The position numbers and the translations under genes were made by a program. The notes below the pieces were generated by a model that was given only the letters and a program-made list of their open reading frames with translations, did not search any database and was not told the origin of the DNA. Shown here one piece after another: positions 1 through 39,589 of a stretch of DNA of 39,589 nt (within the stretch, counting starts at the first letter, position 1; every line of letters begins with the position of its first letter). This DNA comes from Halovulum marinum (GTDB lineage Bacteria; Pseudomonadota; Alphaproteobacteria; Rhodobacterales; Rhodobacteraceae), in the NCBI RefSeq assembly GCF_009697225.1, contig NZ_WIND01000026.1:1-39589 (forward strand). Reading direction: 5' to 3'.

Positions 1-120
1 ATGCGCCGGATCCTGCGCAAGGTCGCCGAGAACGACCTCGGCGCCCTCGGCGACACCTCGACCCTCGCCGACCCCTCCGTCGTCGACGAGCTGATCGCGA
101 ACAGCGTGAACAGGCGCTGA
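1..120 (+). CDS. acs: Acetyl-CoA synthetase, C-terminal end (partial)
   Basis: The open frame runs from the window edge to a TGA at 118-120 and encodes the last 39 residues of a protein that begins outside the window. The stretch [11 protein letters not shown] followed by [13 protein letters not shown] matches the conserved C-terminus of AMP-forming acetyl-CoA synthetase, where it follows the catalytic lysine motif SGKIMRR. The enzyme activates acetate to acetyl-CoA through acetyl-AMP in the cytoplasm. The ATG at position 1 is probably an internal methionine of that motif, not the start. A propionyl-CoA synthetase relative is possible, but the [10 protein letters not shown] tail favours the acetate enzyme. 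Confidence 0.85.
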
Positions 121-124
121 GAGC

Positions 125-961
125 TTGGCCGCCGCCGTCCTGCTGATGGCGGTGGCCATGACCATGATCCCGCTGGGAGACACCGCGGGCAAGCTGCTGA
201 TCCAGCAGCATGGCATGGCCCCGGTGTTCGTCGCCTGGGCGCGGTTCGCGCTGGGTACCGCGCTGGCCGCCGCCATCGTGTTCGGCAGCGGCGCAGGTCT
301 TGCGCCGCTGCGCGACTGGCGCAGCTACCTGCGCGGGGCGTTCATCGTCGGCACCATCGTGTGCATGCTGACCGCCGTCGCCACCGAGCCGATCGCCACC
401 GTGTTCGCCGCCTTCTTCATCGGCCCGCTGCTGAGCTATCTGCTGTCGGTGCTGTTCCTGGGCGAGAGCGTGGGGCCGCGGCGCACGGCGCTTCTGGTGC
501 TGGGCTTCGCCGGCGTCCTGCTGGCGGTGCGACCCGGGTTCGGGATGACGCCGGGGCTGGGCTTCGCCGTGCTGGCGGGGGTATTCTACGGCTGCTACCT
601 GACCGCCAGCCGCTGGCTGTCGGGGCGCGGCAGCCCGCAGACGCTGCTGCTGGCGCAACTGGCGCTGGGCTTCGTCGTGCTGGGCCCGCCCGGGCTTGCC
701 GCCTGGCCCGAGGGCGACTGGGCATGGGGGCCGCTGGCGGTCAGCGGCGGCGCCTCGTTCCTGGGCAACCTGCTGCTGCTCGCGGCGTACCGGCTGATGC
801 CGGCGACGCGGCTGGCGCCGTTCATCTACTTTCAGCTGGTGGCGGCGACGGCGCTGGGCGCGGCGGTGTTCGGCGAGTGGCCGGACGGGCCGACATTGGC
901 GGGGATCGGACTGCTGCTGGCAACCGGCTTCGCCTCGCTTGCGTTGCGCAGGGACAGGTGA
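125..961 (+). CDS. EamA/DMT-family inner-membrane transporter
   Basis: A 278-residue protein that is almost entirely hydrophobic, with about ten predicted membrane helices arranged as two similar EamA halves (roughly residues 5-135 and 145-272). This is the usual size and layout of the drug/metabolite transporter superfamily. The substrate cannot be read from sequence; members export amino acids, nucleobases or other metabolites. The frame opens with TTG at 125, four bases after the acs stop, and a TTG start gives the normal N-terminus. The in-frame ATG at 146 is the alternative. The close spacing suggests cotranscription with acs. Confidence 0.8.
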   Translation: MAAAVLLMAVAMTMIPLGDTAGKLLIQQHGMAPVFVAWARFALGTALAAAIVFGSGAGLAPLRDWRSYLRGAFIVGTIVCMLTAVATEPIATVFAAFFIGPLLSYLLSVLFLGESVGPRRTALLVLGFAGVLLAVRPGFGMTPGLGFAVLAGVFYGCYLTASRWLSGRGSPQTLLLAQLALGFVVLGPPGLAAWPEGDWAWGPLAVSGGASFLGNLLLLAAYRLMPATRLAPFIYFQLVAATALGAAVFGEWPDGPTLAGIGLLLATGFASLALRRDR

Positions 962-990
962 TTTTCTTCGCCGGAACCGAAGGAGGCATG

Positions 991-1269
991 ATGCGCGCAG
1001 TTATTATCTCGACCCTTGTCGTCGGCCTGGCGGCCTGCCAGGGTGCCGGAACCGCTGGCGGCGGTGCCGAGTTTTCCGATGTCTGCAACGCCCGCGCCCA
1101 GCAGGATCTGGTCGGCGGCCGCATTGCCGACATGGCCTCGCTGGCGGTCGCGGCGCCGAAGGTGCGGTTCATCGATCCGGGCGATTCGGTGACGCAGGAC
1201 CAGCAGCCGGACCGGCTGAACATCGTGCGCGACGGCAACGGCGTGGTGACCCGCGTCTATTGCGGCTGA
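991..1269 (+). CDS. Small lipoprotein, peptidase inhibitor I78 family
   Basis: A 92-residue protein with a lipoprotein signal ending in VGLAAC (predicted lipidated Cys near residue 17) and a C-terminal block VRFIDPGDSVTQDQQPDRL...VTRVYCG. The latter matches the I78 (elastase-inhibitor-like) family signature of PGD, then PDRLN, then a terminal VYCG. It is therefore probably anchored in the envelope, where it could inhibit serine proteases. AAGGAGG at 980-986 precedes two adjacent ATGs at 988 and 991; the second has the better spacing. It lies 29 bases after the transporter and converges on fliG with nine bases between stops, too few for a separate terminator. Confidence 0.75.
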   Translation: MRAVIISTLVVGLAACQGAGTAGGGAEFSDVCNARAQQDLVGGRIADMASLAVAAPKVRFIDPGDSVTQDQQPDRLNIVRDGNGVVTRVYCG

Positions 1270-1278
1270 GGCGGCCGG

Positions 1279-2364
1279 TCACTCCTCGGGCACTTCGTCC
1301 TCGACCAGCGCGATGCTGCCCACCTTCGCCATTTCCTGGATCACGCGCACCACTTCCTGGTGCGCGCCCTCGCCGTCGCGCTGGGTCGGCTCGGGCACGC
1401 CGGCAAGGTCCTCGACCAGGCGCTCGGACAGGCGTTTGGACAGGTTCGACAGCAGGAAGTCCACCGACGGGTTGCCCTGCATCTGCCCCCATTTCAGCGC
1501 CACGATCAGCACCGGTTCCTCCAGTTCCTTGATCAGCAGCGGCACGTCGCGGGCCGCCACGCGCTCGCGGATGTCGGCGAAGGTGAACATCGTGCGCAGC
1601 ACGTCGCGGTGCAGCGTCGGCTTCTCGTCCTCGAGATAGCCGAGGAATTTCTCGCGCGCTTCGGTGCGCAGGTTGTTCATCAGCCCGGCGATCAGTTCGG
1701 CCGGGCGCCGCGACCCCTGGGTGCGCTGCAGCGCCGACAGGAAATCGCTGGCGATCACGCTTTCGACCATCGCCGCCACCCGCGGCTCCAGCGCCGGGAC
1801 CCGGGCCATGCGCAGGACCGTCTGCTGCGCGAATTCGGGGTCGAGACGCTCGACCACCGCGGCGGCCTTGTCCGGGCGCAGTTCGGTCAGGATCACCGCC
1901 GCGGTCTGCGGATGCTCGGCGCCGACGAAGCTGGCCAACGCGGTGTTCGAACACTCGTTCAGGCGCTTCCAGGCCGAGCGTGTCGGGCCGCCGGTCACGT
2001 CCAGCATGATCCGCTCGATGGTCTTGTCGTCCAGCACCTCGGCCAGCAGCCGGCGCGCGGTGTGGCTGCCGCCCGAGACCTCCTCGTCGGTGCCGATGGA
2101 CAGCAGGAATTCGGCGATGACCGCGTCGAGCATGTCCTTCGGGACCCGGTCCAGGCGGCTGATCTCGATCGCGGTGCGGGTCAGCGCCCCCTCGTCCATG
2201 GTGCGCAGGAACTCGCCCGCGGCCTCGGGGCCGATCGCCGCCAGGATGATCGCCGCCTTGCGGATCGGCGGCAGTTCGGCGGCGCCGGCCTGCGCCTTCT
2301 GCCGCAGCGTGTCCCACGGCTCCACCAGCGCCGGCGGCGAGGAAACCGCAGCGGCCCCGGTCAT
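1279..2364 (-). CDS. fliG: Flagellar motor switch protein FliG
   Basis: A 361-residue FliG. It links the FliF MS ring to the switch complex and carries the charged residues that touch the MotA stator. Visible landmarks are the N-terminal FliF-binding region (residues about 30-130), the EHPQ motif at 150-153 in the middle domain, and a C-terminal domain starting MFTFADI with NLSKRLSERLVEDL before an acidic tail. The length is slightly above the usual 330-340. It is the last gene of a fliF-fliH-fliN-fliP-fliG operon and its ATG overlaps the fliP stop by four bases. Finding fliG at the distal end, rather than straight after fliF, is uncommon. Confidence 0.93.
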   Translation of the reverse strand: MTGAAAVSSPPALVEPWDTLRQKAQAGAAELPPIRKAAIILAAIGPEAAGEFLRTMDEGALTRTAIEISRLDRVPKDMLDAVIAEFLLSIGTDEEVSGGSHTARRLLAEVLDDKTIERIMLDVTGGPTRSAWKRLNECSNTALASFVGAEHPQTAAVILTELRPDKAAAVVERLDPEFAQQTVLRMARVPALEPRVAAMVESVIASDFLSALQRTQGSRRPAELIAGLMNNLRTEAREKFLGYLEDEKPTLHRDVLRTMFTFADIRERVAARDVPLLIKELEEPVLIVALKWGQMQGNPSVDFLLSNLSKRLSERLVEDLAGVPEPTQRDGEGAHQEVVRVIQEMAKVGSIALVEDEVPEE

Positions 2365-3068
2365 GTGCCGTACCCGCGGACCATCGCGCCGGCCAGCAGC
2401 GACCAGCCGTCGGCGAGGACGAAGAACGCCAGTTTGAACGGCAGGGAAACCACGGCGGGCGGCACCATCATCATACCCATCGACATCAGGATCGCAGCGA
2501 CCACCAAGTCGATAATCAGGAACGGTAAAAAAACCAGAAACCCGACCTCGAAGCCGCGCTGGATCTCGGACAGCATGAATCCGGGGATCAGCACCGACAG
2601 GCCGGGCGGACCCTCGACGGTCTTGCCGGCGGCGTCGGCCAGCAGGTCGACGGTGTCGGGGTCGGTGCGCGAGAGCATGAACGCGCGGAACGGCTCCACC
2701 CCGCGGGCGAACGCGGTCTCGGCGTCGATCTGACCGTCGATGGCGGGGCGCACGGCTTCGGTCCAGGCGGCCTGGAACACCGGCTCCATCACGAAATAGG
2801 TCAGGAACATCGCCAGGCTGACGATCATCATGTTCGGGGGCGCCTGCTGCACGCCGATCGCCTGCCGCAGGATCGACAGCACCGTCACCATGAACGGAAA
2901 GCAGGTCACCATGATCGCCAGCCCCGGCGCCAGGCTGAGCACGGTGATCAGCAGGAACAGCTGCACCGTGCGCAGGCTGAGCGAGCCGTCGCCGCCGAGA
3001 TCGATCATCACCTCCTGCGCCGCGGCGGGACCTGCCAGCAGCAGCCCCGCCAGCAGGAGCGGCAACAC
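2361..3068 (-). CDS. fliP: Flagellar export gate protein FliP
   Basis: A 235-residue FliP, one of the three subunits (FliP/FliQ/FliR) that form the export channel inside the MS ring. It has a cleavable-type signal at residues 1-17 ending AAAQ. Three family blocks follow: LSLAPGLAIMVTCFPF, QQAPPNMMIVSLAMFLTYFVM and the C-terminal helical pair around FLIIDLVVAAILMSMGMMM. The start is a GTG at 3068, 12 bases downstream of the fliN stop. It overlaps fliG by four bases. FliO, which stabilises FliP elsewhere, was not found in the window. Confidence 0.95.
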   Translation of the reverse strand: MLPLLLAGLLLAGPAAAQEVMIDLGGDGSLSLRTVQLFLLITVLSLAPGLAIMVTCFPFMVTVLSILRQAIGVQQAPPNMMIVSLAMFLTYFVMEPVFQAAWTEAVRPAIDGQIDAETAFARGVEPFRAFMLSRTDPDTVDLLADAAGKTVEGPPGLSVLIPGFMLSEIQRGFEVGFLVFLPFLIIDLVVAAILMSMGMMMVPPAVVSLPFKLAFFVLADGWSLLAGAMVRGYGT

Positions 3069-3080
3069 GCGTCGCAGGGC

Positions 3081-3428
3081 CTAGACTCCCTTGGACAGGT
3101 CCGCGACCTCGGTCAGGCGCACGCCCAGCCGGCCCGACCCGTCATCCATTTCCTGCAGCTCGCCGCGGGCGATCAGCCGCTCGCCGATGTACATCTCGAC
3201 CGGATCGTCGATGCGGCTGTTCAGCGTCACCACGCTGTCGCGGCGCAGCTTGACCAGGTCCGAGACCAGCGGCCGCGCCTTGCCGACCGAGATCATCACC
3301 TCGATCGGCACGCCCATCAGCGCGCTTTCGCGGCGGCCGTCGCGCCGGTCGGGGGCGTCGACGGGCGTGGGCGGCAGGCTGCCGGCGATCGGCGTCTGCC
3401 CGGGGTGGTTGTCGGTGTCATCCTGCAT
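3081..3428 (-). CDS. fliN: Flagellar motor switch protein FliN
   Basis: A 115-residue FliN, part of the C-ring that binds the export sorting platform and, with FliM, receives CheY-P. The first 35 residues are polar and variable. Residues about 38-110 form one SpoA fold with the typical VPIEVMISVGKARPLVSDL opening and DDPVEMYIGERLIARGE core. Its first 11 bases overlap the end of fliH. FliM, its usual partner, is not encoded in this window. Confidence 0.92.
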   Translation of the reverse strand: MQDDTDNHPGQTPIAGSLPPTPVDAPDRRDGRRESALMGVPIEVMISVGKARPLVSDLVKLRRDSVVTLNSRIDDPVEMYIGERLIARGELQEMDDGSGRLGVRLTEVADLSKGV

Positions 3429-4035
3429 GACGTATCTCCTCGGCGTCCAGAATGGGCGCGGCCGTCGCGGCCAGCGCCCGGTCCAGGCGGGCCACGGCGC
3501 CGCCCAGGTCGATCGTCTGGAACCCGTCGTCCCAGTGCACCTGCGCCTCGAGCGGGGTCAGCCGCGCATCGGCGGTCACCGCGCAGTCCGCGCCGAGCGC
3601 CGCCAGCGCCTGTTGCAGCCCGGGCAGCGATTCTTCCGCGCAGCGGATCGTCGGCGCCGGGTCGGGCCGCTCGCGCAGCGCGCGCTCGACCTCCTCGGCG
3701 ACATGGTCGGCCAGGCCGGCGCGGGCCAGGCCCGGCGCCAGCCGCGCGACCAGCGTTCGCACCAGCGGGGCGATGCCCGACAGGATGCGGGCCTGGGATT
3801 CGAGCTGACCGTGGCGCTGATCGCGGATCGCCTCGACCAGCGCGGCGCGCAGCTGGTCCTGGGCCTCGGCATGCACCTTGGCGGCGGCCTCGGTACCGTC
3901 CTGGACGCCGGCGGCATGGCCGGCGTCCCAGGCCTCGGCCAGCTGCCTTTCGACGTCCGGGCCGGGGCCGTTGGCCGGCTGCGCCGCGGGCGCGGCCGAG
4001 GGCGAGAACACCTGCAGGAGAACGGGACGGGTCAT
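3418..4035 (-). CDS. fliH: Flagellar assembly protein FliH-like
   Basis: A 205-residue protein placed between fliF and fliN, where FliH, the regulator of the FliI ATPase, belongs. Visible features fit: an N-terminal segment with alanine/glutamate heptads (AWDAGHAAGVQDGTEAAAKV, a GxxxG-like helix pattern typical of FliH) and a C-terminal globular part ending in a VHWDDGFQTIDLGG block like the FliH/SctL stator domain. Overall conservation in this family is low, so the call rests on pattern plus position. Its ATG overlaps the fliF stop by four bases and its end overlaps fliN. Confidence 0.75.
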   Translation of the reverse strand: MTRPVLLQVFSPSAAPAAQPANGPGPDVERQLAEAWDAGHAAGVQDGTEAAAKVHAEAQDQLRAALVEAIRDQRHGQLESQARILSGIAPLVRTLVARLAPGLARAGLADHVAEEVERALRERPDPAPTIRCAEESLPGLQQALAALGADCAVTADARLTPLEAQVHWDDGFQTIDLGGAVARLDRALAATAAPILDAEEIRHAG

Positions 4036-5606
4036 CGGCTGTATCCTTCGGGCTGTTCCGGTGCCTCGATCCAGCGTCGCAGGATGTCGGCGCTTTCATC
4101 GCGGCGATCGGTCATCAGATCGCGCAGCTTGCCGATCCGGGTGTGTTCCGGGGTCGGCAGCGCGGCGGGGGCGGCGGAGGCGATCGCCTCGGCCGCGGAC
4201 GCGGCGGCGCCCAGCGCCGGCAGGTCCGCTTCGGCCGGCGCGGGCAGCGCCGCCGGCCGGCTGAGCAGCGGCCGGACCACGAAGATGCCCAGCAGCAGCA
4301 CGACGATGCCCAGCACCGCGGTCTGCACAAGGCCCAGCACCGATCCGTCGAGCAGGCTGAAGGCCGGCGCGCCTGCGGTCGTGCCGCGGTCCGGCGCGGC
4401 CGGGAACTCCAGCGTCTGCAGGCTGATCCGGTCGCCCCGCGCCGGGTCGAAGCCGACCGCGCTCTCGACCAGCTCGCGCAGCGCGGCCATCTCCTCCTCG
4501 GGCCGGGGCGCCCAGCTGCGGCCGCCGTCCCCGTCGACGGTGGTGATGCCGTCGACCATCACCGCGACGCTGATGCGCCGGATCTGGCCGGGCTGGATGA
4601 TTCGCTCGCGCCGGGTTTCGGAGACCTCGAAGTTCTGCCGCTCGCGGGTCTCGCTGCGGTTGCTCTGGGTTCCTGCGCCGTCCTTTGCGGCATCGCCGGC
4701 GGGCAGGTTGCTGGCGACGGTCACGGCGCCGCCAGCGTTGCCTTCGGCCGATTCGCTGACCTCCTCCAGGTCGCTGGAGATCGCCACGCGGCTGGTCGGG
4801 TCGATCACCCGCTCGGTGATCGTCTGGCTGTCCATGTCGGCGTCGATGTTGACCTCGACCCGCGCCTTGCCCGGGCCGACGCGCGCCGACAGCAGCCGCT
4901 CCAGGTTGGCCTTCATCTGCGCCGCGCGGGGGTCGGCGGCGGCGGGATCCGCGCCGCTGTCGGACCCGCCCTCGCCGGCCAGAACGACGCCGTTGACGCT
5001 GTCGATCACCGCGACATCCGCACCCGCCAGCCCGGCCACGGCCGAGGAGACCAGATAGCGGATCGCCTGCGCCTGCGCCGTGTCCACCGCGCCGCGGGCC
5101 GGGGTCACGGTGACCGAGGCGGTGACCGGCTGCGGCCGCGCGAACGGCTGCTGCGGCGGCGTGGCGAGGTGCACGCGGGCGGCGCGGATGTCGCGGCTGG
5201 CCAGGATCGTGCGCGCCAGCTCGCCCTCCTTCGCTCGCCAGTAGGCGGCGTCGAACATCTGCGCGGTGGTGCCGAAGCCGCTCATCGAATCGAGCAGCTC
5301 GTAGCCGACGCCGCCCGCGGCCGGCAGGCCCTCGGCGGCCAGCGACAGCCGCGTCGAATCGCGGACCGAGGCATCGACGTAGATCGAGCCGCCGCGCACC
5401 TCGAACGCGGTGCCGGACGCCTCGAGCGCGGCGACGACCTCGCCTGCCGTGGCCGGTTCCAGCCCCGCGTACAGAAGCGCCATGTCGTTGCTGGACGCCA
5501 GCCGCAGGATGGTGGCGAAGGAAATCACCATGGCCAGTGCGGCCAGGGCGACGATCATCTTGCGCCTGCTATCGAGGGCAGCCCATCCGGACAGGATCTG
5601 GTTCAC
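4032..5606 (-). CDS. fliF: Flagellar MS-ring protein FliF
   Basis: A 524-residue FliF, the membrane ring on which the basal body assembles. A first membrane helix is at residues about 18-38. The periplasmic ring-building motifs follow: ALLYAGLEPATAGEVVAALE, then RAKEGELARTILASRDIRAARVHLA. A second helix lies near residues 435-460 (LGLVQTAVLGIVVLLLGIFV), followed by a cytoplasmic tail rich in Ala and Pro. The tail should bind FliG. It is the first gene of the minus-strand operon and is divergent from fliL, with a 132-base shared control region. Confidence 0.95.
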   Translation of the reverse strand: MNQILSGWAALDSRRKMIVALAALAMVISFATILRLASSNDMALLYAGLEPATAGEVVAALEASGTAFEVRGGSIYVDASVRDSTRLSLAAEGLPAAGGVGYELLDSMSGFGTTAQMFDAAYWRAKEGELARTILASRDIRAARVHLATPPQQPFARPQPVTASVTVTPARGAVDTAQAQAIRYLVSSAVAGLAGADVAVIDSVNGVVLAGEGGSDSGADPAAADPRAAQMKANLERLLSARVGPGKARVEVNIDADMDSQTITERVIDPTSRVAISSDLEEVSESAEGNAGGAVTVASNLPAGDAAKDGAGTQSNRSETRERQNFEVSETRRERIIQPGQIRRISVAVMVDGITTVDGDGGRSWAPRPEEEMAALRELVESAVGFDPARGDRISLQTLEFPAAPDRGTTAGAPAFSLLDGSVLGLVQTAVLGIVVLLLGIFVVRPLLSRPAALPAPAEADLPALGAAASAAEAIASAAPAALPTPEHTRIGKLRDLMTDRRDESADILRRWIEAPEQPEGYSR

Positions 5607-5738
5607 GTCAACCTCACAGCCTTCGCCGGTCCGTCCTGGCCCGGCATCTGCCCCTCTGTCTGGCCCGCCGGACTTAAGAATTGGTTAGCCCGCAAAGGCT
5701 AAACCCGCTTCGACGACGCGGGAGACAGGAGGGCCGGA
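5607..5738. promoter_or_regulatory. Divergent fliF/fliL control region with CtrA-like site
   Basis: This 132-base gap must hold the promoters of both the fliF operon (minus) and the fliL-motA operon (plus). At 5674-5688 it contains TTAA-N7-TTAG, one base away from the Caulobacter CtrA consensus TTAA-N7-TTAA. The second half-site is also part of an inverted repeat, GGTTAGCC (5683-5690) facing GGCTAAACC (5697-5705). CtrA controls flagellar genes in many alphaproteobacteria; that it acts here is inference. A clear ribosome-binding site AGGAGGG precedes fliL. Confidence 0.45.
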
Positions 5739-6215
5739 ATGGTCGAGGCAACCGGCGAAGGCGAGGCGCGGCCGAAGCGCTCCTCGATGAAGGGAATGAT
5801 GGTCGCGGCGGCGGGTGCGCTGGTCGCGGGCGCCGCGGGATTCGCGGTGACCTACGGCGGCCTGCTGGACGGCATCGGCGGCGGCCAGAAGGCTTCGGCC
5901 GCGCATGACGCGCAGGCCTATGTGTTCGTGGCGCTGGAGCCGCTGACGGTCTCGCTCGGGCCGCGCGCAAAGGCGCAGACCCTGCGCTTCACCGCCGAGC
6001 TCGAGGTCGAGCCGGGGGCCGAGCAGACGGTGACCGCGCTGCGCCCGCGAATCATGGACGTGCTCAACGGCTACCTGCGCGCGGTGGAGGAAGCCGAGCT
6101 CGAGGATCCGGCCGCGCTGGCGATCCTGCGGGCGCAGATGCTGCGGCGGATCGAGGTCGTCGTCGGCGACGGCAAGGTGCGCGACCTGCTGGTGCTGGAA
6201 TTCATACTCAACTGA
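5739..6215 (+). CDS. fliL: Flagellar basal-body protein FliL
   Basis: A 158-residue single-pass membrane protein. The cytoplasmic N-terminus is short and charged (residues 1-18), the membrane helix covers about 19-40, and the remaining periplasmic domain shows the FliL pattern: AYVFVALEPLTVSLGP, RFTAELEVEPG, and a C-terminal RRIEVVVGDGKVRDLLVLEFILN. FliL surrounds and stabilises the MotA/MotB stator. It opens a tight plus-strand operon ending in motA and its partner. A second FliL-like gene is at 23603. Confidence 0.9.
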   Translation: MVEATGEGEARPKRSSMKGMMVAAAGALVAGAAGFAVTYGGLLDGIGGGQKASAAHDAQAYVFVALEPLTVSLGPRAKAQTLRFTAELEVEPGAEQTVTALRPRIMDVLNGYLRAVEEAELEDPAALAILRAQMLRRIEVVVGDGKVRDLLVLEFILN

Positions 6216-6227
6216 CGGGGGCCGAAC

Positions 6228-6659
6228 ATGGAGCTGATCGCGGACGGATTGCTGATCGCCGGCGCGCTGACCGCCGCGCTGTACTGCTGGGTGCTGGCGC
6301 GGCGCCTGACCGCGCTGAAATCGATGGACAAGGGGCTGGGCGGGGCAATCGCCGGGTTGTCGGCGCGGGTCGAGCAGACGCGCGCCTCGCTGGCCGATAC
6401 CAAGGCCTCGACCTCGGACATCACGCGCGAACTGTCGGCGCTGACCGCGCGGGCCGAGATCGCCGCCGGGCGGCTGGAGCTGCTGCTCGCGACCCTGCAC
6501 GAGAACGGCCATGCCGACACCGTGCGCGATGCCGCCAGCCCCGGCGAACCCGCGCCGAAGCCGGAAGCGGCGGCCGACACCGGGGAGCCGCCGTGCGATC
6601 CGGGCGACGACGTCGTCACCGCCCTGCGCCGAATCGTCGGCGAGGGGGGCAAGTCATGA
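6228..6659 (+). CDS. Single-pass membrane protein of the fliL-motA operon (possibly PflI/DUF6468-like)
   Basis: A 143-residue protein with one N-terminal membrane helix (residues about 4-23), a helical and probably coiled-coil middle (about 33-90, with LSARVEQTRASLADTKAST), and a Pro/Ala/Glu-rich tail. It lies between fliL and the motE-like gene and overlaps the latter by four bases, so a role at the motor is likely. This architecture and position resemble a proline-rich bitopic protein, PflI, which affects flagellar placement in Caulobacter. The resemblance is inferred from layout, not from an alignment. The function is otherwise unknown. Confidence 0.6.
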   Translation: MELIADGLLIAGALTAALYCWVLARRLTALKSMDKGLGGAIAGLSARVEQTRASLADTKASTSDITRELSALTARAEIAAGRLELLLATLHENGHADTVRDAASPGEPAPKPEAAADTGEPPCDPGDDVVTALRRIVGEGGKS

Positions 6660-7240
6660 GCGGGGTTCCGGGGCGGACCCGCGCGCTGGCGCTTCTGGCC
6701 GGGTGTTTCCTGGCGTCGGCGCTGGTCCGCACCGCGCTTGTCGGCCCCGCCGCGGCCGAGGTGCTGTTCCCGCCGCAGGAGGCGCTGGAGTTCGGCGATA
6801 CCGCCGGCTGCGGCCCCGAATCCGAAGCGCTGCTCGAGGTGCTGCGCGAACGCGGCGCGCAGCTCGATTCGCTCGAGCAGGGCATCGCCGAGCGCGAGGC
6901 CGCGCTCGAGATCGCCGAGGCCGAGCTGCAGCGCAAGCACACGGAACTGGTCGAGGCCGAGGAGCGCCTGGCCGCCACCGTCGCCGCCGCGGACGGCGCG
7001 GCCGAGCGCGACGTCGCCCAGCTGACCGCGATCTACGAGAACGTGAAGCCGAAACGCGCCGCCGGCATCTTCTCGTCGATGGATACCGAATTCGCCGCCG
7101 GCATCCTGTCCCGGATGAGCCCGAGCTCGGCCGCCGACATCCTGACGCTGATGGACGCGGACATGGCCTATGCCGTCAGCGTGGTGCTGGCGGCGCGGAA
7201 CATGAACGCGGGTGGCGTTCTGCCGGCGACCGGCAATTGA
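6656..7240 (+). CDS. motE: MotE-like protein (MgtE_N-like motif)
   Basis: A 194-residue exported or N-terminally anchored protein. The hydrophobic signal is at residues about 9-35 (ending GPAAAEV), followed by a long Glu/Ala/Leu coiled coil (about 65-115). The C-terminal module carries the repeated pattern IYENVKPKRAAGIFSSMD...AAGILSRMSPSSAADIL, the magnesium-transporter-MgtE N-domain-like fold of MotE. In Rhizobium, MotE is a periplasmic chaperone for MotC, which helps open or stabilise the stator. The ATG at 6656 overlaps the preceding stop (ATGA), so this start is preferred to one upstream in the Arg-rich overlap. Confidence 0.75.
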   Translation: MSGVPGRTRALALLAGCFLASALVRTALVGPAAAEVLFPPQEALEFGDTAGCGPESEALLEVLRERGAQLDSLEQGIAEREAALEIAEAELQRKHTELVEAEERLAATVAAADGAAERDVAQLTAIYENVKPKRAAGIFSSMDTEFAAGILSRMSPSSAADILTLMDADMAYAVSVVLAARNMNAGGVLPATGN

Positions 7241-7246
7241 GGGAAT

Positions 7247-7268
7247 GTTAAGCCGCAGGCCGCATAAC
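7247..7268. promoter_or_regulatory. Imperfect palindrome upstream of motA
   Basis: The 61-base gap between the motE-like gene and motA contains a 22-base near-palindrome beginning GTTAAGCCGC and ending GCCGCATAAC, with 8 of 11 symmetric pairs matching. Its ends (GTTA and TAAC) resemble CtrA half-sites but the spacing does not fit TTAA-N7-TTAA. It could be an operator for motA or a weak RNA hairpin between genes; nothing decides which. Confidence 0.25.
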
Positions 7269-7301
7269 CGGCCGGGCAGTCAGCGGGAGTGATCGGTCGT
7301 C

Positions 7302-8171
7302 ATGTTCGGGATCATCGGCATCGTCATCGTCTTCGCGATGGTTTTCGGAGGCTATGTGGCGGCCGGCGGCAAGTTCGGCATTATCCTGGGCAGCATCGGC
7401 TACGAGATGATCATCATTGGCGGCGCCGCCGCCGGGGCCTTCGTGATCGGCAACAGCCTCGCGGCGGTGAAGCAGACCCTCTCCGACGTCGGCAAGGTTT
7501 TCAAGGGGCCGCGCTGGACCGGCCAGGACTACCAGGACCTGCTGGTGCTGATGTTCACGCTGATCCGGACCAGCCGCCAGAACCCGCTGGAACTGGAAGG
7601 GCACGTCGAGGATCCGCACAATTCGGAGCTGTTCCAGCGCTACCCGCGCATCCTTGCCGACCACGAGGCGGTCGACCTGATCTGCGACACCATGCGGGCG
7701 GCCGGCATGAACTACGACGATCCGCACCAGGTCGAGGAAGTGCTAAACAAGCGGATCGAGTCCGCGGCCCAGCACGCCGGCCATTCCGCGCATGCGCTGC
7801 AGACCATGGCCGACGGGCTGCCGGCGCTGGGAATCGTCGCCGCCGTGCTCGGGGTGATCAAGACGATGGGTTCGATCGACCAGCCGCCGGAGATCCTCGG
7901 CAAGCTGATCGGCGGCGCGCTGGTCGGCACCTTCCTGGGCGTGTTCCTGGCCTACGGCATCATCGGCCCGTTCGCCACCAAGGTGGGCGCGGTGGTCGAC
8001 GAGGACCAGAACTTCTACGCCCTGATCCGCGAGGTGATGGTGGCGAACCTTCATCGCCATCCCCCGAACATCTGCGTCGAGGTCGGCCGGCAGAACACCC
8101 CGCATCACCTGCGTCCGAGTTTCAACGTGCTCGACGACGCGCTGCGCGCCGGCAAGCAGGAGGCCGCCTGA
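7302..8171 (+). CDS. motA: Flagellar motor stator protein MotA
   Basis: A 289-residue MotA with four membrane helices: two near the N-terminus (about 2-20 and 28-50) and two in the C-terminal half (about 168-190 and 205-230). The cytoplasmic loop has LIRTSRQNPLELEGHVED, which contains the conserved basic and acidic residues that engage FliG. The proline-bearing helix pair DGLPALGIVAAVLGVIKTMG...AYGIIGPF is also present. MotA forms the ion channel with MotB, but no motB lies in this window. The stop overlaps the next gene's start by one base (TGATG). Confidence 0.95.
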   Translation: MFGIIGIVIVFAMVFGGYVAAGGKFGIILGSIGYEMIIIGGAAAGAFVIGNSLAAVKQTLSDVGKVFKGPRWTGQDYQDLLVLMFTLIRTSRQNPLELEGHVEDPHNSELFQRYPRILADHEAVDLICDTMRAAGMNYDDPHQVEEVLNKRIESAAQHAGHSAHALQTMADGLPALGIVAAVLGVIKTMGSIDQPPEILGKLIGGALVGTFLGVFLAYGIIGPFATKVGAVVDEDQNFYALIREVMVANLHRHPPNICVEVGRQNTPHHLRPSFNVLDDALRAGKQEAA

Positions 8172-10504
8172 TGAAGCTGCAATATCTCCCGGCCGCGCTG
8201 CTCGCGGTATTCGTCTGCACGGCGGCCGCCGCCCAGCAGGCGGCGCCGATCCGTGCGGTCGAGCATCCCGAATACTCGCGGCTGGTGCTGCCGCTGCCGG
8301 CCGGCGCGGACTGGTCGCTGTCCCAGGACGGCAGCCGCGCGGCCCTCAGATTGACCGGGCCGGTGCCGGATCTCGACGTCTCCTCGGTGTTCCAGCGCAT
8401 GCCGCGAACCCGAATCCTGTCGGTATCCGCCCGGACCGTCCCCGGCGGCGCAACGCTGGAACTGACCCTCGCCTGCGCCTGCGAGGTGGTGCCCGCGCCG
8501 ATCGGCACCGGCTTTCTGGCCATAGATGTCCGGCGTCCCGACGGCGCGCCGGCAACCGAGAGGATCGATCCCCGGCCGATGAAGATCGGCGCGGCCGCCG
8601 GTGCGGCGCAGCGGCCCGGGCCCCGGGCGGCGCCCGCTTCGCAAGCGGCGGCGCCGGACCTGGCGGCAGCAGGCCCGGGTTCGAATGCCACCGCGCCTCC
8701 GACGCTCGGCGGCGGCGGCTCCGATACGACAGACGCGGTTCTGGCCGCGCGGGACCAGCTGATGGCGTCGCTGGAACGTGCTGCAGACGAGGGCCTGCTG
8801 ACCATCGCTCCGGAAGTCGCGACCAGCATTGCGCCCTTGGCTGCCGATCTCGCAATCGCCGAGGCGGCGCCCGGACGACTTCCCGCCGCGACCGTCACGC
8901 CGGCGCCGTCCCGCACCGTCGCCGAGGTCGCGGCGCCGGGGCTTGACGCGCATCTGAGCATCCGCGGCCCGCTGGATCCGGCACGCCGGGCCGACGCCGA
9001 CACCGAGACCACGCCGCAGGCCTGTCTGAATGACGAGGCACTCCACGTCGCGTCCTGGAATGCGGGCGAGGAATTTGCCGAAGGCCTGGGTCAGCGGCGC
9101 CGGCTGATCATCTCGCCGGCCGGCGATCTCGACTTCCCGGCGATCGAGGATCTTGCGCGCTTCTACATCAGCTCGGGGTTCGGCCGCGAGGCGCAGGCAT
9201 TGCTGGGCGTTACCGGCGGCACCGGCGACGCACGCCGCCTGCTGCAGGATCTCGCCCGCGTCGTCGACGGTCAACCGCCCGACCCGCTCGGGCCGATCGC
9301 GTCGGCCGCGGCCTGCGACGGGCGGATCAGCCTGTGGCGCGCTGCCGCCGGCCTCGATACCGGTTCCGGCCGGAAAGCCGCGGACAAGGCGGTGCTCGCC
9401 GGTATCGAGGAGCTTCCGGTGCCGTTGCGCCGGGTCGTCGCGGCGGCGGTTGTCCGCAACGCGCTGGCCAACGACCGACCCGACCTTGCGCGGGACATCC
9501 TCGGCGTCCTCGACCGGACCCCGGGGGACGGAGGGCGCGGCGAAGTGGCCATGCGCGCGGCGGTGCTGCTGTCGGAAGGTCAGGCCGGCGCGGCGCTGGC
9601 CCTCACCGCTCCGGTGCTGGCGACAGCGTCTTCTCCTGATCCCGATCTGTTGCTGGCTCATGCCCAGGCGACGCTGCAAACCGGCAGCAGCGTCGCGCCG
9701 GCGCTGACCACGGGTCTCGACGCCGCGATTGCGGCGCTGCCGGATGCGCCCGGAGTCGCTCGCGATCTGCGATTGGTGCGAATCCGGCTCGAGGCCGCCC
9801 AGGGCCGGCCGATCGCCGCCCTGCGCGCGCTGCGGGGGCTGGAAGCCGACCCTGGATCCAAGGATCCGGAGTTGCGCGCAGTGGGATTGGACATTCTCGA
9901 GGCCATGCCGGCCGAGCAGCGGCGCAGCCTTGCCGGCGCGCACGCGGCGCTGGAAAACAAGGGCATTTTCGCAACCGGTTCACGCGGCGCGGCGCTGCGG
10001 ACGCTGTTCGCCGGAGATCTCATCCGCGGCGGACTGCCCAACGCCGGCTCTGCACTGCTTGCGGCGGGATCGGAGATCGCCGACAGGGACGCGCGGCTGA
10101 TGGCGGCGGCGGCGCGGCTGGCCGAGGGAGATCCGCGCGGAGCGTTGACCGCGCTGGACGGTCTGACGGGAGCGGATGCGGCGCGGGTCAGGGCGCGGTC
10201 ACACATTCGCCTCGGAGACCTGCCAGCCGCGGCCGCGGCCATGTCCGGGCCGGGCACCAACGCGTCCGCAGACACGCGCCGCGACGCCCTTTCCTTACTT
10301 GCGGTTGCCAGTGACAGCACTTCGAAGGGTGAGATTTCCAAACTCTATGCGCCCTTGTCCGCCTATCTCAGCAGGCGGACGGAACCGGTGCCGGGCACCC
10401 GCGAGACGGGGCCTACCCTGGACCGCGCCCGGGCGGCGCTGCACGACGTGCCGACGCTGCTGGCGGCGGTCAGCGCCATGACGCCCAGGGAAGATGCGAA
10501 CTGA
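8171..10504 (+). CDS. Large exported helical-repeat protein coupled to motA (MotC-like candidate)
   Basis: A 777-residue protein not recognised with certainty. A signal peptide covers residues 1-21 (ending AAAAQ). Residues about 25-125 are beta-rich with a CAC pair (102, 104) and resemble an AMIN-type fold. About 130-280 is a low-complexity Ala/Pro linker. From about 285 to the end the sequence is alpha-helical, with repeated Ala/Leu/Arg helix pairs like a TPR-type solenoid, and includes Cys285 and Cys382. Its start overlaps the motA stop, which normally signals translational coupling and a shared job. With motE two genes upstream, a periplasmic stator partner analogous to rhizobial MotC is plausible, though MotC is shorter. 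Confidence 0.6.
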   Translation: MKLQYLPAALLAVFVCTAAAAQQAAPIRAVEHPEYSRLVLPLPAGADWSLSQDGSRAALRLTGPVPDLDVSSVFQRMPRTRILSVSARTVPGGATLELTLACACEVVPAPIGTGFLAIDVRRPDGAPATERIDPRPMKIGAAAGAAQRPGPRAAPASQAAAPDLAAAGPGSNATAPPTLGGGGSDTTDAVLAARDQLMASLERAADEGLLTIAPEVATSIAPLAADLAIAEAAPGRLPAATVTPAPSRTVAEVAAPGLDAHLSIRGPLDPARRADADTETTPQACLNDEALHVASWNAGEEFAEGLGQRRRLIISPAGDLDFPAIEDLARFYISSGFGREAQALLGVTGGTGDARRLLQDLARVVDGQPPDPLGPIASAAACDGRISLWRAAAGLDTGSGRKAADKAVLAGIEELPVPLRRVVAAAVVRNALANDRPDLARDILGVLDRTPGDGGRGEVAMRAAVLLSEGQAGAALALTAPVLATASSPDPDLLLAHAQATLQTGSSVAPALTTGLDAAIAALPDAPGVARDLRLVRIRLEAAQGRPIAALRALRGLEADPGSKDPELRAVGLDILEAMPAEQRRSLAGAHAALENKGIFATGSRGAALRTLFAGDLIRGGLPNAGSALLAAGSEIADRDARLMAAAARLAEGDPRGALTALDGLTGADAARVRARSHIRLGDLPAAAAAMSGPGTNASADTRRDALSLLAVASDSTSKGEISKLYAPLSAYLSRRTEPVPGTRETGPTLDRARAALHDVPTLLAAVSAMTPREDAN

Positions 10505-10695
10505 GGTGGCGCAGCGAAGGCACGTCCGGCCATCGCGGCCGCATTGGATAGCCACGGAGCCGGCGCCCCTGCCATTGTCACGAAAGACGTCGCGGGAAAT
10601 CCGTCGGGGCAGAACCGCTGCGCTGGGATACCGGTCCCGGGCCGCCGCGGACTGGGAATTATTCCGATCCGCCCGCCCGGGTGAAATGCTATGAA
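10505..10695. other. Convergent intergenic gap between the motA operon and flgD
   Basis: A 191-base gap between the convergent motA-operon gene and flgD. No hairpin with a T-run and no convincing gene was found. A small frame at 10494-10694 overlaps the preceding stop but has arginine-rich, shadow-like composition. Confidence 0.5.
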
Positions 10696-11391
10696 TTAGG
10701 AAGCGCTCGCATCGCTCGAGGGTGTGCGAACAGCCAATGCACCTTCCGGTGCGATCGTTGCCCCCCCCTGCAGGACGATCCGCGCTGAGCCCGCCTCCAT
10801 CCTGACTTCCCGGACCGCGGCATAGACCGCGGCGGGTTGTGTGGTCGGCTTTCCGCCGGGACCGGTCACAGTAAACTCTGCAGAATAGGTTCCCGCCGGT
10901 GCAAGTTCCCCGGCGCTGGTTCGGCCATCCCAGATGTATTCTCCATTGGCGGCACCTGGCACCAGTTCGGCAACGGCCGTGCCGAAATCGTTTCTGATCG
11001 TCAGCGACGCGGACGACCCGGAATCGATGTTCACAGCCTGGAACTCGATCGGCGTCGATCCGTCGAACTGCGCCGGCACCTGCGCCGCGACCTCCTGTCC
11101 GATCCAGGAGACATAGCCGGACAGACCCCCGGCCGCATCGAAACCGGCGACGAAATCCGCGAGCAGCTCGTTGGTGCGGGTCTGTTGTTCCACCGTCGAG
11201 AAACTCGCCAACTGCGCGATGAAATCGGTTGAATTCACGGGGTTCAGCGGATCCTGGCTGCGCAACTGCGCGGTGAGCAGCGAGAGAAACGTGTCGAAGT
11301 CGGCCGAGATGTCCTTGCGCTTCTCGGGGACGGTCTGGGTTCCGATCGTGCTTGCCGTCGAGGCCGCGGGGTGGGTGGTGCCTGCATCCAT
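10696..11391 (-). CDS. flgD: Flagellar hook-capping scaffold protein FlgD
   Basis: A 231-residue FlgD, the temporary cap that polymerises hook subunits. The N-terminal signature is clear: [26 protein letters not shown], here given as the two parts [15 protein letters not shown] and NPVNSTDF, then [11 protein letters not shown]. The C-terminal half has the Ig/tudor-like FLG domain with [19 protein letters not shown]. It follows fliK by 12 bases in a two-gene minus operon, a common hook-length pairing. The hook gene flgE itself is not present in the window. Confidence 0.93.
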
Positions 11392-11403
11392 TTCGATCTG
11401 CTC

Positions 11404-12603
11404 CTACAACCTGATGTCGAGGCGGCCATCGGCCAGAGCGGGCGACGGACGCGCCGCCGCGGCGCCGGCCGCGCCGGTGTCGCGAGTTTCCGCATCGCCG
11501 AGGATGTCCGCGGCCGCGATCATGTGTTCCGGCAGCGCGTCTTCGGCGCTGTCGTGTCCGGTCCCGAAGTCGATGTCCACGCCTTCGTAGCCGGCGTCCG
11601 ACAAGGCCCCGGCCAGATCCTGGGCGTGACGGCGCAGCAACTGTTCGACGTCTGCACGATCGGCGCTGACCACGGCCGTCAGATGGCCGTCCGAGCCGCT
11701 GAGCGTGATCCGGACCGATCCCAGTTCCGGCGGGTCGAGCCGCAACTGCAACTCGCGTTCGCCGCCGGCGGTCGACCTGGTCGCGATGCGGGCGATGAGG
11801 GATTGGACGTGGTCCTCCTGCGGCGCTGTCGGCACCGCTGACAGTCCCGGGCCCCGCGGTGCGGCCGAAGCTTGCGTCTGCGTCTGCGGCTCGGATGCGG
11901 CGGCCGCCGATTCGCCCCCGATCGGCGCGGTCGCATCTGCAACGGCCTGCGAATGCGCGGCACCGGTGGCCGGTGCTGGCTTCGCCACGGCGGGGGCTGA
12001 CTGATGGTTGCGATTGCCGCGATCCGGCTCCTGATGCGCATCCGGCGACGGAGCCGGCGCACGCGCGGAATTGCGAGCCTCGGGATCGGCTTCGGCAACG
12101 GCACCGGCCTCCGCCGGAGCCCCGGTCGCGGCGGGCAAGGCAGGCTGCCAGCGGCGGCCTTCGGCATCCGGCGCGGCCGCGGTCGGCGGCGGCGACGGCC
12201 GCGCAGGTGCGGGTACCGCCGGCTCGCCAGGCGCCGCGCCCGGCGGTTTTGCGGCGGCGGTCGCCGGCAGAGAGATGCTATCGGTGGGGGGCATGTTGCC
12301 GAACGCGGGGACTGCCTCGCCTTCCGGTGGGCGCACCTGCGCCGGCACGCTTGCGGCGTCGCCGGTGGCCGCGCTCTCCGGCTCGAACAGGCCTTGCACC
12401 TGCCGCGGCAGAGGAGCAACCGCGGCAACTTGCGCCGGGCGGCCGGCGGGCGCCAGCGCCGCCGTGGCGACCTCGGGTGCCGCTGCAAGCTCGAATCGCG
12501 GCGTCTGCGCGACGTCCTTGTCGGCGATGGCAGCATCTTTCGGGATCTTGCCGGCCCGGGTCGGAACAGTGGCGGCGCGAATCAGCTCTGGACCATGTGT
12601 CAT
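11404..12603 (-). CDS. fliK: Flagellar hook-length control protein FliK
   Basis: A 399-residue protein whose first 270 residues are low-complexity and rich in Ala, Pro and Glu, as in FliK molecular rulers. The conserved C-terminal Flg_hook domain (about 280-360) contains ELQLRLDPPELGSVRITLS and a VEQLLRRHAQDLAGALSDAGY helix, split here as VEQLLRRHAQDL and AGALSDAGY. FliK is exported, measures the hook and then triggers FlhB (24562-25662) to switch substrate class. Its ATG at 12603 faces the flgJ-like gene across a short divergent region. Confidence 0.88.
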   Translation of the reverse strand: MTHGPELIRAATVPTRAGKIPKDAAIADKDVAQTPRFELAAAPEVATAALAPAGRPAQVAAVAPLPRQVQGLFEPESAATGDAASVPAQVRPPEGEAVPAFGNMPPTDSISLPATAAAKPPGAAPGEPAVPAPARPSPPPTAAAPDAEGRRWQPALPAATGAPAEAGAVAEADPEARNSARAPAPSPDAHQEPDRGNRNHQSAPAVAKPAPATGAAHSQAVADATAPIGGESAAAASEPQTQTQASAAPRGPGLSAVPTAPQEDHVQSLIARIATRSTAGGERELQLRLDPPELGSVRITLSGSDGHLTAVVSADRADVEQLLRRHAQDLAGALSDAGYEGVDIDFGTGHDSAEDALPEHMIAAADILGDAETRDTGAAGAAAARPSPALADGRLDIRL

Positions 12604-12687
12604 GGCCGGAAGATCGCGCTTCGGGGTTACCGAATCTTTACCGCGCGAAGCTCAGGATGCGCCGAAATCATCACGGCAGGAGGCATG
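12604..12687. promoter_or_regulatory. Divergent fliK/flgJ control region
   Basis: An 84-base divergent gap. At 12627-12641 it contains the direct repeat TTAC-N7-TTAC, in the same 4-7-4 geometry as a CtrA box but with two bases off TTAA-N7-TTAA. CAGGAGG at 12677-12683 is the ribosome-binding site of the flgJ-like gene. The regulator is inferred only from geometry and from the flagellar context. Confidence 0.35.
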
Positions 12688-12984
12688 ATGGCCATTTCGA
12701 TCTCGACGGCGATTCCGCCCGATCCGGCGGATCTGGGCAATCGGCAGCAGGCGCTGCGGCGGTCCGCCGTAGCGCTCGAAGAAAGCTTTCTGGGTGAAAT
12801 GCTGCGGCTGAGCGGTGTCGCGCGCCCGCCGGACACCGGCGGTGGCGGCGCCGGCGAAGATGCCTTCGCCGGTTTCCTCGCCGATGCGTACGCCGCCGAA
12901 CTGGCCGGCGCGGGGGGCGTAGGGCTGGCCGAGCAGATCTACCGCGCGCTGCTGGCCCGCGAATCGTCGGACGGTGCGGCATGA
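12688..12984 (+). CDS. flgJ: Rod-binding protein FlgJ, short form
   Basis: A 98-residue protein with the FlgJ rod-binding pattern: ALEESFLGEMLRLSG, then DAFAGFLADAYAAELAGAGG and LAEQIYRALLAR. The C-terminal muramidase domain of enterobacterial FlgJ is absent. In Rhodobacter sphaeroides the same split exists, with a separate flagellar transglycosylase (SltF); here a candidate is at 28534-29250. Two ATGs, at 12685 and 12688, follow AGGAGG; the second gives better spacing. The stop overlaps the next start (ATGA). Confidence 0.85.
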   Translation: MAISISTAIPPDPADLGNRQQALRRSAVALEESFLGEMLRLSGVARPPDTGGGGAGEDAFAGFLADAYAAELAGAGGVGLAEQIYRALLARESSDGAA

Positions 12985-13352
12985 AGGGTCTGTCGCGCCA
13001 GCGCGTCGCCGCCCGGCGGATCCTGGCCCTGCTGGACCAGGAGCGGCAGGTGCTGCTGAGCGGGAACTACGCCGCCGCCCGGTCGCTCGAGCATCATCTC
13101 TCGCGCGAGACCGGGGTTCTTGCCGCGTCGCTGGCCGCGGACGACCCGGCGATGGCGGCATTGCTGGAGCGGATCGCGGAGCTGGCGCGCCGCAACTGCG
13201 CCCTGGCGGAGGCGGCGCAGCGTGGGCTGCAGACCGGCGCCCGCCTGCACGAGGAACTGCGGCGCAAGCGCAGCGAGCTTGCCACCTATACCGGCACCGG
13301 GCGGCGGCTGGATCACGGCGTGCGCAGCGGATCCGAGGATCGCCGCGCCTGA
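12981..13352 (+). CDS. flgN: FlgN-like export chaperone
   Basis: A 123-residue, almost wholly helical protein. It has the FlgN pattern of an N-terminal helix LLDQERQVLLSGNYAAARSLE followed by a second Ala/Arg/Leu helix and a basic tail, split here as LLDQERQVLLSGN and YAAARSLE. FlgN keeps hook-associated proteins FlgK and FlgL soluble for export. The family is poorly conserved, so the call rests on helical layout, size and coupling to flgJ. The clients flgK and flgL are not in this window. Confidence 0.7.
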   Translation: MKGLSRQRVAARRILALLDQERQVLLSGNYAAARSLEHHLSRETGVLAASLAADDPAMAALLERIAELARRNCALAEAAQRGLQTGARLHEELRRKRSELATYTGTGRRLDHGVRSGSEDRRA

Positions 13353-13586
13353 CCCATCGGCCGGTAACGCGGCGTTCATCTAAAACACCAGCTATCGAGG
13401 CCAGGCATCCTCGGCGGCAATTAACCGCCCATTATCGGAATCGGACTGAAATCGTCCTGCGACCCGAGGGGTTGGCGCGGCGACGGCAAAACGCCCATGC
13501 CGCAGGCGCCAGAATGGCGGACCGGCCACATCGATGGCCGCCCTTCAACCGGGCGTCGAAAGCGCCCAAGCTGACTGAGGATGAAC
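13353..13586. promoter_or_regulatory. fliC upstream region with CtrA-like box
   Basis: A 234-base gap before fliC. TTAA-N7-TTAT lies at 13421-13435, one base off the CtrA consensus. About 150 bases separate it from the fliC start, so a long 5' leader is possible. In Caulobacter FlbT acts on the fliC leader; an flbT gene is just downstream here. TAAA at 13381 followed after 15 bases by GCCAGGCA is a poor match to the sigma28 pattern TAAA-N15-GCCGATAA, so sigma28 control is not supported. Confidence 0.4.
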
Positions 13587-14834
13587 ATGTCCAGCATTCT
13601 GACCAACAACGGCGCGATGGTCGCGCTGCAGACCCTGAACTCCATCAACAAGAACATGGCGACGACCCAGAACGAGATCTCGACCGGGATGAGCATCGCC
13701 TCGGCGAAGGACAACTCGGCGATCTGGGCGATCTCGACCGTGATGCGCTCCGATGTCGCCGGCTTCGAGGCGATCTCGGAGTCCCTCGCGCTTGGCTCGT
13801 CGACGGTGGCCGTGGCGCGGAACGCCGCGGAGCAGGTGACCGAGCTGCTGAACCAGGTGAAAGGCAAGGTCGTCTCGGCGCAGGAGGAGAACGTCGACCG
13901 CGAGAAGATCCAGACCGACATCTCGGCGCTGCGCGACCAGATCGTCTCGATCACCGGCGCGGCGCAGTTCAACGGCCTGAACCTGCTGTCGGGCACCGCG
14001 AACGTCTCGGTCCTGTCGTCGCTCGACCGCAGCACCGACGGCACGGTGTCGCAGTCCTCGATCACCGTCGCGCGGCAGGATCTGACCACGGCGACGGGCG
14101 CCTTCGGCGCCACGTCCGTCGGCAGCGCCGGCGACCTGATCACCGGTGACGGGAACGTCGGCTCGGCCCTGGCGGGCAACGCGGCGGCCAACGCGGTGGT
14201 CACGATCACCGATGGCGGCGTGACCGACGGCGCCAGCTACCGGATGACCCTGCAGGGCGCCGCCTCCGCCGATATCGGCACCACAGCGCAGACCTTCGAG
14301 TATGTGGCCGTCGAAGGCGACACCGCGGCGGATGTGGTGACGAACCTGGCCGGGCAGATCAGCACGTTCCTGACGGAACAGGGCTCCTCCGAGGTCACGG
14401 TCGCTTCCGACACCAGCGCGGGGACCGTAACGGTCTCGTTGGCTGGCGGCGCGGCTGCTGGCGATACCGTGACCGTCGGCATCGCGGAAGCTCTGGACGG
14501 CACCCGCGATGGCGGCCTGCTGGCGCTGGGCGCCATGGATGTCACCTCCGACGCGGGCGCGGCACAGGCGCTGACCGATATCGAGGCGCTGATCCAGACC
14601 GCGGTGGATGCCGCGGCCCAGTTCGGCTCGGTGCAGGGCCGGATCGAGATCCAGTCCGACTTCATCGGCCAGCTGAGCGACTCGCTGAAATCGGGCATCG
14701 GCGCGTTGGTCGATGCGAACATGGAGGAGGCGTCGGCCCGGTTGCAGGCGCTTCAGGTGCAGCAGCAGCTGGGCATCCAGTCTCTGTCGATCGCCAACCA
14801 GGCGCCGCAGAACATCCTCTCGCTGTTCCGGTAA
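13587..14834 (+). CDS. fliC: Flagellin
   Basis: A 415-residue flagellin. The N-terminal D0/D1 region (residues 1-140) has SSILTNNGAMVALQTL and AQFNGLNLLSG. The central part (about 160-320) is a variable, Thr/Val/Gly-rich outer domain. The C-terminal D1/D0 region ends QAPQNILSLFR. The upstream ATG at 13581 touches the GAGG ribosome-binding site (13577-13580), while ATG 13587 has a six-base spacer and gives the usual MSSI N-terminus, so 13587 is preferred. A strong hairpin follows the gene. Confidence 0.95.
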   Translation: MSSILTNNGAMVALQTLNSINKNMATTQNEISTGMSIASAKDNSAIWAISTVMRSDVAGFEAISESLALGSSTVAVARNAAEQVTELLNQVKGKVVSAQEENVDREKIQTDISALRDQIVSITGAAQFNGLNLLSGTANVSVLSSLDRSTDGTVSQSSITVARQDLTTATGAFGATSVGSAGDLITGDGNVGSALAGNAAANAVVTITDGGVTDGASYRMTLQGAASADIGTTAQTFEYVAVEGDTAADVVTNLAGQISTFLTEQGSSEVTVASDTSAGTVTVSLAGGAAAGDTVTVGIAEALDGTRDGGLLALGAMDVTSDAGAAQALTDIEALIQTAVDAAAQFGSVQGRIEIQSDFIGQLSDSLKSGIGALVDANMEEASARLQALQVQQQLGIQSLSIANQAPQNILSLFR

Positions 14835-14843
14835 CGGCATGAC

Positions 14844-14864
14844 GGGGGGCGGTCTCCGCCCCCC
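14844..14864 (+). terminator. Strong hairpin after fliC
   Basis: GGGGGGCGG (14844-14852), loop TCT, CCGCCCCCC (14856-14864): a perfect nine-pair GC stem ten bases after the fliC stop. No T-run follows, so it may act as a weak intrinsic terminator, or as a 3' stabiliser that keeps fliC mRNA abundant relative to the downstream flaF-flbT message. Confidence 0.6.
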
Positions 14865-14926
14865 GCGCCGCATCTCGAATCGCCGCACCTGGCGGATTCC
14901 GACCCGAGTACAAGAAAGGATGCCGC

Positions 14927-15307
14927 ATGTTGAACACCGACGCGCTTGCCCGATCGGCCTATGCCAACGCCACCGCGATTGCGCCGCAGCCCCGGGACAA
15001 CGAGTACCGCGCCTTCGCCGAGGCGACGCGCAGGATCACCGATCACGCCGGCCGGTCCGACCGTTTTCCGCAGCTCGCCGAAGCGATCTATCGGAACCAG
15101 AAGCTGTGGGTCATGATGGCCGCGGGCGTCGCCGACGAAGCCAATGGCCTGCCGCCGGCTCTGCGCGCGCAGATCTTCTATCTCGCCGAATTCGTGCGCA
15201 CCCATTCCGCGAAGGTGCTGCAGGAGACGGCGACGCCGGACATTCTCGTCGAGATCAACACCATGATGATGCGCGGATTGCGCCCCACGGCGGGAGCGGC
15301 GGCGTGA
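14927..15307 (+). CDS. flaF: Flagellar biosynthesis regulator FlaF
   Basis: A 126-residue FlaF homologue with the family's RDNEYRAFAEATRRI, then AIYRNQKLWVMMAAGVAD and a C-terminal LRAQIFYLAEFVRTHS block. In alphaproteobacteria FlaF is needed for flagellin synthesis and secretion and works opposite FlbT. The fliC-flaF-flbT order is typical of the class. An AAAGGA ribosome-binding site precedes the ATG. The stop overlaps the GTG start of flbT by four bases. Confidence 0.92.
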   Translation: MLNTDALARSAYANATAIAPQPRDNEYRAFAEATRRITDHAGRSDRFPQLAEAIYRNQKLWVMMAAGVADEANGLPPALRAQIFYLAEFVRTHSAKVLQETATPDILVEINTMMMRGLRPTAGAAA

Positions 15308-15717
15308 CCGGGCTGGTGCTGAAGCTCGGGCCGCGAGAGCGGGTGATGATCAACGGCGTGGTGATGGAGAACGGCGACCGGCGCACGCGTCTGAACGTCA
15401 TAAGCCGCGACGCCAACGTCCTGCGCCTGCGCGATGCCATCCACCCCGAGGACGTGAAGACGCCGGTGACCCGGGTCTGCTACATCGCGCAGATGGTGCT
15501 GGCCGGCGAGGCGGCACCGGACGAGGGCAAGGCGCAGCTGCTGCGCGGCATCGAGCAGCTGCGGTTCGTGTTCAGCGATCCGGAAAGCGCCGAGCAGCTC
15601 CGCACGGCCGCCGAGGCGGTGTCGGCGCTGCGCTTCTACCCGGCGCTGAAGGCGCTGCGGACGCTGCTGCAGCGCGAACAGGTCCTGCTGAACCACGCCG
15701 CCCAGGGATCGGCCTGA
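15304..15717 (+). CDS. flbT: Flagellin translation repressor FlbT
   Basis: A 137-residue FlbT starting with GTG inside the flaF stop (GTGA). Family blocks are LVLKLGPRERVMINGVVMENGD, given here as LVLKLGPRERVMINGVV then MENGDRRTRL, and RVCYIAQMVLAG. FlbT binds flagellin mRNA leaders and promotes their decay until the hook is finished. The pairing with FlaF and position after fliC support a feedback loop on fliC. The stop TGA overlaps the next ATG by one base. Confidence 0.92.
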   Translation: MTGLVLKLGPRERVMINGVVMENGDRRTRLNVISRDANVLRLRDAIHPEDVKTPVTRVCYIAQMVLAGEAAPDEGKAQLLRGIEQLRFVFSDPESAEQLRTAAEAVSALRFYPALKALRTLLQREQVLLNHAAQGSA

Positions 15718-16556
15718 TGTACCAGCCGGTGGTCCCGTTGTCGGGTGTCGCCGGTTGGCGTTTCCTGGAGCGGACGGAAGCCGCGCAGCGGCAGGCTTTC
15801 GAGGGTAGCGCGCGAATCCAGCGCGACGCCGCGTACTTCCAGGAGCGGATCGCGGACGTGTCGAGCGCCCGCGACTTGGTTGCCGACCGCCGTATGCTGG
15901 CCGTCGCCCTCGGCGCCTTCGGCCTGGACGACGACCTCTACAAGACCGCTTTTCTGGAAAGGATGCTTTCCGAAGGTACCGACGATCCGCAAAGCCTTGC
16001 CAACAAGTTCGTCGACCCGCGCTACACTGCCTTCTCGAAGGCCTTCGGCTTCGGTGACCTGGGCGGGCCGCACGTGGCGCGGGCCGGGTTCGGCCAGGAT
16101 ATCGTCGCCCGCTACAAGGAACGGCAGTTCGAGATCGCCGTCGGCAACAGCGACGAATCGATGCGGCTGGCGATGACCTTCCGGCGCGAGATCGCCGGAC
16201 TCGCCGCTGCCGCCTCGGATGGGGCCAACGGCACGCAGTGGTACCGGATCATGGGCAGCAATCCGCTGCGTTCGGTGGTCGAGGCGGCGTTCGGGCTGCC
16301 GGCGCGGTTCGCCGGTCTGGACGTCGATCGCCAGCGCGAGATGCTCGAGGACAAGACCAGCCGGATGTTCGGGACGTCCTCGGTCGCCGCCTTCCGCGAA
16401 CCCGAAGCGGTCGACAAGATAATCTCCCGGTTCCTGGTCCGCCGTCAGGCGGAAGCGGGGCCGACAGCCGGAACGCCCGGCGCCGCCGCGCTGACCCTTC
16501 TGCAGTCTGCCGGCAGCACCGGGCTGACGAACCTGATCCTGTCATCTGCGCGGTGA
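15717..16556 (+). CDS. DUF1217 flagellar-cluster protein
   Basis: A 279-residue protein that begins at the flbT stop (TGATG), so it is translationally coupled to flaF-flbT. The repeated pattern of short helices with FxxR and DPR elements (KFVDPRYTAFSKAFGF, then RYKERQFEIAVG and FREPEAVDKIISRFLVRRQ) matches DUF1217, a domain found in alphaproteobacterial flagellar loci, alone or attached to FlgK-like proteins. No enzyme motif or membrane segment is visible. A secreted or filament-associated role is possible but unproven. Confidence 0.75.
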   Translation: MYQPVVPLSGVAGWRFLERTEAAQRQAFEGSARIQRDAAYFQERIADVSSARDLVADRRMLAVALGAFGLDDDLYKTAFLERMLSEGTDDPQSLANKFVDPRYTAFSKAFGFGDLGGPHVARAGFGQDIVARYKERQFEIAVGNSDESMRLAMTFRREIAGLAAAASDGANGTQWYRIMGSNPLRSVVEAAFGLPARFAGLDVDRQREMLEDKTSRMFGTSSVAAFREPEAVDKIISRFLVRRQAEAGPTAGTPGAAALTLLQSAGSTGLTNLILSSAR

Positions 16557-16915
16557 GGCCGCGCAGCGGCGGATACAGCGGGCACTCAGGCGCGGCAAAG
16601 GGACCGTGGCGGCGAAGCGTTCCGTGCTGGCCAAGGTTCCATCGTAGATGCCGCTCGGTTTGCAAGGAGATTCTGATCGTCGGGACATGTGATCGAGTAC
16701 GTTCCTTTGTCAGTCCTGTGTCAGGCCTGTTCATGCGGCTGACATGGCGCCGCTGGCCGAAATGGTGAAGCGCGGACCGGGGCCACATCTCCAACAGCGA
16801 GCTCAAAGCCTCTGAGAACGTTTCTGGTTTGCCGGACCCGGTTCTTTTCGATCAGTCTTTCAATTCGGATCATGCCTTGCTTGCAACTCGTTGGCTCGGA
16901 TGTCTGTGCACCGTA
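16557..16915. other. Gene-free stretch between the DUF1217 gene and the IS remnant
   Basis: About 360 bases with no credible gene. Codon pattern collapses after the DUF1217 stop and short frames are broken. The last 70 bases probably belong to the end of the decayed insertion element. No terminator with a T-run was seen. Confidence 0.5.
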
Positions 16916-17966
16916 TCAGACGCCGATCGGAACCGGGCCGCGATAGTCCTCGTTCCGCGTCAGCATCGCCCAGATGCCGCGCGCGATCCTGTTCGCCAGC
17001 GCGACGGCCACGACCGGATCGGCTTGCGCCTCGGCATCCGCGCCAGCCACGACACCTTCGGTGCCCCTCGTCGCCTGGCCCAGCGGATCTCGGCGGTCGC
17101 GCCGGACACCAGCCGCCGCATATCCCGTTGCCCATCTGCGAGGTCTTCCCAGGTTTCTGCTTGCCGCCGGTGGAATGTTGCCGGGGGATGAGGCCGAGCC
17201 AAGCCGCGGAGTCGTGCCCGCGGCGGAACTGGTCCATCGGCGGTGCAAAGGTCTCGATCGCGAGCGCAGCGATCAGTCCGACGCCCGACACCGTTCGCGG
17301 CCGATCAGGCATCTCGGCTTCGTTCGACATCGCCGCGATCCTGGCCTTCAGCGCCTTGGGCCGCCCGTCAGGTGCGCGATCTGCTCGACGAGCTTGTAGC
17401 AGATGTCCCAGGCCAGATCGGGTATGTCCGTGTCGGCGTCTACGACGATCATGGCAAGACGCGCAACGAATTCAATGCCCTTGGGCGCGACATGGCCGAA
17501 CGCGTAGAGATGCGACCGATGCGTATTCACCGCTCCGTTCGCAGCTTCACGGGCTGCTCCCGCGACCAGAATGCGATGGCCCGTGCCTGCTGGCCGGCGG
17601 TCCTCGGCTTCACGAACCGCATGCTCGGCCGCAGCGCCGCCTCGACGATGGCGTCCGCGTTGGCAGCGTCTTTGCTCTGCCGCGTGAGAAACGGCTTGAC
17701 GTGGTGCGCCGCGATCAGCCGGACCTCGTGCCCGTGGCGGATCACTTTCCGCGCCCGGTGATGCGGGCTGGCGCAGGCCTCCATCGCCACCAGGCGCAGC
17801 GCCTGCCCCGCCATGAACCGGACGTACCGCGGTTGCGACAGCCGCTTTCGGGACGGACCCGTCTGTTGCGGCGCCAGGCATCTGGCACACGTTCATATTC
17901 GAGATCGACGCCGATGAAGGTGGCCTCTCCCGTGGATGCCCTCTCTTTCAGCTTGCGCGTTGACAT
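16916..17966 (-). pseudogene. Degenerate IS110-family transposase
   Basis: Pieces of an IS110-type (DEDD) transposase can be followed in order on the minus strand, in changing frames: FIGVDLEYE (N-terminal Asp motif, near 17930), AMEACASPHHRARKVI and HHVKPFLTRQSKDAANADAI (about 17570-17790), DICYKLVEQIAHLTG (about 17360-17400), SAAWLGLIPRQHSTGGKQ (about 17150-17210), RRLVSGATAEIRWARRRGAPK (about 17040-17120; shown here as one 21-residue stretch split at RRLVSGATAE / IRWARRRGAPK), and VAVALANRIARGIWAMLTR (about 16940-17000). At least five frame changes separate them, so it is inactive. It lies between two convergent flagellar genes and breaks neither. Confidence 0.85.
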
Positions 17967-18030
17967 CGCAAGCTTGGCACATCGCGATGCCGTCACGGCA
18001 GAGCGGCATCCACCCCCTCTCGACTGCCGC

Positions 18031-19362
18031 CTAGCCGTCTGACGGGCCCTGCGACGGCTCAAGGTCCAGCGCCTGGCCCAGCGCCTGAAACGACTCCTCG
18101 ATCCGCGGCAGTCCGGTGCGGGCGAACAGCGCGTCGAGCTTGGGCCAGATGCGCAGCGCCGCGTCGAGGTCGGGGTCCGCACCCGGAGTGTAGAGACCGG
18201 CCTGAACCATCGGCGCCGCGGTCTCGTAGGTGCCGAGCACGCGGCGCGCCAGGGCGATCAGCGTGTTCTCACGCTCGGACGCGGCACCCGGCAGGCTCCG
18301 CGAGACCGAGCGCCGGACGTCGATCGCCGGAAAGCGGCCGCGTTCGGCGATCGCGCGGTCGAGCACCACATGCCCGTCGAGCACCCCGCGGGACATGTCC
18401 GCGACCGGCTCTTCCATGTCGGAGCCCGCCACCAGTACCGAGAACACCGCGGTGATGTCCCCCTGATCGCCCGCGCCCGGCCCGGCGCGCTCGGCCAGCG
18501 CGGCGATCAGCCCGCCGGTCGAGGGCGGGAACGCGCGCAGGCTGGCCGGCTCGCCCGCGGTCAGCGCCACCTCGCGGTGCGCCTCGGCCATCCGGGTGAG
18601 CGAATCGACGATCAGCAGAACGTGTTCGCCCTGGTCGCGGAAGTGCTCGGCCACCGCCGTCGCCGACCAGGCGGCGCGGCGCTTGACGAGCGGGGACTGG
18701 TCCGACGTGGCCGCCACAACCACCGAGCGCGCCAGGCCCTCGGCGCCCAGCACGCTGTCGGTGAAGTGCCGCAACTCGCGCCCGCGCTCGCCGACGAGGG
18801 CGAGCACGACCCGGTCGGCTTCGGCCGCGCGGGCGATGCTGGCCAGCAGCGTGGACTTGCCGACCCCGGACCCGGCGAACACGCCGATACGTTGCCCGCG
18901 CACCAGCGGCAGCATCGTGTCCAGAGCCGCGACCCCGGTGCGCATCCGCCGGCCCATGGGCCGCCGCGCCGCCGCCGGCGGTGGCGCGGCGCGGATCGTG
19001 CGGGCCGCGTCGCCCTGAGGCAGCGGCCGGCCGTCCAGCGGTTCGCCGAAGGCGTCGACGATGCGGCCCTGCCACGCGGCGCAGGGGCGGAACTCCGGCT
19101 CGGGCTCGAGGATCACCTCCTGCCGGGCGCCGATCCCGGTGCAATCGTGATAGGTCATCGCCCGCGCCGTCGTCGAATCCAGCGCGATCACCTCGCCGAT
19201 CGGGGCGCCGTCTGGAAACGCCAGCCGGTCGCCGACGCGGACTGCGGGGCCGAGGCCGCTCACGTCGATCGAGCCGGGCCGGACGGCCGCGATCCGACCG
19301 TGCCGGCGCGACAGCGGTCGGCGGACAAACTCCGCCGAAAGGGAACTGAAGGGGGACGTCAT
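18031..19362 (-). CDS. fliI: Flagellum-specific ATPase FliI
   Basis: A 443-residue export ATPase. The Walker A loop GSGVGKST (Lys169 from this start) and Walker B VLLIVDSLTRMA are intact, with the family's VGERGREL and GDITAVFSVLVAGSDMEEPV blocks (the latter read as GDITAVFSVLV then AGSDMEEPV). FliI works with FliH to deliver substrates to the FlhA/FlhB gate. An in-frame GTG at 19386 would add eight residues, but ATG 19362 gives normal family length. The gene stands alone, divergent from flgB, with its 3' end facing the IS remnant. Confidence 0.93.
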   Translation of the reverse strand: MTSPFSSLSAEFVRRPLSRRHGRIAAVRPGSIDVSGLGPAVRVGDRLAFPDGAPIGEVIALDSTTARAMTYHDCTGIGARQEVILEPEPEFRPCAAWQGRIVDAFGEPLDGRPLPQGDAARTIRAAPPPAAARRPMGRRMRTGVAALDTMLPLVRGQRIGVFAGSGVGKSTLLASIARAAEADRVVLALVGERGRELRHFTDSVLGAEGLARSVVVAATSDQSPLVKRRAAWSATAVAEHFRDQGEHVLLIVDSLTRMAEAHREVALTAGEPASLRAFPPSTGGLIAALAERAGPGAGDQGDITAVFSVLVAGSDMEEPVADMSRGVLDGHVVLDRAIAERGRFPAIDVRRSVSRSLPGAASERENTLIALARRVLGTYETAAPMVQAGLYTPGADPDLDAALRIWPKLDALFARTGLPRIEESFQALGQALDLEPSQGPSDG

Positions 19363-19447
19363 GGCACCTGCAACCTTTTCAACCACAACGCTTTATCAAC
19401 CCTCGGCCCTTAAGGAGGTCTTGCCACCGGTTAGGGAGAAGCCCGAC
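19363..19447. promoter_or_regulatory. Divergent fliI/flgB control region
   Basis: An 85-base gap containing AT-rich patches unlike the surrounding genes (TTTATCAACC, CCCTTAAGGAGG, GGTTAGGGAG). It should hold promoters for fliI and for the nine-gene flgB operon. TTAA at 19410 and TTAG at 19431 are present but are not spaced as a CtrA box. GGGAGAAG is the flgB ribosome-binding site. Confidence 0.35.
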
Positions 19448-19840
19448 ATGGACCTGAATCTGAGCATCCTGGGATTGGCGCGCGGCCTGTCAGAACACGC
19501 CGCGGCCCGCCAGTCCGTGATCGCCCGCAACGTCGCCAACGCCGACACCCCGGGTTACAAGGCCCAGGATATCGTCCCGTTTTCAGAAGCTTACGGTGAC
19601 AGGGCCGCAGGGACGGCGCTGCGTGCCACGCGCGCGGGCCATTTCGAGGATCCGGGCACCGCTGCCCGCTACCGGGTCGAGGCGGCGACCGCGTTCGGCG
19701 CCGAATCGCCCAACGGCAACGACGTCTCGCTCGAGGACCAGATGATGCGCAGCGTCGCGGCGCAGCAGTCGCACGAACTGGCGCTGGGGGTGATGCGTAA
19801 ATCGCTGGACATCCTCTCGATGACCATCGGCCGGCGATAG
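19448..19840 (+). CDS. flgB: Flagellar proximal rod protein FlgB
   Basis: A 130-residue FlgB with the rod/hook N-terminal signature NVANADTPGYKAQDIVPF and a C-terminal amphipathic helix (SHELALGVMRKSLDILSM). It forms the base of the rod above the MS ring. The ATG at 19448 gives the family N-terminus MDLNLSILGLARGLSEHA and has GGGAGAAG upstream; a longer frame from 19361 has no family similarity. It opens an operon of flgB, flgC, fliE, fliQ, flgF, flgG, flgA, flgH and a fliL-like gene. Confidence 0.93.
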   Translation: MDLNLSILGLARGLSEHAAARQSVIARNVANADTPGYKAQDIVPFSEAYGDRAAGTALRATRAGHFEDPGTAARYRVEAATAFGAESPNGNDVSLEDQMMRSVAAQQSHELALGVMRKSLDILSMTIGRR

Positions 19841-19852
19841 GAGGCGACCCGG

Positions 19853-20242
19853 ATGAGTGACCTGATCGGTACCATGGCCTCCTCGGCCAGCGGCATGACG
19901 GCGCAAAGCGCGCGGCTGCGAATCGTCTCCGAGAACATCGCCAACGCCGACACGCCCGGCTACCGCCGCAAGCTGGTGCCGTTCGAGCAGCTGGCGCTGC
20001 CTCATGGCGCTGACGGCGTGCGGGCCGGGCGCGTGCGGCTGGACCAGACCGAGGTGGAACGGATCCAGGATCCCACCCATCCCCTGGCCGGGCCCGACGG
20101 CATGTACGAGGGCTCGAACGTGAAGTTGATGATCGAGCTGGCGGACGCGCGCGAAGCGCAGCGCAGCTATCAGGCGAACCTGCGCATGTTCGACCAGGCG
20201 AAGAAGATGACCAGCGCGGTGCTGGACCTGTTGCGCCGCTGA
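19853..20242 (+). CDS. flgC: Flagellar proximal rod protein FlgC
   Basis: A 129-residue FlgC. The signature IVSENIANADTPGYRRKLVPF, read as IVSENIANADTPGY then RRKLVPFE, lies at residues 24-46. The C-terminal helix with ELADAREAQRSYQANLRMFD and AKKMTSAVLDLLRR is typical. It starts 12 bases after flgB with AGGAGG upstream, and encodes the second proximal rod layer. Confidence 0.94.
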   Translation: MSDLIGTMASSASGMTAQSARLRIVSENIANADTPGYRRKLVPFEQLALPHGADGVRAGRVRLDQTEVERIQDPTHPLAGPDGMYEGSNVKLMIELADAREAQRSYQANLRMFDQAKKMTSAVLDLLRR

Positions 20243-20258
20243 GAAAGGGAGAATCCCG

Positions 20259-20561
20259 ATGACCGATCTGACCGCAACCGCGGCCGCGCGGGCCTATGCC
20301 AGCGCCCAGCCCGCCACCCGGCCGGCCGAGGTGCCCCGCGCCGAGGCCGGCGACGACCACTCCTTCGCCGCGCTTGCCGGCGATTTCGTCAAGGCCATGG
20401 GCGAGGCCGAGAACACGGTCGCCGCCGGGCTGACCGGGCGCGCCGATCCGCAGGCGGTGGTCGAGGCGCTGGCCGCGACCGAAATTGCCGTGCAGGCCGC
20501 CGTCGCGGTGCGCGACAAGGTGGTCGAGGCCTATCAGGAAATCCTGCGGATGCCGGTCTAG
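20259..20561 (+). CDS. fliE: MS ring-rod junction protein FliE
   Basis: A 100-residue FliE. The C-terminal half carries the family pattern VVEALAATEIAVQAAVAVRDKVVEAYQEILRMPV, read as VVEALAATEIAVQAAVAVRD then KVVEAYQEILRMPV. FliE is the first exported rod component and plugs the FliP/FliR channel into the rod. Gene order flgB-flgC-fliE is the usual one. An AGAAAGGGAGA ribosome-binding site precedes the ATG. Confidence 0.92.
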   Translation: MTDLTATAAARAYASAQPATRPAEVPRAEAGDDHSFAALAGDFVKAMGEAENTVAAGLTGRADPQAVVEALAATEIAVQAAVAVRDKVVEAYQEILRMPV

Positions 20562-20564
20562 GCG

Positions 20565-20828
20565 ATGAGCGAAGCGGAGCTTCTGGACGTGCTGCGGCAG
20601 GCGCTGTGGATCACCGTCGTGGTCTCGGCGCCGATCCTGACCGTGGCGCTGGTCGTGGGCCTGGCCATCGGCCTGTTCCAGGCGCTGACCTCGGTACAGG
20701 AGTTGACACTGACATTCGTGCCGAAGCTGGCCGCGATCGCGGTCACCTTCTGGCTGACCATGGCCTATTCCGGGCAGATGCTGATCAGCTTCTACACCGA
20801 CACCGTGATTTCGCGGATCGCCCGCTGA
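20565..20828 (+). CDS. fliQ: Flagellar export gate protein FliQ
   Basis: An 87-residue FliQ with two membrane helices (residues about 12-38 and 52-75) and the family core GLFQALTSVQELTLTFVPKL, then AIAVTFWLTMAYSGQML. It is part of the FliP5-FliQ4-FliR1 channel. It begins three bases after the fliE stop. Position inside the rod operon, far from fliP and fliR in this cluster, is common in alphaproteobacteria. Confidence 0.94.
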   Translation: MSEAELLDVLRQALWITVVVSAPILTVALVVGLAIGLFQALTSVQELTLTFVPKLAAIAVTFWLTMAYSGQMLISFYTDTVISRIAR

Positions 20829-20897
20829 CGGAAGGGCTTTCTTAACCCGCGGCCGCCTAGATGGCTCCGGGCGCGGCAGAATGCGAGGCGCAGGGAT

Positions 20898-21617
20898 ATG
20901 ACTACTTCGGTCTATGTGACGCTCTCCCGCCAGTCGGGTCTGGCGAACGAGTTGCAGGCGGTCGCGAACAACGTCGCCAACATGTCGACCACCGGATACC
21001 GGCGCGAGGGGCTGGTGTTCGCCGAGATGATCGCCGCGCTGGAGGCGGAGGGCGGCTCGGTCGCGATGACCGACACCCATGCCCGGATCACCTCGATGAC
21101 GCAGGGCGCGCTGTCGGCGACCGGCGGCCAGTTCGACCTGGCGATCGACGGCCCAGGGTTCTTCACGGTCGAGACGCAGGACGGGCCGCGGCTGACCCGC
21201 GCCGGGTCGTTCACCCCCAACGCGGGCGGCGAGCTGGTCAACATGCGCGGCCACCGCCTGCTCGACGCGGGCGGGGCGCCGATCTTCGTGCCCCCCGACG
21301 CGCGCCAGGTCGCGATCGGCGGCGATGGCACGCTGACCGCCGACGGCGTGCCGCTGGCCCGCATCGGGCGGGTGGCCGTCGACGATCCCACCGCCCTGAC
21401 CCGCGAGGACGGCGTTCTGTTCCGCAGCGACGCGCCGGTGCGCCCGGCCGAGGAGGGGGCGATCCGGCAGGGCTTCCTCGAAGGCTCGAACGTCAACGCC
21501 GTGGCCGAGATCTCGCGCATGATCGAGGTGCAGCGCGCCTACGAGGCGGGCCAGAAACTGCTGGACCGCGAGGACGAACGCATCCGCCAGGTGATCGACA
21601 CCCTGGCGGCCCGCTGA
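20898..21617 (+). CDS. flgF: Flagellar basal-body rod protein FlgF
   Basis: A 239-residue FlgF, a proximal rod protein. The N-terminal NNVANMSTTGYRREGLVF and the central ATGGQFDLAIDGPGFFTVE are diagnostic of rod/hook proteins. The C-terminus ends in the standard helix SRMIEVQRAYEAGQKLLDRE. A 69-base gap after fliQ holds TTAACC at 20833-20838 and could contain an internal promoter. It is shorter than FlgG, as expected. Confidence 0.92.
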   Translation: MTTSVYVTLSRQSGLANELQAVANNVANMSTTGYRREGLVFAEMIAALEAEGGSVAMTDTHARITSMTQGALSATGGQFDLAIDGPGFFTVETQDGPRLTRAGSFTPNAGGELVNMRGHRLLDAGGAPIFVPPDARQVAIGGDGTLTADGVPLARIGRVAVDDPTALTREDGVLFRSDAPVRPAEEGAIRQGFLEGSNVNAVAEISRMIEVQRAYEAGQKLLDREDERIRQVIDTLAAR

Positions 21618-21634
21618 CAATCAGGAGAACCGAG

Positions 21635-22420
21635 ATGAGAGCGCTGGATATCGCCGCGACCGGTATGGACGCACAGCAGACCCGGGTGGAGGTGATCTCG
21701 AACAACCTCGCCAACATGAGCACCACCGCCTACAACGCACGGCGCGCGGATTTCGCCGACCTGCACTACCAGCAGGTCGCCGCCGCCGGCACCATCAACG
21801 CCGCCGACGGCACGGCGCTGCCCACCGGCGTGCAGCTGGGCCTGGGGGTGCGCGTCGCCGCGGTGTCGATGGACATTGGCCAGGGCGCGCTGCAGGCCAC
21901 CGGCGGCGAGCTGGACCTGGCGATCGAGGGCAACGGCTATCTCGAGGTGGCGCTGCCGAACGGCACCTCGGCCTACACCCGCGACGGTGCGCTGAAACGC
22001 TCCGGCGACGGTGTCATCGTGACCTCGGACGGTCACGAGACGGTGCCGCCGATCACCATCCCCGAGGACGCGCGCGCCATTTCCATCAACCCCGACGGCG
22101 AGGTCTACGCCAGCTTCAACGACGAGGTCGAGCCGCAGCTTCTGGGCACGCTGACGCTGGCCAGCTTCGTCAACCAGAAGGGGCTCGAGGCGATGGGCGG
22201 CAACCTTTATCTGGAGACGCCCGCCTCGGGGCAGCCGGTGATCGGCGCCCCCGGCGAGGACGGGCGGGGGACGCTGCGGCAGGGCTATCTCGAGGCGTCC
22301 TCGGTCGATGCCGTGCGCGAGATCTCGGACCTGATCTCGGCCCAGCGCGGCTACGAGCTCAACGCCAAGGTGATCACCGCTGCGGACCAGATGCTGGGCG
22401 CGACCACGCAGATCCGCTGA
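21635..22420 (+). CDS. flgG: Flagellar distal rod protein FlgG
   Basis: A 261-residue FlgG with MRALDIAATGMDAQQTRVEV, NNLANMSTTAYNARRADF and GELDLAIEGNGYLEV. The Gly/Asp-rich core is followed by the C-terminal helix ISAQRGYELNAKVITAAD. It forms the distal rod that the P and L rings surround. The ATG at 21635 follows CAGGAGAA and begins 17 bases after flgF. The stop overlaps the flgA ATG by one base. Confidence 0.95.
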   Translation: MRALDIAATGMDAQQTRVEVISNNLANMSTTAYNARRADFADLHYQQVAAAGTINAADGTALPTGVQLGLGVRVAAVSMDIGQGALQATGGELDLAIEGNGYLEVALPNGTSAYTRDGALKRSGDGVIVTSDGHETVPPITIPEDARAISINPDGEVYASFNDEVEPQLLGTLTLASFVNQKGLEAMGGNLYLETPASGQPVIGAPGEDGRGTLRQGYLEASSVDAVREISDLISAQRGYELNAKVITAADQMLGATTQIR

Positions 22421-22845
22421 TGAACCTGCGCGCCGCATTGATGCTGGCCGCGCTGCTGCTGCCCGGGCAACTGCCGGCGCAGGTGCTGGTGGTGAACCGG
22501 ACGCTGCCGGCGCAGACCGTGATCGGTCCGCAGGACGTCAGCCTGCAGGACGGCGACGTGCCGGGCGCGCACCGCGCGGTCGAGGACGCGGTCGGGCTGG
22601 AGACCCGCGTCACCCTGTACCCGGGCCGCCCGGTGCGCCTGGGCGACCTCGGCCCGGCCGCGGTGGTGGAGCGGAACGAGATCGTGACCCTGCGTTTCCG
22701 CTCCGGGGCGCTGGTGATCGAGACCGCCGGGCGGGCGCTGGATCGCGCCGCGCTGGACCGCGGCGTCCGGGTGATGAACCTGGGATCGCGCACGACCGTG
22801 ACCGGGACTGCACGCGGCCCGGGACTTGTGGAGGTAGGACGATGA
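22420..22845 (+). CDS. flgA: P-ring assembly chaperone FlgA
   Basis: A 141-residue exported protein with a signal peptide (residues 1-20, ending LPAQ) and an SAF-type domain: VLVVNRTLPAQTVIGPQDV, AVGLETRVTLYPGRPVRLGDL, and the final GRALDRAALDRGVRVMNL. FlgA helps FlgI form the P ring in the periplasm. It is shorter than enteric FlgA (about 220), as is usual in alphaproteobacteria. FlgI itself is not in the window. It overlaps flgH by four bases. Confidence 0.88.
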   Translation: MNLRAALMLAALLLPGQLPAQVLVVNRTLPAQTVIGPQDVSLQDGDVPGAHRAVEDAVGLETRVTLYPGRPVRLGDLGPAAVVERNEIVTLRFRSGALVIETAGRALDRAALDRGVRVMNLGSRTTVTGTARGPGLVEVGR

Positions 22846-23591
22846 GAAGCCTGGTCGCGCCGCTGCTGCTGGCGCTGTCGACGCTGACCGCCTGCGAGCG
22901 GCTCGAGAACGTGGGCAAGGAGCCGGCGTTCTCGCCGGTGGACAGCCCGGCACAGCCCGTGTCCGTCGGGGTAAGCCCGGCGCGCGCCGCCATTGCCGCG
23001 GCGCCGCCGGTCGAGGCCCGCTTCGGCCAGGAGCGTGCGTCGCTCTGGCGCTCGGGGCCGTCGTCGCTGTTCGGCGACCGTCGCGCCAGCCGCGGCGGCG
23101 ACATCCTCACGGTATTGATCGAGATCGACGACGAGGCGCAGATCCGCAATTCCAGCTCGCGTTCGCGGGCCGGTTCGGACAGCCTGGCGGTGCCGCAGCT
23201 GGTCGGCATTCCGCAGACGCTGGACCGGCTGCTGCCCGACGGCGCGACCTCGTCGAACCTGGCCGACCTCAGTTCCGCATCGTCGTCGTCGGGCGAGGGC
23301 GCGGTCCAGCGCAACGAGCGCATCGCGCTGCGCGTCGCCGCGACCGTGGTCGAGGTGCTGCCCAACGGGCACATGGTCATCCAGGGCAGCCAGGAGGTCC
23401 GGGTGAACTACGAGCTGCGCGACCTGCAGGTCGCCGGCATCGTCCGGCCCGAGGACATCTCGCGCCAGAACACCATCACCTACGACAAGATCGCCGGTGC
23501 CCGGATCGCCTATGGCGGCCGCGGCCAGATCAGCGACATGCAGCAGCCGCGCTATGGCCAGCAGGTGCTGGACATCGTGCTGCCCTATTGA
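22842..23591 (+). CDS. flgH: Flagellar L-ring lipoprotein FlgH
   Basis: A 249-residue outer-membrane lipoprotein. The lipobox LTAC places the lipidated Cys near residue 18. Core FlgH motifs are SLFGDRRASRGGDILTVLIE, then QRNERIALRVAATVVEVLPNG, given in two parts QRNERIALRVA and ATVVEVLPNG, and the C-terminal GQISDMQQPRYGQQVLDIVLPY, given as GQISDMQQPRYGQQ and VLDIVLPY. It forms the L ring around the rod. Overlap with flgA suggests coupled translation. Confidence 0.94.
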   Translation: MRSLVAPLLLALSTLTACERLENVGKEPAFSPVDSPAQPVSVGVSPARAAIAAAPPVEARFGQERASLWRSGPSSLFGDRRASRGGDILTVLIEIDDEAQIRNSSSRSRAGSDSLAVPQLVGIPQTLDRLLPDGATSSNLADLSSASSSSGEGAVQRNERIALRVAATVVEVLPNGHMVIQGSQEVRVNYELRDLQVAGIVRPEDISRQNTITYDKIAGARIAYGGRGQISDMQQPRYGQQVLDIVLPY

Positions 23592-23602
23592 GCGAGGCCG
23601 CA

Positions 23603-24100
23603 ATGGCGAAACTGCTACCGATCGCGCTGGTCGCCCTTGGCCTTGGCGCAGGCGCCGCCGCGGGGCTGGTGCTCAAACCCGGCAAGCCGGTCTGCGATCC
23701 CGAGGCCCCGGAGAAGACGCCGGAGGCCTGCGCCGCGGCCGAGGCGCCCGCCGCAAAGGAAACATACGAAGATGGCAAGACCGAGTTCGCCGAGCTCAAG
23801 CGCCAGTTCGTGGTGCCGATCGTGCGCGACGAGAAGGTCGAGGCGCTGGTCGTCGCCTCGCTGTCGGTCGAAATCGCAGAGGGCGGGGCCGAACACGTCT
23901 ATTCGCGCGAGCCGAAGCTGCGCGATGCATTCCTGAACGTGCTGTTCGTCCATGCCCATTCCGGCGGGTTCGACGGCGCGTTTACCTCGCGCGCGGCGAT
24001 GGCCGACCTGAAGGCCCGGCTGGTCGAGGTCGCCCGTCCGGTGGTCGGCGAGGGCTTGCGCGACGTGCTGATCACCGAGATCGTCCGCCAGGACCTGTAG
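23603..24100 (+). CDS. Second FliL-like membrane protein
   Basis: A 165-residue protein with one N-terminal membrane helix (residues about 3-20), a short Pro/Ala/Glu linker with two cysteines, and a periplasmic domain of FliL layout: RQFVVPIVRDEKVEALVVAS, LSVEIAEGG and a C-terminal helix-strand with VVGEGLRDVLITEIVRQDL. It is clearly divergent from the FliL at 5739. The ATG at 23603 has GAGG five bases upstream; a TTG at 23588 overlapping the flgH stop is the alternative. As the last gene of the flgB operon it may act on stator or rod. It could also be a secreted-ring partner of FlgH, which is inference. Confidence 0.7.
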   Translation: MAKLLPIALVALGLGAGAAAGLVLKPGKPVCDPEAPEKTPEACAAAEAPAAKETYEDGKTEFAELKRQFVVPIVRDEKVEALVVASLSVEIAEGGAEHVYSREPKLRDAFLNVLFVHAHSGGFDGAFTSRAAMADLKARLVEVARPVVGEGLRDVLITEIVRQDL

Positions 24101-24154
24101 GCGCACGCCGCCTGCACCGATCGCGCCACCATTGCGAGGCCGGGATTGCCGGCG

Positions 24155-24565
24155 TCACGGCCCGGGCCGTGGCCGGGACGCCGGCGGCGCGTCATCGAGG
24201 CGCCGCTGCCGCTCCTGCACCCGGCGGCGGTCGAGCTTGTCGGCGATGTCGTCCAGCGCCAGTGCGCGGCCGTGCGCGACCGCGAGGTCCTGGCGGGCGG
24301 GGCCCAGCCGCGCCTCGGCCGTCTGCAGCGACCGGGCCAGCACGGCGTGGCGCGCGTGACGCCACTGCTCGCGCGAAGCGACCGCGGTCAACAGACCGGG
24401 ATCGCATGCACCATGCGCCGGCAGGGTTTCGGCCGGGCGCCGCAGCGCTGCTTCCTCGGCGGCGACGGCATTGCGGCGCGCCAGTGCCGCGGCCAGATCG
24501 GCCTCGGCCTTGCGCCGCCGCAACGTCGCCAGGTGCTGCAGGCGCGCGATCGCCTCGGGCGTCAT
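24155..24565 (-). CDS. fliJ: FliJ-like flagellar protein
   Basis: A 136-residue, Arg/Ala-rich, fully helical protein with a predicted antiparallel coiled coil: LQHLATLRRRKAEADLAAAL, then a second long helix with AEARLGPARQDLAVAHGRAL. The tail is basic and proline-rich. This is the FliJ form, a central stalk in the FliI ATPase that recycles chaperones and activates FlhA. The call is supported by overlap with flhB (ATGA) but the family is too variable for certainty. It is unusual in lying away from fliI. Confidence 0.6.
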   Translation of the reverse strand: MTPEAIARLQHLATLRRRKAEADLAAALARRNAVAAEEAALRRPAETLPAHGACDPGLLTAVASREQWRHARHAVLARSLQTAEARLGPARQDLAVAHGRALALDDIADKLDRRRVQERQRRLDDAPPASRPRPGP

Positions 24566-25662
24566 GGCAGTCCTCCGTTCCGTTCCCGCATCTTCCGCCG
24601 CATGTCCTCGGCAAAGCGGATGGCGGCGGCGACGGCGCGGTAGAGATCCGGCGGAACCTCCTGACCGATATCGACCGTCGCGTGCAAGGACCGTGCCGTC
24701 CGCGGGTCGCGGTGGATCGGCACGCCGGACTCGCCGGCGATGGTCCGGATCCTCGCGGCGATCTCGTCGGTGCCCTTGGCGACGCATTTCGGCGCCGAGC
24801 CGCGCTTGCGGCTCCAGGCCAGGGCCACGGCGTAGTGCGTCGGGTTGACCACCACGACGTCCGCGCGCGGCACGTCGGCGAGCATGCGGTTGGTCGCGAT
24901 CTCGGTGGCCCGGCGGCGGCGCTTGGCCTTGAGCATCGGATCGCCCTCGGATTCCTTGGACTCGTCGCGCAGTTCCTGCAGCGTCATCTTCAGCTTGCGG
25001 CGGTGGTCGAACCGCACCCATGCCAGATCGAGCGCGGCGATCGCGACCGACAGCAGCGCCACGCCGACCAGAAGCTTCTGGACCAGCGACAGCATCAGCG
25101 CCGCGACCCCCGCCGGCGTGCCGGCGACCGCGCCGATCACCCGGTCCATCTCGGCGGACAGCAGAACCACCACCAGCGCGGACACGGCGGACATCTTCAC
25201 CAGCCGCTTGGCGAACTCCATCAGCCCGGTGGGGCCGAACTTGTTGCGCATCGAGGCCAGCGGCGACAGCCGCGAAAGCTTCGGCTGCAGTTTCTCCCCG
25301 GCGATCACGACCGCCTGCTGGCCGACCAGCGCGGCCAGCGCCCCGAGCGCCGGGAGCAGGAACAGCGGCGCAACCGCCGCGAGGATGGTGCCGAAGATGC
25401 CGGCCAGCGCGCCGCGGCCTCCGGGCCCGAGAACGACGCCGGTCAGCTGATCGGCGGTGCCGAGCAAGGCCGCCAGCGCCGCGCCGCCGCCCGACATCAG
25501 CGCCGCGCCACCGGCCGCCGCGCCCACCAGAAGGCCCAGATAGACCGCCGCGACCGTGACCTCGTCCGACTTGGCGACGTCGCCGCGGCGGCGCGCGTCC
25601 TCCAGCCGCTTGTGCGTCGGCTCGTGGGATTTCTCGCCGCTGTCGCCCTGTCCCTGGCTCAC
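24562..25662 (-). CDS. flhB: Flagellar export gate switch protein FlhB
   Basis: A 366-residue FlhB. The N-terminal tag GEKSHEPTHKRLEDARRRGD is standard, four membrane helices span residues about 30-215, and the cytoplasmic domain contains the autocleavage motif NPTH at residues 273-276 (cleaved between Asn and Pro). Cleavage allows FliK to switch export from hook to filament proteins. The start is a GTG at 25662 overlapping the fliR stop (GTGA); the frame is open further upstream, but that part is an antisense-like reading of fliR. Confidence 0.94.
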   Translation of the reverse strand: MSQGQGDSGEKSHEPTHKRLEDARRRGDVAKSDEVTVAAVYLGLLVGAAAGGAALMSGGGAALAALLGTADQLTGVVLGPGGRGALAGIFGTILAAVAPLFLLPALGALAALVGQQAVVIAGEKLQPKLSRLSPLASMRNKFGPTGLMEFAKRLVKMSAVSALVVVLLSAEMDRVIGAVAGTPAGVAALMLSLVQKLLVGVALLSVAIAALDLAWVRFDHRRKLKMTLQELRDESKESEGDPMLKAKRRRRATEIATNRMLADVPRADVVVVNPTHYAVALAWSRKRGSAPKCVAKGTDEIAARIRTIAGESGVPIHRDPRTARSLHATVDIGQEVPPDLYRAVAAAIRFAEDMRRKMRERNGGLP

Positions 25663-26447
25663 CGCGGCAGCCCCGAGGTGAACGGATTCGCCAGCACCGC
25701 GTCGAGCCGCCCGCTCCAGACGCCCAGCATCACCGGGGCGGCGAGCAGGAACAGCGCCAGGGTGCCGCCGGTGATCACCGGCGCGCCGATGAACGCCACC
25801 ATCAGCTGCGGCATCGCCCGGTTTATCGCGCCTAGCGCCAGGTTGTAGAGCAGCGCCGCGATGACGAAGGGCGCGGCGAGGGTGAAGCCGAGGGCGAAGC
25901 CCGCGACGGCGTGGCGCAGCCCCCAGGCGCCGACATCCGCGCCGGGCAGCGCCGCACCGATGCCGAGCACGCCGTAGCTGGCGATGACGCCGGCGGCGAT
26001 CTTGACGTGCAGCCCCGCCGCCATCGCCAGCGCCAGACCGGCCATGGTCAACCCGTTGCTCATCGCCGGCATCGGGTCGGGCGCCAGCCCGGGCCCCGCC
26101 ATCTGCGCCAGCGCGGTGGCCTGCCCGGCGATCGAGCCGGCAAGCTGCAGCGCGTGGACCAGCAGCCGCGCGGCCAGGCCGATCAGCAGACCGATCCCGG
26201 TCTCGGTCAGCACCAGCGCCGCGAACCGCGGCAGGTCGACCGCCGCCGGCACGCCGCCGGTATCGACGGCGGGGGCGACCACCGCGGTCAGCGCCAGCAC
26301 GGCGGCAAGCTTGACGCGCATCGGCAGGAAGATCTCGCCGAAGCCCGGCATCAGTCCGACGGCGGCGCCGAGGCGCACGAACACCAGGGCCGTCGCCAGC
26401 AGCCGGGTCTCGAACTGGTCCAGAAGCGCCTGCAGCAGGTCGAACAT
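25659..26447 (-). CDS. fliR: Flagellar export gate protein FliR
   Basis: A 262-residue FliR with six hydrophobic segments. Family blocks include FVRLGAAVGLMPGFGEIFLP, the GLLIGLAARLLVHALQLAGS helix, and LPQLMVAFIGAPV-type C-terminal text (here MPQLMVAFIGAPVITGG). It completes the FliP/FliQ/FliR channel. The ATG at 26447 is two bases after the flhA stop. It overlaps flhB by four bases, and the flhA-fliR-flhB order is a common alphaproteobacterial block. Confidence 0.94.
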   Translation of the reverse strand: MFDLLQALLDQFETRLLATALVFVRLGAAVGLMPGFGEIFLPMRVKLAAVLALTAVVAPAVDTGGVPAAVDLPRFAALVLTETGIGLLIGLAARLLVHALQLAGSIAGQATALAQMAGPGLAPDPMPAMSNGLTMAGLALAMAAGLHVKIAAGVIASYGVLGIGAALPGADVGAWGLRHAVAGFALGFTLAAPFVIAALLYNLALGAINRAMPQLMVAFIGAPVITGGTLALFLLAAPVMLGVWSGRLDAVLANPFTSGLPR

Positions 26448-26449
26448 GC

Positions 26450-28522
26450 TCAGGCGACCCCGACCATCGCCGGTTTCCGGTCGGTGCCGATTTCCTCGAA
26501 CGACAGCACCGGCGCACGGATGCCCTTGGCCTTCAGCACCGTCTGCACGAAACGGCGCCGCCGGCCCGAGGTGACCACCGCCGGATAGCGGCCGAGACGC
26601 GCGGCGTCGCCCAGACGGGTGGCGACGGCTTCGGCCAGGCGGTTGAACTCTCCGGGCGGCAGCGCCACGTCGAGCGCCCCGCCGGGGCCCTCGATCTGGT
26701 GCTGGGTGAACAGCTCTTCCCAGGCCGGGGCAAGCTGCACCAGCGGCAGCGCGCCGTCGCCCTCCTGCAATTCGGCGGTGATCTGGAAGCCCAGCCGGCG
26801 GCGGACATGCTCGCACAGCGCCTCGGGCTGGGCGGTGGCCTGGTTCAGCTCGCCGATCGCCTCGAGGATCACCGGCAGGTTGCGGATCGAGACCTGCTCG
26901 GCCAGCAGCAGGCGCAGCACGGCCTGCAGCTGGTCCACCGGCACCTTGTCGGGAACGTATTCATCCAGGATCCGCCGGTTCGCGGCGGCCCGGTCCGGGT
27001 CCGAGGGGGTCACGAACTCGTCCAGCAGCCGCCGCAGCGTGCGGCGGGTGAACAGGCGGGCGAAATTCTGCTTCAGCACCTCGAGCAGGTGGGTGGCGAT
27101 CACCTCGGTCGGCGTGACCACCGAGAAGCCGGCCAGCGAGGCAGCTTCCTGCTCGCCGGGGGGGATCCAGCGCGCGGGCGCGCCGTACACCGGCTCGGCC
27201 ACGTCGCGGCCGGCGGGCTCGGACGGGACCGCGTCGGCGGTCAGCATCAGCACGCTGTCGCGGTCGATCTCGCCGCGCGCGGCCTCGACGCCCTGGACGC
27301 GGATCGCGTAGGTGCCGGCGGGCAGCGTCGGGTTGTCGGTCAGGCGGATCTCGGGCAGCACGAAGCCGAACTCCTGCGCGACGTGGTGGCGCATGTTGAC
27401 GATCCGCGCGTCCAGGCCGGTGGCCTGTTCCATCACCGTGCTCACCAGGTCGGCCGAGAATTCCAGGTGGATCTCGTCCAGGTCCAGCATGTCGCCCAGC
27501 TTCTTCTGCGGCGGTCCGCTGGGCGCGGGTGCCGGCGCCCTGGCCTTCTCGGCCTCGGCCCGGGCGACGCGCCGCGCCGCCTCGCCGCCGGCGGCCAGGA
27601 TCGCCGCCCCGGCCAGGAACGGGGTCAGCGGCAGGCCGGGGATCAGCGCGAACAGGGCCATCAGCCCGGCGACGGTGAACAGCGCCGTCGGATAACCGCC
27701 GAGCTGGCGCAGCATCGCCCGGTCGGCCGAGCCCGCGGCGCCACCCTTGGACAGCAGGATCGCGGTGGCGATCGAGATGATCACCGCCGGGATCTGGCTG
27801 ACCAGCCCGTCGCCGACGGTCAGGATCGCATAGGTCTCGAACGCCCGGCCCAGCGGCATGTCGTGCAGGAACACGCCGATCGCCAGCCCCATGACCAGGT
27901 TCAGCAGGGTGATCAGCAACCCCGCCACGGCATCGCCCTTGACGAATTTCGACACCCCGTCGAGCGAGCCGAAGAAGGTCGTCTCCTCCTGCTCGCGGGC
28001 GCGGCGCTCGCGCGCGTCGTCATGGCTGATCGCGCCCGAGGCGAGGTCGCTGTCGATCGCCAGCTGCTTGCCCGGCATGCCGTCCAGCGCGAAGCGCGCG
28101 CCGACCTCGGCCATGCGCCCGGCGCCCTTGGTGATGACGATGAAGTTGACGATCAGCAGCACGCCGAACACCACCAGCCCCAGGAACAGCGAACCGCCCA
28201 TGACGAACATCGCGAAGCCCTCGATCACGCCACCGGCGGCCGCGGTGCCCTTGTGCCCGCTGCCGATGATCAGCTTGGTCGAACTGATGTTCAGCGACAG
28301 CCGCAGCATCAGCGAGGACAGCAGGATCATCGGGAACGCCGAGAAGTCCAGCGGCCGCTCGATGAACAGGGTGACGGTGAAGATCAGGATCGCCAGCCCG
28401 AACGACGCCGACAGCCCCATGTCCAGCACGATCGCGGGCATCGGCAGGATCATCATCACGATCACCGCCATCAGCGCGATCGACAGCATCACCGTGGGCT
28501 GGAACAGGCGGGCGGCGGACAT
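26450..28522 (-). CDS. flhA: Flagellar export gate protein FlhA
   Basis: A 690-residue FlhA. The N-terminal half has eight membrane helices and the FHIPEP signature region: SLMLRLSLNISSTKLIIGSG, the loop GRMAEVGARFALDGMPGKQL, and AISHDDARERR. The cytoplasmic half (about 350-690) is the export-chaperone docking ring, starting near the Ala/Pro linker and including MRHHVAQEFGFVLPEIRLTD. Length is normal. It lies 11 bases after the lytic transglycosylase, so export and wall-opening functions are cotranscribed. Confidence 0.96.
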   Translation of the reverse strand: MSAARLFQPTVMLSIALMAVIVMMILPMPAIVLDMGLSASFGLAILIFTVTLFIERPLDFSAFPMILLSSLMLRLSLNISSTKLIIGSGHKGTAAAGGVIEGFAMFVMGGSLFLGLVVFGVLLIVNFIVITKGAGRMAEVGARFALDGMPGKQLAIDSDLASGAISHDDARERRAREQEETTFFGSLDGVSKFVKGDAVAGLLITLLNLVMGLAIGVFLHDMPLGRAFETYAILTVGDGLVSQIPAVIISIATAILLSKGGAAGSADRAMLRQLGGYPTALFTVAGLMALFALIPGLPLTPFLAGAAILAAGGEAARRVARAEAEKARAPAPAPSGPPQKKLGDMLDLDEIHLEFSADLVSTVMEQATGLDARIVNMRHHVAQEFGFVLPEIRLTDNPTLPAGTYAIRVQGVEAARGEIDRDSVLMLTADAVPSEPAGRDVAEPVYGAPARWIPPGEQEAASLAGFSVVTPTEVIATHLLEVLKQNFARLFTRRTLRRLLDEFVTPSDPDRAAANRRILDEYVPDKVPVDQLQAVLRLLLAEQVSIRNLPVILEAIGELNQATAQPEALCEHVRRRLGFQITAELQEGDGALPLVQLAPAWEELFTQHQIEGPGGALDVALPPGEFNRLAEAVATRLGDAARLGRYPAVVTSGRRRRFVQTVLKAKGIRAPVLSFEEIGTDRKPAMVGVA

Positions 28523-28533
28523 CGGCGCGGCCC

Positions 28534-29250
28534 TCAGTACAGCGGCCGGCCGGGCGCCGCGAGGATCGGCGATCCGGCGGGCAGGCCGAGCACCGCGGCA
28601 AGGCTGCCGCGCGGCGCGGACTGCGGCAGGCCGACCGTGGCGCCGCGCGGATATTGCTGCGCCGCGGCGATCACCCGCGCCGGCTGGCTCGCCGGCGCCG
28701 GAGTAGCGGCGACCGGCGGCGGCGTCTCGCCCGACAGCCGGGCCAGGATGCGTTCGAACCGCGCCTGGTAGCGGGTGGCGTACTGCGGCGTGCGGGAGTG
28801 GTAGGCCCCGGCCGATTTCGCCCAGGAGCCGGTTTCGGCATAGAGCCGCTTCAGGAACTGCGCGGCATAGAGCGCGTTGCGGTACGGGTCGAACATCTCC
28901 TCGACCGAGGCGAAGGCGTTGCCGTGCCAGCGGTAGTTGATCTGGAAGCAGCCGACGTCATAGCTGCGAGCGCCGCCGGCGTGGTGCGCGCGGACATAGC
29001 TGAGCGCGGTGGCGCGGTCATCGAACCAGGTTCCCTTGCCCTCCATGTTCACGGTCCAGGGCCACGGCTGCAACTGCCCGTCGCGCTTGCGCCCGGTCTC
29101 GGTGAGCGAGATTGCCCGCAGCACCGCATAGGGCACGCCGGTGTCGCGCGCGGCGCGGGCGCCGGCCTCGTCGCAAAGCTGCGCCGAGGCCGCGGCGGGC
29201 GCGCTCCACAGCAGGCAGGCCGTCAGAACGGCGGCAATGGTCCGGAGCAC
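28534..29250 (-). CDS. Flagellar-type lytic transglycosylase (SltF-like)
   Basis: A 238-residue secreted transglycosylase. The signal peptide is residues 1-23 (ending AAASAQ). The SLT fold follows: AISLTETGRKRDG with probable catalytic Glu51, then DVGCFQINYRWHGNAF and SAGAYHSRTPQYATRYQARF, read as SAGAYHSRTPQY then ATRYQARF. A Pro/Ala tail follows. It cleaves peptidoglycan so the rod can pass. In Rhodobacter sphaeroides such an enzyme (SltF) replaces the muramidase domain missing from FlgJ, and FlgJ here is equally short. The GTG start has AGGAGGAG seven bases upstream. Confidence 0.85.
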   Translation of the reverse strand: MLRTIAAVLTACLLWSAPAAASAQLCDEAGARAARDTGVPYAVLRAISLTETGRKRDGQLQPWPWTVNMEGKGTWFDDRATALSYVRAHHAGGARSYDVGCFQINYRWHGNAFASVEEMFDPYRNALYAAQFLKRLYAETGSWAKSAGAYHSRTPQYATRYQARFERILARLSGETPPPVAATPAPASQPARVIAAAQQYPRGATVGLPQSAPRGSLAAVLGLPAGSPILAAPGRPLY

Positions 29251-29341
29251 GGGGATTCTCCTCCTGCACGGGGTCTTGATCCCGAGGCGTAGGGCAGGGG
29301 CGTTACCAAACCGTAAGCAGGCCCCGGAGGAGGTGTGGAAA
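29251..29341. promoter_or_regulatory. Upstream region of the sltF-flhA operon
   Basis: A 91-base gap between hemE (ending 29342) and the transglycosylase start. It must hold the promoter of the five-gene minus operon. At 29303-29316 it has the inverted repeat TTAC-CAAACC-GTAA. TTACCRAA is shared with the fliK/flgJ region at 12627, hinting at a common flagellar regulator site. No standard -35/-10 pair was recognised. Confidence 0.3.
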
Positions 29342-30376
29342 TCAGCCGCGCAGCGCGCGCAGCATCACGTCGACATTCGCCGGGTCGGCCTCGGGCGTGA
29401 TGCCGTGGCCGAGGTTGAAGACGAACGGGCCGCCGGACAGCGCGGCGACGGTGCGCCGGACGCCGTCCGCGAGCGCGCTGCCGCCGGTGACCAGCAGCAT
29501 CGGGTCCAGATTGCCCTGCACGCAGGTCAGCGGCTGCAGCGCGCGCGCCGCCCAGTGCGGATCAACGCTGGTGTCGATGGCGCAGGCCTCGACCCCGGTC
29601 GCCTGCACGAACGGCACCACCTTCTCGCCGGCCTGGCGCGGAAAGCCGATCACCGGCACGCCGGGGTGCCGTTCGCGGATCCGCTCGACGATCGTCCGCG
29701 CCGGACGGGTGGCGTAGCGCTCGAACATCAGGCCGGGCAGGGCGCCGGCCCAGCTGTCGAACAGCTTGACCGCCTCGGCGCCGGCGTCGATCTGCGCGAT
29801 CAGGTACTGCGCCGTCGCCTCGGTCAGCAGGTCGATCAGCGCGTCGAACGTCGCCGGGTCCGCGTACATCAGCTGCCGCGCCGGGCCCTGGTCCCTGGTG
29901 CCCTGGCCGGCGATCATGTAGGTCGCCACCGTCCACGGCGCGCCGGCAAAGCCGATCAGCGCCGTCTCGCGCGGCAGCGCGCGGGACAGGATGCGCACCG
30001 TCTCGTAGACCGGCGCGAGCGTCTCGTGGATCGCCTCGACCGGCTTCAGCGCCCGGAAATCCTCGGCCGAGGTGACGGTGGACAGCCGCGGCCCCTCGCC
30101 CTGCACGAACCACAGCTCTGCGCCCAGCGCCTGCGGGATCAGCAGGATGTCGGCGAACAGGATCGCCGCGTCGAAGCCGTAGCGGCGGATCGGTTGCAGC
30201 GTCACCTCGGCGGCCAGGTCGGGGTTGTAGCACAGGTCCAGGAAATTGCCGGCCTGCGCCCGCGTGGCGCGGTATTCCGGCAGGTAGCGGCCGGCCTGGC
30301 GCATCATCCACACCGGCGGCACCGGCAGGGTCTCGCCGGCGAGCGCGCGCATCAGCGGTTTGGCGGTTGTCAGCAT
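29342..30376 (-). CDS. hemE: Uroporphyrinogen decarboxylase
   Basis: A 344-residue HemE that removes four carboxyl groups from uroporphyrinogen III to give coproporphyrinogen III in the cytoplasm. The substrate-binding motifs are intact: [28 protein letters not shown], and [14 protein letters not shown]. The C-terminal block [20 protein letters not shown], with the conserved GHGI, is also present. The ATG at 30376 has GAGG six bases upstream and gives standard length; a longer frame reads into the control region. It is divergent from hemC. Confidence 0.96.
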
Positions 30377-30445
30377 CCGGTCCTCGTGCCTGGTTCGCGG
30401 CGGACCATAGCGGCGCGGCCCCGGCAGGGAAAGCCGGTGCGGCGA

Positions 30446-30474
30446 TTGCACCCGCCGGGCGACGCCGCTAGGGT
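30446..30474 (+). promoter_or_regulatory. hemC promoter, possibly leaderless
   Basis: TTGCAC (30446-30451), a 17-base spacer, and TAGGGT (30469-30474) form a sigma70-like promoter. The -10 element ends seven bases before the hemC ATG, so transcription would begin at or one base before it. No strong ribosome-binding site lies between; the AGGG inside the -10 box is the only candidate. On the opposite strand TATGGT near 30398-30403 may be the hemE -10. Confidence 0.55.
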
Positions 30475-30481
30475 CCGCGCC

Positions 30482-31426
30482 ATGTCGCACCCGCTGCCTT
30501 CAACCGACCGCCCGCTGCGCATCGGCACCCGCGGCTCGCCGCTGGCGCTGGCGCAGGCGCACGAGACCCGCGCCCGCCTGATGGCGGCGCACGGCCTGCC
30601 CGAGGCGGCGTTCGAGGTGGTCGCGATCAAGACCACCGGCGATCGGGTGCAGGACCGCCCGCTGGGCGAGATCGGCGGCAAGGGCCTGTTCACCCGCGAG
30701 ATCGAGGACGCGCTGCTGGCGGGCGACATCGACATCGCCGTGCACTCGATGAAGGACATGCCGGTGGCACAGCCCCCGGGGCTGATCCTGGATACCTACC
30801 TGCCGCGCGAGGACGTGCGCGACGCATTCGTGACGCTCGACGGCGGGCGGCTGGCGGATCTGCCGCACGGCGCGGTGGTCGGCACCTCGTCGCTGCGGCG
30901 CCGGTCGCAGCTGCTGCACCGGCGGCCCGACCTGCAGGTGGTGGAGTTCCGCGGCAACGTGCAGACCCGGCTGCGCAAGCTGGCCGAGGGCGTGGCGCAG
31001 GCGACGTTCCTGGCGATGGCCGGGCTGAACCGGCTGCAGATGGGCGCGCGGGTGCCGCACGCCCCGATCGCGCCCGAAGAGATGCTGCCGGCGGTGGCGC
31101 AGGGGGCGATCGGCATCGAGCGGCGGCAGGCGGACGACGCCACCGCCGCGCTGCTGGCGCCGATCCACGACGGCGACACCGGTCTGCGCATGGCGGCCGA
31201 GCGGGCCTTTCTGGCCGGGCTGGACGGGTCCTGCCAGACACCGATCGGCGGGCTGGCCGAGCTGTCGGGCGGGCGGCTGCGGCTGCGCGGCGAGATCATC
31301 CGCCCCGACGGCTCCGAGGCGCTGTCGACCGACGCCGAGGGCCCGGCGGCGGACGGCGCGGCGATGGGCGCGGCGGCGGCGGCCGACCTGCGCGGCCGGG
31401 CCGGACCGGGGTTCTTCGACTTCTGA
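30482..31426 (+). CDS. hemC: Porphobilinogen deaminase (hydroxymethylbilane synthase)
   Basis: A 314-residue HemC that joins four porphobilinogens into hydroxymethylbilane. Diagnostic motifs are [34 protein letters not shown] (active-site loop), HSMKDMP with its catalytic Asp region, [12 protein letters not shown], and [11 protein letters not shown] with Cys251 carrying the dipyrromethane cofactor. The pathway substrate comes from HemA and HemB; hemA lies 550 bases downstream. The ATG is seven bases after the predicted -10 box. Confidence 0.96.
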
Positions 31427-31488
31427 GCGTTTCGCGGTATTATGCCCGGACAGCAACCTGGTACGGGTGTTCCCGGGAAGGGGCGTGC

Positions 31489-31788
31489 ATGGCCCGCGTT
31501 CTGGAAGTGGTCGATCGGCATTATGCCGATCTGACCGTCGAAGTCCTGTCCAACCCGGCACTGGCCGACCTGGCGGTATTCCGCGACGATGCGGCGCAGG
31601 CACAGGGCTGGTCCGAGCAGGTCTGGGCCTTCGTGCCGGACCGGCACAACGCGCATCTGTCGGTCTATCTGAAGCAGCCGGACCGCATGGGCGCCGACCT
31701 GCGCATCGCCTTCGTGGCGCGCCGGGCGCTGGCCGGATGGTCGCGGCCGCACCGGCTGTGCGGGCGGCTGTGCCGGGTCCGGAATTGA
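31489..31788 (+). CDS. Small protein of unknown function between hemC and hemA
   Basis: A 99-residue protein not recognised. It starts ARVLEVVDRHYADLTVEVLS, contains AQGWSEQVWAFVPDRHNAHL, and ends in a Cys/Arg-rich HRLCGRLCRVRN. No signal peptide or membrane helix is seen. The start has GGGAAGGGG upstream, and TATTAT at 31438-31443 could be a -10 box. Codon use matches its neighbours, so it is likely a real gene. Its place among haem genes may be coincidental. Confidence 0.6.
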   Translation: MARVLEVVDRHYADLTVEVLSNPALADLAVFRDDAAQAQGWSEQVWAFVPDRHNAHLSVYLKQPDRMGADLRIAFVARRALAGWSRPHRLCGRLCRVRN

Positions 31789-31897
31789 CCGGGATCAAGG
31801 CCGCGGCCTGCGATTGCGGGCAAACAGGGCGCGCCGCGGCGATCAAAACCGCGTCAGGGGGCGCCCCTGCGGCGATGAGACCGGTTGGCAATGGTTG

Positions 31898-31926
31898 TTG
31901 AAAGTGGCGTTTTCTGACAGATATCT
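31898..31926 (+). promoter_or_regulatory. Possible hemA promoter
   Basis: TTGAAA (31898-31903), then 17 bases, then ATATCT (31921-31926), in a 183-base gap before hemA that is AT-richer than its surroundings. The -35 is a good match (5 of 6) and the -10 weak. No FNR-type TTGAT-N4-ATCAA site was seen, although hemA is oxygen-regulated in Rhodobacter. A GC palindrome CAGGGG-GCG-CCCCTG at 31855-31869 lies just upstream. Confidence 0.3.
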
Positions 31927-31971
31927 ACCTCGCAAGGCCGCGCAGACGGTGCAAGTGAAAGGTCCCCGCCG

Positions 31972-33186
31972 ATGGATTTCGATGCTTTGTTCAATGCCCA
32001 GCTGGATACCCTGAGGCAGGAAGGCAACTATCGCATCTTCGCCGACCTCGAACGCGAACGCGGAAATTTCCCGCGCGCCCTGAACCACGGCGGCTCGGGC
32101 GTGCGCGACGTGACCGTGTGGTGCTCCAACGACTATCTGTGCATGGGCCAGCACCCGAAGGTGCTGCAGGCGATGCACGAGGCCCTGGACAAGTCCGGCG
32201 CCGGCGCCGGCGGCACCCGCAACATCTCGGGCACCAATCACCACCATGTGCTGCTGGAGCGCGAGCTTGCCGAATTGCACGGCAAGGAGGCGGCGCTGCT
32301 GTTCACCAGCGGATATGTGTCGAACTGGGCGACGCTGGGCACGCTGGGCGCGCGCCTGCCGAACGCGGTGATCCTGTCGGACGCGCTGAACCACTCGTCG
32401 ATGATCGAGGGCATCCGCCACGCGCGCTGCGACAAGAAGATCTGGAAGCACAACGACGTCGAGGACCTGCGCCGCAAGCTGCAGGAGTGCCCGGCCGGTT
32501 CGACCAGGATCATCGCCTTCGAATCGGTCTACTCGATGGACGGGGACATCGCCCCGATCCGCGAGATCTGCGATCTGGCCGACGAGTTCGGCGCGATGAC
32601 CTACGTCGACGAGGTGCATGCGGTCGGCATGTACGGCCCGCGCGGCGGCGGCGTGGCCGAGCGCGAGGGGCTGATGGACCGCATCACCCTGATCGAGGGC
32701 ACGCTGGGCAAGGCGTTCGGCGTGATGGGCGGGTACATCACCGGCTCGGCGGCGCTGGTCGACTTCGTCCGCTCGTTCTCCAGCGGGTTCATCTTCACCA
32801 CCGCCCTGCCGCCGGCGCTGGCCGCCGGGGCGCTGGCCTCGATCCGCCATCTCAAGGAAAGCCGCTGGGAGCGGGCGCGGCAGAAGCAGCAGGTCGCCAA
32901 GCTGCGCGCCCGGCTCGACGCGATCGGCATTCCGCACCTGCCGAACCCCAGCCACATCGTGCCGGTGATGGTGAAGGACCCGGTGAAGTGCAAGATGATC
33001 TCGGACGTGCTGCTGGACGATCACGGGGTCTACGTCCAGCCGATCAACTACCCCACCGTGCCGAAGGGGACCGAGCGGCTGCGCTTCACCCCCGGCCCCG
33101 GACACAGCGACGAGGACATCGACCACCTGGTGGGCGCGCTGCACGCGTTGTGGAAGCATTGCGCCCTGGCCCGCGCGGTGGCCTGA
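31972..33186 (+). CDS. hemA: 5-aminolevulinate synthase
   Basis: A 404-residue ALA synthase, the PLP enzyme that condenses glycine with succinyl-CoA to start tetrapyrrole synthesis in alphaproteobacteria. Landmarks: [15 protein letters not shown], the glycine loop [44 protein letters not shown], and TLGKAFG with PLP-binding Lys247. Length is standard (about 400-407). A second ALAS isozyme (HemT) cannot be excluded elsewhere. It is followed by the cytochrome c2 gene. Confidence 0.97.
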
Positions 33187-33243
33187 GGGCCCTGTTGCAA
33201 GTCTTCATCCCGGCCTGAATCCGGCGCTCGCGTTAAAGTCTCT

Positions 33244-33272
33244 TTGCCGTGCGGCTGCCTTTGCCCTATTTC
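33244..33272 (+). promoter_or_regulatory. Cytochrome c2 promoter
   Basis: TTGCCG (33244-33249), 17-base spacer, TATTTC (33267-33272), about 34 bases before the cytochrome ATG. The -10 hexamer is identical to that proposed for tRNA-Lys at 37576. GGAGG at 33295-33299 is the ribosome-binding site. Confidence 0.45.
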
Positions 33273-33305
33273 GGTAGTCATCGTGATCCCATCCGGAGGA
33301 AAGTG

Positions 33306-33722
33306 ATGAAGACCGCATTCGCCATCGCCGCGCTCGTCGCCCTGCCCGTCGCCGCGTCCGCCCAGGAGGGCGACGCCGAGGCCGGCAAGGACCTGTTCAA
33401 GCGCTGTTCCTCCTGCCACATGATCGCCAATGGCGACGAGGTGATCGACGGCCGCGGCAAGACCGGGCCGAACCTGTACGGCATCGCCGGACGCCAGGCC
33501 GGCACGGTCGAGGATTTCAACTACGGCGAAAGCCTTGTCGCCGCGGGCGAGGCCGGGCTGGAGTGGAACGAAGAGGACTTCGCCGCCTTTGTCGCCGATC
33601 CGCGCGCCTTCCTGCAGGAATACCTGGACGACAGCTCGGCCCGCTCGAAGATGACGTTCCGGCTGCGCGACGGCGCCGCGGACGTCTGGGCATACCTGCT
33701 CAGCGTCGGCCCCGAGTCCTGA
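33306..33722 (+). CDS. cycA: Cytochrome c2-type electron carrier
   Basis: A 138-residue periplasmic class I cytochrome. The signal peptide (residues 1-20, ending ASAQ) precedes EGDAEAGKDLFKRCSSCH with haem-binding C34-S-S-C37-H38. GKTGPNLYGIAGRQAGT and the axial-Met region SKMTFRLRDG...WAYLLSV follow, with the long insertions typical of Rhodobacter cytochrome c2. That protein carries electrons from the bc1 complex to oxidases or a photosynthetic reaction centre. Whether this organism is phototrophic cannot be told here. The ATG 33306, with GGAGG six bases upstream, is preferred to one at 33249. Confidence 0.88.
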   Translation: MKTAFAIAALVALPVAASAQEGDAEAGKDLFKRCSSCHMIANGDEVIDGRGKTGPNLYGIAGRQAGTVEDFNYGESLVAAGEAGLEWNEEDFAAFVADPRAFLQEYLDDSSARSKMTFRLRDGAADVWAYLLSVGPES

Positions 33723-33955
33723 CCCCGGACCGCGCCCGCCGGATCTGCTGACGCGTCGGCGGGCGGCGCTTTTGGCCGCCGCTGCGTGCGTGCAGGGACC
33801 GCCTGCAGCGCGCGCGGATGCCGCCGGCCGTAGCGCCGCGCGCGCGGGTGCGGCGCGGGCGCTCCCGGTCGCCCGACAGGGCTGTCACAGCCGCGGGCCG
33901 AGCGCGATTGATCCGGTCCCCGTGCGGCACTATAGCCGGGGCCGGAGGAGTCCCG
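33723..33955 (+). promoter_or_regulatory. MATE gene upstream region and promoter
   Basis: A 233-base gap. TTGATC (33908-33913), a 17-base spacer and TATAGC (33931-33936) form a good sigma70-like promoter. GGAGGAG at 33944-33950 is the ribosome-binding site. Just after the cytochrome stop a six-pair hairpin GGCGGC/GCCGCC with a TTTT-containing loop lies near 33761-33780, but no T-run follows, so terminator function is uncertain. Confidence 0.5.
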
Positions 33956-35371
33956 ATGAGCGTCGCCCACCCCGGCCAAGGCCATGCGAGCCGGCCCGCC
34001 CCGTCGCAGGGGTGGGCGCACCACATGCGCGCCACGCTGAAGATCGGCGCGCCGCTGATCGCGGCGCAGCTGACGCAGCAGGCGATTCAGGTCACGGATA
34101 CGGTCATGCTGGGCTGGCTCAGCGCCGAGGCGCTGGCAGCGGGCGTGTTGGCCACGACGCTGTTCTTCATCGGCTTCATCGCCGGGACCGGGTTCGCCTA
34201 CGCGGTGATGCCGATGGCCGCCTCGGCGGCGGGTGCGGACGATGTGCGCGGCGTGCGCCGCGTTGTGCGCATGGGCCTCTGGGTCGGCGCTCTGGTGGTC
34301 ACCGTGCTGATGGTGCCGCTGTGGTTCGCCGGGCCGATCCTGCGCCTGACCGGGCAGGACCCCGAACTGGTCGCGCTGGCGGTGCAGTACCTGAGTGTCG
34401 CGCAGTGGGCGCTGTACCCGGCGGTGGCGGTGATGGTGCTGCGCTCCTACCTCTCGGCGCTGGAACGGACGCAGGTGGTGATGTGGGCGACGCTGGCCGG
34501 TGCGGGCCTGAACGTCGTGCTGAACTGGATGTTCATCTTCGGCAACTGGGGTGCGCCCGCGCTGGGCATCCGGGGCGCGGCGATCGCGACGCTGGGCTCG
34601 CAGACGCTGATCCTGCTGCTGCTGGTGGCCTATTCGCTCAGCCGCCCGGCGCTGAAGAAATACGAGCTGTTCGTGCGTTTCCTGCGGCCCGACTGGGAGG
34701 CGTTCCGCGAAGTTCTGCGCCTCGGCGTGCCGATCAGTGCGACCATTCTGGCCGAGGTCGGCATGTTCTCGGTCAGCTCGCTGCTGATGGGGCGGCTGGG
34801 GACGATCCCGCTGGCCGCGCACGGCATCGCGCTGCAGGTGACCTCGGTGATCTTCATGATCCCGCTCAGCCTCGCAAGCGCCGGGACCGTCCGGGTCGGC
34901 CATGCGCTGGGGCGACACGACGCCCACGGGCTGGACCGGGGCGCACGCACGGTGATGACGATGTCGCTGGCGGTGGCATTGTCCGGCGCGCTGGTGCTGT
35001 GGCTGCTGCCCGAGCCGCTGATCCGCGCCTTTCTCGACGACCAAGAGCCGCAGCGCGCCGCGATCGTGGCGACCGGGACCGGGCTTCTGGCCGTCGCGGC
35101 GGTGTTCCAGGTGGTGGACACGCTGCAGGTGATCTCGGTCGGGCTGCTGCGGGGCCTGTCGGACACGCGGGTGCCGATGTGGATCGCGGTGGCGAGCTAC
35201 TGGGGCCTCGGCATCCCGGCGGCCTGGGCGCTGGCCTTCCCGCTCGGCATGGGCGGCATCGGCGTGTGGATCGGCCTGGCGCTGGGCCTGTCCGCGGCGG
35301 CGGTGATGCTGACCTGGCGCTTCGCGCAGCGCGACAGGCTGGGCCTAGTGCGCTACCCGGCGCGGACCTGA
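33956..35371 (+). CDS. MATE-family multidrug efflux transporter
   Basis: A 471-residue protein with about twelve membrane helices in two MatE halves (residues about 28-190 and 250-415). Typical text includes IGAPLIAAQLTQQAIQVTDT, VMLGWLSAEALAAGVLA and PLSLASAGTVRVGHALGR. MATE proteins export cationic drugs, dyes or metabolites in exchange for Na+ or H+; the substrate is unknown. The ATG 33956 has GGAGGAG upstream and a clear promoter. The 3' end overlaps the end of mtaB by 19 bases, tail to tail. Confidence 0.9.
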   Translation: MSVAHPGQGHASRPAPSQGWAHHMRATLKIGAPLIAAQLTQQAIQVTDTVMLGWLSAEALAAGVLATTLFFIGFIAGTGFAYAVMPMAASAAGADDVRGVRRVVRMGLWVGALVVTVLMVPLWFAGPILRLTGQDPELVALAVQYLSVAQWALYPAVAVMVLRSYLSALERTQVVMWATLAGAGLNVVLNWMFIFGNWGAPALGIRGAAIATLGSQTLILLLLVAYSLSRPALKKYELFVRFLRPDWEAFREVLRLGVPISATILAEVGMFSVSSLLMGRLGTIPLAAHGIALQVTSVIFMIPLSLASAGTVRVGHALGRHDAHGLDRGARTVMTMSLAVALSGALVLWLLPEPLIRAFLDDQEPQRAAIVATGTGLLAVAAVFQVVDTLQVISVGLLRGLSDTRVPMWIAVASYWGLGIPAAWALAFPLGMGGIGVWIGLALGLSAAAVMLTWRFAQRDRLGLVRYPART

Positions 35372-36645
35372 GCCTGGGCCGCCAGCGCGCCCGTCAGCCG
35401 GTTTTCGGCGCTGCCGGTCAGGCGGACCTGCACGATCCGCCCCTCGGGCGCGCCGCCGACGACGTCCACCTCGGCGAAGCCCGGAGTGCGGCCACGGGTC
35501 GAGCTCTCCATCAACACCGGCTCGGTGCGGCCGGTCATCGCCGAGAGGTGCCGGGCGACCTGCCGTTCCCCCAGTGCCCGCAGCCGCGCGGCCCGGTCCC
35601 TGATCGCCGCGCCGTCCACGGCGGGCATGCGCGCGGCGGGGGTGCCCTTGCGCGCCGAATAGGGAAAGACGTGCAGCCAGGTCAGCCCGCACTCCTCGAC
35701 CAGCTTCAGCGAGTTCTCGAACATCGCCTCGGTCTCGGTCGGGAACCCGGCGATGATGTCGGCGCCGAACACGATCTCGGGGCGCAGGCGGCGGGCTTCC
35801 TCGCAGAAGCGGATGGCGTCGTCGCGCAAGTGGCGGCGCTTCATCCGCTTCAGGATCATGTCGTCGCCCGCCTGCAGGCTCAGGTGCAGATGCGGCATCA
35901 GCCGGGGCTGCCCCGCGATCGCCTCCATCAGCGCAGGATCGGCCTCAATCGAGTCGATCGAGCTGATCCTGAGGCGCGGCAGGTCCGGCACCAGCTTCAG
36001 GATGCGCTGCACCAGATCGCCCAGGCGCGGCTCTCCCGGCAGGTCGGCGCCCCAGCTGGTCAGGTCGACCCCGGTCAGCACGACCTCCTGGTAGCCGCTG
36101 CCGACCAGCCGCGCGATCTGCTCGACCACGACACCGGCGGGAACCGAGCGCGAGTTGCCCCGGCCATAGGGGATGATGCAGAAGGTGCAGCGATGATCGC
36201 AGCCGTTCTGCACCTGCACATAGGCGCGCGCGCGGGTGCCGAAGCCGTCGATCAGGTGACCGGCGGTTTCGGTCGCGGACATGATGTCGTTGACCTGCAC
36301 CTTCTCGGTCCGGCCGATGAAATCCGGGCCCCTGGCGACGCCTTCCCAGGTCTCGGCGCGCATCTTCTCGAGGTTGCCGATCACCAGATCGACCTCGGGC
36401 ATCGCGGCATAGGTCTCGGGCTCGGTCTGCGCGGCGCAGCCGGTGACGACGATCCTTGCGTCCGGATGCTCGCGGCGCAGCCGGCGGATGCGCTGGCGCG
36501 ACTGGCGCACGGCCTCGGCGGTGACGGCGCAGGTGTTGACGACGACGGTGTCGCCCAGCCCGGCGGCCGCGCCCAGCTCGCGCATGGCCTCGGTCTCGTA
36601 GGCGTTCAGCCGGCAGCCGAAGGTCTCGAAGACGGGGGGCTTCAT
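35353..36645 (-). CDS. mtaB: tRNA t6A37 methylthiotransferase MtaB
   Basis: A 430-residue radical-SAM enzyme that adds a methylthio group to N6-threonylcarbamoyladenosine at tRNA position 37. The N-terminal UPF0004 domain has ETFGCRLNAYE and VVNTCAVTAEA. The radical-SAM cluster motif is C149-xxx-C153-xx-C156 in NGCDHRCTFCIIPYGRG, and a TRAM-like C-terminus follows. GCRLN plus CAVT favour MtaB over MiaB and RimO. It modifies tRNAs reading ANN codons, which include tRNA-Lys(TTT) encoded nearby. It follows dapF with a four-base overlap. Confidence 0.92.
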   Translation of the reverse strand: MKPPVFETFGCRLNAYETEAMRELGAAAGLGDTVVVNTCAVTAEAVRQSRQRIRRLRREHPDARIVVTGCAAQTEPETYAAMPEVDLVIGNLEKMRAETWEGVARGPDFIGRTEKVQVNDIMSATETAGHLIDGFGTRARAYVQVQNGCDHRCTFCIIPYGRGNSRSVPAGVVVEQIARLVGSGYQEVVLTGVDLTSWGADLPGEPRLGDLVQRILKLVPDLPRLRISSIDSIEADPALMEAIAGQPRLMPHLHLSLQAGDDMILKRMKRRHLRDDAIRFCEEARRLRPEIVFGADIIAGFPTETEAMFENSLKLVEECGLTWLHVFPYSARKGTPAARMPAVDGAAIRDRAARLRALGERQVARHLSAMTGRTEPVLMESSTRGRTPGFAEVDVVGGAPEGRIVQVRLTGSAENRLTGALAAQAQVRAG

Positions 36646-37478
36646 GTCAGCGGCAGCGCCGGTGACAGCACCCCTTCGAAGACCTCCTGCGTCGGGCCGG
36701 TGATCCAGACGCCATCCTCGCGCCAGTCGACATGCAGCGTGCCGCCGTCGACGACCACCGTCGCCGCCCGGTCGGTCAGCCCGCGCCGGGCGGCCGCCAC
36801 CAGCGCCGCGCAGGCGCAGGAGCCCGAGGCCAGCGTGATCCCCACGCCCCGCTCCCAGATGCGCAGGCGCAGCCGGTCGCGGGCCCGAACCTCGACCATC
36901 TCGACATTGGTGCGTTGCGGGTAGAGCGGGTCGGTCTCGAACCGCCGGCCCTGCGCGGCGATGTCGGCGTTCTCGGCATCGTCGGTGAAGAACACGCAAT
37001 GCGGGTTGCCCATGCTCAGCGCGACGGGGCCGCCGTCCAGCGGCAGCTTCAGCGTGTCCGTCTCGCGCGCCAGCGGCACCTCCCGCCAGTCCAGCGCCGG
37101 ACGACCCATGTTGACCCGGGTCAGCCGATCGCCCGCGTCCTCGGCCACCAGCACGTCGAAATCGGTGCGCAGGGTGACGCGGGCGGCTCCGGTCTCGTCC
37201 ATCAAGCGCCGCGCGACGCAGCGGGTGGCGTTGCCGCAGGCCCCCGACAGGCTGCCGTCGGCATTCCAGAAGGTCAGGCGGACGGTCTCCTGCGGATCGT
37301 CGTGGATCACCGCCAGCTGGTCGAAGCCCACGCCCCGGTGCCGGTCGCCCAGCGCCCGCGCCAGGGCAGGCGTGACCGGGTCGACGCCGCCCCGGGCGTC
37401 GACGACCACGAAGTCATTGCCCAGCCCATGCATCTTGACGAAGCGCAGGACAGGCGCGGTTTCGGCAGCCTGAGTCAT
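36642..37478 (-). CDS. dapF: Diaminopimelate epimerase
   Basis: A 278-residue DapF that converts LL- to meso-diaminopimelate for lysine and peptidoglycan. Motifs are MHGLGNDFVVVDA, the first catalytic cysteine Cys81 in SGACGNATRC, and the second, Cys221, in LASGSCACAA. Both halves of the pseudo-symmetric fold are complete. No ribosome-binding site precedes the ATG; instead a TATATC -10-like box ends seven bases before it. It is the promoter-proximal gene of a dapF-mtaB pair. Confidence 0.96.
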   Translation of the reverse strand: MTQAAETAPVLRFVKMHGLGNDFVVVDARGGVDPVTPALARALGDRHRGVGFDQLAVIHDDPQETVRLTFWNADGSLSGACGNATRCVARRLMDETGAARVTLRTDFDVLVAEDAGDRLTRVNMGRPALDWREVPLARETDTLKLPLDGGPVALSMGNPHCVFFTDDAENADIAAQGRRFETDPLYPQRTNVEMVEVRARDRLRLRIWERGVGITLASGSCACAALVAAARRGLTDRAATVVVDGGTLHVDWREDGVWITGPTQEVFEGVLSPALPLT

Positions 37479-37485
37479 GGCGCGT

Positions 37486-37491
37486 GATATA
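37486..37491 (-). promoter_or_regulatory. dapF -10 box, possible leaderless start
   Basis: On the minus strand TATATC is followed by ACGCGCC and the dapF ATG, the same seven-base spacing and nearly the same spacer (CCGCGCC) as at hemC. No clear -35 is visible. This suggests that the transcript starts at or next to the start codon. Confidence 0.4.
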
Positions 37492-37552
37492 TGCGCATGC
37501 AGCCGCCGGCGCCAGACCTCGGGTGCAACACGGAAATCCGCCGATTTGCCCC

Positions 37553-37581
37553 TTGACCTGCGGCGCCGCTCCGTCTATTTC
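37553..37581 (+). promoter_or_regulatory. tRNA-Lys promoter
   Basis: TTGACC (37553-37558), 17-base spacer, TATTTC (37576-37581). The -35 matches TTGACA at five of six bases. The -10 ends 12 bases before the tRNA, which suits a short tRNA leader. Confidence 0.6.
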
Positions 37582-37593
37582 CGCGGCCTGCGT

Positions 37594-37669
37594 GGGCCGT
37601 TAGCTCAGTTGGTAGAGCAACTGACTTTTAATCAGTGGGTCGCAGGTTCGAATCCTGCACGGCTCACCA
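37594..37669 (+). tRNA. tRNA-Lys (anticodon TTT), CCA encoded
   Basis: A complete 76-base cloverleaf. The acceptor stem GGGCCGT pairs with ACGGCTC (one G-T pair), followed by A and an encoded CCA. The D-arm has TAGCTCAGTTGGTAGAGCA. The anticodon stem ACTGA/TCAGT encloses CTTTTAA, giving anticodon TTT. The T-arm contains GGTTCGAATCC. Composition changes sharply just after its 3' end, as at tRNA-borne integration sites. Confidence 0.97.
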
Positions 37670-38362
37670 CGTTTACCTTTGTTATCAATGCCTTGAGGGC
37701 TGCCGGTTTTGTCGGCGGCGCGCTTTGCGTTCTGCCGGAAGCAATACGGAAGCACGGCGACAAGAAAGGTAGCGGCAGTCTAAGTGTGGTTAGATCGCAA
37801 CGGCCTTGTTGGGCGCGATAGCCGAGCTGCCTTGATGGCGACTAGGAGCGTCCCTTTTTCAATTCAGGCATGAACTTTCGCGATAGTGCAGTCTGCTGCC
37901 GTTCGCCTCGTTTCACTCGCGCCGTGTGGGGCGGTTTCCGGTCGTACGCTGCGCTGGACACAAACGGCGGTGATGCGCTTAAATCCGACTATTGTCGCCG
38001 TACCAAAGTTGGCGACGCATCGTAAGAACCGAGTTTGCGATCAGAACACCCGCGATGGACCTGATCGATACTTTCGACGTAAACTGATCATCCTGACATC
38101 GAAAATCGGCCACACCAGATCGTCCCAATGCGGGACCACCAACCCGTGAAACAAGATTCATTTGTTCCAGCCCGACAGAAAACGTCTTACATGGAGAGAA
38201 CCGAAAAGAGGACGGCACGATAGCACGAAGAGAAAGTCGTAGGTTGAAGCCTTCGTAGAAAGCCTTCTTTGACATGCCTGAAGACTTTTCCAACATCAGA
38301 AACTCCGTTCAAAAACTGTCATCACTCGCCGAATGTGAATTTTACCTGAGGAGTCTAAATTT
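37670..38362. other. Gene-poor, AT-richer stretch after tRNA-Lys
   Basis: About 690 bases with no gene that can be supported. Base composition is clearly lower in G+C than the preceding 37 kb. Frames at 37886-38149 (plus) and 37979-38296 (minus) lack recognisable similarity and normal codon pattern. This is probably non-coding or decayed sequence at the edge of acquired DNA. GAGGAG about ten bases before 38363 is the ribosome-binding site of the next gene. Confidence 0.55.
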
Positions 38363-39556
38363 ATGGCAAACAACTCATTTGACGAGTTCCATAGGCGTTT
38401 AAACTTGGCGCGGGTTGGCGGTGCTATCTTGTTCTGCGGCGCAGGTTTTTCCGCGGATTGCCTGAATTTCAAGCCGGATGACACCCTCGGCACGGGCGCG
38501 CAGCTGCTCGACCTCTTCAATGACGAACTTAGTCAGCAGCCACCATACAAGGACCTACGAAATGCCGCCGATGCACTACAGGAAAAGATTGGCGACAACG
38601 GCATGATGACACTCCTGAAAGAGCGGTTTACCGTTTCCAACGTAACTGCTGATATGGCCGATCTTTTACGCTACCCATGGCAAGCGGTCTACACGACAAA
38701 TTACGACGATGCTCTCGAGATTGCGGCAAAGGCCGCGATCAAACCGGTCGAGGCGATCAATAACTCCGACGATCCCGACACGGCCGCGCAAAATCTCCCG
38801 ATCATCCATCTACACGGCTATGTGCAGAAATGGGACATACACAACTTTCGCGATAGCTGCGTGCTCGGCGCAGAGAGCTACTCGAAGCTTACCAGTGCAA
38901 AGAACTGGCTCGACCGCTTTCGGCGCGACATCGACCAGGCTCAGATCGTAGTCTTCGTCGGGTTCAATGCTGGCGATTTCCACTTAAATCAAGCGATCAA
39001 CGACCTGACAGGTTTGCGTGGAAAGGCCTTTTTTATCAATCGACCGACCGCACAAGCCGACCCTGATGTCACCGCCGCCCAAACGCGACTCGGCACACCA
39101 TTCTTCATGGGCCGTGCGGGACTTGCCACTACGATCAGAGAACTTCTGGCCAAGGATGCACCGAAAGTGCCGCAACTTGCCAGCTTCGCAAAATACACAC
39201 CCTCAGAACCCGCGGCTACGGTTCCCACACAAATCCAGATTGAAGACCTGTTTCTATATGGAAAAGTAGAACCGTCGCAGCTCGCGCGGGATTGGTCCAA
39301 CAATTTATCCGAATATCACATGCAACGCAGCGCCACACAAGAAATTCTGGCCGCTATCGCTGATGACGCCCGAATTCTACTTCTTGAGGGATATCCCTGT
39401 GATGGCAAGACCCTGCTCACAGCCGATCTTGCCTATCGCCTCTCGGGGGGGAGACCGGTCTACCAAATGCGCCAAGCTTATGAAAACGTGCTGAACGAGG
39501 TCGCAGACATTCTTGAGCTACTCCCCATTCGTTGGACAGTTTCCTACGCGATTTAA
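38363..39556 (+). CDS. SIR2-domain protein with P-loop, apparently truncated (defence-like)
   Basis: A 397-residue frame. Residues about 18-240 form a SIR2-like NAD-binding domain: GAGFS at 26-30, TTNYDD with Asn113, HLHG at 149-152, and FVGFNAGDFHLNQAI. After a linker, a P-loop GYPCDGKT (343-350) opens an NTPase domain that stops 47 residues later. This order is that of SIR2-STAND antiphage proteins, in which phage sensing triggers NAD+ depletion. The missing NTPase remainder and sensor suggest truncation by frameshift or insertion; the closing residues PIRWTVSYAI do not look like a continuation. Codon use is AT-richer than in the flagellar genes, a sign of transfer. Confidence 0.75.
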   Translation: MANNSFDEFHRRLNLARVGGAILFCGAGFSADCLNFKPDDTLGTGAQLLDLFNDELSQQPPYKDLRNAADALQEKIGDNGMMTLLKERFTVSNVTADMADLLRYPWQAVYTTNYDDALEIAAKAAIKPVEAINNSDDPDTAAQNLPIIHLHGYVQKWDIHNFRDSCVLGAESYSKLTSAKNWLDRFRRDIDQAQIVVFVGFNAGDFHLNQAINDLTGLRGKAFFINRPTAQADPDVTAAQTRLGTPFFMGRAGLATTIRELLAKDAPKVPQLASFAKYTPSEPAATVPTQIQIEDLFLYGKVEPSQLARDWSNNLSEYHMQRSATQEILAAIADDARILLLEGYPCDGKTLLTADLAYRLSGGRPVYQMRQAYENVLNEVADILELLPIRWTVSYAI

Positions 39557-39589
39557 GCTACTCTCTGCCCCTGCTGGTCGGTTTCGATC

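Follow-up and report, generated by a model that had tools for sequence, protein, structure and literature searches.

The open reading frame (ORF) at positions 38363-39556 on the forward strand of the 39,589-nucleotide stretch of Halovulum marinum DNA analysed here, hereafter the window, raises the question whether it encodes a complete short SIR2 protein or merely what is left of a longer one. The frame comprises 397 residues and contains the motifs GAGFS, TTNYDD and HLHG, followed by the Walker A sequence GYPCDGKT at residues 343-350, and ends 47 residues after the latter. An initial annotation had described this arrangement of SIR2 motifs, P-loop and early stop, and both the frame and its motifs were found as stated; it had left the choice between a broken SIR2-STAND gene and a two-gene arrangement. 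We consider it very probable that the frame represents the 5' half of an Avs5-like SIR2-STAND gene which was cut by an IS3-family element between the Walker A and Walker B motifs, and which belongs to the cargo of a mobile element at a tRNA-Lys gene.

The native part of the gene spans positions 38363-39513 (+), that is, 383 complete codons and two additional nucleotides, and is 76-83% identical to 11 full-length homologues. A possible ribosome-binding site, GAGGAG, can be read at 38348-38353 (+). The SIR2 domain covers approximately residues 1-270 (38363-39172, +), the outer boundary near residue 270 being an estimate from the structure model of a relative (L022, see below), and Pfam SIR2_2 matched residues 108-221 with 59.9 bits at a cut-off of 24.5. 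Residues N113 and G152 are invariant across 21 aligned sequences and H151 is present in the window protein, which accordingly has the N-terminal position of the domain, the catalytic asparagine and the HG/NG motif that characterize this group. The Walker A motif of the STAND NTPase (39389-39412, +) was assigned by alignment, together with a weak match to nSTAND_NTPase5 that stayed below the Pfam cut-off (21.3 versus 34). A complete STAND NTPase with both Walker A and Walker B is absent in the window gene, which is cut at residue 383, and the C-terminal helical sensor is absent from the window. The GC content of the gene is 53.8% compared to 69.8% for the window, a composition suggesting that the gene was probably acquired horizontally. 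No stop occurs within the 383 native codons, and dN/dS (NG86) was 0.11-0.14 against nine intact relatives, L028 and L029 being left out of the 11, which is similar to the 0.09-0.14 obtained in the five printed pairs of intact relatives. As most of this divergence predates the break, the values show just the absence of visible decay.

The window is a whole contig (C19 of the assembly) that ends within an insertion sequence of the IS3 family: positions 39514-39589, the final 76 bases, form a terminus of this element, which runs off the contig end. In a search of the organism's own genome with the gene, the last 76-77 bases recurred at the ends of C66, C34 and C27, on C40 at either end, and at an internal position of C4, amounting to six left ends of the insertion sequence at contig ends, C19 included, and one within C4. 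All copies part ways at the same base, and the common stretch starts with TGAGCTACTCC at 39514. The junction falls within codon 384, and all that follows in the frame, residues 385-397 with the TAA stop codon (39515-39556, +), consists of insertion sequence; the identical tail, ELLPIRWTVSYAI, terminates a different ORF that runs into the C4 copy. The frame therefore has no natural end, since the DNA from 39514 onward belongs to the terminus of a repeat that recurs on other contigs. On its minus strand, the C4 copy appears to encode the C-terminal end of an IS3 transposase, and over 315 nt it shares 90.5% identity with an element of the Roseivivax plasmid NZ_CP045322.1 that is annotated as IS3 family; it is itself incomplete, the plasmid element being matched just to base 323. 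Right ends of the insertion sequence were located at five contig ends (C55, C26, C32, C39 and C36), one fewer than left ends. Elements of the IS3 family generate a target-site duplication of 3 bp. Upon pairing of the flanks by such duplications, GTT was common to the left flank on C34 and the right flank on C39 only, and the TCT flank of C19 had no partner at any of the five right flanks. The simplest reading of the loss of the second half of the gene is an insertion combined with an adjacent deletion, at a junction that is known from the assembly alone. The surroundings of two of these copies were also noted: on C4 (L008:765-1576), a tRNA-Ser gene precedes a short ORF that resembles the start of an integrase and runs into the same IS3-family element, itself truncated, and C40 (L102, 6606 bp), which has the same left end at both contig ends in opposite orientation, harbors a gene for a 523-residue serine recombinase (Pfam Resolvase and Recombinase).

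To determine what the gene looks like when undisturbed, homologues of the 383-residue part were collected in one genome_contigs scan, an approach detecting close relatives only. Eleven loci were recovered with 76-83% identity over 377-383 residues, all of them from alphaproteobacteria by record title, bar one metagenome-assembled genome labelled Salinicola. In each of the 11 the homologue is a single ORF of 813-821 residues, so that homologues of the length of the window frame, which according to the initial annotation would have spoken against a truncation, were not widespread; among viral-contig relatives, 11 of 12 had 807-853 residues. A distant family relative in a 114-kb viral contig (L114:5983-6738) is a SIR2-only ORF of 252 residues. 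Within up to 5 kb around the 11 loci, no ORF other than the SIR2-STAND gene itself was held in common (blastp, 1e-6), and by these mechanically called ORFs the gene occurs in the single-gene form in which Avs5 acts. Among 146 genomes of host relatives, the organism's own included, just three others yielded matches, all distant (24-28%), and the gene was not found in the two genomes of the same genus. The phage collection gave no match to the 383-residue part, and the plasmid collection gave 33 matching records, every one below 60% identity. Additional scans of viral contigs added no new records to those already collected.

The missing half, corresponding to 1.29 kb, was not recovered from the host. 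A query with the last 439 residues of the undisrupted L022 protein from Tranquillimonas had no match in the 4.63-Mb host genome, and the same query matched all four control genomes carrying the gene. A tblastn search of 36 loci, comprising small contigs and stretches flanking the insertion sequence, gave three hits at chance level (best E 1.1). The smallest contig among the 64 of 74 that were sized measures 1009 bp, and a short piece of the missing half of less than 1 kb could reside in a contig dropped from the assembly, given that the insertion sequence has one right end fewer than left ends. Reading on downstream of 39589, as had been proposed, led to no such sequence in the assembly, because the window is the whole contig.

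A first structure model based on 12 close sequences was poor (pLDDT 53.8) and was dropped. An AlphaFold2 model of the intact protein of Tranquillimonas rosea (L022) reached a mean pLDDT of 85 and a pTM of 0.75; it was built from 21 sequences, namely the window part together with 10 of the 11 close homologues and 10 of the 12 relatives from viral contigs, to the exclusion of L026, L107 and L114. In this model the cut lies within helix 376-386, behind Walker A (343-350) and ahead of strand 391-394, on which Walker B is expected. In a Foldseek search against the PDB, the first match was EfAvs5, the Avs5 of Escherichia fergusonii (9jap, 'Helical structure of EfAvs5(SIR2-STAND)', E 2.2e-34, 862 columns), followed by chains of the AVAST5 filament 9nc9, human SAMD9 and DSR2. 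The best sequence match was also 9jap (phmmer, 6e-40, L022 residues 7-716). Over the whole chain, the model and 9jap gave a TM-score of 0.48 and an rmsd of 23.4, a moderate agreement for which our guess is a different placement of domains; from this comparison, the intact relatives were counted as having an EfAvs5-like full-length fold. They share the domain order of EfAvs5 over nearly the full length with 19% identity of L022 in the structural alignment, and the window copy differs by its cut at residue 383. A further difference is the HG motif of the window protein in place of NG in L110, a 9jap-like relative; according to PMC12931631, both motifs occur in the SIR2 domain of Avs5.

The NCBIfam model for Avs5, NF041814, was not reached, with 16.1 bits for the window part at a cut-off of 1000 and L022 unlisted at E<=0.01. 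L110 is very close to 9jap (1867 bits) and likewise had no match at E<=0.001, which indicates that the model is narrow. Across 289 genomes of the class, NF041814 gave two weak matches and none above the cut-off, a result of little weight, as none of 14 control genomes gave a signal either. The family of the window gene has the same SIR2-STAND architecture as PaAvs5, that is, AVAST type 5 (the entry 9nc9 being titled as AVAST5 filament), and a SIR2 domain of a type for which PMC12931631 demonstrates NAD+ hydrolysis on infection. The likeness to DSR2, DSR1, ThsA and LmuA is confined to the SIR2 domain, with 28-31 bits to the PADLOC models of Dsr2, LmuA and ThsA and 11.6 bits to Dsr1, and these matches to the window protein stop inside that domain; DSR2 chains in the PDB have about 1005 residues.

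The intact form is one protein of about 815 residues in which a SIR2 domain is followed by a STAND NTPase and a helical C-terminal region. If it works like EfAvs5 and PaAvs5, it may sense a phage protein via the C-terminus, with the ATPase driving assembly and the SIR2 domain then destroying NAD+. In PMC12931631, the SIR2 domain of Avs5 is reported to hydrolyse NAD+ upon sensing of a phage protein, and immunity by PaAvs5 is described to depend essentially on the ATPase and, for activation, on the C-terminal repeat domain; filament formation is apparently required for the activity of ThsA and Avs5, according to PMC12700824. Insertion of an IS3-family element between the two Walker motifs would sever the STAND NTPase, leaving a half with no visible decay in which the catalytic SIR2 residues are kept and the complete ATPase and the sensor are gone. 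Since neither of these remains, the SIR2 remnant should not respond to phage. The locus then presents a clear case of a defence gene, presumably NAD-depleting, that was switched off by an insertion sequence with its remaining half still undecayed.

Other explanations were weighed against this one. A natural 397-residue SIR2 protein with a partial NTPase, working together with a downstream partner gene, would account for the undecayed SIR2 half and would have a parallel of sorts in the distant SIR2-only ORF of L114. However, the C-terminus of such a protein would be insertion sequence that also ends a different ORF, the break would lie inside a STAND helix ahead of the expected Walker B strand, all 11 close homologues are full length, and no neighbour is common to the 11 loci; we regard this possibility as extremely remote. 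The two-gene system of the initial annotation was rejected on the grounds of the tail derived from the insertion sequence, the single-ORF, full-length homologues and the lack of a common neighbour, with the C-terminal half also not found in the genome. Its other option, a broken gene, was borne out by the homologues and their match to EfAvs5: the window gene is an Avs5-like gene that has been broken, rather than one member of a gene pair.

It appears improbable that the organism has an uninterrupted gene which looks truncated only through an assembly break or a misjoin at a repeat. The window does stop at a contig end within a multi-copy insertion sequence, and contig ends share 75-77 bases in the fashion of a graph assembly. 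However, the junction TCT|TGAGC is internal to C19 and lies at the same base of the insertion sequence as in six other copies, and the 1.29-kb C-terminal half was not found in 4.63 Mb of assembly with contigs down to 1009 bp included. Equally doubtful is that the remnant still works as a SIR2 NADase, either untriggered or in a regulatory role, for instance as a low-activity stress factor or as an inhibitor of other SIR2 filaments. The catalytic asparagine and histidine motifs, the start codon and a possible ribosome-binding site persist, yet the requirements for ATPase and C-terminal repeat domain outlined above for PaAvs5 (PMC12931631) argue against it. The interrupted Avs5-like gene remains the preferred reading.

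The gene lies 693 bp downstream of a tRNA-Lys(ttt) gene (37594-37669, +; ARAGORN), as the initial annotation had pointed out. The tRNA gene turned out to be part of an attachment (att) site, on the attL side of the integrated element, as its 3' part and flank recur on another contig, C14, next to an integrase gene. The repeat was identified in a search of the organism's own genome with positions 36642-37700, which also contain an ORF beside the tRNA gene that looks like dapF, and a second copy of the 3' half of tRNA-Lys was detected at C14:4248. The direct repeat comprises 45 nt of the tRNA 3' end and 36 nt of flank (37625-37705, +) and matches C14:4248-4328 over 81 bp with 95% identity; it begins in the anticodon loop, and weaker similarity continues past 37705, where the query ended. 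On C14, a gene for a 395-residue arm-type tyrosine integrase (2882-4066) is separated from the att copy by 181 bp (4066 to 4248) and is accompanied by a 207-residue ORF and a conserved, 440-residue rep-like ORF. The rep-like gene covers positions 1-333 of 382 of its model and runs out at the left end of the contig, which is another multi-copy repeat and probably a second insertion sequence. Both inner ends of the element are therefore located at multi-copy repeats, with no contiguous sequence linking C19 and C14, and their pairing is suggested by the att repeat and the layout. In the genome G011, the tRNA-Lys gene likewise bears an element, with an integrase 82% identical and a 440-residue protein 57-63% identical to those of C14. 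Three genes of the C14 flank beyond the att copy, compared with the tRNA-Lys loci of relatives, gave one weak match (26%) and no clear synteny. From these sequence features we infer that a small mobile element has inserted at tRNA-Lys and that its other end, with the att copy, the tyrosine integrase and the rep-like gene, lies on C14; the SIR2-STAND gene would have been carried in it as cargo. This insertion site points beyond the broken gene itself to a compact mobile element. Taken alone, the gene is of modest interest; the element family has more to offer and deserves a study of its own.

A profile of the 440-residue protein gave 31 matches at E<=1e-30 in 25 of 345 genomes of the host's family, its own included. 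Twenty loci holding 21 of these matches were inspected, nine matches besides the organism's own being left out, and 13 of the 20 displayed the same layout, in which a stretch of 34-48 nt from the 3' end of the tRNA gene recurs exactly at the opposite end of the element. The tRNA genes targeted by the 13 elements were those for Lys (four), Met (four), Thr (two), Arg (two) and Asn (one), and the elements measured 5.9-9.9 kb. The order tRNA, cargo, rep-like gene and distal att was found in all 13. In 12 of them, the integrase gene lies between the rep-like gene and att at a distance of 169-190 bp from the latter, into which the 181 bp of the host genome fit; L226 had no related integrase at E<=1e-10. 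No such tRNA repeat was present at six inspected loci (L219, L221, L222, L223, L228 and L229), and L148 at a tRNA-Met gene, which adjoins two identical tRNA genes, was ambiguous and was excluded from the 13; its cargo is of the metallo-beta-lactamase and DUF3299 type and not defence. The designation rep-like is a reading of motifs in the protein, which has no Pfam match and matched only phrog_1159 weakly. At L147:15329-16981 (genome G155), a single 550-residue frame, in which Pfam detected no catalytic Phage_integrase domain, joins integrase N-terminal and rep-like C-terminal parts. In the literature searched, no description of the element family stood out, which is weak evidence for its novelty. 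P4-like satellites and tycheposons possess a tyrosine integrase, a site at a tRNA 3' end and defence cargo. The int/rep-like elements share these properties and differ in being 5.9-9.9 kb in size with an integrase, a rep-like protein and one cargo slot; they are possibly satellites of phages or plasmids.

The cargo was analysed by running PADLOC on chosen ORFs with a threshold of 100 bits, as the models come without curated cut-offs in the output. Matches of at least 100 bits were obtained in nine of the 13 elements: ThsB with PDC-M50A/B in L096, type III restriction-modification in L147, type IIG restriction-modification in L226 and L233, a dCTPase in L227, a type I methyltransferase with PtuB and partial PtuA in L230, AbiU over about half of the protein in L231 (101 bits), 'beta' in L225 (109 bits) and Dsr1 in L224. 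The latter, a 1287-residue Dsr1-like SIR2 protein (L224:10710-14573, genome G569; 311.5 bits), forms the large cargo of a related element in tRNA-Met and presumably represents another NAD-depleting type in the same slot. The systems counted in the slot thus range from Avs5-like, Dsr1 and TIR/ThsB with PDC-M50 to type IIG and III restriction-modification, type I methyltransferase with Septu-like PtuA/PtuB, AbiU-like and dCTP deaminase. We somewhat favour the view that the int/rep-like elements of 5.9-9.9 kb in the host's family, which insert into the 3' half of many tRNA genes, with about 45 bp duplicated, and carry mainly single anti-phage systems in one interchangeable slot beside the tRNA, are self-travelling defence cassettes, where 'mainly defence' is a reading of the chosen ORFs rather than an enrichment over a background rate in random genes. 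Comparison of the slot between genomes can serve as a catalogue of defence systems. Only weak PADLOC matches (44 and 34 bits) occurred in L149, and there was no PADLOC match at 1e-5 for an 846-residue DUF4238 protein (L150:10651-13191, genome G037) or a 749-residue protein (L220:5814-8063, genome G617), which makes these two silent slots candidate places for new defence systems. In L232, the cargo of which lay outside the PADLOC scan, the largest ORFs read like glycosyltransferases.
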